A stretch of DNA of 64,000 bases from Sorangium cellulosum So0157-2. GTDB lineage: Bacteria > Myxococcota_A > Polyangia > Polyangiales > Polyangiaceae. This document shows, in pieces, positions 1 through 64,000 of this stretch. A program made the position numbers and the translations under genes. The notes below the pieces were generated by a model. The model was not told where the DNA came from, did not search any database, and saw only the letters and a program-made list of their open reading frames with translations. Every line of letters begins with the position of its first letter. Position 1 is the stretch's first letter. The stretch spans positions 9,624,001-9,688,000 of the forward strand of contig NC_021658.1 of NCBI RefSeq assembly GCF_000418325.1. The letters are read 5' to 3'.

Positions 1-1
1 C

Positions 2-241
2 CAGCCCAGCACGTTCTACGACACGCCGATCAGCCCGGGAGGCGGCTTCGATTACGACTGCAGCGGCGCCGAGGAGAGGGAGTTCCGCTCGATCAACTGC
101 AGCGGCCTCCTGACGTGCGCGGTGGCATCCAACGTGTTCCTGGCGGATGTCCCGTGCGGGCAGCGCGGCCCGTTCGGGTCGTGCGGCCTCACCTGCCAGT
201 CCGACATCGTCTTTCCCAATTACCTCAGAGCCTGCCATTGA
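2..241 (+). CDS. 3' end of a Cys-rich secreted protein (partial)
   Basis: The reading frame is open from base 2 to a TGA at 239-241 and gives 79 residues, so only the C-terminus is in the window. It is rich in Cys, Gly, Ser and aromatic residues, with spaced single cysteines (DYDCSGAEE, INCSGLLTC, VPCGQRGPFGSCGLTCQ) and no long hydrophobic stretch. This pattern suits a disulphide-bonded exported protein. No family could be recognised. The next gene on the same strand begins 56 bases downstream. Confidence 0.6.
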   Translation, partial: QPSTFYDTPISPGGGFDYDCSGAEEREFRSINCSGLLTCAVASNVFLADVPCGQRGPFGSCGLTCQSDIVFPNYLRACH

Positions 242-297
242 GCCCGCGCTGGGGCGCTGGCAGCCTGAAGGATGCCGCCCCGCGGAGAGCCGATCCG

Positions 298-1977
298 ATG
301 AAACGCGAACCTCGTACGATCCGATCCGCCGTGTCCTGCGCCGGCCTGTTCGCCGTCGTGGCGGGCGGCTGCAACGCGATCATCGGGCTCGAGGTCGGCG
401 AGCTCGACCGGTCGCAGGCCGGCGCCGGCGCGGCCCCGGGGGCGACCTCCTCCGCGGCGAGCTCGGGCACGGGCGGCTCGGGCACGGGCGGCATGGGCGA
501 GGGCGGCATGGGCGCGGGCGGCATGGGCGCGGGCGGCTCCGGAGCGGGCGGCTCCGGAGCGGGCGGCGGGGGCTCGGGCGCGGGAGGAGAGGGCGGCGGG
601 GGCAGCGGCGGCGGGGTCCCGATGTGCAGCGAGGCCCCGGGCGAGATCCTCCAGCCGTCGGCCGCGTGGGGCGCGACGCTCGGCTTCGACGTTGGCGACC
701 TCACCGCCTCTGGCAACGCGCTGACGGCCGTCGCCACGGATGTCCTCGAGGATTCGCGCTATCAATTCACCGTCGCGAAGTGGAGCGCCGCCGGGGCGCG
801 CGACGGCCGGTACGGGCTCTCGGTGAATGACATCTGGGGCTTGCACCTGGCCGCCGGCAAAGACGTCACCTATGTCGCCGGGGAGTCCGAGGGGGCCGCC
901 AACCTGCCCACGGGGTCGCTCAGCGCCTGCCGCATCGGCCCCGGCCTGCTCGACACCACCTTCACGACGAGCTTCGTGGCAGCGCTCGGCCCAGAGGGCA
1001 AATGCGGGTGGGTGTGGAGCGTCGACGCCGAGCACGGCACCACCGCGCGCGGCCTCGCGGCGACCCCCGAGGCGCTCGTCGCCGCCGTCGACGTGACGGA
1101 CGCCGGCAGGAGCTTCGGGCCGTGCGCGCTCCGGGAGATCCCGGAGGAGTCGGCGCTGCTCGCCGCGCTCCACCCGCAGGACGGCGCGTGCCGGTGGCAG
1201 CACCGCCTCGGGCCGCGAGCGGCCGTGACGGTCAAGGCGATCGCCGCCACCTCGAGGTCAGCGTCGAGGTTCGTGACCGTCGTGGGAGACTACGACTCGC
1301 TCAGCGGAGAGGTCTCGTTCGGCGGGGAGATCCCCTTCGCCTCGGAGCGCCGCGACGTCTTCATCGCGCGCTACGTGACCACCGACGGCGCCCTGCAGGA
1401 CGTGAAGACGCTGAACGTCGGGGGAGATCAGCAGGTGGCGCAGCACGGGGCCGCGCTGCTCCCGGGCGGCGACGTCGTGATCGCCGGGACGTACCGCGGG
1501 CGCGTCCGCTTCGAAGAGCGCTGCCCGCCGCTGCCCGACGCGGGGGAGACCGAGAACCTCTTCATCGCGCGCGTCTCCGACGACGGCGTCGTGTGGAGCC
1601 GCGGGTTCGGCGACGCGACGGAGAGCCAGATCGCGGCCGGCGTGGCGGTGGACGAGGCGGGCTCGATCTACGTCACGGGCGAGTTCACGGGCGCGCTCCC
1701 GCTGGGGGGCGCCGGGGCGCTCACCACCTCCCGGAAGCGGGCGGGATTCCTGCTGAGGCTGGATGCCCGCGGCAATCTCGTCTCGGCCGCCCAGCTCGAG
1801 GGAGACGGCACCGTCGCGCTGCGGGTCGTCGCCGCGGACGGCGGCTCCGGCGATCCCGTCTACGTCGCGGGCGCCGTGACCGGCACCCTCGAGCTCCCCG
1901 GGCTCGACGAGCCGCTCGGCAGCGACAGCGATCCGGAGTCTCAGGGGTTCATCGCGAGGCTCTCGGGCATGCGCTGA
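298..1977 (+). CDS. Gly-rich lipoprotein with beta-propeller-like repeats
   Basis: The protein is 559 residues. The ATG at 298 is chosen because GGAGA lies 9 bases upstream and because it places a signal peptide with lipobox (VVAGGC) at the N-terminus; the frame is open further upstream but without a signal. After the lipid Cys comes a low-complexity linker of Gly-Ser-Gly-Ala and Gly-Met-Gly-Ala units (about residues 50-105), then about 440 residues of repeated beta-strand units with motifs such as IYVTGEFTGAL, VYVAGAVTGTL and GFIARL. These resemble the repeats of bacterial beta-propeller lipoproteins. It is probably anchored in a membrane and exposed outside the cytoplasm; no function is known. 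A copy of its last ~65 codons lies at 10780-10985, on the far side of the RHS locus. Confidence 0.8.
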   Translation: MKREPRTIRSAVSCAGLFAVVAGGCNAIIGLEVGELDRSQAGAGAAPGATSSAASSGTGGSGTGGMGEGGMGAGGMGAGGSGAGGSGAGGGGSGAGGEGGGGSGGGVPMCSEAPGEILQPSAAWGATLGFDVGDLTASGNALTAVATDVLEDSRYQFTVAKWSAAGARDGRYGLSVNDIWGLHLAAGKDVTYVAGESEGAANLPTGSLSACRIGPGLLDTTFTTSFVAALGPEGKCGWVWSVDAEHGTTARGLAATPEALVAAVDVTDAGRSFGPCALREIPEESALLAALHPQDGACRWQHRLGPRAAVTVKAIAATSRSASRFVTVVGDYDSLSGEVSFGGEIPFASERRDVFIARYVTTDGALQDVKTLNVGGDQQVAQHGAALLPGGDVVIAGTYRGRVRFEERCPPLPDAGETENLFIARVSDDGVVWSRGFGDATESQIAAGVAVDEAGSIYVTGEFTGALPLGGAGALTTSRKRAGFLLRLDARGNLVSAAQLEGDGTVALRVVAADGGSGDPVYVAGAVTGTLELPGLDEPLGSDSDPESQGFIARLSGMR

Positions 1978-2139
1978 GCTGCGATTGCATGCCCGGAACG
2001 TCGGTTGCGGACGCACCCGTCCTGGCACGGATGCGTTCGCGGACGCCTCGATGCTGGCATCGACGGGGGTCGCCGGACGGAGCGCTACGCTTGACATGCG
2101 TGAGAGCTCCATGCGCTCCTCTGCGCGAGGGAGGCTGCG

Positions 2140-5100
2140 ATGGCGCCGGTTCCGCAACGTGCTTTGCGGGCGTTGATCCCGCTCTTGATGTTGGTGAGCT
2201 GCGTGCTCGCGCAGGCCGGGTGCTCGTGCAGCCCCGAGCTCCCGCCGGTCCGTCATCACGGCACCATCGCCTGCCGGACGCGCGACACGAGCGCTCCGCC
2301 GAGGGCCGGCCGCGCGCCGGGGGTGACGACCGTCTCCGCCGGCGCGATGGCCGGGACGTTCTCGGTCACGAGCAGCGGAGAGGCCGTGTACGTGATGCCT
2401 CTGACCGCCGTCGCGGGGCGGGCAGGCGTGGAGCCACGGCTCGCGATTCAATTCGATAGCAGCGCCGGCGAAGGCGTCCTCGGGTTGGGGTTCTCCATCG
2501 CCGGCCTGTCCGCGATCACGCGGTGTCCGAAGAGCCTGGCGCAGGACGGGGAGATCCGGGGCGTCCGGTACGACGCCGAGGATGCGCTCTGCCTCGACGA
2601 CAAGCGGCTTGTCCCGGTGGCACGAGCAGCAGGGACGATCGAGTATCGGACGTTCCCCGACACGATGGTCAAGGTGGTCGGGCACTACGCCGCGGAAGGG
2701 GATGCGCCGGCGGAGGCGCTCTTCTTCGAGGCGAGGATGCCGTCCGGGCTCGTCATCGAGTACGGCAAGAGCGACAGCGGCAAGCCGCTCGCGCTCGGTG
2801 GCGCCGCGCGCGCGTGGCTCGCGACCAAGGCGCGCGACGGCCGCGGCAATGCCATGACGTATGAGTACTGCTCTGCGGACGCCGAGGAGGGCTTCACCGC
2901 GGAGTACGCGATCGACGAGATCCGCTACACGAGCTTCGAGGGCGAGCCGGCGCTCGCGCCGTCGCGGGCGGTGCGGTTCGTGTACGAGACGAGGCAGCCG
3001 GCCGGGGTCCGCACGCGCTACGCAGGCGGCATGGCGCTCCAGCGCTCGCTGCGGCTCGACGAGATCCAGATGCTCGGCGCGGACGACGCGCTGGTGCGGC
3101 GCTACGGGTTCACGTACGAGGTCAGCGATACGACGAATCGGACGCTCCTGACCGAGGTCGAGGAGTGCGCGGGCGACGGGGTGTGCAAGCCGCCGACGCG
3201 GTTTCAGTACAGCCGCGGCGAGGCGGGGTTCCGGAGGGTCGCGACGGACATCGCCGCGCCGACCTCCCGGAAGGCGAGCCCGATGCTGTTCGACATCGAC
3301 GGCGACGGGCTCGACGACCTCGTGGTTCCGGACGTTGTCGCGGGGCTCAGCACGCCAGAGAATCCCATCACCGGCTGGCTCACCGCGCGCAATCGGGGGG
3401 TGAGCGGCTCCGCGGCCCCCTTCGCGCCCGCGACCCTGGCGCTCCTCGAGGACTGGGCCGTGATCGCCGATCCACACGGGTCCTCGGATCCCGAGCTCCT
3501 TCAGCCGGAGCTCGGGACCGCATTGGATTACAACCAGGATGGCAGGATGGACGTCTTTCTCCACGACGTTCATGACACCGGCAACACCTGGCTTGTCCTC
3601 CTGACCCAGCCGGACCTGACGTTCGCGGTCCACGACACGGGCATCCGGAGGCCCTTTCCGCTCGGCGTCCGTCCCGCGCCGCCCGGATTGCGCCTGCCCG
3701 AGGGCGCCGTGCACCTCGCCGATGTGGACGGCGACGGCGTGCCCGACCTGATCCAGTGCGACGATCACAGCCGCACGCTGACCGAGAACCCGCGCGAGGC
3801 GACGTGGACCGTCCACCGCTGGACGCCGGAGCGGAACGGCACACCCGCGGGGTTCGACGCCACCGGGGAGTCGCTGGAGCCGCTCAACGGGTTTCCGTGC
3901 GACATGGAGATCCAGACGCTCGACCTCGATGCCGACGGCAAGGTCGATCTGGTCGTGGCGACCGTGCTGACGTTCAGCGATGGCACGATGCTCCCCGCGC
4001 CGACGTACGGAGCGCTCACCCGGCGGCACGATGGGGGCTGGGAGGTGTTCGACACCGAGCTGCCTCAGCCTCCTCGCGGCGGCCGCACCGTGTTCCTCGA
4101 CGTGAACGGCGACGGCTTGCCCGACGCGGTGCAATCGGGCTTCAGCCACGGCGGGCTCCGCACGATTCTCAATACGGGGCCGACCTTCGACGCGCCGGCG
4201 GTCGAGAGCCTCGGCCCGGCGGGCGTCCTCGAGAGCCTCGGAGCGCAGGACTCGTTCTTCCGGCTGGCGGCGCCGCTGGACTACGACGGCGACGGCTTGC
4301 AGGATCTGCTCATGCCGGTGCCGCCGGGCATGCTGCCGGGCTCATCGCTCGCGCTGCCCTCCTGGGCGATCCTCCGGGCCACCGGCGCGCGCGACGGGCC
4401 GACGTTCGCGCTCGTCGACCCGGGGATCCCGTTCGAGGCGGCGGTCGGGGAGGCCGTCACGCTGGCCGAGCCGCACGGGCCGCGCATCGGGGACGTCGAC
4501 GGCGACGGGGCGCAGGACGTGGTGTTGCCGCTCGGGGGCGTGTTCAACGTCTTCCAGAACCTCGCGGCCGATCGGGATCTCCTCGTCGCGGTCTCGGACG
4601 GGATGAACGCGCACGAACCGAGCGAGGCGGGCTTCGTGCCGAACGTGAGCGTCGCGTATGGCCACTTCACCGACGCCTCGATCACGGACGGCACCGCCGC
4701 GGGAGCTCCGGAGCGGGAGAGCATGCTCTACGTGTCGCGGGGCGACGCGGCGAACGCTTGCGATTATCCGCGCCGGTGCGCGGTGGGGCCGCGGCGGGTC
4801 GTCAGCGGCTACGCGCTCAACAACGGCGCGGACCGGCCGCGGCGCTTCGAGGTGCGCTATCGCGACGGGCGCTACCATCGGCTCGGGCGGGGCTTTCTCG
4901 GGTTCGGGGAGCGCGTGGTCGTCGAGGTCGACACCGGCGCCGCGACGGCCGAGCGGTACGACAACGTCACGTTCGACGAGGAGCTCGAGGTCTTTCCGTT
5001 CGCGGGGCAGGTGAAGCATGAGTGGCGCTGGGCTCCTGGGCTGCCGGACCAGCCCAGGCCGGAGCAGATCGAGCTCTCGTTCCTCGATGTGACGCGAGAG

Positions 5101-5682
5101 ATGGTGCCCACGAACGACGGCGCGACCTACTTCACGCTCCCGACCGAGCGCCGGCTCCGGCGAGCGCAGGGCGTGTATCCGCCCGAGAGCGGCGAGGCGC
5201 CACCGGTGGAGGCGTATGTCGAGCAGGTCGCGTCGGGCGGAGAGCGCGGGGCGGCGATCCTGCGCGATACGGCGGCGAAGGTGACGGACTTCGATGCGTT
5301 CGGCAACGTGCGCGCCGAGGAGGTCTCGACCCGCGGCGTCGACCTGACGCTGGAGACGACGCGCACCTTCAAGAACGACACCGAGCGGTGGGTGCTCGGT
5401 CAGCTCCAGACCGAGGAGGCGTGCAGCGCTGCGGCAGGACTCTCGCAGTGCCGCCTGCTCGCGCGCACGACCACGATCTACGGCGAGATCGAGACCGAGT
5501 CGATCGACAGCGACGATGGCATCCCGGACACGAAGCTCGATGTCGCGATCGCGCGGGACGACTTCGGCAACGTCACCGGGGTGACGGCGGACGATGCCTT
5601 CGGCCATCACCGGGCGTGGAGCTCGACGTACGACGCCGAGGGGATCTTCCCCGAGACGCACGTCGACGCGGCCGGCGCGTGA
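2140..5682 (+). CDS. SpvB/FG-GAP/RHS-family toxin, N-terminal part (frameshifted)
   Basis: This 1180-residue N-terminal part starts with a lipoprotein signal (lipobox LAQAGC, about residue 28). An SpvB-like domain follows (about residues 65-160; GEAVYVMPLTAVAG, GVLGLGFSIAGLSAITRC). Seven FG-GAP/VCBS calcium-type motifs come next (DIDGDGLDD, DYNQDGRMD, DVDGDGVPD, DLDADGKVD, DVNGDGLPD, DYDGDGLQD, DVDGDGAQD), predicting a seven-bladed propeller, then a TcdB-like middle region. This is the architecture of TcB/RHS shell proteins that encapsulate a C-terminal toxin. The frame stops at TGA 5680-5682, but RHS-type coding continues at once in the -1 frame from GTG 5679. The gene is therefore either broken by one lost base or, less likely, split with GTGA coupling. 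Confidence 0.85.
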   Translation: MAPVPQRALRALIPLLMLVSCVLAQAGCSCSPELPPVRHHGTIACRTRDTSAPPRAGRAPGVTTVSAGAMAGTFSVTSSGEAVYVMPLTAVAGRAGVEPRLAIQFDSSAGEGVLGLGFSIAGLSAITRCPKSLAQDGEIRGVRYDAEDALCLDDKRLVPVARAAGTIEYRTFPDTMVKVVGHYAAEGDAPAEALFFEARMPSGLVIEYGKSDSGKPLALGGAARAWLATKARDGRGNAMTYEYCSADAEEGFTAEYAIDEIRYTSFEGEPALAPSRAVRFVYETRQPAGVRTRYAGGMALQRSLRLDEIQMLGADDALVRRYGFTYEVSDTTNRTLLTEVEECAGDGVCKPPTRFQYSRGEAGFRRVATDIAAPTSRKASPMLFDIDGDGLDDLVVPDVVAGLSTPENPITGWLTARNRGVSGSAAPFAPATLALLEDWAVIADPHGSSDPELLQPELGTALDYNQDGRMDVFLHDVHDTGNTWLVLLTQPDLTFAVHDTGIRRPFPLGVRPAPPGLRLPEGAVHLADVDGDGVPDLIQCDDHSRTLTENPREATWTVHRWTPERNGTPAGFDATGESLEPLNGFPCDMEIQTLDLDADGKVDLVVATVLTFSDGTMLPAPTYGALTRRHDGGWEVFDTELPQPPRGGRTVFLDVNGDGLPDAVQSGFSHGGLRTILNTGPTFDAPAVESLGPAGVLESLGAQDSFFRLAAPLDYDGDGLQDLLMPVPPGMLPGSSLALPSWAILRATGARDGPTFALVDPGIPFEAAVGEAVTLAEPHGPRIGDVDGDGAQDVVLPLGGVFNVFQNLAADRDLLVAVSDGMNAHEPSEAGFVPNVSVAYGHFTDASITDGTAAGAPERESMLYVSRGDAANACDYPRRCAVGPRRVVSGYALNNGADRPRRFEVRYRDGRYHRLGRGFLGFGERVVVEVDTGAATAERYDNVTFDEELEVFPFAGQVKHEWRWAPGLPDQPRPEQIELSFLDVTREMVPTNDGATYFTLPTERRLRRAQGVYPPESGEAPPVEAYVEQVASGGERGAAILRDTAAKVTDFDAFGNVRAEEVSTRGVDLTLETTRTFKNDTERWVLGQLQTEEACSAAAGLSQCRLLARTTTIYGEIETESIDSDDGIPDTKLDVAIARDDFGNVTGVTADDAFGHHRAWSSTYDAEGIFPETHVDAAGA

Positions 5683-6577
5683 CGTTCGATGAGGGTCTCG
5701 GCGTGCTCGTCGAGCGGGTGGATCCGAACGGGCTCGTGACCGAGTGGAGGCACGACGGCTTCGGTCGCCTGGGGCTCGAGATCAGGCCCGATGAGACGCA
5801 GACGGCGATCGCGCTGTCGCGCACCAAGGACGGCGGCCCGGACCGGGACGCCTGGCGGGTGGTGCAGCGGACCACGACAACCGGCGGCGCCGACGATACG
5901 GTCGAAGTCGACAGCCTCGGCCGCCCGATCCGGTGGTTCTGGTACGGACCTTCCGTGGAAGGCGCCACGGGCGAGCCGCGGCGCTTGATGCAAGAGATCG
6001 CGTATGACGCACGCGGCGAGCGCGTCGCGCGGCGCTCGGTGCCGGTGGCCGAAGGCACGCCGCAAGACGACCTCCTCCACGACGTCTACGAGCACGACGC
6101 GGTAGGCCGCGAGGTGGGGCACACGACCCCGTGGGGCGCGGTCGTGGAGACCGAGTACGACGGCCTGCGGGCCGAGGTCACCGATGCGCTCGGTCACGTG
6201 ACCGTGCTCGAGCACGATCCGCTGGGACGACCGGTGACGGTCACCGACGCGGCGATGGGGGTCACGCGGTACAAGCATGGCCCGTTCGGCGCGCTGTACA
6301 CGGTCACCGATCCGGGCGGGGCCATCACGCGCACCACGCGCGACGCGCTCGGGCGCGTGCGGCAGCTCGACCATCCCGACCGGGGCACGACGGTCTTCAC
6401 CAACGACGGCTTCGGCGAGCTGGTCTCGTCGACCGACGCGCTCGGGCGGGAGGCGATGTTCAGCTACGACGGCCTCGGGCGCACCACCTCGCGCGTGGAC
6501 AAGGACGGCGCCGAGCGGCTCACGACCACCTGGACCTGGGACACCGCGGAGCACGGCATCGGCAAGCTCCACGTGTG
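5679..6577 (+). pseudogene. RHS-repeat middle segment between two frameshifts
   Basis: This frame continues the RHS protein directly (GVLVERVDPNGLVTEW, YDGLGRTTSRVDKDGAERL) through typical YD repeats. It connects to the upstream part at 5679/5682 and should connect to the downstream part at 6576. At 6575/6576 one C is missing compared with the second copy of the same RHS stretch (9207-9340), where the reading is HVLESPDGDK. Here the frame instead runs into an Arg/Ser/Thr-rich nonsense tail ending at 6830. The segment has no ribosome-binding site other than the GTGA overlap. Either the gene is decayed or these are sequencing errors; the sequence alone cannot tell. Confidence 0.75.
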
Positions 6578-8827
6578 GAGAGCCCCGACGGGGACAAGAC
6601 GTACGGCTACACCGAGCATGGCAAGCTCGAGACGGCGGCGCTCCGCATCGACGGAGAGCGCGCGGCGCTGGAGAGCAGGCTCGGCTACGACGAGCTCGGC
6701 CGCGTCGAGACCATCACCTACCCCACACCCGCCGGCGCGGCGCCGTTCGTGGTGGCCCACGACCACGACGCGCACGGCCACGTGCTCGCCGTGCGCGACA
6801 GCGCGACCCGCTCTGCCTACTGGCGGCTGACCGACGTGGACAGCGCCGGCCGCTACCGCGAGGAGGCGTTCGGCAACGGCGCCGTCACCGAGCGGAGCTA
6901 CTACGCGGACAAGCAGCGGCTGAAGGGCGTTCTCACCCGCAGCGGCGCGACCGCGGTGCAGGACCTCGGCTACGGCTGCGACGACCGGCTCAGCCTCACG
7001 CGGCGCACCGACGCGCTGCAGCCGCAGCACCGGAACGAGCGCTTTCGGTACGACCCGCTCGAGCGGCTGACGTGCGCGTACTTCAGCGACGTCGAGAGCG
7101 ACACGGCGCCGTGCGCGCTCCGCTACGACCACGATCCGAACGGAAACCTCACCTTCGCGCCGGACGCCGGCACGCTCTCGTACGACGACCCGCTGCACCC
7201 GCACGCCGCCACCGGCGCGGGCGCGGACCGCTTCGGCTACGACGCCGTCGGCAACCAGATCGCGCGCCCGGGCGGGGTGCGGGTGAGCTACACGCCGTTC
7301 GACCTGCCGAGGGAGATCGCGCAGGGCGCGAGGACCGTCTCGTTCGGCTACGACGGCGACCAGCAGCGGATCCGCAAGACGACGCCGGACGAGGAGATGA
7401 TCTACTTCGGCGACCTGGTCGAGCGGGTCACCGACGCGGCGACCGGGAGGGCCGAGCATCACTACTACGTGCGCTCGCCGGAGCGGGTGGTGGCGATCGT
7501 GACCCGCGGCGGGAGCGAGCCGGGCACCCGATATGTGCACGTCGATCACCTCGGCTCGGTCGATGCGCTCACCGACGAGGATGGCGATGTGATCGAGCGG
7601 CGGAGCTACGATCCGTTCGGCCAGCGCAGAAGCCCGGTGTGGGGAGAGCCCACGCCGGCGTCGTTCTCCAGCGAGACGACGCGGGGCTTCACCGGGCACG
7701 AGGGCGATGACGAGCTCGGGCTCGTCAACATGAAGGGCCGCATCTACGATCCGAGGCTCGGGCGGTTCTTGACGACCGACCCGATCGTGCAAGCGCCGCT
7801 CTCGGGTCAGAGCTGGAACCCGTACAGCTACGTGCGCAACAGCCCGCTCGACCACGTGGATCCGAGCGGGTTTCAGGAAGAGCCCCAAGCTGCTGGGGGA
7901 TTGCCTATTTCAGCTGTCATCGGGAGCGATGGAGTCGTCACCCCTTGTGTGCGCGGGTGTTCGGTGACGATCCAAGGAGTTCGGCCCGTCAGAGCCAATC
8001 GCGAGTCCGTGGAGGTCGGTGCCACGACCGCGCCTGTCGACGTCAGCACGACCGGGACCTCGTCGGGCTATGTGCCGCAACCGGTGACCGTCTCGCCGGA
8101 GCACGCCGGCGCCGGCGGCCCGGGTACCGTCGTCGGCCAGACCTTGCTGGGCGCCGCGGAGGGCACGCGCGACCTCGGTTTCGGGATCGCACGGTCGCTG
8201 GCGCTGAACGCGCTGACGTTCGGGATGTACGGCGGCTACGAGCTCAGCGGCGCAATCTGGGCGGGCTACGAGCAAGACGGGATCCTCGGCGCGCTCAACG
8301 CCGTGACCCCGCTCTACCATATCGGGCTGGGCGCAGCGGACACGGCCCTCGCGATCGACGGAGGCGACTACCGGGAGGCGGGCGCGGCGGGGACCAAGGC
8401 GATGATCCTCGCAGCAGCCACCGTCTTCGGGATGGGGAAGGGGCTGGGAGCGGCGGCGGAGGAATCCGCGATAGCCGCGAGGGCAGCACCGAGAGCGTAC
8501 TCGGTCGCGTTTGAGACGACGATCCCCAAGGTTGGTGCGGGTTCTCGTGGTGCGCACTTCAAGGCAGCAAACGAGGCCCTTCTTGCGGAGATGAGGGCAA
8601 GCCCGGAGCTGGCGTCCGCCATCGATGGGCTCGCGATTAAGGTACCGACCAGTAGTGCAGACACAGTGCTCCAACGGTCACCGCCAGGATGGACATGGCA
8701 CCACGTTCCCCACCGCCCCGGCGCGATGCAGTTGGTGCCCACTCAACAGCATCAAGGTGGACCATGGCAGCCGCTCGTTCACCCTAACGGAGTTGGTGGG
8801 TTCAAATTATGGGGCACAGAGTTCTAA
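6578..8827 (+). CDS. RHS core and C-terminal WHH-type nuclease tip
   Basis: This is the C-terminal part of the RHS protein. It carries further YD repeats and the RHS core end (GRFLTTDPIVQAPLSG, then QSWNPYSYVRNSPLDHVDPSG-type residues near 7830-7880), after which tips normally vary. About 200 residues of Gly/Ala-rich hydrophobic linker follow. The tip ends with GWTWHHVPHRPGAMQLVP and a later HPNGVGG (8686-8824), the pattern of the WHH family of HNH/Endonuclease VII toxins, so it is probably a DNase. The shell is expected to cleave itself after the DPxG motif and release the tip. The immunity gene starts 10 bases after the stop. The coding part is entered by frameshift and no convincing start of its own was found. 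Confidence 0.8.
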   Translation, partial: ESPDGDKTYGYTEHGKLETAALRIDGERAALESRLGYDELGRVETITYPTPAGAAPFVVAHDHDAHGHVLAVRDSATRSAYWRLTDVDSAGRYREEAFGNGAVTERSYYADKQRLKGVLTRSGATAVQDLGYGCDDRLSLTRRTDALQPQHRNERFRYDPLERLTCAYFSDVESDTAPCALRYDHDPNGNLTFAPDAGTLSYDDPLHPHAATGAGADRFGYDAVGNQIARPGGVRVSYTPFDLPREIAQGARTVSFGYDGDQQRIRKTTPDEEMIYFGDLVERVTDAATGRAEHHYYVRSPERVVAIVTRGGSEPGTRYVHVDHLGSVDALTDEDGDVIERRSYDPFGQRRSPVWGEPTPASFSSETTRGFTGHEGDDELGLVNMKGRIYDPRLGRFLTTDPIVQAPLSGQSWNPYSYVRNSPLDHVDPSGFQEEPQAAGGLPISAVIGSDGVVTPCVRGCSVTIQGVRPVRANRESVEVGATTAPVDVSTTGTSSGYVPQPVTVSPEHAGAGGPGTVVGQTLLGAAEGTRDLGFGIARSLALNALTFGMYGGYELSGAIWAGYEQDGILGALNAVTPLYHIGLGAADTALAIDGGDYREAGAAGTKAMILAAATVFGMGKGLGAAAEESAIAARAAPRAYSVAFETTIPKVGAGSRGAHFKAANEALLAEMRASPELASAIDGLAIKVPTSSADTVLQRSPPGWTWHHVPHRPGAMQLVPTQQHQGGPWQPLVHPNGVGGFKLWGTEF

Positions 8828-8832
8828 GGAGG
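8826..8832 (+). promoter_or_regulatory. Strong ribosome-binding site deciding the immunity start
   Basis: AAGGAGG overlaps the RHS stop codon (TAA 8825-8827) and sits five bases before a GTG at 8838. It fixes the start of the immunity gene and suggests independent, efficient translation of the antidote directly behind the toxin. Confidence 0.75.
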
Positions 8833-8837
8833 CGAAC

Positions 8838-9131
8838 GTGACGCTCGACGAAGCCGTGAGACAACTGGACACGCTGGATGAAAACGCCATCCTCTGCGCT
8901 CGACCGCCGTGGACACCTCTCTCCGAATGCGTTATTGCATTACCTGATGAAGATCTGGGCGTACCAAGGCACGTTAAGGACGCCGGGCTCGCCTATTTCT
9001 TGGAAGTGCATGTGGCGCATGAAGTCCTTCGCGTCTTTGGCGACAAACCGGCCACACACGAAGAGAGGGTTCGCCTTCTGATTTACTACGCCGAAAACGA
9101 TGCATATCCAGGGTGGGTGTACCAAGGCTGA
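8838..9131 (+). CDS. Putative immunity protein for the RHS tip
   Basis: This is a 97-residue soluble acidic protein with no signal peptide. It starts at GTG 8838 behind a very strong ribosome-binding site. The position, ten bases after the WHH nuclease tip and on the same strand, is the standard place for a cognate immunity protein; the function is inferred from that context. The sequence (TLDEAVRQLDTLDENAILCA, VAHEVLRVFGDKPAT, LIYYAENDAYPGW) loosely recalls DUF7716-type small proteins, but that assignment is from memory. The stop overlaps the beginning of the duplicated RHS fragment that follows. Confidence 0.65.
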   Translation: MTLDEAVRQLDTLDENAILCARPPWTPLSECVIALPDEDLGVPRHVKDAGLAYFLEVHVAHEVLRVFGDKPATHEERVRLLIYYAENDAYPGWVYQG

Positions 9132-9132
9132 C

Positions 9133-10184
9133 AGTAAACCGCTTCGGGGAGCTCGTCAGATCGACAGACGCGCTTGCTCGGGTGATGACGCTCGCTTCCG
9201 ACGGCCTGGGGCGCACCACCTCGCGCGTGGACGAGGACGGCGCCGAGCGGCTGACGACCACCTGGACCTGGGACACCGCGCTGCACGGGGTCGGCAAGCT
9301 CCACGTGCTGGAGAGCCCCGACGGGGACAAGACGTGGATGTCGGTGCCACGACGGCGTCTGTCGACGTCGGCACGACCGGGACCTCGTCGGGCTATGTGC
9401 CACAGCCAGTGACCGTCTCGCCGGAGCACGCCGGCGCCGGCGGCCCGGGCACCGTCGTCGGCGAGACCTCGCTGGGCGCCGCGGAGGGCACGCGCGACCT
9501 CGGTTTCGGCGTCGCACGGTCGCTGGTGCTGAACGCGCTGATGTTCGGGATGTACGGCGGCTACGAGCTCGGCGGAGCGATCTGGCAAGGCTACGAGCAG
9601 GACGGAATTTTCGGCACGCTGAGCGCCGTGAACCCGCTCTACCATATCGGGCTGGGCGCAGCGGGCACGGCCCTCGCGATCGACGGAGGCGACTACCGGG
9701 AAGCGGGCGCGGGAGGACCAAGACTATGGTTCTCGCCGCGGCAACCATCCTCGGGATGGGGAGAGGGCTGGGGGCGCTCGCGGAGGAGTCGGCTGCTGCC
9801 GCGGCAGCTGCACGGGCAGCACCGAAAGCATACTCCGTCGCGTTCGAGGCTCAGCTATCTCATGCGGATTTTGAACTCAGTCGAGGCCGTCATTTTCAGA
9901 TTGCCATTGATGCGCTCGCCGCAGCGCAGCAGACAAATCCAGCGCTGGCAGAGCTGGTTCCGGCACCCACTGGATGGGGCAAGCCTCCTTCGGACTGGGT
10001 CTGGCAGCACGCGACGATCGAACAAGCTGGCGGGCGAGCCGGGGTGCTTCAGCTCGTGCCCAAAGCGCAGCATGCGCCAGGTTCACCATTCTGGCGACTT
10101 TTGCACCCCCTCCCCGGTGGTGGCGGGGGTTATACCGAGTGGCCCATCCCAGCAGGCGCTCCGCCAACCCAGGAGGATTCTACC
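9133..10184 (+). pseudogene. Displaced second RHS tip (orphan cassette), several frame breaks
   Basis: Bases 9133-9340 repeat the RHS core around 6397-6603. Bases 9341-9715 repeat the pre-tip linker (8021-8395), with about 1.4 kb missing between the two; the junction is out of frame. Near 9712 one base is absent relative to the main copy, so the rest is read in a third frame. The tip itself differs from the main one: DWVWQHATIEQAGG, GVLQLVPKAQH, LHPLPGGGGGYTEW, still reminiscent of a W-x-W-x-H nuclease fold. This matches the orphan-tip arrangement known for RHS loci, where spare C-termini lie downstream as recombination donors. There is no stop between this tip and the following immunity frame. 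Confidence 0.75.
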
Positions 10185-10505
10185 ATGTTCAGCATCATTC
10201 ACACCGATGGTTCTGGCGATGAAAATCCACCCTTGGAAAGCCTTTCTGATCTCTATGACGAGCTTGCCTCCGCGGACCGCGAACATGGAGACGTCGCCGT
10301 TATCCATGATGACTCTGGGTGGAGCATGTCGGCTCATCGAGATGGACGACTAATCTTCGAGCACCTCGGGAAAGGCGGCGAGCGGCACATGATCGCCGTT
10401 CCCAAAGCGCGTGTCTTGGAATTGTGGAAACGACTCATCGAAGGGGACATTGAGGGCTTACTAGCGGAGACATGGAAGCCAGGGTATATCGAACGATACA
10501 CGTAG
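10185..10505 (+). CDS. Putative immunity protein of the orphan RHS tip
   Basis: The start ATG at 10185 is supported by AGGAGG at 10171-10176, eight bases upstream. The 106-residue product is soluble and acidic, with LESLSDLYDELASADREHGD and a mixed alpha/beta C-terminus (RVLELWKRLIEGDIEGLL, ETWKPGYIERYT). It is unrelated in sequence to the first immunity protein, as expected for a different tip. The same frame is open upstream through the tip, so it could also be made as a tip-immunity fusion. The role is inferred from position only. Confidence 0.6.
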   Translation: MFSIIHTDGSGDENPPLESLSDLYDELASADREHGDVAVIHDDSGWSMSAHRDGRLIFEHLGKGGERHMIAVPKARVLELWKRLIEGDIEGLLAETWKPGYIERYT

Positions 10506-10779
10506 CACGATGCCTACGAGCACGACGCGCCTGAGCGGGAGGTGCGGCACACGGCGCCACGCCCATTCTGTTGGCGCCCGGTCCGGTAGAACGGATCGCC
10601 GGCAACCACAGCTTGGCCCCATGAGGACGTGGTGTTGACGCTCGCGATAGTTGCCGCTCGATCGTGCAGGCTGGTGCCTGGCCATCGCGAGGGTAACCGG
10701 TCCCAATCTCGCCATCAGAGTTGGCCCACCCCGCGGGCGAGGCTGCCGGAGTGCTCGCGCATCCAACGTCCCCGCGCCT
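10506..10779 (+). other. Intergenic debris with a short RHS remnant
   Basis: Bases 10506-10559 resemble the RHS core at 6078-6131 (translation HDAYEHDAPEREVRHTAP against HDVYEHDAVGREVGHTTP). A 22-base stretch near 10620 is also close to bases near 4514. The rest holds nothing recognisable. The segment looks like recombination scar tissue at the downstream edge of the RHS locus. Confidence 0.45.
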
Positions 10780-10985
10780 GGGCGCAGGTCGTCTCGGCGT
10801 CGACGCTCGACGGGGCCGGCTCCACCGACGTGCGCGCCGTCGCGGCCGGCGGGGCGCCCGGCGGTCCCCTCTACGTCGGGGGGAACGTGGCCGGAATCGT
10901 CGGCCTCGGGCTCGACGAGCCGCTCGGCAGCCAGGCCGACGCGGAGCCGCGCGGGTTCGTCGCGCGGCTCGCCGGCGCGCGGTGA
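10780..10985 (+). pseudogene. C-terminal remnant of the Gly-rich lipoprotein family
   Basis: The frame ending at TGA 10983-10985 reads STLDGAGSTDVRAVAAGG, LYVGGNVAGIVGLGLDEPLG and GFVARLAGAR. It aligns without gaps to the last ~65 residues of the lipoprotein at 298-1977 (PVYVAGAVTGTLELPGLDEPLG, GFIARLSGMR). There is no start codon with a ribosome-binding site and no signal peptide, so it is a fragment. It marks where a second copy of this lipoprotein gene was cut when the RHS region was built or rearranged. Confidence 0.7.
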
Positions 10986-11101
10986 CGGGCGCCGCGCCGT
11001 CGCGCCGGGCCCTGGATCTCGCTGCGATGCCGTGATCTCCTTCACGAGCCCGAGCGGCTGCGGTTGCGCCGGCGGCGCGCGCCGTCGCACCCTCGCGCGC
11101 C

Positions 11102-12487
11102 GTGCCCCCCGAGAGCTCGCTCCGCCGGCCTCGCCGCGCCGCGACCGCGTCGCGCTCCTTCGTGGCGCTCGCGTGCGCCGCGCTCGCGTGCGCCGCGCTC
11201 GCGTGCGCCCCGGCGCCGGCGGTCGCCCCCTCGCAGGCGCCGGCGCCGCTCCGGAGCCTGCGCATCGCGGACGGCGACCTCGACGGGGAGCCGCGGACCG
11301 TGTCCTCGGCCGAGGCGATCCTCGATCTCGACGACGCGCGCTACGCCTTCGAGCACGCCTACGCGGGCCTCGACGGGCGCTCGCCCGCGCCCGCGCCGCT
11401 CGCGCTCGCTCGGGCCGCGGCCGCGCTCCGCGGCCGCGCGGCGTGGCGCCCCGGCGAGCTCGCGCGGCTCCTGCGCGACGTGTTCGCGGCGCCGGACGGC
11501 CACCTCGCGTTCGGCCACGGCGGCCGCGCGCCGCTCCGGCTCACCGCCGCGCCGGCGACCGCGCCCGCCGCCCCTGCGCCCGCGCCCGCCGCCCCGGCGA
11601 CGTGCGCCGGCCGCGGCGCCGACGCCCGGACCGAGGCCCCGGCGCGGCGGTCCGATGCGCCGCGCCGCGCCGGCCCGCCCGTCGAGCTCACGCGGAGCCG
11701 CGACGGCGTCCCGGTGCTCGCCATCCGCACCTTCAGCACCGCCGCCGCCCCGGCGCTCGCGGCGCTCCCCGCGCTCGCCGCCGAGCTGCGGCGAGCGCCC
11801 GCCTTCGTCGTGGACCTGCGCGGCAACGCCGGCGGCAACTACCTCTTCGCCGAGCGCTTCGCGCTCGCGCTCACCGACGCGCCGCTCTGCGCGCTCGACG
11901 AGCGCGAGGTCCTCTCCGTCGCCGCGGCCGAGGGGCGCGCCAACAGCGCCCGCCGCCGGCTCGAGCGCGGCGACGTCCCGCCCGAGGCGCGGCCGCGCTT
12001 CGTCGAGCACCTCGCCGCGCTCGAGCGCCTCGCCGGTGCGCTGCGGGGTCGCGCCGCGGACCGCAGCGGCGCGGCGCCGCGCGTCGAGCTCACGACCCGC
12101 GGCGCGCTGGTCCGCGGGCGGGCGGCGGGGCCGCTCGAGGGGCGCGCCGTGTTCCTCGTCGACCGCGGCTGCGCGTCGGCGTGCGAGATGCTGCTCGCGC
12201 TGGCGCGGCAGATCCCAGGCGTCCTCGTGGTCGGGCAGAACACCCGCGGCGGCATGAGCGTCGGCGAGATCGCGCTCTTCCGGCTCCCGCGCTCGGGCGT
12301 CACCCTCTCGTTCGGCACCCGCGCGTACCGCGACCCGCTCGGCGACTTCGTCGAGCTGCGCGGGTTCGAGCCCGACGTCCGGCTCGACGGCGCCGCTCTC
12401 GTCGAAGACGCGGCCGCGCTCGCGCTGCGCGGGGCGCCGTCCGGCGCTCCTCGCCGCGGCGCGCGGACATCGTGCGCGCCTCGTTGA
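11102..12487 (+). CDS. S41-family (tail-specific) protease-like lipoprotein
   Basis: The 461-residue product starts at GTG 11102. The N-terminal export signal contains three perfect copies of a 15-bp unit (11165-11209), giving ALACA three times and several possible lipobox cysteines. After a variable Ala/Pro-rich region comes a C-terminal peptidase S41 (ClpP/crotonase-like) fold with FVVDLRGNAGGN (about residue 240) and the nucleophile-region motif DRGCASACEMLL (about 360), then GGMSVGEIALFRLP. In this family the Ser in the SAC-type motif is the nucleophile and the oxyanion glycines lie in the LRGN motif. No PDZ domain is evident. It probably processes proteins in the periplasm or at the cell surface; the substrate is unknown. 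Confidence 0.75.
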   Translation: MPPESSLRRPRRAATASRSFVALACAALACAALACAPAPAVAPSQAPAPLRSLRIADGDLDGEPRTVSSAEAILDLDDARYAFEHAYAGLDGRSPAPAPLALARAAAALRGRAAWRPGELARLLRDVFAAPDGHLAFGHGGRAPLRLTAAPATAPAAPAPAPAAPATCAGRGADARTEAPARRSDAPRRAGPPVELTRSRDGVPVLAIRTFSTAAAPALAALPALAAELRRAPAFVVDLRGNAGGNYLFAERFALALTDAPLCALDEREVLSVAAAEGRANSARRRLERGDVPPEARPRFVEHLAALERLAGALRGRAADRSGAAPRVELTTRGALVRGRAAGPLEGRAVFLVDRGCASACEMLLALARQIPGVLVVGQNTRGGMSVGEIALFRLPRSGVTLSFGTRAYRDPLGDFVELRGFEPDVRLDGAALVEDAAALALRGAPSGAPRRGARTSCAPR

Positions 12488-12574
12488 GTTCGCGAACGGT
12501 CCGCGTATTCTGGCCTCGCCGCGCCGAAGCCACCCGCAGTTCCTCGGAGTCGCCGCGAGCGCGACGGAGCCAGC

Positions 12575-13389
12575 ATGCCGATCGGGCCAACGGAAGGGAG
12601 TATCGTGCCGCGTCGCCGCCTCGCCGCGCCGCGCGCCCGCGGCGCGCAGGCCGCCGCGGTGCTCGCCGCGCTGCTCGGGCTCGCCGCGCCCGCGGCCGCG
12701 CAGGTGCCTGGCGCGCCGCAGGGGCCCGCGCTCGGCGGCACGACGGCGGCTCCCGCCGCGCCGAGCGCTCCTCCCGCGCCCGCGAGCGCGCGAGCGCTCC
12801 TCCTCCTCCCGCGCCCGCGAGCGCTCCTCCCGCGCCCGCGAGCGCTCCTCCCGCGCCCGTGAACGCTCCTCCCGCGCCTCCGGACGGCGCGCCGATGCCC
12901 GTCCCGCCGGGCTATTACCTGCTGCCACCGCCGCCGCTCCCGCCGTGGGCGAACCCGCGGACCATCCAGTACGAGGAGGGCGACCCGATCCCGCGCGGCT
13001 ACGCGCTCAAGACCAGGGCGGATCGCGCGCTCGTCGGCGCGGGGCTCCTGACGTTCGGCATCTCGTACGCGCTCTCGTTCACGGTCGCGGGCGTCGCGAT
13101 CCTCGCGGAGGAGGATTTCGACGAGTTCGGGCCGCTGTTCATCCCGTTCGTCGGCCCGATGATCGGCACGTCGACCCTGGACGCCGAGGGCGCGGGCATC
13201 TTCTGGCTCACGGCCGGCGCCGTGGCCCAGGTGGGCGGGCTGCTCCTGTTTGCGGCCGGCCTGGCGAACGAGGAGGTCTACCTGGAGCGGCAGTTCAAGG
13301 TGAGCCCGCGCGATCCCGAACACGCTGCGTCCCCGTGGCCTGCGATCTCGATCGGCGCGTCGTCCGCGGAGCTCCGATGGCGATTCTGA
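12575..13389 (+). pseudogene. Pro-rich membrane protein, frameshifted by an 8-bp duplication
   Basis: The gene starts at ATG 12575 (GGAG five bases upstream; GTG 12605 is an alternative) with a signal peptide ending APAAAQ. It then has a Pro/Ala/Ser linker encoded by repeats of a ~21-bp unit. At 12782-12797 the octamer GCGAGCGC occurs twice in tandem. Without the extra copy the frame runs on to SAPPAPASAPPAPVNAPP, PGYYLLPPPPLPPWANP and a folded part with two hydrophobic segments (LVGAGLLTFGISYALSF, AVAQVGGLLLFAAGLA), ending at 13389. With it, translation stops at 12862. The C-terminal part is paralogous to the next gene. It is a pseudogene, or a gene switched by repeat slippage. Confidence 0.7.
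12782..12797 (+). repeat. 8-bp tandem duplication causing a frameshift
   Basis: GCGAGCGC is present twice in a row inside the Pro-rich repeat region of the gene at 12575-13389. Neighbouring repeat units contain only one copy at the equivalent place. The extra eight bases shift the frame and separate the signal peptide from the C-terminal domain. Confidence 0.7.
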
Positions 13390-13435
13390 TCCGCCGAGCC
13401 TGCGCCAGCGGCTCTCACCCCGAAGGGAGACCCAC

Positions 13436-14155
13436 GTGAGCGCGATCCGCGCTGTCCTCTCGATGCCCGCGCTGCTCGGCGTGCTCGCGCTCGCGACCCC
13501 GGCCGCAGCGGAGAGCGACGCTCCGTCACCGCAGAGCGCGCCGCCGCCCGGCTACGCGCCGCCGCCCGGCTACGCGCCGCCGCCCGGCTACGCGCCGCCG
13601 CCCGGCTACGCACCGCCACCGGGCTACGCGCCGCCGCCCGGCTACGCGCCGCCCGGCTACGCGCCGCCGGCGGACTACGCGTCGTATGCGTCGAGCTTCA
13701 TCCTCGGCATGCCGCGGACGCTGCCCTTCAAGGAAGGCGAGCCCGCGCCGCAGGGCTATCGCCTCGAGACGCAGAAGAGTCGCCGGCTGCTGGTCGCGGG
13801 GTCCATCGTCCTCGGCACCGCGTGGGCTCTCGCCGCGCTCACGGCCGGGAGCATCCTCAGCGAGGGAGAGAGCGAGGCCGACAGCTACGCGCCGCTGCTC
13901 GTACCCGTGGGCGGCCCGTTCATCACGCTCGCCACGGGCGAGGACGTCGACTTCTCCGACGACGGCGGCCGGGTCGCCGGCTCCCTCGTGCTCCTCAACG
14001 GTCTCACGCAGGTGACGGGCTTCGCGCTGCTCGTCGCGGGCCTCGCCTCCAACCCGAAGGTCTGGGTGCGCCACGACATCCCGCGCAACACGTCGCTCCA
14101 CGCCCCCGAGCTCCTCGTCGGCCCGACCGGCGGGACCCTGCGCGTCCGCTTCTGA
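13436..14155 (+). CDS. Membrane protein with PPPGYA repeats (paralogue of the preceding gene)
   Basis: The 239-residue product starts at GTG 13436 with GGGAGA upstream. It has a signal peptide (ALATPAAAESD), six perfect PPPGYA hexapeptides plus one PPGYA (DNA 13541-13663), and a domain beginning LPFKEGEPAPQGYRLET. Two hydrophobic segments follow (LLVAGSIVLGTAWALAALTA and LVLLNGLTQVTGFALLVAGL), with the protein ending in TLRVRF. The same order of elements and the EG-x-P-x-P-x-GY motif occur in the preceding frameshifted gene, 46 bases upstream, so the pair is a tandem duplication. It is probably an envelope protein; no function could be assigned. Confidence 0.75.
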   Translation: MSAIRAVLSMPALLGVLALATPAAAESDAPSPQSAPPPGYAPPPGYAPPPGYAPPPGYAPPPGYAPPPGYAPPGYAPPADYASYASSFILGMPRTLPFKEGEPAPQGYRLETQKSRRLLVAGSIVLGTAWALAALTAGSILSEGESEADSYAPLLVPVGGPFITLATGEDVDFSDDGGRVAGSLVLLNGLTQVTGFALLVAGLASNPKVWVRHDIPRNTSLHAPELLVGPTGGTLRVRF

Positions 14156-14162
14156 GCGGCGC

Positions 14163-14192
14163 GCGCCGGGAGCCCATCCCGGCTCCCGGCGC
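14163..14192. terminator. Perfect 12-bp hairpin between convergent genes
   Basis: GCGCCGGGAGCC and its exact reverse complement enclose a 6-base loop, seven bases after the stop of the PPPGYA gene and 18 bases before the end of pgi on the other strand. There is no T-tract on either side, so it may act as a bidirectional terminator of the GC-hairpin type or protect transcript ends. Confidence 0.55.
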
Positions 14193-14209
14193 CCCCCTGC
14201 GCCCTCCGC

Positions 14210-15847
14210 TCACCGCGCCAGCCGGTACGTCGCGTCGAACGGCGAGCCCCCCTGCGGCAGCTCCCGGACCACGCCGCGCTCCGGGTTCGCCGCGAGGTGG
14301 CGCAGGATCCAGAAGACCGTCTCGACGTCGCCGGTGCCCGCCGCGCCCGCGATCTCCTCGAGCTTCAGCGCGCGCCCCGCGCCCGCGGCCAGCGCCGCGA
14401 GCACCTTGGCCTGCAGATCCAGCACCTCCTGCGCGGCCTTCTTGCCGGCCTCGACGCCGGGCTGGTGGTACGCGTTGATGCCCACGAGCGACGCGTACAG
14501 CCCGACCGCGCGCTCGTAGAGCGCGATCAGCATGCCGACGGCGCGCGCGTCGACCGTCTCGATCGTGATCGTGATCGACTCGCGCCCGCTCTCGCTGAGC
14601 GCCTTGCGCGTCCCCTGCAGGAAGCCGGAGAGGTAGTCGCCCGTCGTGACGCCGGGGTCGACCTCGATCGCGCCGCGCGACGGCGCGCGATCGCGCAGCA
14701 CCTCGATGAACGTGACGAAGAAGTTGTCGAGCCCGTCGCGGAGCTGCTGCACGTACGCGTGCTGGTCGGTCGAGCCCTTGTTGCCGTAGACGGCGATCCC
14801 CTGGCACACCTCCTTGCCCTGGCGATCGAGCCGCTTGCCGAGCGACTCCATCACGAGCTGCTGGAGATACCGGGAGAAGAGCTCGAGCCGGTCCTTGTAC
14901 GGGAGCAGCACCATGTCCTTCCGGCCCACGCCGCCCGTCGCCGAGTACCAGGCGAGCGCGAGCAGCGCCGCCGGGTTCCGGAGCACCTCCTTCGAGCGCG
15001 TGACCTCGTCCATCTCGCGCGCCCCCTGCAGCATCTCCAGGATCGACAGCCCCTGCAGCGCCGCCGGCAAGAGGCCGACCGCCGAGAGCTCGCTCGTCCG
15101 CCCGCCGACCCAGTCCCACATCGGGAACCGGGCCAGGAAGCCGTGCTTCGCCGCGTACTTGTCGAGCTCGCTCCCCTCCCCCGTCACCGCGACCGCGTGC
15201 GCCCCGAGCGAGAGGCCGAGCCGCCGGTACGCCGCCTCGAGCTCGAGCATTCCGTTGCGCGTCTCCTTCGTCCCGCCCGATTTCGAGATGATCACCGCGA
15301 GCGTCGCGCCGAGGTCGTCCCCGATGGCGTCCAGCGTGCGATCGATCCCGTCCGGATCCGTGTTGTCGAAGAAATACGGCTGCATCCGGTCGGCCGGCGT
15401 CCCCAGCGCCGACGCGACGAACTGCGGCCCGAGCGCCGAGCCGCCGATCCCGACGACCAGCACCTTGCGGAAGCGGGCCGCCCGCTCCGGCCGCACCCGC
15501 GCCGCGTGCACGTCCGCGGCGAAGCTCAGGATCCGCGCGTTCGTCGCCTCGATCGCGGCGCGCAGCGCGGCCTCGGGCGCGAGCTCCGGCGCGCGCAGCC
15601 AGTAATGGCCGACCCGGCGGTCCTCGTCGGGGTTGGCGATGCTCCCGCCCTCGAGCGCCGCCATCTCGGCGAGCGCCGCCTGGATGCGCGGATCCATCGT
15701 GGCGAAAAAGTCTTTCTCGAAGCGGATCCGGCTCACGTCCAGCCAGAGGCCGAGGCTCCCGTCGTGGAAGAGGTGGTCCCGGAAACGGTCGATGGGGAGG
15801 ACGGCGGGCGCCGGTCCTCGACCCGGGGTTGCGCGGTCTTGATCCAT
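14210..15847 (-). CDS. pgi: Glucose-6-phosphate isomerase
   Basis: This 545-residue cytoplasmic enzyme interconverts glucose 6-phosphate and fructose 6-phosphate in glycolysis and gluconeogenesis. The SIS-domain motifs are clear: [25 protein letters not shown] (phosphate binding), [15 protein letters not shown], and [18 protein letters not shown], which holds the family's catalytic His region. The length suits the bacterial family, with a C-terminal helical extension (about residues 470-545) containing a predicted small winged-helix-like stretch. The gene reads towards the PPPGYA gene and is divergent from the 2-oxoglutarate dehydrogenase gene, sharing a 145-base promoter region. The start ATG at 15847 gives [11 protein letters not shown]. 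Confidence 0.95.
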
Positions 15848-15992
15848 GGCCCCCCTTCTACCGCTTCTCCCTACCGTTTCTCCAGGCGCTCGGACCCCTT
15901 GCCCGGACGATGTTCCGCCCTATGCAGCGAGGCCATCGGAAAACGACTCTAGCGTGCCGCCCCGACACGCGTTATTTGCACGCCGAACCACG

Positions 15993-18920
15993 ATGCAGCT
16001 TGATTTCGGAATCAATGCAGGGCTCGTCGAGGAGCTCTATGCGCAGTACCTCGAGAACCCGGAGTCGGTAGACCCCGGCTGGCGCTCGTTCTTCGAGGGC
16101 AAGAACGGCGGCGCCGCGCCGATCAGGCTGCCCGCTCCGGCCGCGCTGCCGTCCGTCCAGCCGCAAGCCCAGCGGCCGTCGGCGGCGCCGGGGAACGGGC
16201 ACGGCAAGACGAACGGGGAGGCCGCGAAGACGCTGGAGGCCGCGTTCGCGCAGACGCTGAGCGAGCACCCGACCTCGCTCGAGACGTCGCGCGATCTGAA
16301 GGTGCTCGCGGAGGCGGCGCTCAAGGCGCGCGTCTACGCCCTCGTGAACGCCTACCGCGTGCGCGGCCACCTCTTCGCGCACGTCGACCCGCTCGGCCTG
16401 CCGCCCGCGACGCCGCCCGAGCTCGACCTCACGAACTTCGGGCTGCGCGTCGAGGACCTCGACCTCGCCTTCCCGACGACCGACCTCGCCGGCGTGCCGC
16501 CCGTCCTCACGCTGCGCGAGATCATCCGCCGGCTCGAGGAGACGTACTGCCGCTCGATCGGCGTCGAGTTCACGTTCATCGAGGAGCCCGAGGCGCGCCA
16601 GTGGCTCCAGCAGCAGATGGAGTCGACGCGCAACCGCCTGACGCTCGACCGCCAGAAGCAGCTGCGGATCCTGACGAAGCTCTCCGACGCCGAGATCTTC
16701 GAGCAGTTCATCCACAAGTCCTACGAGGCGGGGACGAAGCGCTTCTCGCTCGAGGGCGCCGAGAGCCTCATCCCGCTGCTCGACCTCATCATCGAGCGCG
16801 CGGGGTCGCACGAGGTCGACGAGATCGTGGTCGGCATGGCGCACCGCGGCCGGCTCAACGTCCTCGCGAACATCATGGACAAGAGCCTGCGCGAGATCTT
16901 CGCGGCCTTCGAGGACAAGGACGCGGAGCGCCACCTCGGCAGCGGCGACGTCAAGTACCACCTCGGCTACTCGACCGACCGCACGCTCGAGAACGGGCGC
17001 AACGTCCACCTCACGCTCACGTTCAACCCGAGCCACCTCGAGTTCGTGAACCCCGTCGTTCAGGGCCGCGTCCGCGCGAAGCAGGACCGGCGGCTCGCCG
17101 ACGGCGCGGAGGACGCGCGCCGCCGCGTGATGCCGCTGCTCATCCACGGCGACGCGGCGTTCATCGGGCAGGGCGTCGTCGCCGAGACGCTCAACATGAT
17201 GAACCTGAAGGGCTACACGACCGGCGGCACCGTCCACGTCATCGTGAACAACCAGGTCGGCTTCACGACCGACCCGATGGAGAGCCGCTCGACCCGCTAC
17301 GCGTCCGACATCACGCGGATGCTCAAGGTCCCGGTGTTCCACGTGAACGGCGAGGACCCGGAGGCGGTCGCCCACGTCGCGCAGCTCGCGATCGACTACC
17401 GCTCGCGCTTCGGCTCGGACGTGGTCATCGACATGTACTGCTACCGCAAGTACGGCCACAACGAGGGCGACGAGCCGCGCTACACGCAGCCGCGGATGTA
17501 CGCCGCGATCGACAAGAAGCCGACCGTGCGGCAGGTCTACGTCCGGCGCCTCATGGAGCTCGGCCAGGTCACCGCGGAGAAGGCCGAGGAGATCGTGGTG
17601 CGGCGCCGCGAGGCGCTCGCCGCCGCGCTCGACGAGGTGAAGCAGAAGGGCTTCGCGCCGGTGCTCTACTCGATGGGCGGCGTGTGGACGCACTACCGCG
17701 GCGGCGCCGATCACGCGACGCCGGACGTGCCGACGAGCGTGCCGGCCGAGCGGCTCATCGCGCTGTCCGAGCGGCTCCTCGAGCTGCCCGAGGGCTTCAA
17801 GGCGCACCCGAAGGTGCTGCCGACGCTCAAGCAGCGGCACGACAAGCTCGTCGCCGGCGAGCCGTTCGACTGGGGCACGGGCGAGATGCTCGCCTACGCG
17901 TCGCTGCTCGCCGAGGGGACGCCGGTGCGGCTCTCCGGGCAGGACGTGCAGCGCGGCACCTTCAGCCACCGGCACGCGGTGCTGCGCGACGTGGAGACGA
18001 GCGCGCGCTTCGCGCCGCTGTCGAGCGTCGCCAAGGCGCCGGCGCGGTTCGAGGCGTACAACAGCCCGCTCAGCGAGGCGGGCGTGCTCGGCTTCGACTT
18101 CGGCTACAGCCTCGACTACCCGGACGGGCTCGTCATCTGGGAGGCGCAGTTCGGCGACTTCCTCAACGGCGCGCAGGTCATCGTCGACCAGTTCCTCACG
18201 TCGAGCGAGGACAAGTGGCACCGCCTGAGCGGCATCGTGCTCTTCCTGCCGCACGGCTACGAGGGCCAGGGGCCGGAGCACTCGAGCGCGCGCATCGAGC
18301 GCTGCCTGCAGAACAGCGCCGAGGACAACATCCAGGTGTGCAACCTGACGACGCCGGCGCAGCTGTTCCACGTGCTGCGGCGGCAGGTGCACCGCCCGTG
18401 GCGCAAGCCGCTCATCATCGCCACGCCGAAGAGCCTGCTGCGCGTCCCGGCGACGTCGAAGGGCCCGCACCGGCCCGTGTCGACGATCCAGGACCTCGCC
18501 GAGGGCCAGTTCCAGCGCGTGCTGCCCGACACGAGCGGGGTCGATCCGGCCGACGTGAAGCGGATCCTGCTCTGCTCGGGCAAGGTGTACTACGACCTCG
18601 CGCTGGCGCGGGAGACGCGCGGGCTCAAGGACGTGGCGATCCTGCGGCTGGAGCAGCTCTTCCCGCTGAACGACGAGATCGTGAACGCGCTCGCGCCCTA
18701 CAAGGACGGCACGCCGCTCGTGTGGGTGCAGGAGGAGCCGCGCAACTACGGGGCCTGGTACCACATCCTCGCGGTGCTCCGGAACAAGATCGGCGACCGG
18801 CTGCCGCTCTCGTGCGTGAGCCGCGCGCCGAGCGCGAGCCCGGCGACCGGGTCGCGGGCGAGCCACCTCCTCGAGCAGAAGATGCTGATGGACGAGGCGT
18901 TCGTGGGGGGCAGCCGTTGA
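15993..18920 (+). CDS. sucA: 2-oxoglutarate dehydrogenase E1 component
   Basis: This thiamine-diphosphate decarboxylase of the TCA cycle has 975 residues. The start ATG 15993 is chosen because the protein then opens with the conserved E1o helix (GLVEELYAQYLENPESVDPG), which docks on E2; the frame is open upstream without homology. Next come a Pro/Ala linker, the dehydrogenase domain with GMAHRGRLNVL (about 285), LIHGDAAFIGQGVVAE and NNQVGFTTDP (ThDP and metal region), and the transketolase-like C-terminal half (GYEGQGPEHSSARIER, LSRVPAT-type residues). No E2 or E3 gene lies nearby. A four-base TTGA overlap with the next gene indicates co-transcription. Confidence 0.93.
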   Translation: MQLDFGINAGLVEELYAQYLENPESVDPGWRSFFEGKNGGAAPIRLPAPAALPSVQPQAQRPSAAPGNGHGKTNGEAAKTLEAAFAQTLSEHPTSLETSRDLKVLAEAALKARVYALVNAYRVRGHLFAHVDPLGLPPATPPELDLTNFGLRVEDLDLAFPTTDLAGVPPVLTLREIIRRLEETYCRSIGVEFTFIEEPEARQWLQQQMESTRNRLTLDRQKQLRILTKLSDAEIFEQFIHKSYEAGTKRFSLEGAESLIPLLDLIIERAGSHEVDEIVVGMAHRGRLNVLANIMDKSLREIFAAFEDKDAERHLGSGDVKYHLGYSTDRTLENGRNVHLTLTFNPSHLEFVNPVVQGRVRAKQDRRLADGAEDARRRVMPLLIHGDAAFIGQGVVAETLNMMNLKGYTTGGTVHVIVNNQVGFTTDPMESRSTRYASDITRMLKVPVFHVNGEDPEAVAHVAQLAIDYRSRFGSDVVIDMYCYRKYGHNEGDEPRYTQPRMYAAIDKKPTVRQVYVRRLMELGQVTAEKAEEIVVRRREALAAALDEVKQKGFAPVLYSMGGVWTHYRGGADHATPDVPTSVPAERLIALSERLLELPEGFKAHPKVLPTLKQRHDKLVAGEPFDWGTGEMLAYASLLAEGTPVRLSGQDVQRGTFSHRHAVLRDVETSARFAPLSSVAKAPARFEAYNSPLSEAGVLGFDFGYSLDYPDGLVIWEAQFGDFLNGAQVIVDQFLTSSEDKWHRLSGIVLFLPHGYEGQGPEHSSARIERCLQNSAEDNIQVCNLTTPAQLFHVLRRQVHRPWRKPLIIATPKSLLRVPATSKGPHRPVSTIQDLAEGQFQRVLPDTSGVDPADVKRILLCSGKVYYDLALARETRGLKDVAILRLEQLFPLNDEIVNALAPYKDGTPLVWVQEEPRNYGAWYHILAVLRNKIGDRLPLSCVSRAPSASPATGSRASHLLEQKMLMDEAFVGGSR

Positions 18921-19381
18921 GCGGAGCCGCGAGCCTGCAGGACCGGTACGCGCCGGAGAGCCGGTGCTTCGGGTGCGGGCCCGCGAACGACAAGGGGCTC
19001 CGGCTGAAGAGCCGCGTCGAGGGCGACGCGGTGGTCTGCGACTTCACGCCGGAGCCGCACCACGAGGCGTTCCCCGGGATGGTCAACGGCGGCATCCTCG
19101 GGGCGCTGCTCGACTGCCACTCGAACTGGACCGCGGCCCACCACCTCATGCAGGCGCGGGGGGCCGACGCGCCGCCGTGCACGGTGACGGCGGACTTCCA
19201 CGTGAAGCTGAAGAAGCCGACGCCGCTCGGCCCGGTGCGCCTGCGGGCGCAGGTCGCGGAGGCCGAGGGCGACCGCGTGGTGGTCGAGGCGACCCTGGAG
19301 GCGGGGGGCCGGGTCACGGCGACGTGCCGCGGGACGTTCGTGGCCGTCAAGGAAGGGCACCCGGCCTTCCACCGCTGGTAG
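18917..19381 (+). CDS. PaaI-family (hotdog) thioesterase
   Basis: The 154-residue product starts at TTG 18917, overlapping the upstream stop by four bases (translational coupling). The N-terminus CFGCGPANDKGLRL and the segment FPGMVNGGILGALLDC (around residue 60) are the substrate-loop and central-helix signature of PaaI-like hotdog thioesterases, followed by ADFHVKLKKPTPLG. It should hydrolyse an acyl-CoA or aryl-CoA thioester in the cytoplasm; the actual substrate cannot be read from the sequence. The coupling to sucA may be only genomic convenience. Confidence 0.85.
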   Translation: MSGAASLQDRYAPESRCFGCGPANDKGLRLKSRVEGDAVVCDFTPEPHHEAFPGMVNGGILGALLDCHSNWTAAHHLMQARGADAPPCTVTADFHVKLKKPTPLGPVRLRAQVAEAEGDRVVVEATLEAGGRVTATCRGTFVAVKEGHPAFHRW

Positions 19382-19403
19382 GCCGGCGGCCTCGCGGCGT
19401 GGC

Positions 19404-19465
19404 GCCGTGAGCGGCCGTCGGCCTCGCGCGCCGCGCCGTGAGCGGCCGTCGGCCTCGCGCGCCGC
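19404..19465 (+). repeat. 31-bp tandem direct repeat
   Basis: Two adjacent identical 31-base units lie directly behind the thioesterase gene, in the 262-base gap before the beta-barrel gene. No coding role is evident. Confidence 0.7.
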
Positions 19466-19643
19466 CCTCCGCCCGCCCGCGACCGAGAAGGCGGTGCTCG
19501 CCGCCGCCGTGGCACACGCGATGCTCCGCGCCCCCGCGAGCGGCGTCCCCGGGCGGCTCGCGCGGCGCCGGCCGCGCAGCGCGGATCGTGGCGCGCGGAT
19601 CGGCTCCGCCGCCTCGCGGCGCCGCGAACGAGGAGGATCCGCA

Positions 19644-20360
19644 ATGAAGGCAAACACGGGGTTCGCGGTCGCCGCGGCCGCGCTCGGCGCGCTGTGCGCG
19701 CGCGCCGCCTCGGCGCAGGACTACGAGGGCGAGGTCTCGCCGAGCTACCTGAGCTCGCCCCTCAGGGCGCCGGGCAACGCGCTCGAGCTCGGGGTCGGCG
19801 CCGGGTACACGCAGGGGTTCGGCGACATCGGGAGCGAGCGGCGCATCCGCGACGTGTCGGGCCCCGGCGCCGGCGTCGCCCTCAAGCTCGGCTACCGCGC
19901 GACGCCGAAGCTCGGCCTCGGCCTGACGTCGAGCTACGAGCAGTACATGGCCGCGGGCCCGGACCGGCGCGACACCGACGTCCGCGGCCTGACCGCGGGC
20001 GCCGAGGCGAGGTTCCACCTCGCGCCGTTCCAGCGCATCGACCCGGTGATCGCGCTCGGCAGCGGCTACCGCGCCCTCTGGACGGCGGCGCCCGGCCAGG
20101 AGCGCGACACGTTCACCCACGGCGTCGAGGTCGCGCGCCTCACCGCGACGATCGATGTCCGCATGTCGGACAGCGTGGCGCTCGGCCCGTCGATCGGCGG
20201 CGGGCTCAACGTGTTCTTCCTGGAGCGCGCCGGCGGCGCGAGCGCCGCCCACGAGGTCCGGGGCAGCCGCGTGAACAGCTTCGTGTTCGCGGGGCTCGAG
20301 GGCCGCTTCGACCTCGGCGGCCAGCGCGTGCGGCAGATCGTCGAGATCGCGCGGCGCTGA
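19644..20360 (+). CDS. Outer-membrane beta-barrel protein
   Basis: The 238-residue product starts at ATG 19644, preceded by AGGAGG at 19631-19636. It has a cleavable signal peptide ending ARAASAQ, then alternating hydrophobic/polar strands (ELGVGAGYTQGFGD, VALKLGYRATPKLGLGL, DPVIALGSGYRALW, VALGPSIGGGLNVFFL, NSFVFAGLEGRFDL) typical of an eight- to ten-stranded barrel. The closing strand is charged rather than a classical terminal Phe, so the barrel assignment is likely but not certain. Many myxobacterial proteins of this kind have unknown function. It is alone on its strand, without an operon partner. Confidence 0.7.
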   Translation: MKANTGFAVAAAALGALCARAASAQDYEGEVSPSYLSSPLRAPGNALELGVGAGYTQGFGDIGSERRIRDVSGPGAGVALKLGYRATPKLGLGLTSSYEQYMAAGPDRRDTDVRGLTAGAEARFHLAPFQRIDPVIALGSGYRALWTAAPGQERDTFTHGVEVARLTATIDVRMSDSVALGPSIGGGLNVFFLERAGGASAAHEVRGSRVNSFVFAGLEGRFDLGGQRVRQIVEIARR

Positions 20361-20740
20361 GCGACCGAGGCGCGGCGCGCTCCGGCAGCGTACGTCCCGA
20401 ATCCACTCATCCAACTGCGACAGGCCATCTCGTGGCCTCGCCGCGCTCTCCATCACCGCTCGACACGTGCTGGACACAACGCAGCTCCCCTTCCAGGAGA
20501 GGCTCGGGCCGCGGACATTCGCTCTCCGAGCAGCACGCCTCTGGCGATGGCAAACACCGATTTCTATGGATCCCCAAAAACCGATACCGTAACGTACGAA
20601 ACATCGAATCGACGAAGGCGGCGCGGACGGGGGACACGACCGCTCCGGGGCTCTTCTAGGCGGACTGGCTTCCTGCCGGCGCGGCGCTCGCGGGCGGCGC
20701 GGGGCGCCGCGGGGATCTTGCTTTCAAGGGGGGCGAACTC
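20361..20740. other. Intergenic region, probable promoter of the signalling genes
   Basis: There is no gene in these 380 bases. The stretch around 20545-20620 is unusually AT-rich for this genome and is the most likely promoter area for the response-regulator operon. The segment ends with a purine-rich AAGGGGGG ribosome-binding site before ATG 20741. Confidence 0.4.
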
Positions 20741-21115
20741 ATGACCACCATTCTCCTCGTCGAAGACAACGAGATGAACCGTGACATGTTATCGCGACGC
20801 CTGCTCCGCCGTGGATACGCCGTGGTGACCGCCGTGGACGGCGAGTCGGGGGTGGAGCTGGCGCGGGCCGCGCGGCCGCAGCTGATCCTCATGGACGTCG
20901 GCCTGCCCAACATCGACGGCCTCGAGGCGACGCGCCGCCTCAAGGGGGACACGCGCACCAGGGACATCCCCATCATCGTCCTCACCGCCCATGCGATGAG
21001 CAGCGATCGAGAGCAGGCCATCGAGGCGGGAGGCGACGACTACGACATCAAGCCCGTCGAGATCGAGCGCCTCGACGCCAAGATCCAGACGCTGCTCGCC
21101 CGGGAGTCGCCGTGA
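20741..21115 (+). CDS. Single-domain response regulator (CheY/DivK type)
   Basis: The product is 124 residues and consists of one receiver domain: the acidic pocket VEDNEMNRD, phospho-acceptor Asp in LILMDVGLPNIDG (residue 52), conserved Thr in IIVLTAHAMSSD, and Lys in DYDIKPVE. The sequence is closest in style to DivK and receiver modules that work with hybrid kinases. There is no output domain, so it presumably relays phosphate or acts by protein contact. It overlaps the next gene by four bases (GTGA), so the two are translated together. Confidence 0.92.
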   Translation: MTTILLVEDNEMNRDMLSRRLLRRGYAVVTAVDGESGVELARAARPQLILMDVGLPNIDGLEATRRLKGDTRTRDIPIIVLTAHAMSSDREQAIEAGGDDYDIKPVEIERLDAKIQTLLARESP

Positions 21116-22167
21116 AGCGCCCGGCCGATCCCCTCGCCGGGCGCGGCGCCGCGAGCGACAGGCCCGGCAGGCAGGAGCTCTGGAGATCGCTCGTCGCGCA
21201 CCTCCGCCACGAGCTCCGCACCTCGCTCACCGCGATCGTCGGCTACGGCGACCACCTCCTCGAGTGCCTGCCCCTCGACGCGCCGACGAGCACCTTCGAC
21301 GCGCTCAACGGGCTCCGGGGCATCGGGGCCTCCGTGCTCGCCCAGGTGAACGAGCGCATCTCCGAGGAGGCGCTCGGCGGCCGCGACTCGCAGGCGCTGC
21401 TCCGCAGCCTGCGCGAGCTCAACGACGCCACCGAGCCGCACACGAGCAAGATCGAGCCGCTCTGCGCCGAGCTGCTCTCCCGGTTCGAGCGCGAGGAGCG
21501 GTTCGCGCTGATCCCCATCCTCTGCAGGATCCAGGCGGCGGGGGTGATGCTGCGCAACCTCATCGCGGGCTACTCGCAGAGCGGCCTCCCGAAGGCCCCG
21601 TGGCTCGGGCTGTCACCCGTTCAGGACGAGGCCACCCCTCCCGCGCTCATCGCCCCGGCCAGGGCCGGGAGCCTCGGCGGGCGCCTGCTCGTCGTCGACG
21701 ACAACTCCGTGAACCGCGACATGCTGACCGCGTGCCTCGAGCGGCGGGGGTACGAGGTGGACCAGGCGCCCGGCGGGCGCACCGCGCTGCAGCTCATCCG
21801 CGAGAACGACTACGACCTGATCCTGCTCGATCTCGTCATGCCGGACCTGAGCGGCCTCGACGTGCTGGAGAAGCTGCGGGACGAGGGGCGCCTCGGCCTC
21901 GCCCCGGTGGTCCTGCTCTCCGCGTCCGACAAGCTCGGCGACGTGGCGCGCGGCATCGAGTGCGGCGCCGAGGACTACGTGACAAAGCCGTTCAACATGG
22001 TCCTGCTCCAGGCGCGCATCCGCGCCTGCCTCGAGCTCAAGCGGCTCAGGCAATGCGAGGAGGCCTATGTCACCCTGCTCCGGGAGCACCAGGCGCGCGC
22101 CGAGGAGGCGCAGCGCGCACCGGCCGGGCGCGCGCGGGGCGGCGCGGGCGAGCAGGGCGCGGGCTGA
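21112..22167 (+). CDS. HisKA-like / receiver protein lacking a kinase ATPase domain
   Basis: The 351-residue product starts at GTG 21112. Residues about 20-60 contain an H-box-like [17 protein letters not shown] (His33). Instead of a HATPase domain, a helical stretch follows (about 70-170), then a receiver domain ([40 protein letters not shown]; about 190-310) and a coiled, Arg/Ala-rich tail. Without an ATP-binding domain it cannot autophosphorylate in the usual way. It may be a phosphotransfer protein that moves phosphate between partners such as the preceding regulator and the large kinase that begins 112 bases downstream. Confidence 0.8.
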
Positions 22168-22279
22168 GCGAGGGGCCGCGCGGGCCGGGGCGCGCGCGGG
22201 GCGCTCCCCAGGGCGAAGTACCGTGAACACGAGGGCGCCTGTCCGGGGCGTGCCGCGGACAGGCGCGGAGCGGCGAGCC

Positions 22280-25909
<3,630 letters not shown>

Positions 25910-25927
<18 letters not shown>

Positions 25928-25960
25928 AGCTCGCCGGCGCGCCCCTGGCGTGAGCTCGCC
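25910..25960 (+). repeat. Tandem duplication over the kinase stop codon
   Basis: A ~26-base unit containing the last codons and the stop of the kinase gene is repeated at once (25910-25935 and 25936-25960, the second one base shorter), with a partial third unit. It duplicates the gene end without altering the protein. Confidence 0.6.
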
Positions 25961-26065
25961 GGCGCGCCCCCTCGGCCCGGGCCGCGCCGATTCCGGTCCC
26001 GCGCCGCCCGGCCTCGGCTATCCTCGGCGGCCAGCGCGGCGCCGCCGCTGCGCGCCTCGCCCACG

Positions 26066-26425
26066 ATGCGGTTGTACGTCGCCCTCGCCCACTTCGAAGG
26101 CTGCCCCTTCGATTTCCTGAACAGCAAGGCCGCGCTCCGCGGGGCGCTGGAGGCCGCGGTGGCCGCCGGGCCGTTCACCCTGCTCGAGATGGTGGTCGTC
26201 CCGTTCTCGCCGCAGGGCATCACCGCGTGCGCGGTCGTCAGCGAGTCGCACGTGGCGCTGCACTCCTGGCCCGAGTCGGGGCGGCTCTTCGTCGACGTGG
26301 CCTCGTGCAGCACGCTGGAGAGCGTCCGCCGCGCCGTCGCGGCCATCGGGGGCGCGCTGCCCGCGGGGCGGCTCGCGGTGCTCGACGAGCGGATCGTCGA
26401 GCCCGGCGGCGCGCGGGCGCCCTGA
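26066..26425 (+). CDS. speD: S-adenosylmethionine decarboxylase proenzyme
   Basis: This is a 119-residue short bacterial-type AdoMet decarboxylase. Its product, decarboxylated AdoMet, donates aminopropyl groups for spermidine synthesis. The self-cleavage site is VVSESHVALHSWPE: cleavage before Ser61 should leave the pyruvoyl cofactor, with catalytic His66 and Cys81 (VDVASC) also present. The length is normal for the class. No spermidine synthase gene is adjacent, so the partner must lie elsewhere. The gene converges with the peptide transporter gene 52 bases downstream. Confidence 0.9.
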   Translation: MRLYVALAHFEGCPFDFLNSKAALRGALEAAVAAGPFTLLEMVVVPFSPQGITACAVVSESHVALHSWPESGRLFVDVASCSTLESVRRAVAAIGGALPAGRLAVLDERIVEPGGARAP

Positions 26426-26477
26426 CGCGGCGGCGCGCCCCCGATGGCCGCGACGGCGCGCCGCGCGGCGGTCCGTG

Positions 26478-27902
26478 TCAGTGGCTGCCGATGACCCGGC
26501 GGAGCGGCTTGTTGAACGCGAACATCGCGGCGCCGGCGCCGACGCCGAGGACGGTGAGGAGCAGGAAGAACATCTCCTTCGGCCAGCGCGTGTAGAAGAT
26601 GCCGATGTAGCCGCTCAGCGTGTTGCCGAAGAAGCTCGAGACGAACCACATGCCCATCATCATCGAGACGATCCGCACCGGCGAGACCTTGGTCACGAGC
26701 GACAGGCCGATGGGCGACAGGTAGAGCTCGCCGATCGTGAGGAGCAGCGTGCAGAAGAGCGGCCAGAACAGGCTGCCCTTGCCGTCGCCGACCGCCTGCG
26801 CGCCGAGGATCATCACGATGAACGACAGCCCGAGGAGGGTGCAGCCGATCGCCATCTTCGACACGCTCGTCGGCTCCGTGCCGCGCTTCGCCTGCCAGCG
26901 CCAGAAGATGTCGAGGAGCGGGGCGAACAGGATGATGCAGAGCGGGTTCCACGACTGGAACCACGTCGAGGGGATCTGGAAGCCGAGGAGGACGGGCCAC
27001 GTGGTCTTCTCGTCGGCCCAGGTCTGCATCGTGTTGCCCTGCTGCTCGTAGACCGCCCAGAAGACGATATTGAGGGCGCAGAGCGCCACGAGCGCGCCGA
27101 CGCGCTTCCACTCGTCGCTGGAGAGCGGCTGCTTCTCCTCGCCGGTCCCTTCAGCCGCCTTGGTGAGGTTGTCCTTGGCGAGGTACTTCTGCCCCATCAG
27201 GTAGACGACGAGCCCAAGGCACATCCCGACGCCCGCGGCGGCGAAGCCGTAGTGCCAGCCGTAGACGGCGGCGAGCGTGCCGCACACGAAGTTGCAGATG
27301 AAGGCGCCGAGGTTGATGCCCATGTAGAAGATGGTGAAGGCGCCGTCGCGGCGCGGATCACCCTTCGGGTACAGGCTGCCGACCTGGGTCGAGATGTTGG
27401 GCTTGAACGCGCCGTTGCCGAGGATGAGCAGGAGCAGCGCGAGGAAGAACGAGTTCTCGAAGGCCATGACGAAGTGTCCGATGGCCATCAGGACGCCGCC
27501 GATCACCACCGTCTTGCGCTGGCCCCACACCCGGTCGGCGAGGATGCCGCCGAAGAACGGGGTGAGGTAGACGAGGCCCGTGTACAGCCCGTAGAGGATG
27601 GACGCCTGCTCGGCGGGCGCGCTCGGGAGCAGGCCCCGGATGAACTCCCACGCGAACACCGTGGCCGGATCGCCAGGGACGAGCTCGCACGGCGGCGCGT
27701 GCTGGCGGCACCCCTGGTACGCCTCGCGCGCGGTGACGAACAGGTAGTTCGCCATATACAGCTTGAGGAGGCCGCGCATGCCGTAATACGAAAAGCGCTC
27801 CCACATCTCGGCGAAGAAGAGGATCACGAGCCCCGGCGGGTGCTTGAAGCGCCTCTCGAAAGCGGTGACGGGGAGGGCGGGCTCGGTTGCTTGCTCGCTC
27901 AA
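26478..27902 (-). CDS. POT-family proton-dependent oligopeptide transporter
   Basis: The 474-residue product is an inner-membrane importer of di- and tripeptides driven by protons. The family signature is present: EMWERFSYYGMRGLL (the ExxER-type motif of helix 1), FGGILADRVWGQRKTV, GNGAFKPNIST, FYMGINLGAFI, and FWAVYEQQGNTM in helix 7. The start is TTG 27902, preceded by GGAGAG, and gives MSEQATEPALPV. A ~30-residue insertion between helices 2 and 3 has two Cys (GCRQHAPPCELVPGDPA), possibly a periplasmic disulphide loop. The gene is single and divergent from the next lipoprotein gene. Confidence 0.93.
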   Translation of the reverse strand: MSEQATEPALPVTAFERRFKHPPGLVILFFAEMWERFSYYGMRGLLKLYMANYLFVTAREAYQGCRQHAPPCELVPGDPATVFAWEFIRGLLPSAPAEQASILYGLYTGLVYLTPFFGGILADRVWGQRKTVVIGGVLMAIGHFVMAFENSFFLALLLLILGNGAFKPNISTQVGSLYPKGDPRRDGAFTIFYMGINLGAFICNFVCGTLAAVYGWHYGFAAAGVGMCLGLVVYLMGQKYLAKDNLTKAAEGTGEEKQPLSSDEWKRVGALVALCALNIVFWAVYEQQGNTMQTWADEKTTWPVLLGFQIPSTWFQSWNPLCIILFAPLLDIFWRWQAKRGTEPTSVSKMAIGCTLLGLSFIVMILGAQAVGDGKGSLFWPLFCTLLLTIGELYLSPIGLSLVTKVSPVRIVSMMMGMWFVSSFFGNTLSGYIGIFYTRWPKEMFFLLLTVLGVGAGAAMFAFNKPLRRVIGSH

Positions 27903-28343
27903 TGCTGTCTCTCCACGAGCTGGGACCACGCTGCGTGGTCGTCGGGCGATGCAGGGGATGGTGGGGCCTGATGCCCCTCGGCATGCGGATGCTAGACGAT
28001 CCGCGACGCCCACGTCACGCCCTTGTTGCGCACAGCGTCGACCCGGGTGAACCGGGTATCCACGTGGGCGGCCCCGCGGCGCGGCGGCGCCTCCCCGGCG
28101 TTCCAGGCCGTCGGGGCGCGCCGGAGGGCCCTGCGCCCGAAGCGCGGCCGGCGCGCCGGCGGTCGAGGCGGCTGGGCGGCGCCGGCCGGCGCTGTGGTCA
28201 GTCGCGCCGCGAGCGCCGCGCGGCCGCGCGCTCCGCCCTGGCCGCGCGAGGCCGCGCTCGTCGACGACGGGAGATCCGAACGAGCGGTGGAGATCGGCAG
28301 TCGAGGCTTCCGGTGAGGCGCCGCCGGTCGCAGGTGACGCGTA
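27903..28343. other. Divergent intergenic region
   Basis: These 441 bases lie between the peptide transporter gene and a plus-strand lipoprotein gene and should contain both promoters. No RNA gene, repeat or convincing small gene was seen. Most of it is very GC-rich; only the last ~60 bases are less so. Confidence 0.35.
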
Positions 28344-29492
28344 ATGCGAACTACAAATCTCCGCTCCGTCCCGAGGGATATCGCTCGTTCGTCGGGTCTC
28401 CTCTGGATTCCCATCCTCTGGATTCCCCTCCTCCCTGCCTGCGCCGGACTCGAGTCCTCGCCGCCCGCGGCGTGCGCGCCCGGCGAGGAGCTCTTCCGGG
28501 GCCGGTGCGTCCACCCCGCCGCCCGCTACGAGCCTGAAGAGCGCATCGACCGGGACAACGTCGTCGCGTTCGGCGCGCCGCTCACCCGGCTCCGGCTGCC
28601 GGAGCCGCCGCGCAGCGGCTTCAGGATCATCGCGCCGCCGCGGACCCTCTCGCCCGGCGAGGAGGCGCTGTTCTGCCTCTCGTGGCCCTTCCCTGCCCTC
28701 GTGAACGAGACCGTCCACGCGGCGCGCCTCTACACGACGGCCGGGCTGCACCACAGCAACGTCATCGCCAAGCCGGTGAATCCGTCGTACGGGCCGAACC
28801 CCTACCCGGACTGCCATCCTGGCGCCGACGACGCCTTTGGCGCGCTGCCGGCGGTCATCCCGGACGTCCTCTTCGCGAGCTCCACCCAGGTCGTCGGCGA
28901 CGAGACGCTCGTCTTCCCCGAGGGGATGGGCTTCACCCTGGACACGACCCGCGAGATCGCGACGAGCGTCCACCTGCTCAACGCGTCGGCCGAGCCCGCG
29001 GTCGTCGAGATCGCCTACGACTTCTTCACCATGCCCATGTCGGAGCGCACGGAAGAGCTCGTGCCGTTCGTCATGAACGTGAACGACTTCCTCGTCCCGC
29101 CGCGCACCACCCGGAGCGTCGGCGCCACGTGCTCGACGTTCGGAGGGAACATCGTGTCTCTCATGCCCCACACGCACCGTTACGCCGAGGCCTTCGACGT
29201 GGATGTCGTCCGCGAGGACGGCGGCGAGGCGCGCGTCTACGAGGGCGGGGCGTTCGACCTGGAGGGCGACATCGAGGTGTACCGGCCGGCGATCGCGCTC
29301 GAGGAGGGCGACTCGCTCCGGTACGCGTGCAGGTTCCGGAACACGTCGGACCACGATCTCACCTTCGGCTTCGGCGACAACGAGATGTGCACGCTGTTCG
29401 GGTACATGTACCCGCCGGAGAAGCAGCTCGCGGCGGTGTCGCTGCGCGACGGAGAGCCGTGCCTCTCGTTCGGCATCGGCGCGCTCCGGTGA
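28344..29492 (+). CDS. Lipoprotein with PHM-like copper monooxygenase fold
   Basis: The 382-residue product starts at ATG 28344. The signal peptide ends in the lipobox LLPACAG. Two jelly-roll-like halves follow: the first contains TAGLHHSNVIAKP, the second MPHTHRYAEAFDV and FGFGDNEMCTLFGYMYPPE. The paired HxH and the late Met in a D-N-E-M motif match the copper-B site of ascorbate-dependent peptidylglycine/dopamine monooxygenases. The first half offers only HH as a possible copper-A site, so activity is uncertain. Such lipoproteins are frequent in myxobacteria and may be redox enzymes or copper-binding surface proteins. No partner gene is adjacent. Confidence 0.7.
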   Translation: MRTTNLRSVPRDIARSSGLLWIPILWIPLLPACAGLESSPPAACAPGEELFRGRCVHPAARYEPEERIDRDNVVAFGAPLTRLRLPEPPRSGFRIIAPPRTLSPGEEALFCLSWPFPALVNETVHAARLYTTAGLHHSNVIAKPVNPSYGPNPYPDCHPGADDAFGALPAVIPDVLFASSTQVVGDETLVFPEGMGFTLDTTREIATSVHLLNASAEPAVVEIAYDFFTMPMSERTEELVPFVMNVNDFLVPPRTTRSVGATCSTFGGNIVSLMPHTHRYAEAFDVDVVREDGGEARVYEGGAFDLEGDIEVYRPAIALEEGDSLRYACRFRNTSDHDLTFGFGDNEMCTLFGYMYPPEKQLAAVSLRDGEPCLSFGIGALR

Positions 29493-29632
29493 GGCGCTGC
29501 CGCCGGCCGGCCGCTGCTCGTCGCTGACGGGAGCGGCGCTCCGCGGGCGCGCGCCTGGGCCCGGTCCGGCGGCGCGCCGCCGGGCGCCGGTCGCTCGCCA
29601 TGGGACTCGGTTCGCGGTAGTACATCCGGACC

Positions 29633-31213
29633 GTGCGCACCTTCAACATCGCCGGCCCCTGCCGCCCGGACCGACACTACATGATCCCTGCGGGGCGACG
29701 GTTGCCGGGCTTCGGCGCGCTGGTGGACAAGCAGGCGTACTTCGTCGTCCATGCCCCGCGACAGACGGGCAAGACCACCACGATGAAGGCGCTCGCCCGG
29801 CGTCTCACCGAGGAGGGGCGTTATGCGGCGCTGCACTTCTCCTGCGAGACGGCGCGCGCCTTCCCCGAGGACGTCGAGCAGGCGGTGAAGGGGATATGGC
29901 TCGCGATCGAGGGCGCCGCTCGCCTGTCGCTCCCACCGGAGCTCCGGCCGCCGGCGCCGATCGAGGTGCCCGCGGCCGGCTACCTCCAGACCCAGCTCAC
30001 GCGCTGGGCGGAGGCGTGTCCCCGCCCGCTGGTGCTCGTGTTCGACGAGATCGACGCGCTGACCGGCAGCAGCTTGATCTCCGTCCTGAGCCAGCTCCGC
30101 GCCGGCTTTCCGGACCGCCCGGTCGCCTTTCCGTGGTCGCTGGTGCTCTGCGGGGCGCGCGATGTCCGCGACTACAAGGCCGCGAGCGGCGGAGGCCCGG
30201 TGCGGATGGGCTCGTCGAGCCCGTTCAACATCAAGGAAGAGTCGCTCCGGCTCGGCGATTTCACGGAGGCGGAGGTCCCCGAGCTGTACGGACAGCACAC
30301 CGCCGAGACGGGGCAGCCCTTCGCCGAGGAGGCGCTCGCGCGGGCGTTCGCGCTCGCGCAGGGGCAGCCGTGGCTGACGAACGCGCTGGCGCGGGAGGTG
30401 GTCGAGAAGATCCAGGTCCCGGGGGACCAGCCGATCACGGCCGCTCACATCGAGGCCGCGAAGGAGCGCGTCATCCTGGCGCGGGCCACGCACCTCGACT
30501 CGCTGCTCGCGCGCCTCGAGGAGGAGCGCGTGCGCCGCGTCATCGAGCCCGTGCTCGCCGGAGAGCTGACCGGGGGAAAGACGTTCGACGCGGACTTCGA
30601 GCACGCCGTCGATCTCGGCCTGGTCGCCCCGGATCTGCCGGTGCGCATCGCCAACCCCATCTACCGCGAGATCATCCTGCGCGTGCTCGCGAGCCCGGCC
30701 GAGGCGGCGATCGACGCCGAGCCGCATCGCTACAAAGCGCCGGACGGGCGCCTCGACGTGGACCGGCTGCTCCGCGGCTTCGCCGAGTTCTGGCGGCAGC
30801 ACGGCGAGCTCGTGGTGGAGCGCGTGGATTACCAGGAGGCGGCGCCGCAGCTCGTCTTGATGGCATTCCTGCACCGCGTGGTGAACGGGGGCGGCGTCGT
30901 CGACCGCGAGGTCGGCGTGGGACGCAAGCGGATCGACGTGCTCGTCCGGTGGCCCTACGTCGACGCCGCTGGCCTGCGCGCCGAGCAGCGCGTGGCGCTC
31001 GAGATCAAGGTGTGGCGCGACCGGGACAAGAAGGGAGATCCGCTGCGGGAGGGGCTCGGCCAGCTCGACGAGTACCTGCGCCGGCTCGGGCTCGACGAGG
31101 GGGTGCTGGCGATCTTCGATTGCAGGAGCGCGGCGGGGGCGATCGAGGAACGGACGCGGTTCGAGGAGGCGAGGACGCCGGCGGGGCGGCGGGTGACGGT
31201 GCTGCGGGGGTAG
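29633..31213 (+). CDS. AAA-type ATPase with C-terminal PD-(D/E)XK-like domain
   Basis: The 526-residue product starts at GTG 29633. The Walker A motif is APRQTGKTTT (residues 41-50) and Walker B is LVLVFDEIDAL (about 132-142), with a sensor-like LVLCGARDVRDY. This is followed by a helical lid and winged-helix-like region (about 200-330). The last ~150 residues end in GRKRIDVLVRW and ALEIKVWRD, the spacing of a PD-(D/E)XK nuclease core (D then E-x-K). This combination is known from archaeal-type and myxobacterial AAA ATPases of uncertain, often mobile or defence-related, function. It is solitary, next to the decayed IS-rich region. Confidence 0.75.
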   Translation: MRTFNIAGPCRPDRHYMIPAGRRLPGFGALVDKQAYFVVHAPRQTGKTTTMKALARRLTEEGRYAALHFSCETARAFPEDVEQAVKGIWLAIEGAARLSLPPELRPPAPIEVPAAGYLQTQLTRWAEACPRPLVLVFDEIDALTGSSLISVLSQLRAGFPDRPVAFPWSLVLCGARDVRDYKAASGGGPVRMGSSSPFNIKEESLRLGDFTEAEVPELYGQHTAETGQPFAEEALARAFALAQGQPWLTNALAREVVEKIQVPGDQPITAAHIEAAKERVILARATHLDSLLARLEEERVRRVIEPVLAGELTGGKTFDADFEHAVDLGLVAPDLPVRIANPIYREIILRVLASPAEAAIDAEPHRYKAPDGRLDVDRLLRGFAEFWRQHGELVVERVDYQEAAPQLVLMAFLHRVVNGGGVVDREVGVGRKRIDVLVRWPYVDAAGLRAEQRVALEIKVWRDRDKKGDPLREGLGQLDEYLRRLGLDEGVLAIFDCRSAAGAIEERTRFEEARTPAGRRVTVLRG

Positions 31214-32085
31214 GCGCGTCGAGAGGGATGGGGTGAGGCACGCGAGCGGGGGAGTTGCCGGGCGAGCGGGGGCGGTTCGGCTCGGGTAGCCACCACGGCC
31301 ATGGGGCCTGGCAGGCGCGCGAAGGTCACGCAGACCGTCAGCGCCGTCAGCCGGTCACGGTCGCCTCGATGCTCGCGGAAGCCTGCTGCGACGCGGCGCA
31401 CGACCTGCCGGTGCAGCCAAGGCAGCGAGGCGAAACGTCCTCCTTCTACGCTCGCCCTATCGCATCGGCGGTAGAAATATTTCGTCCAGGCTCTTGCGAA
31501 CGAGATGCGGTTGCAACTCTTCTGGCGCCCTGGCTATGCTGGCGTCCAGCCGGAGGTCGTCGGGTCGATGCCGAGTACACCGGGACAGTCTCGGCAAGCT
31601 CGTCGATCGCCTGGAACATCCGGCGCTGGATCCATCGATCGGGAAAACGTTCAAAGACGTGCTCACCGGCATCCCCCCACGCATCCAGGCGCCGGCTGGT
31701 CGAGCTGCTGCGGCCGCCGCCCGGAGACACCATGAAGATCGTGCGCTTCAAAGGATGGCCCCCTGAACACGGTCCCGTCTATCAGGTCGACGAGGTCCGG
31801 TGCATCGGCGCGATGGACGCCGCTGCCCGAGAGCGCCTAGCGCCAATGCCGGTCAGTCAGGGGAAAAGCTACATGAATTCATAGGTTTGTGGGTGATGTA
31901 GACCCGCGACGAGCGGTGCGGCTTCCCGTCACCCCCATCCGGGGACACGAGCGTGTTCATGGCGCCGCGGCCGAGCGTCAGCAGGAGCCGATCGAGGTCG
32001 ATGCTATCTCGCGCACTTGACGAGCTTCTTGGGCGGGCGAGAGGCGCAGCGGCAAAAGCGGTGCGATCGCCGGAATAAGCTAAGT
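31214..32085. other. Decayed region upstream of the IS4 remnant
   Basis: No complete gene is evident. A plus-strand stretch near 31580-31690 reads RDSLGKLVDRLEHPALD and SIGKTFKDVLTGIPPRIQ, which looks like genuine protein. A possible 50-codon gene runs 31732-31884 (MKIVRFKGWPPEHGPVY, with GGAG eight bases upstream). On the minus strand, 31890-32015 reads DLDRLLLTLGRGAMNTLVSP. These appear to be fragments of unidentified genes broken before or by the insertion of the IS4-type element. Confidence 0.35.
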
Positions 32086-32706
32086 ATGGCTTTCCGCGAT
32101 GCGCTGCTCGCTGCCGCCGACTACGTCGGCCCGGCTCACGTCGACAACATCTGCAAGCACTTGCCGGCCGAGTGGATCGAGCAGGCGCTCGCCGCGACCG
32201 GTACTGCTACGCTGCGGCGTCGACGCCTGCCTGCCGAGCAGGTTATCTGGCTTGTGCTGGGCATGGCACTCATGCGTGATCGGCCGATCGAGGAGGTCGT
32301 CACCAAGCTGGATCTTGCTCTGCCCGGTGCGAACGGGGCGATCGCCCGCAGCGCCATTCCCCAGGCGCGCGCTCGGCTGCGCGACGAGCCGATGCAGTGG
32401 CTGTTTGAGCGCAGTGCCCTGGCCTGGTCGACCCAGAGCGCCGACGCGAATCGCTACCGCGGCCTGGCCGTATACGGCATCGATGGCACGACGCTGCGCG
32501 TGGCCGACACGCCGGACAACCGTGCCGAATTTGGCGGCGCTTCGAGCTCACGCCGTGACAGCGGCTACCCCGGCCTGCCCCGAGGGCAGCCGGGCGGGCG
32601 CGGCTCCTCCTCACCGCACCTTGTTGTTTCTCACCGCACCTTCGTTTGCCTTGCTCGCCGGCAGCGCGCGACCTCGGCCGGTCCACCTCCGTCGCGGCGT
32701 CGCGGC
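32086..32706 (+). pseudogene. Truncated IS4-family transposase
   Basis: From ATG 32086 the N-terminal IS4 domain ([39 protein letters not shown]) and the start of the DDE domain with its first Asp (RGLAVYGIDGTTLRVADTPD) are intact. Homology ends near 32570, just after the SSSRRDSGYP motif. The remaining frame to 32706 is unrelated, and the second Asp and the Glu of the DDE triad are missing. The protein cannot transpose. The downstream part must have been deleted, since no IS4-like sequence resumes before the next gene. Confidence 0.85.
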
Positions 32707-32945
32707 ACCACGTGATCTCCACGGCGCGGCGGGTCCCGGCGGCGCGAGCGTGGGAGGAGGTGTCGCGGAGAGGCCCTTGAAAGGAGCGCCCCGAAAAGAA
32801 AATGCATTCCGGCCGTCGCGGGACGGCAAATTCATCGAGGACTCCGGAATGCGTAGCATTGGCAGATCTGGCCGCTTGAGCCTCACGACTCGCTTGACGC
32901 GTCCACCTTCCTGGCCTCGGAATGGCGGCGGGAGTGATGACGACG

Positions 32946-34082
32946 ATGAGCAAGAATCACGTGGCCGCGGCGCGGCGTGCGAAGAGAAAGCATGAGAAGG
33001 AGCAGAAGCGGAAGAAGAGGCCACCCCACAAGCCACTCGGGGTGAGCACGCGCCGGGCGGTCGCGACGTCCGCCCCTACACTCCGGTGGCAGCCTGAAAT
33101 CCAAGGCATCGAGGGCCTCGCGGCGCTTGCACAAATCCCGTTCTACGAGGCGGCGCGCATGGCAGACGGCGTTGCACGCGCGCATGGGGCATCGCGTCCG
33201 CTGTTCCATGCGGTCTGGACGCGCGAGAGGGTATGCGCGCTGGAGACCTCCGCGCTCGTGGCTCGGCTCGAGCAGCTCGGTATCCGGGTGGACCACGACA
33301 GGTTCATCGCGGAGACGCCGCGGTTCGGCTCCGCCGTGCGGTGGGCTCGTGAGACGTGGCTCCCGCTCGCTCCGCCTCAGGCCGACGTGCATGCGCGCGA
33401 CTTCGTCGCCCTTGCCGCGTGCGAGCTCTGGCGGCGCTGGCGCCCTGAACCGCCGTCGCAGGAGTCGCTGCACGAGCTGCTGTTGCTCGGTGAGGATCAC
33501 GCGGATCGTCATGACGACGTCGCGGCGACGGAGCGCCGGATCCGCTTCTGGACGTGTCTCCGGCCGCTGCTCATGCCCGAGCTGCGGACCACGAGCGCCG
33601 CGGGCGAGCAGCTCCTCGGGGTCGACGCCAGCGTCCTCTTCAACTGGGCGTCCGACTTCTCGATGGCGGCCACGTATGCGGCGACGCAGGACGCGGCGCT
33701 CGGGCGTCGTGCGGCAGAGGTGCAAGGAGAAATCCTCACCCAGTTCACCGCGGAAGCGGATTCGTGGAGGCTGCCTCTCGTCTGCGATCGTGCCGAGGTG
33801 CTGTACGTGACGGGGGAGCGAACCGAGGCGGAGCGCATCCTGCGCGAGCAGATCGAGACGCACCCCACGAGCGCCGGAGCCTACGTCACGCTGGCCGAGC
33901 TCTGGGCCCCTCACGGAAGCAAGGATCGCGAGGCGATCACCCGCTCGCTCGCGCTCCTGGCTCAGGCCTCCGCGCGACCCGTCGAGGACGCCGCCGACTG
34001 GGATCTCGCCGCCCGCATCAAGGCGTTGCGGGCGCAGCTCCGGGCGTGCGGCGGTGACGCCCGCAAGTCAGCCACGGTGTAG
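32946..34082 (+). CDS. Hypothetical protein with basic N-terminus and TPR-like helices
   Basis: The product is 378 residues from ATG 32946 (GGGAG eight bases upstream); in-frame ATGs at 32922 and 32937 are alternatives. The first 30 residues are strongly basic (ARRAKRKHEKEQKRKKRPPH), suggesting nucleic-acid or ribosome contact. The rest is helical. The C-terminal part has tetratricopeptide-like pairs (CDRAEVLYVTGERTEAERIL, AYVTLAELWAPHGSKDRE). No family with a known role was recognised. The region before it (32707-32945) holds no gene. Confidence 0.6.
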   Translation: MSKNHVAAARRAKRKHEKEQKRKKRPPHKPLGVSTRRAVATSAPTLRWQPEIQGIEGLAALAQIPFYEAARMADGVARAHGASRPLFHAVWTRERVCALETSALVARLEQLGIRVDHDRFIAETPRFGSAVRWARETWLPLAPPQADVHARDFVALAACELWRRWRPEPPSQESLHELLLLGEDHADRHDDVAATERRIRFWTCLRPLLMPELRTTSAAGEQLLGVDASVLFNWASDFSMAATYAATQDAALGRRAAEVQGEILTQFTAEADSWRLPLVCDRAEVLYVTGERTEAERILREQIETHPTSAGAYVTLAELWAPHGSKDREAITRSLALLAQASARPVEDAADWDLAARIKALRAQLRACGGDARKSATV

Positions 34083-34171
34083 GCAGCGCATCTACCGCGG
34101 CGCTGCGCCGAGGTCGTGCGTTGTCCGGCGGTGAGCTCGCCGCGCGGGCGCGCGCGGCGCGAGCCAGGCCT

Positions 34172-34867
34172 TCAGGCCGGCCGCAGGTGGTCGAGGACCT
34201 CCATCCATGCGAAGAGCGAGGCGCGTACCCGCGCCAGCAGCCCCGCGATCTGGTCGTCCGGGGGCTCGTCTGCCTCGCGCTCGGGATCATCCCACCGTCG
34301 AGGGAGGTCGATCGCCTGCCACGCGGAGAGCTCGACGTCGCTCAACCGCAGCTCGCCCGCCGGGCTGCACACGAGACGCACGGTCGGATCGCCCTGCCAG
34401 GCGAGGAGCGCGAGGCGCCCGTCGCCGTCCAGATCCATCACCTCGTCGGGGAGGAGGCGCTCGACCCGTTCGAGGCGCCCCAGGGCCTCCCGTGCCCAGC
34501 GGGACCAAGCTTCCTTGCCCGGCATCGGCAGCGCCTTACCGAAGGGCGCGCGCGCGCTCAGCGTCACGTCGACGCGGAGCCACGGGCGCTCCGTCTCGAG
34601 GTCTTCGCCACCGCGCCCGAGCAGCTCCGTGAGCATGTCTTCCTCGCAGGTCCGACCCCGCGCCGTCAGGAGCGGGCACCAGCGCCAGGACAGGGCCGCA
34701 GAGACGCAGAAGGGTTCGGTCTGCTGGCCGCCGAGCGGCTCGACGTGGATCTTGAAACGCCGCTCCGCGGACCGGAGATCGAGCGTCTCCACCTCGAAGC
34801 CGAGCACGGACAGACGGGATGCCGCGAGCGCGTGACGCCAGGTGTTCCTGAAGTCGTCGAAATCCAT
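34172..34867 (-). CDS. Hypothetical cytoplasmic protein
   Basis: The 231-residue product starts at ATG 34867 (MDFDDFRNTWRHALAASRL). It has no signal peptide or membrane segment. It is rich in Trp, Asp and Arg, with FKIHVEPLGGQQTEPFCVSA, DLETERPWLRVDVTLSA and DDQIAGLLARVRASLFAWME. The start looks complete, because the N-terminus has the form of a full-length small myxobacterial protein. The end of the IS1380-type element lies about 30 bases upstream, so its native promoter has probably been replaced. The function is unknown. Confidence 0.6.
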   Translation of the reverse strand: MDFDDFRNTWRHALAASRLSVLGFEVETLDLRSAERRFKIHVEPLGGQQTEPFCVSAALSWRWCPLLTARGRTCEEDMLTELLGRGGEDLETERPWLRVDVTLSARAPFGKALPMPGKEAWSRWAREALGRLERVERLLPDEVMDLDGDGRLALLAWQGDPTVRLVCSPAGELRLSDVELSAWQAIDLPRRWDDPEREADEPPDDQIAGLLARVRASLFAWMEVLDHLRPA

Positions 34868-34898
34868 GAGCACCGCATAGACGCGGCGCGCTCCGGAC

Positions 34899-36556
34899 TC
34901 AACGTACATTTCGCGCCTACGGGGCGCGAGTGGGCCGAGGGCAATGCGCGAGCGGTGTTCGGTTGAAGAAATGCGGTATCGATTACAATCAGGCGCGTCC
35001 AGAGCGTCAGGAAGACACACGTCCCCCTTACCCCCACGATGATTTTCGGCTGGTTCCGGGCTCAATTCAGCCAGCGGGCGAGCTGCGAGCGCTCCGGCAC
35101 GTGCAGCTTCGTGCCCCGAGCCGAGCGGGCCAACCGTCCCGGCACGAGGATCAGCGCGCGGCGCAGCCACGGCGTTCGCCAGCTCGCCAGGTGCGGAACA
35201 TGGTCCAGCACATACCGGCGCATCAGGTTGGCGGTCAGCAGCTTCAGCAGCAGCGCGGCATGATTGGCGTTGAAGCTGTGGCTCGGCACGCGACCGCATC
35301 CCCACCCGTGCTTGAGATCGCCGATGAGCGGCTCGATGCCCGCGCGCAGGTCATACCGCGCCGCGACGTCTTCCGGCGCTTCGACCGGCTCGTTGGTCAA
35401 GAAGACCTGCACCGTGTAGTCGAGGCCCTCCCAGAGGTAGATCTGCTTGCCGTTCTCCCGGTCGCGTGTGCGTACGGCAATCACGCGGACCCCATCCGGC
35501 CAATCGCTGCGCCGGAACGGGACCTCGGCCACCTGCCGCCGGGGACGACCGTCGGCATCCCAGTCGATGGTACGCCATCCGGTAGCGTGTGCGACCATGC
35601 CCACCAGATCGGGGCTCATCCGCGCCTTGGTCAGGAAAAAGCATCCCTTCATGGCAACGGCGTGCATCAAGGCGCTGCAATCCCCCGCGCCATCGATCCG
35701 CACGTAGATGACCGCGCTCGGCGCTGCGGCGCGCGCCCGGTCGATGCACTCCTCGACGAAAGGCACATCGGCTTCGCCAAAGCTCGTGTCGCCAGGTCGC
35801 AGCTTGGCTCCGACGATCGCGTCGACCTCGGCGACCCGCGCCAGGATCGGATGATAGCTCGGCCGGCCGTGATAGCGCGGGTTCGGGCCCGGCAGCGCCC
35901 CCTCCTGCATCCCGAAGAGCGGCTCCACGGTCGTGTCGACGTCGATGTGTACGAACCGGTGCTTTCGGCGCGCAACGAGGGCGAGCCCATGGTCGACGAC
36001 CATGCTGTGCAGCGCTTCGAGCGCTTCCTCGTCGAAGCGGCACAGATCCCGGTAGACGGTATCGATGCTGGGGACGACCCCGCCCGCGAGGCGTACGAAG
36101 AGCGGATCGACGGCGAGCGCCTCGATGCCGAAGACGCGCTCCTCGCCGGCGAGCGCGCTGTCCATCAGCAGGCGCATCTGCGCGGCCATGGGGTAGATCA
36201 CCGAGCGGCCCGTCTTCCGGGAAAAGCTGCGGCTCAGGGCCGCGTCGACGCCGAGCTCGCGGATGAAGGCGCCGAACGGGGCAAGCCCTGCGACCCCCGT
36301 CAGGTTCGTCTCCGTGGGTTTGACGTGGAGTGTGGAAGGGTCTGGCCGCCGGATGCGCTTCTGGTGCCGCCCGTCGCCTTTCCTCTTGAACCCAAGCTGG
36401 CGCCGGCGCACCTTGGAGGTGCTCGGCGTGCGTCTTCGTTTCGTCATAGCAACCGGGACCGGTCGCCACGCCGAGCCTTTCTTTCAAGGCGTTCCGTTTA
36501 CGCCGCCAGCTTTCTCACCCCTCGGAGCGGCTTCGTAGGCGCGAAATCCACGTTGA
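34899..36556 (-). mobile_element. IS1380-type insertion sequence with terminal inverted repeats
   Basis: The stretch 34899-34925 and the reverse complement of 36530-36556 share TCAACGT, a two-base mismatch, ATTTCGCGCCTACG, another mismatch and GC, forming imperfect ~27-bp inverted repeats around the transposase gene. The element is about 1.66 kb. No matching target duplication was found beside the repeats, so the exact ends are uncertain by a few bases. It separates a hypothetical gene from a Cas6 remnant. Confidence 0.65.
35062..36447 (-). CDS. IS1380-family transposase
   Basis: The 461-residue product appears intact. It has a basic Arg/Lys-rich N-terminus (about residues 1-45), then the DDE (DDE_Tnp_1-like) catalytic core: VHIDVDTTVEPLFG (first Asp), VIYVRIDGAGDCSALMHA (second Asp) and DLRAGIEPLIGDLKHGWGCG (Glu within the E-x-x-I-G-D-L-K-x-G motif). 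The C-terminal region is helical and basic (SFNANHAALLLKLLTANLMR). The length is normal for the family, with no stop or frameshift, so the element may still be active. Confidence 0.9.
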   Translation of the reverse strand: MTKRRRTPSTSKVRRRQLGFKRKGDGRHQKRIRRPDPSTLHVKPTETNLTGVAGLAPFGAFIRELGVDAALSRSFSRKTGRSVIYPMAAQMRLLMDSALAGEERVFGIEALAVDPLFVRLAGGVVPSIDTVYRDLCRFDEEALEALHSMVVDHGLALVARRKHRFVHIDVDTTVEPLFGMQEGALPGPNPRYHGRPSYHPILARVAEVDAIVGAKLRPGDTSFGEADVPFVEECIDRARAAAPSAVIYVRIDGAGDCSALMHAVAMKGCFFLTKARMSPDLVGMVAHATGWRTIDWDADGRPRRQVAEVPFRRSDWPDGVRVIAVRTRDRENGKQIYLWEGLDYTVQVFLTNEPVEAPEDVAARYDLRAGIEPLIGDLKHGWGCGRVPSHSFNANHAALLLKLLTANLMRRYVLDHVPHLASWRTPWLRRALILVPGRLARSARGTKLHVPERSQLARWLN

Positions 36557-37046
36557 ATACGCCCGGCAACTCCCCGATTCCCATCGCCCCCTCGACATCG
36601 TCCCCGGCGAGCCAGGAGACGGTCGGCTTCACCTCACCTTCGAGACCCCGGCATGGCTCACGCACAAAGGCCGACTCCACACCGCCGGAGATCTCGACTT
36701 CCGCGCGCTGTTCCGCCACGTCTATCGCCGGCTGACCACGCTCTCGGCGCTCTACGGCGAGCTCCGTCCCGAGGACGAATCGCGCTTCCCGGATCTCGAT
36801 CACCTCGCCGCCTCGGTGCGGACCACGGGCGCGAGCCTCCGCGTCGCCCGATGGGAGCGCCACTCCTGGGAGCGCGACGCCCGTCACCCCATGATGGGAC
36901 TCCTCGGCTCGCTGCGCTTCAAGGGACCGGTCGGCGTCTTCCGTCCTCTCCTGGAGGCCGCAGCGCTCACCCTCATCGGCAAGTGCACGAGCCATGGCCT
37001 GGGGCGGCTCCACGTCGACGCCCCCGACCCCTCCCCGCCTCGCTGA
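36557..37046 (+). pseudogene. cas6: C-terminal remnant of Cas6 CRISPR endoribonuclease
   Basis: Reading from the IS edge to TGA 37044-37046 gives about 163 residues matching the C-terminal RAMP domain of Cas6: LHLTFETPAWLTHKGRL, DFRALFRHVYRRLTTLSALYG, ASLRVARWERHSW, MMGLLGSLRFKG, and the Gly-rich end FRPLLEAAALTLIGK then TSHGLGRLHV. Cas6 cuts pre-crRNA at the repeat. The N-terminal half, including the usual catalytic His region, is absent, and the frame has no usable start codon before 36816. The break coincides with the inverted repeat of the IS1380-type element. No other cas gene or CRISPR array is visible in the window. Confidence 0.8.
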
Positions 37047-37374
37047 CGCCGGCCGCGACAGCCTTGATTCCGTCCCACCGACGAATCGCGGCGACCCCGG
37101 CCTCCCATCGCTGAAGCGCCTCGGGCCGCCCCTGCATGTTTCCTGGACAAGGCGGGCGCCGTTCCTCGGCACGCCTCCGGCACGCCTCCGGCACGCCTCC
37201 AAGCAGGCGCCGACGGACAGATATTTGTGTTCCAAAACACAAATATCTCACAAAAACCATGTACCAAGTTTGCACAATCATGAACAAACGATACACACTA
37301 GTGCACTCTCCGGGCATCCGGTGAGCTAAACAACATTCACCTTCGCTCGAAGGTCCACGTTCAGGAGATTCACC
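37047..37374. other. Intergenic region behind the Cas6 remnant
   Basis: These 328 bases hold no gene. They contain an 11-bp unit (GGCACGCCTCC) repeated three times at 37168-37200, which is not a CRISPR array because it lacks spacers, then an abrupt AT-rich segment (37215-37330) with a perfect palindrome. The promoter of the following lipoprotein gene probably lies in the AT-rich part. Confidence 0.5.
37219..37248. promoter_or_regulatory. Perfect AT-rich palindrome (13-bp arms, 4-base loop)
   Basis: AGATATTTGTGTT, then CCAA, then the exact reverse complement AACACAAATATCT. Such an AT-rich perfect dyad is striking in this genome. It lies 127 bases upstream of a lipoprotein start and could be an operator, a protein-binding site of a former mobile element, or a hairpin in RNA. 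Confidence 0.55.
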
Positions 37375-38790
37375 GTGAAGCGAGAGCTCCTCCGTTCACC
37401 GCACGCGATGCTGGTCGCAGCGCTCCTCGTCTCGGCCTTCGGAGGGCTGGGCGCCTGCCAAAGCAGCGAAGACGACGCCGCCTCGGGGACGCCAGAGGCC
37501 TCCGGGTCGCCCGGGCGTTGCGTCTACACGAGCGCCTTCAGCCAGGCCGAGGAGTGCCGCGAGTACACCGGCCGAGGCTGGACCGCGGCGACCGCCGAGG
37601 CCGACTGCAAGGCGCTCCAGGGTTCCACCTTCACCGGCGGCGAGCGCTGCGCGTATCCAGAGACGCTCGGCCGATGCGTGCTCGGCGGCGGGACCGACGA
37701 CGCGTACGCCGTCGTCTTCCCCGGCGGCGACGCGAGCCAGTGCGCCGCCACCCAGCGCGGCTGCGAGATGTTCGGCGGCGGCCAGTTCGAGCCCGACGCC
37801 TGCGAGGCCGCGACCGAGGACCCCGGCATCGGCACGGGCGGCGCCGTCTTCCAGTGGCCCGAGCTGGTCTGCGTCGAGCCGGAGGCCGGCGAGCCGGCCG
37901 GGCAGAGCGACGGCAAGGTCTGCACGTTCGGCGCGATCTCGGGCTGCACCGAGCCGGGCCGCCGGTTCACCGATTACGCGTCGTGCGAGCCGGTCTTCAC
38001 GCAGCGCCCGTACTGGCCCGCACCGCCCTCGGATTACAAGACCCCGAGCGACGATCCGCGCCTGTCCGATCCGGAATGGCTCGCGGAGCTCGCCTGGGTC
38101 ACGGAGCAGACCGAGGCGTGCGGGTGCGTGTGCTGTCACTCGGAGAACACCGCGCCCGCGGGGCCGTCGAACTGGTACATCGAGGCCGGGCCGATCTGGA
38201 CCGACAGCTTCAATCCGTCGGGCCTCGCGCTGGCCGCCGGCTGGGTCTCCTCGGCGGCGCTCGGCGCGTATCCGCCGGACCAGAACAACGGCTTCTCCCG
38301 CGACACCGCCGGCCTCCCCACCACCGACCCGGCGCGCATGATCGCGTTCTTCGAGGGCGAGCTCGAGCGCCGCGGGTTCACGAGGGAGGATTTCGCGGAC
38401 ATGACCCCGTTCGGCGGGCCCATCTATGAACAGAGCCTCTACGAGCCGAGCGACTGCGCGGCGGGCGAAGGCGTGGACGCCGCGGGCAAGGTCACCTGGG
38501 CCGGCGGCGGCGCCCGCTACGTCTACGTCATGTCGGCGGACGCCGAGAACCCGGGCGCTCCGCCCAACCTCGATCTGCCCGAGGGGACGATCTGGCGGCT
38601 CGACGTGCCCTCGAGCGCCGAGCCCATGAAGAGCGGTATCGCCTACGGCGAGGTCCCGGCGAGCACGAAGCAGGGCTATCCCGCCGACGGGCCCCCCGAG
38701 GAGCTCGTCCCGGGCACGAAGTACTATCTGTACGTGCTGGCAGACGTCGGCATCCCGATCACGCGGTGCCTGTTCGAGATCTCGCCCTGA
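37375..38790 (+). CDS. Lipoprotein with a CxCCH haem-like motif
   Basis: The 471-residue product starts at GTG 37375, with AGGAG eight bases upstream. The signal peptide ends in the lipobox GLGACQ. The N-terminal half is Cys-rich and repetitive (CVYTSAF, CREYTGRGWTAATAEADC, CAATQRGCEMFGGG). The second half has RPYWPAPPSDYKTPSDDP and GCVCCHSENTAPAG (about residue 245), where CVCCH resembles the CxxCH haem-c attachment site. GPSNWYIEAGPIWTDSFNPS follows. Similar lipoproteins occur in myxobacteria without known function; covalent haem binding is possible but unproven. Confidence 0.65.
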   Translation: MKRELLRSPHAMLVAALLVSAFGGLGACQSSEDDAASGTPEASGSPGRCVYTSAFSQAEECREYTGRGWTAATAEADCKALQGSTFTGGERCAYPETLGRCVLGGGTDDAYAVVFPGGDASQCAATQRGCEMFGGGQFEPDACEAATEDPGIGTGGAVFQWPELVCVEPEAGEPAGQSDGKVCTFGAISGCTEPGRRFTDYASCEPVFTQRPYWPAPPSDYKTPSDDPRLSDPEWLAELAWVTEQTEACGCVCCHSENTAPAGPSNWYIEAGPIWTDSFNPSGLALAAGWVSSAALGAYPPDQNNGFSRDTAGLPTTDPARMIAFFEGELERRGFTREDFADMTPFGGPIYEQSLYEPSDCAAGEGVDAAGKVTWAGGGARYVYVMSADAENPGAPPNLDLPEGTIWRLDVPSSAEPMKSGIAYGEVPASTKQGYPADGPPEELVPGTKYYLYVLADVGIPITRCLFEISP

Positions 38791-38846
38791 GAGGGAGCGC
38801 CGGAGCGCGGCGCCCCTCCCTCTCCGCGCGTCGAGGCCGTTGACGC

Positions 38847-40751
<1,905 letters not shown>

Positions 40752-41190
40752 GAGTGCAACCTTTCCGCTACACGCCCACTGCAAAAATCATACCGTCCGT
40801 GGCAAATTGTGACAGCGACGGTGGCGATGCTCCGGGGCGATGCCGCCCCCGCAGATCCGGTGAGATCTTCGAGGAGCTCACCCCGCGCGCCCCGCGTACC
40901 GCGCGGCGCGCGGCCTTCGCCCCCTCATGACATGGGGATCAGATCTTGGCACACTCCCCCGGAGTCGCGGCCCATCTGTGCCAGCTCGCGATCCGACAGC
41001 GCGAGTCCCTCAACGCGCCTCCACCGCGCGGCCCTCGCGCGGCGCACAGCCCACCTCGATGACCTGTTCCGAGGAGGGCTCGTTCCAGGGCCCGCGAGCC
41101 CTCCTGTCCTGATCGAGCGCGCCCGCGCCGCCGCCCCGCCGCTCGAGCGACGGCTACCGCCGGCCGCACCTCCGCGCTACGTTCGCCGCC
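40752..41190. other. Divergent intergenic region
   Basis: No gene is supported in these 439 bases. The first ~70 bases next to the CotH-like gene are less GC-rich and probably contain its promoter. The remainder is highly GC-rich and gives only Arg/Ala-rich spurious frames on both strands. Confidence 0.35.
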
Positions 41191-41739
41191 GTGGACGCAC
41201 CTCGACCGTCCGGCCCTCGCCGCGCGCTGCTCATCGGCCTCCCCCTCGCCGCGCTCGCCGCGGCGGGCTTCCTCGCGCTCGGCCGCGACGAGCGCCCCGC
41301 CCCGAAGGCGCGGCCGTCGAGCGCGGCGCCCAGCGAAGGCGCGAGGCCGCAGCGACGCGACGAATCATCCGCCGTCCCCCCGGCGCCGCCGCCGGCCGCC
41401 GCCCCCGCGAGCGCCGCAGCACGGCAGCCCGACGCGGCGCCGGCGGCGCTGGACGCGGACCCCGAGGCCCGCGTCGTCGAGCGCATGCGCGCCGCGTTGA
41501 CCAGCGACCCGGAGGAGGTGCTCCGGCTCGACGACGCGGCGTCGCGCGATTTCGGCGACAGCCCGCGCGCCGCCGAGCGAGGCCTGCTCCGCGTGCGGGC
41601 GCTCGTGCGCCTCGACCGGAGCGGCGAGGCCCGCAGCCTCGCGGAAGACCTCATCGAGCGCTATCCGGACGACCCCTCCGCCAGGAGCGCCGCCGCCTAT
41701 ATGGGGGTTCACCCCCGGCCGCGCGGCCCCTCCCGGTAA
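41191..41739 (+). CDS. Membrane-anchored protein with TPR-like C-terminus
   Basis: The 182-residue product starts at GTG 41191. One N-terminal transmembrane segment (LLIGLPLAALAAAGFLAL, about residues 13-30) is followed by an Ala/Pro-rich linker. A helical domain ends the protein (AERGLLRVRALVRLDRSGEA, LAEDLIERYPDDPSARSAAA), the pattern of the last tetratricopeptide repeat of YbgF- or BamD-type proteins. It is similar to small anti-sigma-like or periplasmic scaffold proteins that follow ECF sigma genes in myxobacteria, but no sigma gene is adjacent. The function is unknown. Confidence 0.55.
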   Translation: MDAPRPSGPRRALLIGLPLAALAAAGFLALGRDERPAPKARPSSAAPSEGARPQRRDESSAVPPAPPPAAAPASAAARQPDAAPAALDADPEARVVERMRAALTSDPEEVLRLDDAASRDFGDSPRAAERGLLRVRALVRLDRSGEARSLAEDLIERYPDDPSARSAAAYMGVHPRPRGPSR

Positions 41740-41898
41740 GGCGAGATACCGCAGCTGCCGCGGGGGAGAGGCGACGATCTCGCCAGGGCCGCTGTGACAA
41801 GCATCTTGTAACCGCGGCAGAACGTGGCGCGCTGAGTCACTGAACCGATTAATATTTCGGGCTGGCTCGAACGTGCGTTTCTGGCGATAATCGGCCCC

Positions 41899-43119
41899 AT
41901 GCGCAATTGGCTTCTTCTTGTTGGGGTTCTCCAGCTCACCGCGGCAGGCCTTGGGTGCGGCGATGGGACGGGCGACGGCGGCGAGGGCGGCGCCGGCGCG
42001 CCCACGGGCGGGCCCGCGAGCACGGGCACCGGCGAGCCCGTGGGCAGCAGCACCAGCAGCGGCGGAGAGCCCAGCACCTGCACGGCGGCGGACGAATGTC
42101 CGTTCGAGGCCGGGGTGGAGATCGCCTGCCGCCTCCGCTTCATGTACGGCGTGAACTACGCATGGCGCGACTTCGGCGCCGACTTCGGCGGTCAGTCCCG
42201 GTGGAGCCAGACGGGCATCTCGGGCAAGAAGGGCCAGGTGCTCTCCGACCTCCAGGACATGCGGGCCAACGGCGTCGACGTGGTCCGCTGGTGGATCTAC
42301 CCCCGCTTCTACGGGGACCAGATCGACTTCGACGGGCAGGGCAACCCGACCGGGCTCGGCGGCACCTCGACGCAGGACATCCTGGCGGCGCTCGAGCTCG
42401 CGGAGCAGGCGCAGATCAACGTGATGTTCACCCTGTTCTCCTTCGACGGCTTCTACAAGACGTCGCACAACCCGCCGAACGGCCTGACGGTCTGGAGCAT
42501 GGGGCCGATCGTCGCGGACGCGGGCCGGCGGGCCAAGCTCATCGAGAACGTCGTCCGGCCGATCGCGAAGACGGTCGCGTCGAGCCCGCACCGCGGCCGC
42601 ATGCTGGCCTGGGACGTCATCAACGAGCCCGAGTGGGCGATGACCGGGCCGAGCCTCTACGGCGGCGACCCGGCGTTCGAGGGGGACTCGAGCAAATTCG
42701 ATCTCGTGACGCACCAGCAGATGGAGGCGCTCGCCAAGGAGTCGGCCGCGGTGCTGCGGGAGGAGACCGGCGCGCCCGTGAGCGTCGGCAGCGCCGCGAT
42801 CAAGTGGGGTCAGGCGTGGACCCGCGCGGACGTCGACTTCTACCAGGTCCACATGTACGGCTGGGTCAACGACTACTTCCCGTACGACAAGCCCCTGTCC
42901 GAGTACAACCTCACGGACAAGCCGGTCGTCATGGGCGAGTTCCCCATCAACATGGCCGAGATGGACGTGGGCTACGACAAGTTCGTGGGCGACCTCTACA
43001 CCATGGGGTATGCGGGCGCGATGTCCTGGTCGGTCACCGATACGAACTTCCCCTGGTCGTCCAACAAGACCCGCGTGAAGGCGTTCGCCGATCAGCACCC
43101 CTGCGAGACGCGGTACTGA
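41899..43119 (+). CDS. GH5-like glycoside hydrolase lipoprotein
   Basis: The 406-residue product starts at ATG 41899. It has a signal peptide and lipobox (AAGLGC), and a Gly/Thr/Ser linker to about residue 60. A clan-A (beta/alpha)8 barrel follows: MYGVNYAWRDFGADFGG at the first strand, VDVVRWWIYPRFYGDQ, the acid/base Glu in WDVINEPEW (about 240), HMYGW, and the nucleophile Glu in PVVMGEFPINM (about 350). This matches cellulase/mannanase-type GH5 or its relatives, so it should cut beta-linked plant polysaccharide while tethered to the cell. The exact subfamily and substrate cannot be fixed here. Confidence 0.8.
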   Translation: MRNWLLLVGVLQLTAAGLGCGDGTGDGGEGGAGAPTGGPASTGTGEPVGSSTSSGGEPSTCTAADECPFEAGVEIACRLRFMYGVNYAWRDFGADFGGQSRWSQTGISGKKGQVLSDLQDMRANGVDVVRWWIYPRFYGDQIDFDGQGNPTGLGGTSTQDILAALELAEQAQINVMFTLFSFDGFYKTSHNPPNGLTVWSMGPIVADAGRRAKLIENVVRPIAKTVASSPHRGRMLAWDVINEPEWAMTGPSLYGGDPAFEGDSSKFDLVTHQQMEALAKESAAVLREETGAPVSVGSAAIKWGQAWTRADVDFYQVHMYGWVNDYFPYDKPLSEYNLTDKPVVMGEFPINMAEMDVGYDKFVGDLYTMGYAGAMSWSVTDTNFPWSSNKTRVKAFADQHPCETRY

Positions 43120-43423
43120 GCGCCGGGCGAGCGCCGCTGTCCGCGGCGAACCTGGTCGTCACGCCGGCGCGGCGAGCGCGTCCCGGACGAGCTCGGCGGC
43201 GCTCGCGTGACAGCTTGCCCCAGTGTGTGGCGCGTTGGCGTATCGCCGCGCGGGCGGCGCGCGAGGCGCGGCGCGCGATCGGGCCGTCGCGCGGCGCGCC
43301 GGCGCTCGTCCGCCGTCTCCTCCGGGCACGTCGGTTGCTGGGCAAAGAGGCCCGCTGCTCACGGAGGTGTTCGCCTGTGTGAGCCACGAGCGTTGTTAAC
43401 CAGCACCCACCAAGGAGAGCGAC
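43120..43423. other. Intergenic region before the Arg/Gly/Tyr repeat gene
   Basis: No gene was found in these 304 bases. The last ~40 bases lead into a good AAGGAGAG ribosome-binding site before ATG 43424. The rest is GC-rich without recognisable signals. Confidence 0.35.
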
Positions 43424-44950
43424 ATGGCACGAGATCGCTACGACAACCGAGGCTTCCGTGACCAGGGGGCGCGCGACGACTGGCGTCACCGGGAAGAGCA
43501 GGGGCGCTTTCCAGGGAGCTACGATCAGCGCGGCTTCCGCGGCCACGAGGAGGAGCGCGACGCGTTCGAACGAGGCTCCTACAGCCGCGGCAACTACGCG
43601 AACCAGAGCGGCGGCAGCCGGCAGGGCGAGCTGGGCCAGGAGCCGCAGTACGGGCAGCCGCAGTACGGCCAGCAGGGGCGCGGCGAAGGCAGGGGCCCGT
43701 GGCAGGCGGGCGGCCAGCATGGGCAGGAGTACCGCGGCGGGTACGGCGGATACGGCGGGCGCGGGCAGGAGCAAGGCGGCTTCGGCGGGCGCGGCTACCG
43801 GGAGCACGAGGAGAGCCGCGCGTACGGACAGGACAGCCCCTCCTGGGAGCGGAGCGGCGGGCGCGGCGATCACTTCGGCGGTCGGGGCGCGGAGGACGAG
43901 CGCAGAGGGTTCGGCGCGGCGCAGCGAGGGCGCGACGAGAACCGCGGCTATTACGGCCGCGACGTGAACCGCGGGACCACCGGACGGGACGAGGGGCAGG
44001 GCCGCGGCTCTTACGGGCGCGACGACTACGGTCGCGACGATTACGGGCGCGAGGCGAACCAGCACCGCGGCTACGGGCGCGAGGAGGAGTACGAGGCTCA
44101 CGGCTACCAGGGCCACAGCCAGGGCCGCGGCTATCAGGGGCGCGACGACTACCAGGGCCGCGGCTATCAGGGGCGCGACGACTACCAGGGCCGCGGCTAT
44201 CAGGGGCGCGACGACTACCAGGGCCGCGGCTATCAGGGGCGCGACGACTACCAGGGCCGCGGCTATCAGGGGCGCGACGACTACCAGGGCCGCGGCTATC
44301 AGGGGCGCGACGACTACCAGGGCCGCGGCTATCAGGGGCGCGACGACTACCAGGGCCGCGGCTATCAGGGGCGCGACGACTACCAGGGCCGCGGTTATCA
44401 GGGGCGCGATCATGACCAGGGCCGCGGCTATCAGGGCCGCGATGACTACCAGGGCCGCGAGAGCTACGGCCGCGGCTACGGGCGACAGGACGAGTACCAG
44501 GGCCGCGGCTACGGGCGCGGCGAGGGCCAGCACCGCGGGTATCGAGGCGGCGACGAGCGCCAGAACCCCGGCCATTACGGCTGGGGCGACGAGCGCGGCG
44601 GGTTCAGCGGCCAGCGCGGTCACGACGAGCACCAGCGCGCCGGCGGCCGGGGCTGGGAGGCAGAGCGCGGCGGCCACCGCGACCGCGACGAGGACCGCGG
44701 CTACCAGGGCCGCAGCGACGAGCGCGAGAGCCACGGTCGCGGCCAGGAGCGCGGCGGCCAGGGCGACATCTACAATCGCCCGGAGCGCCGGCCCGGGTTC
44801 GGCCGCTTCATGGGCGACGAGATCCCGCAGGGGTACTCGACCCGGGTCCACGAGCGCGACGACGTGCGCGCCTCGCAGGGCCGCGACCGCTCCTCCGCCG
44901 AGGAGGGCGGCCGCTCCGAGCACCAGAACCAGAACCGGTCCTGGAACTGA
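43424..44950 (+). CDS. Disordered Arg/Gly/Tyr/Asp-rich repeat protein
   Basis: The 508-residue product has no signal peptide or membrane segment and almost no hydrophobic core residues; Gly, Arg, Tyr, Gln, Asp and Glu dominate. It starts at ATG 43424 behind AAGGAGAG. The centre consists of ten tandem GRGYQGRDDYQ units; flanking parts contain related YGRD, GRGYGR and RGYRGG motifs. The C-terminus (RPGFGRFMGDEIPQGYSTRV) is the only part that looks foldable. The composition resembles RGG/YG-rich proteins that form condensates with RNA, and short glycine-rich stress proteins of soil bacteria. A role in desiccation or nucleic-acid condensation is speculation. Confidence 0.75.
   Translation: MARDRYDNRGFRDQGARDDWRHREEQGRFPGSYDQRGFRGHEEERDAFERGSYSRGNYANQSGGSRQGELGQEPQYGQPQYGQQGRGEGRGPWQAGGQHGQEYRGGYGGYGGRGQEQGGFGGRGYREHEESRAYGQDSPSWERSGGRGDHFGGRGAEDERRGFGAAQRGRDENRGYYGRDVNRGTTGRDEGQGRGSYGRDDYGRDDYGREANQHRGYGREEEYEAHGYQGHSQGRGYQGRDDYQGRGYQGRDDYQGRGYQGRDDYQGRGYQGRDDYQGRGYQGRDDYQGRGYQGRDDYQGRGYQGRDDYQGRGYQGRDDYQGRGYQGRDHDQGRGYQGRDDYQGRESYGRGYGRQDEYQGRGYGRGEGQHRGYRGGDERQNPGHYGWGDERGGFSGQRGHDEHQRAGGRGWEAERGGHRDRDEDRGYQGRSDERESHGRGQERGGQGDIYNRPERRPGFGRFMGDEIPQGYSTRVHERDDVRASQGRDRSSAEEGGRSEHQNQNRSWN
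44123..44452 (+). repeat. Ten 33-bp tandem repeats in the disordered-protein gene
   Basis: Ten consecutive 33-base units encode an 11-residue repeat. The first eight units are virtually identical at DNA level; the ninth has HD in place of DY. The even identity suggests recent expansion and likely length variation between strains. Confidence 0.9.
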
Positions 44951-45214
44951 GCGCCTCCGCGGCGATCCGTCGCGCTCGCCCCTTCCCCGCCCCCCGGCGC
45001 GCAAACCACGCAGCGCTCCCGCCCCGCCTCCCCGCCTTCCTGTTCGAGTCCCCTCTTCCGGCGGCAGCGCCGCCCCTGGCTCACCCGACATCGTCGGAGC
45101 GCCCGCGCGCCAACCGATCTCCGCCTCTCCACGGTCGCATCGCGGAGTCTGCACCGGTTTCCAGGGACAGATTGGTGTTGTGTGCGCCACGGACCTGCAG
45201 CATCCTCCGCCGCC

Positions 45215-46507
45215 ATGAAGACAGCAGCTTATTCAACGTTCCCGAAGCTCGTCTCGGCCGTCTGCATCGCCTGGTCGGCGCTCGCCGGGTGCGGGGACGA
45301 CGATCCGAACGGGGCGGCGGGCAGCGGCGCCGGCTCATCGACCTCGACGACAAGCGCCTCGGGTGCGGGTGGCGACGGCGGCACGGGCGAGGGCGGCGCA
45401 GGCGAGGGCGGCGCAGGCGAGGGCGGCGCAGGCGCGACGACGGCGTCGAGCGGCACCGGCGGGAGCAACCCCTCCGGGGACACCGTCCGCTTCATCGGTC
45501 GCTTCGACACCACGAAGCCCGAAGGCCCCCGCTTCTCCTGGGCCGGCAGCGCGATCGCCACGCGGTTCTCGGGGACGTCGATCGGCGTCCGCTTCAACGA
45601 CGCGTCGACCGCGGCGCAGTCCAACTTCTTCCAGGTGGTGATCGACGGCGAGCCGAAGGGGGTTCTCAAGGTCAACGCCGACGAGGAGCTCTACACGGTC
45701 GCCGAGGGGCTGCCCGACGGCGAGCACGATCTCCTGCTCCACCGCCGGACCGAGCCGCTGGTCGGCGTGACGCAGTTCCTCGAGTTCGTCCCGGAGCAAG
45801 GCGGGGAGCTCCTGCCGGTCGCGCCCGCGCCCGAGCGCCGGATCGAGGTGATCGGCGACTCGATCTCCGCCGGTTACGGGATCGACGGAGCGGATGAGAC
45901 GTGCAAGTTCACGAGCGACACGGAGAACAACTACCTCGCCTACAGCTCCATGATCGGCCGGCTGCTCGAGGCCGACACCACGATCGTCGCCTGGTCCGGC
46001 AGGGGCGTGGTCCGCAACTACGACGGTGAGGCGGTGCCCACCATGCCGGAGATCTACGGCCGGACGATCGCCGACGAGGCGCAGCCCGCATGGGACTTCT
46101 CGTCCTGGGTCCCGCAGGTCGTCGTGATCAACCTCGGCACGAACGACTTCAGCATCAACGTCCCGGACGACGCCCAGTTCCGTGAGCCGTTCACGAACGC
46201 CTATGAGGGCCTCGTCGATACGGTCCGGGAGAACTACCCCGAGGCGTACATCTTCTGCACCATCGGGCCCATGCTCAGCGACTCGTTCCCCGAGGGCGCC
46301 GAGGCGCTCAGCAGGGCGCGCGACTACATCGGCCAGGTGGTGGAGGACCGGACCGCCGGCGGCGACGATCGGGTGCGCTTCCTCGAGTTCCCGCCGCACG
46401 ACAAGGCGACGGACGGGCTCGGCTGCGACTGGCACCCGAGCGCGAAGAAGAACCGGGACATGGCCGAGCAGCTCGCCGACGCGATCAGCGAAGAGCTCGG
46501 CTGGTAA
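45215..46507 (+). CDS. SGNH/GDSL esterase lipoprotein, CE2-like
   Basis: The 430-residue product starts at ATG 45215. The lipobox is SALAGC, followed by a Gly/Ala/Glu linker with GEGGA repeats. An N-terminal beta-sandwich (about residues 90-200; VRFIGRFDTTKPEGPRFSWAG) precedes an SGNH hydrolase domain. Block I is EVIGDSISAGYG (Ser nucleophile), block III is NLGTNDFSI, and block V is CDWHPSAKKN (Asp/His). This two-domain order is that of carbohydrate esterase family 2, acetyl-xylan/glucomannan esterases. Two genes away lies a GH5-like glycosidase, suggesting cooperation in removing acetyl groups from hemicellulose. Confidence 0.82.
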   Translation: MKTAAYSTFPKLVSAVCIAWSALAGCGDDDPNGAAGSGAGSSTSTTSASGAGGDGGTGEGGAGEGGAGEGGAGATTASSGTGGSNPSGDTVRFIGRFDTTKPEGPRFSWAGSAIATRFSGTSIGVRFNDASTAAQSNFFQVVIDGEPKGVLKVNADEELYTVAEGLPDGEHDLLLHRRTEPLVGVTQFLEFVPEQGGELLPVAPAPERRIEVIGDSISAGYGIDGADETCKFTSDTENNYLAYSSMIGRLLEADTTIVAWSGRGVVRNYDGEAVPTMPEIYGRTIADEAQPAWDFSSWVPQVVVINLGTNDFSINVPDDAQFREPFTNAYEGLVDTVRENYPEAYIFCTIGPMLSDSFPEGAEALSRARDYIGQVVEDRTAGGDDRVRFLEFPPHDKATDGLGCDWHPSAKKNRDMAEQLADAISEELGW

Positions 46508-46923
46508 AGGCACGGCGCGGGGCGCAACGACATCGCTCCTCCGCTGCGCGCGTCGAGCGCAGCGCGCGCCGCGCTCGACGCGCGCTGCGCTCGAGAGGCG
46601 CCGGCCATGAGATTGGCCTCTTCTCCAGCAGCCCACGCGAGCCGGACACGCCGGGGCAGCGCCGTGCACCGGCGGCGCAGCGCCGGGGCATCGTGTCACC
46701 GGCGCCCCTCGTCGGCTGTGGCACGCCGCTACACCCGCCTCACGTTCTCGTTGGCGCCCTCGCCGCGGCGCACGAGCGCCGATCCGATCGGCTCGCCAAA
46801 ACGCGCGCAGCGCGGAGTTTCAGCCTTGGTACACGCGGTGCATCTCTCGATGCCTGAACACCGGACGGGCGGCGCCGCTGAAAGCGCGTGGGAGCGCGCC
46901 GCCGATCGAGGAGATCATCCATC
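46508..46923. other. Intergenic region with a strong hairpin
   Basis: No gene is supported in these 416 bases. A perfect GC hairpin lies 38 bases after the esterase stop. The rest, including Arg/Ser-rich short frames, shows nothing recognisable. Around 46735-46860 the sequence is slightly less GC-rich and may include the promoter of the next gene. Confidence 0.4.
46546..46585. terminator. Hairpin with perfect 15-bp stem
   Basis: GCGCGCGTCGAGCGC and its exact reverse complement enclose a 10-base loop, 38 bases downstream of the esterase stop codon. There is no T-run. It is a likely transcript end of the esterase gene. Confidence 0.55.
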
Positions 46924-47298
46924 ATGCAGACCAAGCAAGACGGCTCCCAGCGGGCCACCAGCAGAAGCCACGGAAAGGATTTCGTGGAGGCAGCGCGCAA
47001 GAGCGCGACTCGCACGGACGACCGCGATGCGTTCATCCCCGATCCGAAGGACGGCCCGCCCAGGGTGGTGGACGAGTTCGCCGAGCAGATCGCCGAGCAG
47101 TACCTCGCCTCCGCGACGTCGGGCAAGGGCGACATCACCGAGGATTACGAGGACGCGGTGGATCCCGAGGAGATCGGGGGGCCCTTCATCATCACCACGG
47201 CCGAGCAGGAGATCGGGTACGGCAGGGATTCGATGAACCCCGACGACGCCGAGGTCGAGCCGTTCCCCCTGGTCAACCGCTCGCCCCTCGGCGGATGA
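46924..47298 (+). CDS. Small acidic hypothetical protein
   Basis: The 124-residue product starts at ATG 46924 (GAGGAGA upstream). It is soluble and acidic, with a Lys/Arg/Ser-rich start ([18 protein letters not shown]) and a conserved-looking centre: [54 protein letters not shown]. No signal peptide is present. No family of known function was recognised. It precedes thiol peroxidase on the same strand by 173 bases, which may hint at a stress context. Confidence 0.6.
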
Positions 47299-47471
47299 TC
47301 CCGGGCGCGAGCGACGGCTCGCGCCGGGAAGCCCGCGAGGCAGCGCATCGCCCACGCGGCAGGCCGGCCGGCGCCTCGGACGCCGGCGGCCTGGCTGGAT
47401 CTGCTTGGCATCCGCCCTCCGCGCGCCTACGACAGGCGCCGACGCACCGCTGCACAGAGGAGGATGCGACC

Positions 47472-47966
47472 ATGGCTCAGACCAAGTTCAAGGGAAGCCC
47501 CGTCCACACCGCCGGCGAGCTGCCGTCCGTCGGCGCGACCGCACCCGAGTTCACGCTCGTGAAGAGCGATCTGTCGGAAGGCAAGCTCTCGTCGTATTCG
47601 GGCAAGAAGATCCTCAACATCTTTCCGAGCGTCGACACCGGCGTCTGCGCGAAATCCGTTCGGACGTTCCACGAGCGCGCCGCGCAGCTCCCGGGCGTGA
47701 CGGTGCTCAACATCTCGGCCGATCTGCCGTTCGCGCACGGCCGCTTCTGCGGGGCCGAGGGCATCAAGAACGCGGAGAGCCTCTCGACCTTCCGGGGCGA
47801 TTTCGGCGACAAGTACGGCGTCAAGCTGGTGGACGGGCCGCTCGCCGGCCTGCTCGCGCGCGCGGTCCTCGTGCTCGACGAACAGAACAAGGTCGTCCAC
47901 GCGGAGCTCGTCCCGGAGATCGCGCAGGAGCCCGACTACGACGCGGCCCTCGCCAAGGTGCGGTGA
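47472..47966 (+). CDS. tpx: Thiol peroxidase
   Basis: This 164-residue atypical two-Cys peroxiredoxin of the Tpx group reduces lipid and other hydroperoxides using thioredoxin. The peroxidatic Cys59 lies in [13 protein letters not shown] and the resolving Cys93 in [10 protein letters not shown], the Tpx-specific spacing. Start ATG 47472 has AGGAGGA upstream. The length is typical. It is cytoplasmic or, in some species, periplasmic; no signal peptide is seen here. It converges with the cytochrome P450 gene 60 bases downstream. Confidence 0.95.
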
Positions 47967-48026
47967 GCCGGAGCGCGGGCGCCTTCGCGCTCGCGCGTGC
48001 CTCGTGAGCTCGCGCGCCTCGTGAGC

Positions 48027-49496
48027 TCAGGCGCTCGCGCGTTTCGTGAACCGGATGCGCAGCCCCTCCGGCTGCATCGCGAACGCCATCCGCTCCCGCA
48101 CCGGCGCCGCCGGATCCGCGAGCTCCACCGTGAAGCTCCGGAGCACCATGCCGACCGTCACGGCGCACTCCAGCAGCGCCATCGAGCGGCCCGGGCAGAT
48201 GCGCGGCCCGCCGCCGAACGCGAGCGCCATCCGCGGCTCGTGCGGCAGCGTCGCGGGCGCGCCGCCGAGCCAGCGCTCGGGGCGAAACGACTCCGGATCG
48301 CCGAAATACTCGGGCTTCCGCCCCGCGGCGCGCGTGAGCGCCACGACGCCCGCGCCGGCCGGCACCGCCACGTCGCCCACGACGGTGTCGTGGTTCGCCT
48401 CCAGGTAGAGCAGCGGCGCCGCGGACCGCAGGCGCAGCGTCTCGTGCGCGACCGCGCCCGCGTACTCCAGGCGCTTGCTCTGCTCGAGCGTCGGGATCAG
48501 GGCGCCGCCGACGACGCGATCCGCCTCCTCGCGGGCGCGCGCCTGCACGTCGGGGCGCGAGCCGAGGTAATAGAGGATCCACGCGAGGGTGTTCGCCGTC
48601 GTGTCCTCGCCCGCGAGCAGCATCGTGAGGACGTTCGCGTAGACCTCGGCGTCCGAGAGGCGCGCCTTCGGGTCCTCGCCGTCGCGCGCCGCGATCATGA
48701 GCTCCAGGAGGGTCCTCGGGCGCGCGGGCCGGTCCGCGCCGCCCTCGATCTCGCGCCGCGCGGCGGTCACGAGATCGAGGATGAACCGCTTCACCGAGGC
48801 GATGGCGCGATCGTAGGCGCGGTCGGCGGGGAGGCCCAGGTAGCGCCAGTAGGGCAGCGGCGCGAGCATCCGCCGGTTCAGGCCGAGGAAGATGCGCTGG
48901 AGGTGCTCCTGGAGCGCGTCCGGGCCGCGCGCGAGCGTGTCGAGGTCGCGGCCGAAGGCCACGGACGAGGTGACGTCGACCGAGTAGCGCATGAGATCGC
49001 CGAGCACGTCGCGCGCGGCGCGCTCGTCGGCCGCCTGCGCCCAGAGCGCGCGCAGCCGGCCCGTGATCGCGGAGATGCTCGGGAAGAACCCCTCGACGTG
49101 CCGCGCGTGGAACGTCGGGCTGATGAGCTGCCGCTGCTTCCGCCACGCGTCCCCGTCCGCCGAGAACAGCCCGACCATGTCCGCCTCGCGCGACACGTCC
49201 TCGATGGTGCGCATCCGCCGGAACACCGCGGGGCGGCGCTGGAGCACGTCGCGCACGAGCTCGCCGTCCGCCACGACGAGGATCGGCTTGCGGCCCAGCC
49301 GGACGGCGAACAGATCTCCGTGAGCGCGCCACCATCGCTCGAAGTCGAGGTGCAAGCGGTCGGGGTGGAGCGCGAGCAGGTGACCGACCACGGGCAGCCC
49401 CCTCGGCCCCGGGAGGTCCGCGAGCGTCCGCCGCGGGCGCGCAGGCGCGGCGCCGCGTCGGATGGAGCCATCCAGGGTCAGGGACGTGGCCTTCAT
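48027..49496 (-). CDS. Cytochrome P450
   Basis: This 489-residue haem-thiolate monooxygenase starts at ATG 49496 (MKATSLTLDGSIRRG). The proline-rich entry LADLPGPRGLPVVGH is followed by the oxygen-binding I-helix (LLAGEDTTANTLAW), K-helix ETLRLRS (ExxR), the PERW motif in SFRPERWLGG, and the haem-binding loop LAFGGGPRICPGRSMAL with its Cys ligand. There is no membrane anchor. The overall style is CYP110/CYP4-like, a group that often hydroxylates fatty acids or terpenoids. No ferredoxin gene or biosynthetic cluster is adjacent. The gene is divergent from the acyltransferase gene. Confidence 0.93.
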   Translation of the reverse strand: MKATSLTLDGSIRRGAAPARPRRTLADLPGPRGLPVVGHLLALHPDRLHLDFERWWRAHGDLFAVRLGRKPILVVADGELVRDVLQRRPAVFRRMRTIEDVSREADMVGLFSADGDAWRKQRQLISPTFHARHVEGFFPSISAITGRLRALWAQAADERAARDVLGDLMRYSVDVTSSVAFGRDLDTLARGPDALQEHLQRIFLGLNRRMLAPLPYWRYLGLPADRAYDRAIASVKRFILDLVTAARREIEGGADRPARPRTLLELMIAARDGEDPKARLSDAEVYANVLTMLLAGEDTTANTLAWILYYLGSRPDVQARAREEADRVVGGALIPTLEQSKRLEYAGAVAHETLRLRSAAPLLYLEANHDTVVGDVAVPAGAGVVALTRAAGRKPEYFGDPESFRPERWLGGAPATLPHEPRMALAFGGGPRICPGRSMALLECAVTVGMVLRSFTVELADPAAPVRERMAFAMQPEGLRIRFTKRASA

Positions 49497-49741
49497 GCTC
49501 TCTTCATACAGAACCAGGGCCGGCGCGTCCCGGCGCAAACACGACAGGGCCTTGATGGGCGATGGGCGCGCGCGCAGATCGCGCTGGAGAGCGCGAGGCC
49601 GCCGCGCGCTGGGTCGTCGCTCGACACCGCCGCTGGGGCGGGGCGCTGCGTCGGTGGGCGCGCGGATCGCGGCGCCTCTCGATCGGCCGGGCCGGAGCGC
49701 GGCGCTGGCGTGGCGGCGCCGGCGCGGGTAGAGACGCGGAC

Positions 49742-50647
49742 ATGGCGGAGCCGCTGGAGAGAGAGCTCGCGATGCTGTCCGGCGAGGAGATGGCGGCGGC
49801 GCTCGGGCTCGGCGGGGCGCCCGCGTGGGTGCGCCGCGCGGGGCGCGCGGCGTTCGCGCTGCCGTCGTGGCCGCTCGGGCGCGCGCTCGCGCGGTTCGAT
49901 CGGCGCGTCGGCGAGGCGGGGATCCACGTGGCGGCGCGGGAGGCGCTCTCGGGCTTCGGGGCGCGGTGGACGGCCGACGCGGCGCCGCCGCCGCGCGGGG
50001 CGCTGCTCGTGGTGTCGAATCACCCCGGCGCCTACGACGCGCTCGCGCTGATGGCGGCGATCGGCCGGGGGGATCTCATGATCGTGGCGGCCGAGCGGCG
50101 GTTCCTGCGGGCGCTGCCGCACGTGAGCGAGCGGCTGCTCTTCGTGCCGATCGACGGGGGCGGCGGCGGGCGGGAGCTCGCGGCGCGCACGGCCGGGGTG
50201 CGCCGCGCGCTGCGTCACCTGCGCGGCGGGGGGGCGCTGCTGCACTTCCCCGCGGGCCGCATCGAGGCGGATCCGGCGTTCGCGGGCGACGGCGACGCGC
50301 TGCTCGGGGCGTGGCATCCGAGCGCCGGGGCGCTGCTGCGCGCGGCGGCGGCGGCGGGGGGGCGCGTCGCGGTGGCGGTCGTCTCGGGGGTGCACTCGCG
50401 GCGCGCGAAGCGGCTGGCCGTCACGCGCTGGGCCGAGCGGCGCGGGATCAGCACGCTGGCGCCGCTCCTCCAGGTGGCGCTGCCAGGCTTCGACGACGTC
50501 GACGTGCGGGTGCGGCTCGGCGAGGCGCGGGAGGCGGCGGCGGCGGCCGGCGGAGGGGACGATGACGCGGCGCTCACGCGGCGGCTCCAGGAGGAGGCGG
50601 CGAGGCTGCTCGCGGGCGGGGCGCGCGGATTTCCTCGCCGAGGGTGA
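49742..50647 (+). CDS. PlsC-type acyltransferase
   Basis: The 301-residue product starts at ATG 49742. The acyltransferase block I motif is VVSNHPGAYDALAL (His and Asp four residues apart), and block III is LHFPAGRIEADP, in place of the usual FPEG motif. A short helical N-terminus precedes these. Such proteins transfer acyl chains to glycerol-phosphate or similar acceptors, usually at the inner-membrane face. The Ala in FPAGR (family usually Glu) suggests an unusual acceptor. The neighbouring P450 could modify fatty acids, but a link is only inferred. Confidence 0.78.
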   Translation: MAEPLERELAMLSGEEMAAALGLGGAPAWVRRAGRAAFALPSWPLGRALARFDRRVGEAGIHVAAREALSGFGARWTADAAPPPRGALLVVSNHPGAYDALALMAAIGRGDLMIVAAERRFLRALPHVSERLLFVPIDGGGGGRELAARTAGVRRALRHLRGGGALLHFPAGRIEADPAFAGDGDALLGAWHPSAGALLRAAAAAGGRVAVAVVSGVHSRRAKRLAVTRWAERRGISTLAPLLQVALPGFDDVDVRVRLGEAREAAAAAGGGDDDAALTRRLQEEAARLLAGGARGFPRRG

Positions 50648-51106
50648 GGGCGACGATCAGCGCAGGCCCCGGTGAGCACGACATTGGCAGGTTCTCTTGC
50701 CGTACGCGCCGTTTCTCGACACAACACCGTTCCATGTGTGAACCAGCGCGTGCAGCGTGGCTGTACGACGGGACGAACAAGACGAGGATCTTGACTTTCG
50801 GATCGCGTTTGGATTTCCTAGCCCCCTGAAACCAGAAGCTCTCTAGTGGCGGACGCCACGAGCCTCGCCGACACGCCCTTGAATTCCGAGGCCGCTCGCG
50901 AAATCCGCGTGGTGCCCCGGAAATGACGCGCGACACCGTCGCTCGTCCAATGCTAACAGCTTCTGCCCCAGTGCTTTCGCCGTGAGCGACGCGGCGGCAC
51001 GCGGGCATCGGCCTCGGAGCTCGTGAGGGCGAGAACGTGACGACGTGTGATGTGCCGTAGAGGTCTCTCTCTGACCACGTCTCTTTGCTCGAAAGGTAGC
51101 GGCACG
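50648..51106. other. Promoter region of the sugar importer operon
   Basis: No gene was found in these 459 bases. The sequence is less GC-rich than its surroundings (notably 50780-50830, with TTGACT at about 50791). It ends with GAAAGG ten bases before ATG 51107. A regulator gene for the operon is not nearby. Confidence 0.4.
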
Positions 51107-52330
51107 ATGTCGATTGGCCAGTTGAAGTCTCGTGGACCGGCGCGGCGCGCAGCGGCGGTGTTGGTTTGCGCGCTCGGGCTCTGGGGCCTCTCCGCCTGCA
51201 AAGGCAAGCCCGACGGCGCTCCGGCCGTAGAGGGCTCCGCCAGCGCCGCGGCCGAGCAGGCGCCGAGCGGGCACGGGCCCAAGGTCGTGCCAGGGCCCGG
51301 CCATAGCCCCGAGTGCTTCGCGCCGTGGAGCAAGGACACCAAGTATTTGCAGTGGTCGGCGCGAAAGCCGCCGTTCCGCCTGGCGCTCGTCAACGGCTAC
51401 GTCGGTAACGCCTGGCGCATCCAGATGGTCAAGACGGCCAAGGCCTTCGCCAAGGACCCGGCCATCGCGCCGCTGCTCAAGGAGTTCAAGGTGGTGTCGA
51501 CCGGCACCGACGTCGCGGCCCAGCTCGGCGCGATCGAGGACTTCATCAACCAGGGCTTCGACGCCGTCGTCACGCTCGCCGTCAGCCCCGACGGCTTCGA
51601 TCGGGTGATCCGCCTCGCCGACAAGAAGGACGTCATCCTGGTCCCGTTCGACAACGTGCTCGACACGGACAAGGTGATGCAGGTCAACGAGGACCAGCTG
51701 GCGATGGGCCGCCAGTGGGGCGAGTTCCTCGACAAGCAGCTCGGTGGGAAGGGCAAGGTGCTCGAGGTCCGCGGCCTGCAGGGCAACTCCGTCGATCGCG
51801 ACCGCCACGTCGGCTTCCGCCAGGTCATGGAAGCGCCGGGGAAGAGCTACACCATCGTGGAGGTGGTCGGCGGCTGGGACGACGGCAAGGCTCAGAAGGC
51901 GGTGGCCGACGCGCTCGCCGTGCACCGCCAGTTCGACGCGCTCTTCGCGCAGGGCGGCTCGACGGGCGCGATCCGCGCGCTGCTCGACGCCGGCCACAAG
52001 CCGATCCCGGTCGCCACGGAGGCCGAGAACGGCGCGCGCAAGCTGATCGCGAAGCACCACGAACAGGGCATGAAGGGCCTGTCGCTCGGCCAGTCGCCGG
52101 GGCTCGCGGCCATCGCCATGAAGGCGGCGCTCGAGGGCTTGCAAGGCAAGGTGATGCCGCAGATGATCTCCGTGCCGATCCCCGCCGCCGATCACACCAC
52201 GCTGAAGGACGGCGAGAGCTTCTTCTCCCAGCTCTCCGACAACTTCTTCACGCCCAACGAGTTCCCGCCCTGCGGGGTCAACATCTCGGGCGTGAAGATC
52301 ATGAACGAGTCCGAATCGGACGTGAAATAG
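51107..52330 (+). CDS. Sugar ABC transporter substrate-binding lipoprotein
   Basis: The 407-residue product starts at ATG 51107. The lipobox is LWGLSACKG, then an Ala/Pro/Gly-rich spacer. The periplasmic-binding fold of the ribose/xylose class follows (PPFRLALVNGYVGNAWRIQM, DFINQGFDAVVTLAVSPDGF, VPFDNVLDTDKVMQVNEDQL, ALFAQGGSTGAIRALLDAG). Asp and Arg residues typical of sugar contacts are present. It is the first gene of a four-gene importer operon. The ligand is probably a pentose or other monosaccharide but cannot be fixed from the sequence. Confidence 0.88.
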   Translation: MSIGQLKSRGPARRAAAVLVCALGLWGLSACKGKPDGAPAVEGSASAAAEQAPSGHGPKVVPGPGHSPECFAPWSKDTKYLQWSARKPPFRLALVNGYVGNAWRIQMVKTAKAFAKDPAIAPLLKEFKVVSTGTDVAAQLGAIEDFINQGFDAVVTLAVSPDGFDRVIRLADKKDVILVPFDNVLDTDKVMQVNEDQLAMGRQWGEFLDKQLGGKGKVLEVRGLQGNSVDRDRHVGFRQVMEAPGKSYTIVEVVGGWDDGKAQKAVADALAVHRQFDALFAQGGSTGAIRALLDAGHKPIPVATEAENGARKLIAKHHEQGMKGLSLGQSPGLAAIAMKAALEGLQGKVMPQMISVPIPAADHTTLKDGESFFSQLSDNFFTPNEFPPCGVNISGVKIMNESESDVK

Positions 52331-52352
52331 CGCCCGCGGGCGCCCCAGCATC

Positions 52353-53921
52353 ATGACCGAACCGGTGAGCCCTCCGCTGCTCGAGCTCCGGGCCGTCTCC
52401 AAGCGCTACGGCGGGGTGAGCGCCCTGAGCGGCGTCGACTTCGCCTGCGAGGCGGGGAAGGTGCACGCGATCCTCGGCGAGAACGGCGCGGGCAAGAGCA
52501 CCCTGATCAAGATCATCGGCGGCGTGGTCAAGCCGAGCGCCGGGGAGCTCTTGCTCCACGGCAGGCCGGTCCGGTTCGACCACCCGCTCGAGGCGAACGC
52601 CGCCGGCATCGTCTGCGTCTTTCAGGAGCTGTCCCTGATGCCGACGCTGACCGTGGCCGAGAACATCGGCATCACCATGCCGACGAACCGCCTGGGGCTC
52701 TTCGATCGCAAGGCGCAGGTCCGCAGGGCCGAGGAGCTCTTGGCGCGCGTCGGCTGCGAGGGCGTGAACCCGAACGCCTGGGTGAGCGACCTGCCGCTCT
52801 CGCGCCGCCAGATGGTCGAGATCGCGAAGGCGCTCGGCAAGGACCCGCGGCTCTTGATCCTGGACGAGGCCACCTCCGCGCTGTCGAGCAACGACGTCAA
52901 GAAGGTCTACGAGCTCCTGGCCGAGCTCAAGGCTCAGGGGGTCGGTATGCTCTACATCTCGCACCGCATGCACGAGATCAAGGAGCTCGCGGACGTGATG
53001 TCCGTCTTCCGCAACGGTCGGCACATCGAGACGTTCGCCAAGGGCCAGCGCAGCGACGACGGGATCGTGGAGCTCATGATCGGCCGCGACGTGGGTCACG
53101 CCTTCCCGCCGAAGCCGGCGGCGCGCAGCTTCCCGACGACGCTGCTCGAGGTGAGCGGCCTGAGCTGGGAGCGGCAGCTCGATGACGTGTCGTTCAAGCT
53201 CGGTAAGGGCGAGATCCTCGGCATCGGCGGGCTCGACGGCCAGGGCCAGCGCGAGCTTTTGCTCGGCCTGTTCGGTGTGCTCAAGGACCTGCGCGGCGAG
53301 ATCAAGATCGACGGCAAGCCGGTCAAGCTGACGAGCCCGCGGAAGGCCAAGGACCGTGCGCACGGCATCGCCCTCGTGCCCGAGGACAGGAAGACCGAGG
53401 GCCTGATGCTGCCGATGGCCATCACCGCGAACATGTCGCTGGCCTCGCTCGACAAGCTCACGCGCGGCGTGGTGCTCGACCGCCGGCGCGAGGCCGCGCG
53501 CGTCGACGAGATGGTGCGCCGCATCCAGATCAAGGTTGGCTCGCTCGACGACCCGGTGTCGTCGCTGTCCGGGGGCAACCAGCAGAAGGTCGTGCTGGCC
53601 AAGTGGCTGATGACGGAGCCGCGGCTGCTGATGCTCAACGACCCCACCCGCGGCATCGACGTCGGCACGAAGCAGGAGATCTACCAGCTGCTCCGCGAGC
53701 TGGCGGACGCCGGCACATCCATCCTCTTCTACACCACGGACTACGACGAGCTGATCGGCTGCTGTGACCGCGTGCTCGTCCTCTACCAGAACCGCGTTCA
53801 AGGCGAGCTCGTGGGCCCCGACATCACCGAAAAGAACATCCTGGATCTCGCCCTCGGCCTGCGCGGCGGGCCTGAGCGCGCGAAGCCCGAAGCCGAGCGC
53901 GCGCGAGCAGAGGCACGATGA
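52353..53921 (+). CDS. Sugar ABC transporter ATPase (two ABC domains)
   Basis: This 522-residue ATPase is of the RbsA/MglA/XylG type. The first domain has Walker A GENGAGKSTLIK (about residue 40), a signature variant LSRRQMVEIAKAL and Walker B LLILDEATSAL. The second has the usual degenerate nucleotide site (GIGGLDGQGQRELLLG), signature LSGGNQQKVVLAKWL and LLMLNDPTRGIDVG. In this family only one site is fully catalytic. Start ATG 52353 follows the binding-protein stop by 22 bases, and its end overlaps the next permease by four bases (ATGA). Confidence 0.93.
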   Translation: MTEPVSPPLLELRAVSKRYGGVSALSGVDFACEAGKVHAILGENGAGKSTLIKIIGGVVKPSAGELLLHGRPVRFDHPLEANAAGIVCVFQELSLMPTLTVAENIGITMPTNRLGLFDRKAQVRRAEELLARVGCEGVNPNAWVSDLPLSRRQMVEIAKALGKDPRLLILDEATSALSSNDVKKVYELLAELKAQGVGMLYISHRMHEIKELADVMSVFRNGRHIETFAKGQRSDDGIVELMIGRDVGHAFPPKPAARSFPTTLLEVSGLSWERQLDDVSFKLGKGEILGIGGLDGQGQRELLLGLFGVLKDLRGEIKIDGKPVKLTSPRKAKDRAHGIALVPEDRKTEGLMLPMAITANMSLASLDKLTRGVVLDRRREAARVDEMVRRIQIKVGSLDDPVSSLSGGNQQKVVLAKWLMTEPRLLMLNDPTRGIDVGTKQEIYQLLRELADAGTSILFYTTDYDELIGCCDRVLVLYQNRVQGELVGPDITEKNILDLALGLRGGPERAKPEAERARAEAR

Positions 53922-54973
53922 AGGACTGGAAGCTCCGCCTACGCCAGAACCAGGGCCTGCTCGTGGCCGTCGGTCTGTGCATCTTCTTTTATGGGCGCTA
54001 CTCGCTGTCCCATCCCAAGGGCTTCAGCGCGTCGCTGGTCGGGCAGAACGCCAACGAGTCGTTCGTGCTGGTGGCGGCGGCCATGGCCCAGACGATCCCC
54101 GTGCTGACCGGCGGCCTGGATCTGTCCGTGGGCGCGGTGATCACGCTCGTCAACTGCCTGGCCTCGCACGTCCTCGCCGGCAGCGCGTTCGAGAATTTCC
54201 TGGGCATCCTGCTGTGCCTGGCCCTGGGCGTCGCGGCGGGCCTGATCAACGGCTGCCTCGTCGTCTACGGCCGCCTGCAACCGATCATCGCCACCCTGGC
54301 CTCGGGCACGATCTTCATCGGCATCGCGCTGTTCCTGCGGCCGACGCCCGGCGGCCAGGTCGACGGCGATCTGGCGTTCGCGGCGACCTTCGATCTCAAC
54401 GAGCTGCTGCAGGCCGCGGGCGCCGCCCCCCTCGACGGCGCGCTGGGGTCGATCGGCAGCATCCCGTCACCCGCGATCTGGATGGCGCTGCTCGCGCTGC
54501 TCTGGGCCTACTACCGCCGTACCCGCTACGGCCTCGGCGCTTACGCCGTCGGCGCGTCGCAGGAGGCGGCGTACATGTCGGGCGTCCGCATCGAGCGCGT
54601 CAAGCTGGCCGCGTACACGCTGTCGGGGTTCTTCGCCAGCGTCGGCGGCCTCTACCTCGCGCTGCAGACGGCGTCGGGCAACGCCGATATCCCACAAGCC
54701 GGCTCCTACACGCTGAACTCCATCGCCAGCGTCGTGATCGGAGGCACCTCGTTGTACGGGGGGATGGGCGGCGCCATCGGATCGCTCTTCGGCGCGCTGG
54801 TGCTCCGCTCCGTCGCGTTCAACTTCCGCGTCTTCGACGAGGGCTCGGCGCTCGGCTTCCTCGCCAACCCGCTCTACCAGCCGCTGTTCGAGGGCCTCAT
54901 CCTGCTCGCGGCCGTCTGCCTCGGCGCGCTCTGGGTCTTCCGCCTCAAGAACCGGCTGCAGATTTTCAGGTGA
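53918..54973 (+). CDS. Sugar ABC transporter permease 1
   Basis: The 351-residue inner-membrane permease is of the RbsC/XylH (BPD_transp_2) type. It has about eight to ten hydrophobic helices and the motifs VLTGGLDLSVGAVI, AGLINGCLVVYGRLQPIIAT, YAVGASQEAAYMSGV and NSIASVVIGGTSLYGGMGG (the cytoplasmic EAA-like loop). It starts at ATG 53918, overlapping the ATPase stop. With the second permease it should form a heterodimeric channel. Confidence 0.92.
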   Translation: MKDWKLRLRQNQGLLVAVGLCIFFYGRYSLSHPKGFSASLVGQNANESFVLVAAAMAQTIPVLTGGLDLSVGAVITLVNCLASHVLAGSAFENFLGILLCLALGVAAGLINGCLVVYGRLQPIIATLASGTIFIGIALFLRPTPGGQVDGDLAFAATFDLNELLQAAGAAPLDGALGSIGSIPSPAIWMALLALLWAYYRRTRYGLGAYAVGASQEAAYMSGVRIERVKLAAYTLSGFFASVGGLYLALQTASGNADIPQAGSYTLNSIASVVIGGTSLYGGMGGAIGSLFGALVLRSVAFNFRVFDEGSALGFLANPLYQPLFEGLILLAAVCLGALWVFRLKNRLQIFR

Positions 54974-54978
54974 GCTCG

Positions 54979-55947
54979 ATGCGACAGCTCCCCTTCCTCA
55001 AGAGCCACCTCGGCGAGATCGACAGGCCGACCTGGTACGCGCTGCTGTCGATCGGCGTCATCCTCGTGATCGGCTCGGTCGGCACGCTGATCACCCAGGG
55101 CACGCTGAGCTTCCTGAGCCCGTACTACCTCCTGCAACAGCTGCAGATCGCCGCCTTCCTGGGCGTGGCCGCCACGGGCATGATGATCGTCATCCTGCTC
55201 GGTCACATCGATCTCTCGCTGCCGTGGGTGCTCACCTCGAGCGCCATGCTCGCCGCGGGGCTCGGCGGCTGGGCCGCGTTGCCCTACGGCCTGGCCATCG
55301 GCGCCGCCGCGGGGCTCGTGAACGGGCTCGGCGTCGCCTACCTGCGCGTGCCCTCGATGATCTTCACGCTGGGCACGAACACCGTGCTTCAGGGGCTGAT
55401 GGTGCTCTACACCGGCGGCTTCGCCCCGCGCAGCGAGGCGCCGGCGTGGATGGAGGTCCTGGCCGTCGGCAAGACGCTCTCGATTCCGAACTCGCTGTTC
55501 GTCTGGATCCTGGTCGGCGGCGTCGGCGCCTTCGTGCTGAAGAAGACCGCGCTCGGCCGCTACATCTACGCCGTGGGCAACCAGGAGCAGGCCGTCTATC
55601 TCTCGGGCATCAGGACGCACTGGGTGCTGATCGGCGCCTTCGTGATGTGCGGCGTGTGCTCCGCCATCACCGGCATGCTGCTGGCGGGCTTTTCGCACAA
55701 GGCCTATCAGGCCATGGGCAACGATTACCTCATGCCGGCCATCGCCGCGGTGGTGATCGGCGGAACCAACATCATGGGCGGACGCGGGACATACCTCGGC
55801 ACCGTCCTCGGCACGATCCTGATCGTGCTGCTCCAGAGCATGCTCAGCGTGCTGCAGATGCCCGAGGCCGGCCGCCAGATCATCTATGGCGCCGTGATCA
55901 TCGCCATGCTGCTGGTCTACGGCCGGCAGCATCACGCGGGACGTTAA
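54979..55947 (+). CDS. Sugar ABC transporter permease 2
   Basis: The 322-residue inner-membrane permease is of the same family as permease 1: VILLGHIDLSLPWVLT, GLVNGLGVAYLRVPSMIFTL, YAVGNQEQAVYLSGI, PAIAAVVIGGTNIMGGRGTY. Start ATG 54979 is six bases after the upstream stop, with AGGTGAG in front; GTG 54970, overlapping that stop, is possible. Two distinct permeases imply a heterodimer, as in some xylitol, AI-2 or erythritol importers. The gene ends convergently with the DUF1552 gene, 32 bases away. Confidence 0.9.
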   Translation: MRQLPFLKSHLGEIDRPTWYALLSIGVILVIGSVGTLITQGTLSFLSPYYLLQQLQIAAFLGVAATGMMIVILLGHIDLSLPWVLTSSAMLAAGLGGWAALPYGLAIGAAAGLVNGLGVAYLRVPSMIFTLGTNTVLQGLMVLYTGGFAPRSEAPAWMEVLAVGKTLSIPNSLFVWILVGGVGAFVLKKTALGRYIYAVGNQEQAVYLSGIRTHWVLIGAFVMCGVCSAITGMLLAGFSHKAYQAMGNDYLMPAIAAVVIGGTNIMGGRGTYLGTVLGTILIVLLQSMLSVLQMPEAGRQIIYGAVIIAMLLVYGRQHHAGR

Positions 55948-55979
55948 GCGACGAATGGCCCGGCATGGGCCAACGGCGC

Positions 55980-57422
55980 TCAGGCGAGCATGCCGTCGAT
56001 CGGCCCGGAGCCCTGCCCCTCTCCGAAGTTCTCCGTCCACTCGGTCTTGTCGCGGACGGCGGCGGCGATGAGGCCGTTGAAGAGGCGGTTGTTCGTGACG
56101 TTGCCGGCGTCGATGTACTGCCCCTGCTTCAGGTAGCCGCCACCGTTTCCGGCGATGATCGTCGGCACGTTGCGGAAGCTGTGCGACGGGCCGTCCGCGA
56201 CGTGGTTCGTCCACATGATGATGGACTTGTCGAACAGGTCGCGCGCCTTGAATTGATCGAGGCCGTGGAGCAGCGTCTGCATGCGGAGCACGTCGATCTC
56301 GGCGTGGGCTTGCTCGGCCGTCGGGTTGTTGCCCGAAGACGCGTCCGATTGCACGCGGTGGCTGAGGTGGTGGAAGGGCCAGCCGAGGCTCGCGTTCGAC
56401 GGCACCGCGTACTTCGTCTGATCCGTGCCGTCGCCGTGCTGCAGCGTCGCCACGCGGTTGAAGTTGCACGCGAACGCCAGCGCCACGAGCTCGAGGTGGA
56501 GCTTCGCGACGTCCTCGATCATGCCGTCCGTCTTGAACGCGAGGCCGCCCTTGAGCGCCTCGAGCTCCGACGTCGCGAGGCCCGCCTGGCTGCAGGCCCC
56601 GCCCATCTCCCCCATCGTGACCTCCGTGTCGCGGATGGAGTCGAAATGCTGTTGGAGGCGGTGCTTGTCGGCCGAGCTCAGGGCCGACATGCGCATCAGG
56701 CTGTTCAGCTCCTCCTTCACGAAGTCGTTCGCGCTCTTGCGGCTGCGGAGGAGCTCCTCCGCGAGCTGCGCGCCGTTGCCGCTGCCGCTGCCACCGCCGC
56801 TGTCCGCCAGGCCGACGAGCTTGGCGTAGAGCGCGTACGGGTTGTCGTCCGCCGGGCGCACCTGGCCGGCACCACCGCCCTTGAAGGAAATGCGCTCGGC
56901 GATGTACCCGTTCCTGCGGTTGCCGGCGTACAGCGTGAGCGGCTCGGCGCCGCCCTCGTTCACCAGCTCGGCGATGACCACGTCCGCGGAGACGCCGGTC
57001 GCGGATGCGGTCTTGCCGCCGCCCTGCGCCGGGCGCGCGGTGAGCGCCTGACACAGGCCCTGCGCGTGGCCGCAGTTGGTGGGCCCGTTCATGGGGAAGT
57101 TGATCCCGCGGATGAACAGCAGGTTCGAGGCGTGCGGCGCGAGCACGTGCGTCGCCTTGTCCGTCATGGCGGCGAGCCCCGCGGTCGTGAGCGCGCCAGT
57201 CTGGTCCGGGAAGAACTTTTTGCCCACCACGCCGCACGCCGCCACGATGTAGAGGCTGAACACGGGCGCGTTGTCCGCGGCCCAGGCGGAGCGCGACGGC
57301 AAACCCTCCAGGAACGGGAGGGCGATGGCGACGCCGCCGGCGCGGAGGAACGCGCGCCGATTCATCCCGCGCCGGCGCGCCACATGCGGTTGAGTGAGGT
57401 TCGTAACGATCTTGGAGTTCAC
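55980..57422 (-). CDS. DUF1552 protein with Tat-type signal
   Basis: The 480-residue product starts at GTG 57422, which has GGGAGG seven bases upstream and overlaps the previous stop (coupled translation). ATG 57365 is an alternative that would begin directly at the twin-arginine signal (MNRRAFLRAGGVAIALPFLE). The body matches DUF1552: GINFPMNGPTNCGHAQGLC, ACNFNRVATLQHGDGTDQ, SHRVQSDASSGNN, SIIMWTNHVADGPSHSFRN. Members resemble alkaline-phosphatase-superfamily or sulfatase-like DUF1501 proteins and always pair with DUF1592 proteins. They probably act outside the cytoplasm after folding; the substrate is unknown. Confidence 0.85.
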   Translation of the reverse strand: MNSKIVTNLTQPHVARRRGMNRRAFLRAGGVAIALPFLEGLPSRSAWAADNAPVFSLYIVAACGVVGKKFFPDQTGALTTAGLAAMTDKATHVLAPHASNLLFIRGINFPMNGPTNCGHAQGLCQALTARPAQGGGKTASATGVSADVVIAELVNEGGAEPLTLYAGNRRNGYIAERISFKGGGAGQVRPADDNPYALYAKLVGLADSGGGSGSGNGAQLAEELLRSRKSANDFVKEELNSLMRMSALSSADKHRLQQHFDSIRDTEVTMGEMGGACSQAGLATSELEALKGGLAFKTDGMIEDVAKLHLELVALAFACNFNRVATLQHGDGTDQTKYAVPSNASLGWPFHHLSHRVQSDASSGNNPTAEQAHAEIDVLRMQTLLHGLDQFKARDLFDKSIIMWTNHVADGPSHSFRNVPTIIAGNGGGYLKQGQYIDAGNVTNNRLFNGLIAAAVRDKTEWTENFGEGQGSGPIDGMLA

Positions 57423-59095
57423 AGCGGGCCTCCCACGCGAGTCCGGAATGCTTCGTCCTTCACGAGCTCGAGCATCATCTCTTTCACCGAGCCGCTGGCG
57501 CCGCGGCTCACCTCGGCGAGCGTCTCGACGAGCGGCAAGTCCGCCGGGATGACGTCGCGCTGAAGCGCGAAGCTCGCCAGCTTCTTGGCGTAGCAGAGGT
57601 GAGCCTGCTCGCCCGCCGCCATGTGGTGCATCAGCTCGCCGGCGTCCGCGAACGACTTGGCCCCTTCGGTGAAGGAGTAGACGCCGCTGCTGTCGATCGG
57701 CAGGCCTCCGTTCTCCTCGTCCCGGTACAGCCCCATGCCGTCGAAGTGCTCGAAGGCGAAGCCGACGGGGTTGATGAGCGCGTTGTGGCACGTGCCGCCG
57801 CAGGCGGACGTGAGCTGCGTGATGCGTTGGCGGTTCGTCTGCCCGGGCTCGAGGGGCGGGACCGGCGGGATGTTGGGGGCCGGCGCGCCGAGCGGCGTGC
57901 ACAGCACGTCGAGGTTGATGCTGACGCCGCGGTGGATCGAGTCCGACTCGTCGTTCAGGGCGTTGAGCGTCAGGTAAGGGAGCTGCGAGAAGAAGCCGAC
58001 GCGATCGGGACCGAGGTCTCGCTCCACGAGCTCTCGGCCGCTCGGCGAGAGGCCGTAGAGCTCCGCCATCCCCGGCCCCACGAAGCCCTTCGTGGACGTG
58101 AGGATGTCCTTGACGCCGAGGCCCTCGGTGAAGATCTTCTCGAAGAACAGGTACGCGCTCTCCTCGTACTCCGCGTTCAACGATTCGTTGTAGCTCGGCA
58201 CGCCGAGCTTGCTGATCGTGGCGTAGCGATCGAAATGGAGCAGCTCGCGATGGAAGTACCGCATGCCCTTGGCCGCGGCGGGCTCCTCCAGCATGGACTC
58301 GGCGACCGCGGCGATCGTTTCCGGCGTCGTGAGCGTGGGCGCCTTGTCGAGCAGCGCGTCGTCCGGCGCGGTGTTGCGCAGCCAGAGCGAGAGCTTCGCG
58401 GCGATCTCGTAACCGCTGAGCGGCTTGCGATCCTGGCCGAGCTCCGTGCGGTAGAGGAAGTGCGGCGACTGGAGCATCGTGCGAATCACGAGCTGCGCGC
58501 CCTTGGCGAACGTGCTCTTCTCGCCGGACATCGCCGCGCCGGTCTCGAAGAGCGCCGCGTACTTGGTGACCTCGGCGTCCGTCAGCGGACGGCGGTACGC
58601 ACGGCGCCCCACGGTCTTGATGAAGCCGGCCGCGTCGGTACCCGGGTACACCTTGGCGAGCGCCGCGTCCGAGGCCGTCACCTCCTCGGCGAGCGCCTCC
58701 GCCGCCGATTGGTAGTCGCTCCACGAACGCTGGTTCACGCTCAGCAGGAGCTCGTTGTTCGTGAAGTCCGTCGTGCCGGCGACGGGCTTCTCGAACGCTT
58801 CGGACAGCGAGGAAGGAGCGGCGAGGTTCAGGACCACCTGCACGCTGCTCGCCCACTGCGCGTTCGTGAGGCGCACGAACCGGTGGTACCGGGGCGCCCC
58901 AGGCATGTCGATGCCGCGCGCCTCGCCGCCGGTGGCTTGGTCGCTGCCGCCCGGCACGGGGCTTCCGCTCTCCTCCGGGTCACCCAAGGAGCCCGTGCAC
59001 CCCGCGAGCAGGAGCGCCGTGACGCAGAGCCCCGCGCCGAGCCCCCGCCTGCGGCGCGGCACGCCGGTCATTGAAAAAGACGGTGGGGTCATCAT
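57419..59095 (-). CDS. DUF1592-family cytochrome-like lipoprotein
   Basis: The 558-residue product starts at one of two adjacent ATGs (59095 or 59092; AGGAGG sits better for the second). The signal has the lipobox ALLLAGC. The multi-DUF order (DUF1587, 1595, 1592, 1588, 1585) is evident from RFVRLTNAQWASSVQVVLNL, VGRRAYRRPLTDAEVTKYA, LQSPHFLYRTELGQ, HRGVSINLDVLCTPLG and AYRDEENG-like residues. ACGGTCHNALINPVGFAFEH contains a CGGTCH haem-c-like site. This family pairs with DUF1552 in myxobacteria and planctomycetes, but its role is not known. The gene overlaps DUF1552 by four bases. Confidence 0.87.
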   Translation of the reverse strand: MMTPPSFSMTGVPRRRRGLGAGLCVTALLLAGCTGSLGDPEESGSPVPGGSDQATGGEARGIDMPGAPRYHRFVRLTNAQWASSVQVVLNLAAPSSLSEAFEKPVAGTTDFTNNELLLSVNQRSWSDYQSAAEALAEEVTASDAALAKVYPGTDAAGFIKTVGRRAYRRPLTDAEVTKYAALFETGAAMSGEKSTFAKGAQLVIRTMLQSPHFLYRTELGQDRKPLSGYEIAAKLSLWLRNTAPDDALLDKAPTLTTPETIAAVAESMLEEPAAAKGMRYFHRELLHFDRYATISKLGVPSYNESLNAEYEESAYLFFEKIFTEGLGVKDILTSTKGFVGPGMAELYGLSPSGRELVERDLGPDRVGFFSQLPYLTLNALNDESDSIHRGVSINLDVLCTPLGAPAPNIPPVPPLEPGQTNRQRITQLTSACGGTCHNALINPVGFAFEHFDGMGLYRDEENGGLPIDSSGVYSFTEGAKSFADAGELMHHMAAGEQAHLCYAKKLASFALQRDVIPADLPLVETLAEVSRGASGSVKEMMLELVKDEAFRTRVGGPL

Positions 59096-59954
59096 TGCCT
59101 CCTGACGGACCTCTCGTGGCTAGCGGTTCCCTTCGCATGACCAGCGATGCAACGACCATCGTGCTCGCTGAAGCGGGGCGCATCGTCCCGGTCGATGGCG
59201 CGCTCGAGGAGCTCGCCCTCACGGACGACCGGCATCAGGCCCCAGGCGCGGCTATGGGAGAACAAAATCCAACAGGCCTGGAGACGTCAGCCCCCAGCTG
59301 CGGACCTACCCTCGGTACAGCATCGGTCAGCGATCGCTTCCGCAACGACGGAGCGAACGCTGTTATCGCGGAAGTCGTTCAGACAACGGAGGCCTCGCTG
59401 CGCGCCGCGAGACTGCCCAACCAGGGCCAAGAAAAAGGATACCCTTCGAGCCAAATGTTAACGGTAACATGTACGATGTCAATTCCAATCGACAGGACCG
59501 CGGGCATCCTCGAGTCCGGGACAGACCCAGGCTGGCGGCGCTCCTCCGGTGCGACGCGTCAAGAGGAGCGGACGTGACTCCGCTCACCTGGACACTGTAG
59601 TTGAGATTGTACAGCAGCGGCAGTCGAACGCGTGACCAGAAGGGACCGGTCGGCGGGTAAGCCGCGCAATGGGCGTGTACCGCAATCGATGGAGACAACG
59701 CGACATCGAGGCAACGAAGCGCACAACGCGACCATTCCCTCGAAACCCGAAGAATTGCCACGATCCGATGAGATTCCCGCTCCAAAGATCCACGAAGTCG
59801 GACGAAGAGGTGACACGCAGAACGATTTCCGCGCTCTCAGCCCATCTCATTCCCGCGCACGCACCAAAATTGCCATGCTTGAGCGCGCAACATGGTCGAT
59901 TTGCCGATTGACTTGTGGATCGGCCACGCATGATCCTCACCAGTGAGGATACCC
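59096..59954. other. Long intergenic region without a supported gene
   Basis: In 859 bases there is one open frame (59071-59577, plus) but its composition is irregular and it shows no family resemblance. The sequence from about 59260 on is less GC-rich than the neighbours and could be decayed or recently acquired DNA. A ribosome-binding site (GTGAGG) precedes the next gene. Confidence 0.4.
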
Positions 59955-60485
59955 ATGCTCAGGACACTGCTCGCCACCGCATTGTCGCTCGCGCCGCTCG
60001 GCTGCGGCAGCGACTTCGAGCCGCCGCTTGTCGCGGGGAGGGCCGTGCTCACCCTCGGCGCGAAGCAGCTCTTCCTCGATACGGGCAACAACGGAGAGAC
60101 CGCGGTCGCGTTCGACGAGGACAACCAGCGCAGCTGGTACACGGATTGTGGGGTGAAAGGCGATGGGCTCGAGGTGATGATCCTCAACGATCCCATCCGT
60201 GAAAAGAAGGGGTTCTGGGGGATCACCCTCCGCGCGTCTCACGCGCTGGACGAGGACGCCTGGAACGTGTCCGCCAACCTCGGCGACGACGTGCTCAGCG
60301 GTGTTTGCCAGCTGAACCACAAGACCACACGCGACAAGGACCTTTACGAAGGGGAGCTCTCCGTGGCGGCGTGCATCGTGAAGGACCCGACCCCGGACCC
60401 GGACGGCCTGCAAGAGGGCCGCTTCGACGCCTTCGTCCGCGCCAAGAGGTGCGTCCTGCGCGACCCCGGCGGCGGCGGCGGATGA
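59955..60485 (+). CDS. Small lipoprotein of unknown function
   Basis: The 176-residue product starts at ATG 59955 (GAGGAT upstream; GTG 59943 possible). The signal is SLAPLGCGSD. Mature part: AVLTLGAKQLFLDTGNNGET, DNQRSWYTDCGVKGDGLEVM, SGVCQLNHKTTRDKDLY and CIVKDPTPDPDGLQE, with four cysteines that could form two disulphides. It ends in a short Gly tail. No family was recognised. It ends convergently with the glycosyltransferase gene, with a gap of four bases. Confidence 0.65.
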   Translation: MLRTLLATALSLAPLGCGSDFEPPLVAGRAVLTLGAKQLFLDTGNNGETAVAFDEDNQRSWYTDCGVKGDGLEVMILNDPIREKKGFWGITLRASHALDEDAWNVSANLGDDVLSGVCQLNHKTTRDKDLYEGELSVAACIVKDPTPDPDGLQEGRFDAFVRAKRCVLRDPGGGGG

Positions 60486-60489
60486 CGGC

Positions 60490-61536
60490 TCAGCGCCCCG
60501 GCGCCGCCCGGGCGAGCGCCGCGCCGACCGCGGCCGCGGCGCCGTCCCACGTGGGCAGCGCCGGCGCGCGGAGCATCGCCGCGCGGCGCATGCTCGCCCT
60601 GAGCGCCCCGTCCTCGATGAAGCGGGAGAGCGCCCGCGCGAGCCCCTCGCCGTCGTCCCAGAGCAGCGCCTCGGCGCCGTCCTGCACGACCTCGGCGATC
60701 GCGCCGGCGCGGGCGGCGAGCACCGGCACGCCGGCGCGGACCGCCTCGGTGAGCACCATGCCGTACCCCTCCAGCCGCGAGGGCAGGACCAGCGCGTCCG
60801 TCTCGGCGAGCGCGGCCGCGAGCGCCTCGTCGTCGAGCACGCCGCGCGCCTCGACGCGCGCCCGCAGGTGCGCGCTGCCGTCGATCGCCCGGCGCACGCG
60901 CTCGGCATAGGCCGGGTCGCGCGCCGCGTCGCCGACGAGGACGAGCGTGGCGCGCGCGCTCCCGACCCGCTCGAACGCCGCGAGCAGCTCCAGGAGCCCT
61001 TTGCGCGGGATGAAGCTCCCCACGAACGTGAGCCGCAGCGGGCCGCCGTCCCGCGCGGCGCGAGGGCGCAAGGGGAGCCGGTCCGCGCCCGGCGGCGCCA
61101 CGTCCACCCGGCCGAGCCCGTGCTCGCGCCGGAGCCGCGCCGCGGTCGTCGCGCTCGTCGCGAGGTGCGCGTCGCAGAGCCGGATCACCGCCGCCTCGGC
61201 GAGCGCGAGCGCCGCGCGCCGCGGGCCGGGCGGGAGCTCCCACGCGCTGAGGTGGTGCACGAGGAGCACGCGCGCGATCCGCCGCGGCAGCGCCGCGAAC
61301 GCCGGGCCGAGCTCCGGGAAGCAGAGCTCGTCGCCGACCACGACGGCGGGGTCGAGCCGGGCGAGGCGCCCCGCCAGCGCGAGCCCGGCCAGCGCGCGCG
61401 ACCGCGGCGCCGGGTCGAGGGACACCACCTCGACGACATCGCCCCTCCGCCGCAGCCGCTCGACGACGAGCCGATCGTAGATGTACCCGCCCGTGAGCTG
61501 GTCGAGGGCGCCGTAGACGATCCAGGCGATGCGCAT
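60490..61536 (-). CDS. Glycosyltransferase family 4
   Basis: The 348-residue GT-B enzyme starts at ATG 61536. The N-terminal domain (MRIAWIVYGALDQLTGGYIY) contains the acceptor side. The C-terminal domain has LTFVGSFIPRKGLLELL, LVLVGDAARDP, and the nucleotide-sugar motif LVLPSRLEGYGMVLTEAVRAG with its E-x7-E glutamates. It is cytoplasmic. It is the last of four close minus-strand genes with a RibD-C reductase, an MDR dehydrogenase and a PTPS-like protein. It presumably glycosylates their small-molecule product, which is inference. Confidence 0.88.
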   Translation of the reverse strand: MRIAWIVYGALDQLTGGYIYDRLVVERLRRRGDVVEVVSLDPAPRSRALAGLALAGRLARLDPAVVVGDELCFPELGPAFAALPRRIARVLLVHHLSAWELPPGPRRAALALAEAAVIRLCDAHLATSATTAARLRREHGLGRVDVAPPGADRLPLRPRAARDGGPLRLTFVGSFIPRKGLLELLAAFERVGSARATLVLVGDAARDPAYAERVRRAIDGSAHLRARVEARGVLDDEALAAALAETDALVLPSRLEGYGMVLTEAVRAGVPVLAARAGAIAEVVQDGAEALLWDDGEGLARALSRFIEDGALRASMRRAAMLRAPALPTWDGAAAAVGAALARAAPGR

Positions 61537-61575
61537 GGGTCCGGAGAGCGGCTCGGCCTCGCCCGGCGGCGGGCG

Positions 61576-61974
61576 CTACAGGTCGCGCTCGAAGCCCGCG
61601 TACGCCGTCGGCGATTCGCGGACGAGCACCCGCAGCGTCGCGCCCGGGCAAGGCGCCTCGTCCGCGGCGAGCTTCGCGATGTCCTCGGCGAGCAGCCCGG
61701 CCACGTGCTCGGCCACGCGCTCGGTCGTGGAGGTGCGCCCGGGGAAGGCCGGGTGCTCGTCGAGGTTCCGGTAGTCGATCGTGTCCAACGCCCGGCGCAG
61801 CGACGCGTGCAGCGCGCCGATGTCCATCACCACGTGGTGCGGGCCGAGCGCCTTCGCGCGGATCTCGACCTCGACGGCGTACGTCGCGCCGTGCAGCCGG
61901 GTCGCCGGGCCGAAGAACGGATCGGAGAAGCTGTGCGCGATCATCACGTGATCGCTGACGCCGAGGAGGAACAT
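61576..61974 (-). CDS. Divergent 6-pyruvoyltetrahydropterin synthase-like protein
   Basis: The 132-residue protein has a PTPS/QueD T-fold. Aligned with QueD, the first zinc His is kept (MIAHSFSD, His14), but the catalytic Cys before RLHG is Ala and the third zinc His is also Ala (RLHGATY instead of HGH). The late conserved Glu remains (VRESP). Such Cys-less forms with RLHGAT are remembered from actinobacterial clusters with MDR dehydrogenases. It probably acts on a pterin- or pyrimidine-like compound by another chemistry. It starts at ATG 61974, 14 bases after the dehydrogenase. Confidence 0.8.
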   Translation of the reverse strand: MFLLGVSDHVMIAHSFSDPFFGPATRLHGATYAVEVEIRAKALGPHHVVMDIGALHASLRRALDTIDYRNLDEHPAFPGRTSTTERVAEHVAGLLAEDIAKLAADEAPCPGATLRVLVRESPTAYAGFERDL

Positions 61975-61988
61975 GGGAGGCCCCTTCG

Positions 61989-63083
61989 TTAGGTTGCCCC
62001 TCGCGTAGCCGATCGCGATCCGTACTGGAAGACCGTCTGCAGCCTCGCCCCGGGCGCGGCGGCGAGCTCGGCGTAGACCGACGGCGCGGCGTCGAACGGG
62101 ACGGGCGGGTCGAGCAGCGCGTCGAGCGCGGCGTCCTCCAGCAGGGCGCGCACCAGCGCGAAGCGCCGCGCATAGTCCCAGCGGGGCGCGCGCTCGGGCG
62201 GGATGGTCGAGACCTGGCTCGCGCGCAGGCGCAGCCGGCGGCGGTGGAACTCCGCGCCGAGCGCGACCGGGCTCGTCCGCGCGCCGTAGAACGACGCGAC
62301 CGTCACCGTCGCCTCGCGGGCCGCGTGCGCGATCGCGCGGTCGAGCTCGCCCGGGTCGCCCGTCGCGGCGATCACGACGTCCGCGTCGCCGCGCGGCCGG
62401 TCGTCGTCGGGCCGGATCGCCGCAGCGGCGCCGAGCGCGAGGCCGGCGCCGCGGCGCCGCTCGCTCGGCTCGACCAGGCGGACCTCGGCCCCGGCGCGCC
62501 GCGCGAGCGCCACGACGAGCAGCCCGACGACGCCGCCGCCGAGCACCACCACGGCGTCCCCGAGGCCGACCCCCGCGTCCCACACGCACGTGATCGCCGT
62601 CTCGAGGTTCGCCGCCAGCACCGCGCGCTCGCCCGGGATCGAGCGGGGCAGCGCGCGCGCCGCGCCCGGCCCGAACAGGTGCAGATCGCCGTGCGGCGCG
62701 AGCGCGAAGACGCGGTCGCCCAGCCCGAGCGCCGCGCCCTCGCCGCGGGCGACGACCTCGCCTACCCACGCGTAGCCATAGCGGCGCGGGTAGGTCGGCG
62801 CGCCCGGCGCGTCGAGCGACGGATCGAACGGCGTCGGCCCCTCGCCGCGGAAGAGGAGGAGCTCCGTCCCCTGGCTCAGGCCCGAGGCGACCGCGCGCGC
62901 CACGACCTCGCCGGCCCGCGGCTCGCGCGGCGGGTCGCCGGCGCGCACCTCGACGGCGCCGGGCCGGACGAACCAGAGCTCCCTGGCGGGCCCCGCGAGC
63001 GGCGCGGGCGCTTCCGGCGGCGCGGCCGCCGCGGGCGGCGCGGAGGGCCCCGGCGGCGCCGGAGGATCAGTCGGGATAGGCAA
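61989..63083 (-). CDS. Zinc-type MDR (alcohol) dehydrogenase
   Basis: The product is about 364 residues; the start is uncertain and TTG 63083, overlapping the reductase stop, has GAGG five bases upstream. After a Pro/Ala-rich lead, the GroES-like domain (VASGLSQGTELLLFRGEGP, YGYAWVGEVVARGEG) precedes a Rossmann domain (AVVVLGGGVVGLLVVALARR). SQVSTIPPERAPRW follows. The Cys and His ligands of the catalytic zinc are not obvious, as in some quinone-reductase-like members. It should oxidise or reduce a polyol, aldehyde or enone with NAD(P). It lies in the reductase / PTPS / GT4 operon. Confidence 0.8.
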   Translation of the reverse strand: MPIPTDPPAPPGPSAPPAAAAPPEAPAPLAGPARELWFVRPGAVEVRAGDPPREPRAGEVVARAVASGLSQGTELLLFRGEGPTPFDPSLDAPGAPTYPRRYGYAWVGEVVARGEGAALGLGDRVFALAPHGDLHLFGPGAARALPRSIPGERAVLAANLETAITCVWDAGVGLGDAVVVLGGGVVGLLVVALARRAGAEVRLVEPSERRRGAGLALGAAAAIRPDDDRPRGDADVVIAATGDPGELDRAIAHAAREATVTVASFYGARTSPVALGAEFHRRRLRLRASQVSTIPPERAPRWDYARRFALVRALLEDAALDALLDPPVPFDAAPSVYAELAAAPGARLQTVFQYGSRSATRGAT

Positions 63084-63843
63084 CGTCGCCTCGCAAGAGC
63101 AGGTTGCCCCCCAGGAGCTCGACCGCCGGCTCGCGCAGGTCGATCGCCGACGCGAGCGGCGCCTCGCCGAGGGCGCCGACCGCGGGGATCGCCGTGTCGC
63201 CGAGCAGGCGCGGCGCGATCTCGACCTCGGCGCGATCGGCGAGCCGCGCGCGCAGGAAGGAGGTGAGCACGGCGGCGCCCCCCTCGACGAGCAGCCGCCG
63301 CACGCCGCGCGCATGGAGCTCGGCGAGCGCGTGCGGCAGCGAGACGCGGCCGCGGTCGTCCGCGGGCACGACGATCACCGCCGCGCCGCGCTCCTCGAGG
63401 CGCGCGCGCGCGCCGTCCTGCGCGCGGCCCGCCGCGCCGACGACGACCACGCGCCCGCCGGCCGGCTGTCCTCTCGAGGTGCCGTTGGCGGTGGTGGTGG
63501 ACGTGATCGACGTGATCGACGTGCTCGACGTGATCGACGTGCTCGACGTGCTCGACGTGATCGACGTCCATCGCAAGAGGCGCGCCCCCTCCGGCACGCC
63601 GAGGGCGCTCGCCAGCACGACGCGCATCGGCTGCGGGCCCTCGCACGCGCGCACCGTCAGCAGGGGATCGTCGATGACGACGGTGCGGATCCCGACGAGC
63701 ACCGCGTCGTGATCCGCGCGCGCCCGGTGGGCGTGCGCGATCCCCGCGGGCGTGCTGAGCTCGACGCGCTCGTTGGGGGCGGCGATGCGGCCGTCGAGCG
63801 TCTGGGCGAAGTGGAGCGTGACCAGCGGGCGCGGGAGGCTCAT
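63067..63843 (-). CDS. RibD C-terminal-type reductase
   Basis: The 258-residue protein has the dihydrofolate-reductase-like fold of RibD-C, which reduces the ribosyl group of a diaminopyrimidine with NADPH. Motifs: VTLHFAQTLDGRIAAPNERV, HRARADHDAVLVGIRTVV, and late LLVEGGAAVLTSFLRARLAD. The deaminase half of RibD is absent. Start ATG 63843; GTG 63864 is possible. Around residues 98-125 a run of (I/S)TS tripeptides from a 9-bp DNA repeat is inserted where RibD-C has a loop. It heads an operon with an MDR dehydrogenase, a PTPS-like protein and GT4. Confidence 0.82.
   Translation of the reverse strand: MSLPRPLVTLHFAQTLDGRIAAPNERVELSTPAGIAHAHRARADHDAVLVGIRTVVIDDPLLTVRACEGPQPMRVVLASALGVPEGARLLRWTSITSSTSSTSITSSTSITSITSTTTANGTSRGQPAGGRVVVVGAAGRAQDGARARLEERGAAVIVVPADDRGRVSLPHALAELHARGVRRLLVEGGAAVLTSFLRARLADRAEVEIAPRLLGDTAIPAVGALGEAPLASAIDLREPAVELLGGNLLLRGDVAYPD
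63500..63562 (-). repeat. 9-bp tandem repeat inside the reductase gene
   Basis: Seven units of GACGTGATC or GACGTGCTC stand in tandem on the plus strand (minus-strand coding for Ile/Ser-Thr-Ser tripeptides). Since 9 is a multiple of 3, expansion keeps the frame and only lengthens a loop. Confidence 0.8.
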
Positions 63844-64000
63844 GGCGCGCTCGCGGGCGGACACCCGGCGCGGCCGAACGCGCGCGCCGCGCGGGCGTTG
63901 GGGGACGACGTCCTCGTCCCGAGCCGGCCATCGAGCCTCCGGACCACGGCGCCACTGTAGAACAGAACGCCTGATCAGGCGAGGAGGCCACCCGCGGGGC
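63844..64000. other. Upstream region of the reductase operon
   Basis: No gene with family resemblance is seen in the last 157 bases. A minus-strand frame is open through it, but its composition is Arg/Pro-rich. The region near 63950-63975 is the least GC-rich part and may hold the operon promoter; the operon could also continue beyond the window edge. Confidence 0.35.

Follow-up and report, generated by a model that had tools for sequence, protein, structure and literature searches.

A compact four-gene operon of Sorangium cellulosum related to a recurrent RibD_C, MDR, PTPS-IV and GT4 gene set

In a family survey (PMC5445326), PTPS-IV proteins make up a cluster of 561 sequences whose function is not settled; it also puts in print their gene neighbourhood with PF00925 and PF01872 and an FGPAQ signature that is "preferentially" present among them. 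Motifs given for PTPS enzymes are CxxxHGH, CxxxxxHGH and ExxHGH, and their source also mentions unpublished work according to which archaea use PTPS-IV in F420 synthesis (PMC5041015). As described in a further study (PMC9478397), BrbF, a formamidase homologous to creatininase, deformylates a GTP-cyclohydrolase intermediate.

Here we analyse an operon at positions 60490-63843 of a 64,000-nucleotide stretch of the S. cellulosum So0157-2 genome (the window). It comprises four head-to-tail genes on the minus strand (Table 1), in the arrangement and with the single overlap and short gaps that an earlier note on this DNA had described. All four products score above their Pfam cut-offs (RibD_C 116 bits, ADH_zinc_N 36, PTPS 69 and Glycos_transf_1 87). 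A RibA paralogue had been expected just past base 64000; it was looked for there and is absent, as is any RibA beside the operon, and the first open reading frame beyond that base points the other way, matches no Pfam family and has its cysteines in a cluster.

Table 1. Features of the operon, in window coordinates
Feature	Position	Strand	Remarks
RibD_C-type reductase, first operon gene	63067..63843	-	ATG start; alternative GTG at 63864; Pfam RibD_C
BchC-like MDR dehydrogenase	61989..63083	-	likeliest start TTG 63083, overlapping the RibD_C gene by 17 bases
PTPS-IV-like protein, SCO6650 homologue	61576..61974	-	Pfam PTPS; FGPAT..HGAT; 14-base gap to MDR gene
GT4 glycosyltransferase	60490..61536	-	Pfam Glycos_transf_1; 39-base gap to PTPS-like gene
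9-bp tandem repeat, in frame, within RibD_C gene	63500..63567	-	encodes Ser/Thr/Ile-rich insert

The four encoded proteins

The PTPS-like protein had been called Cys-less, and its losses go further: the catalytic Cys, the third zinc His and the catalytic His are all missing. Among 31 PTPS-IV relatives, the stretch 17-27 is free of Cys throughout, Ala replaces the third zinc His in 30 and all have Tyr or Phe in place of the LDH His; one member (L054) is exceptional in keeping HGH. Glu120, His14 and His28 are retained in 31/31, and this invariant Glu aligns with the Glu that we take to anchor the pterin in PTPS enzymes. SCO6650 of Streptomyces coelicolor (PDB 3d7j) is homologous over its full length (phmmer E 7.8e-26) and is the best structural match of the window protein's model (41% identity), followed by PTPS and QueD structures. 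The two proteins have in common the FGPA..RLHGAT segment, the absence of Cys, the kept Glu, an Ala where the third His would stand and a Tyr at the place of the LDH His; to our knowledge, SCO6650 lacks PTPS activity. In contrast to SCO6650, the Sorangium protein has FGPAT in place of FGPAQ, and no RibA adjoins its operon. FGPAT is found in the window protein and the four other Sorangium copies (5/5) and FGPAQ in the other nine alignment rows, and the fifth position is Q in 30/31 rows of a larger PTPS-IV alignment. In a tree with long outgroup branches, 53 PTPS-IV rows split from two QueD-type rows with support 100/96. Judged by sequence and model, the window protein is of the PTPS-IV/SCO6650 type (COG0720).

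Two other assignments were rejected: QueD (PTPS-I), as CxxxHGH is absent and TIGR03367 gives 40 bits against a cut-off of 89, and canonical PTPS (PTPS-II), as CxxxxxHGH is absent. In the annotated plasmid records of the tally, PTPS-IV proteins are labelled 6-carboxytetrahydropterin synthase in 12 of 13 cases, despite the absence of that enzyme's motif, and 6-pyruvoyl tetrahydropterin synthase in the other. The RibD_C neighbour reported for PTPS-IV is present in the window operon, whereas PF00925 (RibA) is not; the PF00925 neighbourhood is a trend of the subfamily and does not decide membership.

The RibD_C protein resembles RibD-type and stand-alone diaminopyrimidine reductases (6p8c, 2azn and 7lrh) in its domain and in the conserved DDPxLTxR and EGG motifs, but its gene lies outside any riboflavin cluster and carries a strain-specific insert, missing from all five other Sorangium orthologues aligned. 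In the AQxLDG segment, Gln is found in 17/17 cluster members, Leu in the organism's own RibD, and Met in 2azn and 6p8c. Riboflavin-reductase models give the protein its best NCBIfam scores. Its 109 bits with the archaeal diaminopyrimidine reductase model TIGR01508 fall under the family cut-off of 186; bifunctional RibD was rejected, as only the RibD_C domain was found and TIGR00326 gives 91 bits against a cut-off of 156. The apparent leaning to archaeal reductases (109 versus 91 bits) was not relied on, since the best solved relatives score level (6p8c 73.2 bits, 2azn 73.1 and RibD 7lrh 70.7) and there is thus no clear leaning to any one of them. The first of these, 6p8c, is a 2,5-diamino-6-ribosylamino-pyrimidinone 5'-phosphate reductase. 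A deaminase domain was found in none of 17 cluster RibD_C members scanned, some only as matched stretches, nor in any of ten scanned over their entire open frames, of which nine belong to the 17-member set; the 18th sequence, the organism's own RibD, has one. In a tree with long branches, the window protein groups with the reductase domain of that RibD (support 94/94) and with RibD-type reductases, apart from the genome's five other PF01872 proteins; the reductases of the clusters may thus differ in their histories.

The MDR dehydrogenase is most like the BchC type, with TIGR01202 as its best NCBIfam match, but its 58 bits are far under that family's cut-off of 291 and BchC membership was rejected; no chlorophyll genes were noticed beside it. 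Conserved zinc ligands are missing from the family (the commonest Cys column reaches only 16/28), and the window enzyme has an SxGTE motif; both features are presumably shared by BchC. D or E ends strand beta-2 in 28/28 MDR sequences, and the window enzyme is predicted to prefer NAD(H). The best 50 listed structural matches of its model are dehydrogenases of 13-22% identity, many of them zinc enzymes, that do not fix the substrate; among the matches listed are threonine, butanediol, sorbitol and galactitol-1-phosphate dehydrogenases. The Glycos_transf_1 score, against a cut-off of 26.4, supports GT4 membership of the fourth protein. Its solved relatives, of which Tll1590 is the best and the tetrahydrobiopterin glucosyltransferase 9v0l a weak match (E 5.7e-8; 14 sequences matched), are uninformative on donor and acceptor.

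Recurrence of the gene set

The neighbourhood is conserved outside this strain: similar ones recur among Polyangia and in two further phyla, more than chance would give. Among 377 Myxococcota genomes, PTPS-IV was found in 24, the MDR in 23 and both in 22 (hypergeometric 2.8e-32, a value that ignores kinship). For this count the best 11 PTPS-IV and 5 MDR candidates of a loose first pass were scored per genome, and five genomes with PTPS matches at E 2e-16 to 7e-16 (61-63 bits, the rest reaching at least 97 bits) were left out as QueD-like by score. In the sole genome with MDR and without PTPS-IV, G242, that MDR is divergent, lacks SxGTE and stands among unrelated neighbours. Similar clusters occur on plasmids of Actinomycetota, Alphaproteobacteria and Gammaproteobacteria, where the tally covers 18 of 22 matches (H21 was left out as QueD-like; H8, H15 and H22 were also left out). 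Several query proteins of the locus tally were taken from the plasmid loci tallied, and genes in unannotated loci were called by an in-house script. Loci L034-L042 were found via an MDR query and contain the MDR by construction, whereas the genome-wide co-occurrence test is free of that.

Among six Sorangium genomes the four-gene form is contiguous in three and split in three, where the GT4 gene lies at a distance of about 9 kb in two genomes and of about 16 kb in the third. Identity to the window proteins is 87-93% for PTPS in the five other genomes, 89-96% for MDR in three aligned and 81-88% for GT4 in three other genomes searched. Sorangium also holds a second, orphan PTPS-IV copy, and PTPS-IV stands alone at 3 of the 18 plasmid loci, all Streptomyces; thus the protein can persist without the set. 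No GT4 was found nearby at 10 of the 34 loci from other myxobacteria and at 4 of the 18 on plasmids, some of these loci being cut by contig ends. Larger cluster versions add a methyltransferase, a CDP-alcohol phosphotransferase, an LPG_synthase_TM protein, RibA and others. The window operon is a short version of this set, which occurs in three phyla.

The link to RibA that the earlier note had described for actinobacteria holds in Streptomyces fungicidicus (L062) and S. globisporus (L080), and is also seen in alphaproteobacteria and one myxobacterium (L055). Together, RibA is in the cluster at 10 loci in three phyla: 9/18 plasmid loci, 1/34 other myxobacterial loci and 0/6 in Sorangium. In both RibA-bearing Streptomyces clusters, Met replaces the residue equivalent to E. 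coli Tyr105 in RibA, and the gene lies beside one for a creatininase-family protein, which in S. fungicidicus matches PF02633; the other cluster RibAs have Tyr in 8/8, with no match nearby to the one creatininase query. The likeness to BrbF and a Met-type GTP cyclohydrolase is confined to the Streptomyces versions; in streptomycetes the pairing may stand for an opening in two steps. No such pair is found at the Sorangium locus, and the genome's sole PF02633 match is at 3.36 Mb.

A candidate pathway from GTP and its alternatives

We put at about 0.5 the probability that the operon is a minimal form of a conserved set (RibD_C, MDR without zinc ligands, PTPS-IV and GT4) making a glycosylated, GTP-derived pterin-like compound; a conserved pathway from GTP with the four enzymes acting in sequence is given the same probability. 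GTP cyclohydrolase II, by established chemistry, opens GTP to 2,5-diamino-6-ribosylamino-4(3H)-pyrimidinone 5'-phosphate, which an enzyme encoded elsewhere would supply in trans. From its family and domain content, RibD_C would use NADPH to turn the ribose into ribityl and, as it has no deaminase domain, would keep the 2-amino group. Since the MDR is related to BchC and to polyol dehydrogenases and has an acidic cofactor residue, it may then oxidise a secondary ribityl hydroxyl, most simply at C2', with NAD+. The new ketone and the 5-amino group could close to a 7,8-dihydropterin resembling dihydroneopterin-3'-phosphate, with PTPS-IV binding or shaping a dihydropterin-type compound, and the GT4 enzyme would, judging by its family, add a sugar. 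The exact chemistry of ribityl oxidation and ring closure is doubtful in this form. Instead of the rearrangement by GTP cyclohydrolase I, a reduction followed by a re-oxidation would thereby lead to a pterin. Where the clusters are larger, as in Rhizobiales, Streptomyces and deep Myxococcota, a pterin lipid might follow through methylation, the CDP-alcohol phosphotransferase, the LPG_synthase_TM membrane protein and, in part of these clusters, cytochrome b561. The full extension, a GTP cyclohydrolase I-independent route (RibA-type opening, RibD_C, MDR, PTPS-IV cyclisation and glycosylation) that ends there in a membrane-linked, perhaps redox-active pterin lipid, is speculative and rather unlikely.

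The earlier note had proposed a glycosylated product from a GTP-derived precursor; families tied to GTP-derived pyrimidines and pterins are indeed conserved with a glycosyltransferase, while the RibA-less Sorangium operon does not bear out the expected adjacent RibA. This absence, like the splitting of the operon in half of the Sorangium genomes, counts against the proposed pathway, as do the PTPS-IV copies that stand alone, the loci at which no GT4 was found and the tree position of the window RibD_C. The lack of RibA would also fit recruitment of RibD_C, MDR and PTPS-IV to a polyol or heteroaromatic substrate that is not derived from GTP, with glycosylation by GT4, as would the breadth of PF01872, which holds other reductases too, and the loss of known catalytic residues in PTPS-IV. 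Set against this rather improbable reading are the ten RibA-bearing clusters, the RibD-type grouping (on long branches) and best model scores of the window RibD_C, and the invariant Glu at the presumed pterin-anchoring position. A worn-down cluster with no coherent present function in Sorangium would account for the splitting, for the failure to find RibA, methyltransferase or CDP-alcohol transferase beside the operon in 6/6 genomes and for the repeat insert of So0157-2, but is very unlikely given that the reading frames are open and conserved across the genus.

The operon belongs to neither queuosine nor riboflavin synthesis. For the former the organism has a separate QueD (13.09 Mb), and for the latter a RibD (6.47 Mb) and a RibBA-type gene (11.93 Mb), besides RibE- and RibH-like genes identified by eye. 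A branch off flavin or F420 synthesis supplying a ribitylaminopyrimidine precursor would explain the pairing of RibA with RibD_C, both riboflavin-pathway families, and agree with the unpublished F420 role of PTPS-IV (PMC5041015); we consider it quite unlikely, as the cluster RibD_C lacks the deaminase domain, no RibE, RibH or RibB is annotated among the neighbours in 13 annotated plasmid records, and Sorangium has RibD, RibBA-type, RibE- and RibH-like genes apart from the operon. We know of no role for a glycosyltransferase or an MDR dehydrogenase in flavin making, which counts against such a branch. The PTPS fold and Pfam match might instead suggest a stand-in for folate or tetrahydrobiopterin enzymes with PTPS-II or PTPS-III activity, but all three PTPS motifs (PMC5041015) are absent, the one PF01227 match lies far off at 14.70 Mb, GT4 and RibD_C would be left unexplained, and this reading is very unlikely. 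Because Sorangium has a GTP cyclohydrolase I, it needs no second pterin route for folate, a further point against the proposed pathway.

A literature search for a product or function of the set, mostly at listing level and with most subscription papers outside its scope, found none described. Should the scheme of reduction, oxidation and ring closure prove true, pterins could be made from GTP in a second way, and the scheme would point to a compound not yet described that is common to myxobacteria, rhizobia and streptomycetes. Of the forms seen that join PTPS-IV with RibD_C, MDR and GT4, the one with four genes is one of the smallest, and thus offers a tractable expression unit.

The operon and the RibA-type genes of its genome

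The set of four adjacent genes proposed in the earlier note stands, as gene positions and a Pfam match for each family confirm it. The genes are separated by a 17-base overlap, then a 14-base gap, then a 39-base gap, within a genome assembled as a single contig of 14.78 Mb (window, G000:C1:9624001-9688000). The RibA paralogue that the note expected just past base 64000 is not there; that place is instead taken by a divergent ORF with clustered cysteines, for which no Pfam match was found. Three PF00925 matches lie elsewhere in the genome, at 8.24, 9.23 and 11.93 Mb. The proteins at 8.24 and 9.23 Mb both have Tyr at the site equivalent to E. coli Tyr105, and no companion of the operon set was seen alongside their genes. 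The third match is a RibBA-type gene flanked by RibE- and RibH-like ORFs (neighbours read by eye).

Positions of the operon, the second PTPS-IV copy and single features of related proteins
Feature	Position	Strand	Remark
RibD_C, MDR, PTPS-like and GT4 genes	window 60490-63843	minus	each family backed by Pfam
RibD_C insert, So0157-2	window 63500-63567		in-frame 9-bp repeat
Orphan second PTPS-IV	L056:7931-11084, G000:C1 ~11.293 Mb		FGPAQ; between YqgE and XPB helicase/DUF790
PTPS-IV with HGH (genome G045)	L054:1792-2187		third zinc His retained, Cys missing
Fused protein, myxobacterial cluster	L055:10413-11987		LPG_synthase_TM + CDP-alcohol phosphotransferase
Streptomyces plasmid PTPS-IV	L065, L067, L088 (each 9001-9399)		without set

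Conservation of the neighbourhood

The gene content and its conservation are direct observations. Partners were counted within 10 kb around PTPS-IV, the COG0720 subfamily of SCO6650 (tblastn, E 1e-5), and for several partner families Pfam matches of the neighbour proteins were determined. At the six Sorangium loci (six genomes), RibD_C and MDR occur six times each and GT4 five times, contiguously in three; in the sixth Sorangium, So ce26, GT4 lies about 16 kb from PTPS-IV. Among 34 loci from other myxobacteria, MDR was found at 31 (29 of them at most 300 bp away), RibD_C at 25, GT4 at 24, CDP-alcohol phosphotransferase at 10, LPG_synthase_TM at 9, sulfatase-like proteins at 7, methyltransferase at 4, FkbM at 2 and RibA at 1. 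PTPS-IV lies 53 and 213 bases from the contig end at two of the three MDR-less loci, and the third genome has an MDR fragment on a different contig. Plasmids of Actinomycetota and of Alpha- and Gammaproteobacteria (18 loci) carry MDR (15), GT4 and methyltransferase (14 each), RibD_C (12), CDP-alcohol phosphotransferase (10), RibA and LPG_synthase_TM (9 each), sulfatase-like proteins and cytochrome b561 (7 each), FkbM (5) and creatininase (2); the three MDR-less ones are solo Streptomyces PTPS-IV genes. On Streptomyces plasmids L065, L067 and L088, cupin, metallo-hydrolase and sigma-factor genes lie near a PTPS-IV without the set. One of three sulfatase-like partner proteins scanned passed the Pfam cut-off. 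The fusion at L055 suggests that LPG_synthase_TM and CDP-alcohol phosphotransferase act together.

With MDR as the query, 13 loci were recovered from the genome collection. Across 377 Myxococcota genomes, PTPS-IV occurs in 24 (E 1e-26 or better), the MDR subfamily in 23 (E 1e-30 or better) and both in 22, scattered over several families (hypergeometric probability 2.8e-32, which ignores shared descent). Both genomes with PTPS-IV but no MDR are among those mentioned above, with PTPS-IV close to a contig end, and the single genome with MDR alone (G242) has a divergent MDR.

YqgE and an XPB helicase/DUF790 pair, the latter within about 2 kb, flank a similar operon in four Polyangiaceae loci (L051, L123, L124, L126); in a fifth (L048), YqgE adjoins the operon, XPB is about 8 kb off and DUF790 is not in the stretch. 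In Sorangium (L056, L057, L058; flanks read in three genomes) these genes flank just a second PTPS-IV copy with an open frame, which is present in 6/6 Sorangium genomes. This copy joins the five YqgE-flanked operons in the tree (94/98), whereas the window-type copies join L041 (90/89). The simplest reading is that an old operon was replaced by a second one, with one PTPS-IV gene left over.

Losses of residues and domains

The losses of residues and domains are likewise observed directly. The best solved relative of the PTPS-like protein is SCO6650 (3d7j, E 7.8e-26), reportedly without zinc and without PTPS activity. The AlphaFold model of the PTPS-like protein (pLDDT 87.6) also matches 3d7j best, followed by PTPS and QueD structures. 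All 31 relatives compared keep His14, His28 and Glu120, lack Cys at positions 17-27 and have Tyr or Phe for the LDH His; in 30 of them Ala replaces the third zinc His. The genome's own QueD-type protein, unlike PTPS-IV, retains C..LHGH and LDH. The G045 protein (L054) is possibly an intermediate form. A passage of PMC5445326 names the PTPS-IV type, with signature FGPAQ and a neighbourhood of PF00925 and PF01872, and terms PF00925 GTP cyclohydrolase I (Pfam name, GTP_cyclohydro2); the window-type Sorangium copies have FGPAT. Unpublished work links PTPS-IV to F420, according to a passage of PMC5041015.

No deaminase domain was found in 17/17 cluster RibD_C members scanned, some as matched stretches alone, nor in ten scanned as whole open frames. 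The nearest solved relatives of the window RibD_C are the diaminopyrimidine reductase 6p8c and 2azn (73 bits each) and RibD 7lrh (71 bits). In a 26-row tree, the cluster proteins and the reductase domain of the genome's own RibD split from the five further PF01872 proteins that this genome encodes (94/99), but RibD falls inside the cluster group, beside the window RibD_C (94/94; long branches). The So0157-2 protein has a Ser/Thr/Ile-rich insert that is absent in 5/5 other aligned Sorangium orthologues.

The MDR model (pLDDT 91.4) matches threonine, polyol and related dehydrogenases. In 28 rows, the most frequent Cys column reaches just 16, SxGTE is retained, with two rows having Ser instead of Thr, and all 28 have an acidic residue ending beta-2, which predicts NAD as the cofactor.

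A putative GTP-derived pathway

Of ten cluster RibAs, eight carry Tyr and two, both from Streptomyces, carry Met at the Tyr105 site; a creatininase-family neighbour is confined to the clusters of those two. In S. coelicolor, a Met-type enzyme reportedly halts at the formylated intermediate. A formamidase homologous to creatininase deformylates the GTP-cyclohydrolase intermediate, according to a passage of PMC9478397. The Met-RibA and creatininase pairing fits a two-step GTP opening into the same pathway, over few independent events. The gene order of the S. fungicidicus cluster would match SCO6648-SCO6655, with the locus numbers SCO6650 and SCO6655 as the only guide. Expression values for SCO6652 over successive multinucleated-mycelium stages (log2 0.8, 4.3 and 4.1, in a part of PMC3610822) and the place of SCO6655 in a gene list, most of whose members are raised in stationary phase (a part of PMC2853524), hint at a developmental use of the S. 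coelicolor cluster.

GTP would be opened by a RibA supplied in trans, RibD_C would carry out an NADPH reduction and MDR an NAD+-dependent oxidation, PTPS-IV would be the site of ring closure, and GT4 may glycosylate. With the deaminase absent, the 2-amino group would be retained. On chemical grounds, the ribityl C2' could be oxidised and close with the 5-amino group, giving a 7,8-dihydropterin that bears a phosphorylated three-carbon side chain. The earlier idea of a glycosylated product from a GTP-derived precursor is partly supported: the gene set is conserved, the adjacent RibA is absent. We rate the operon as a putative one for GTP-derived pterin/pyrimidine synthesis, built around a subfamily that is in print but left unexplained in the passages cited.
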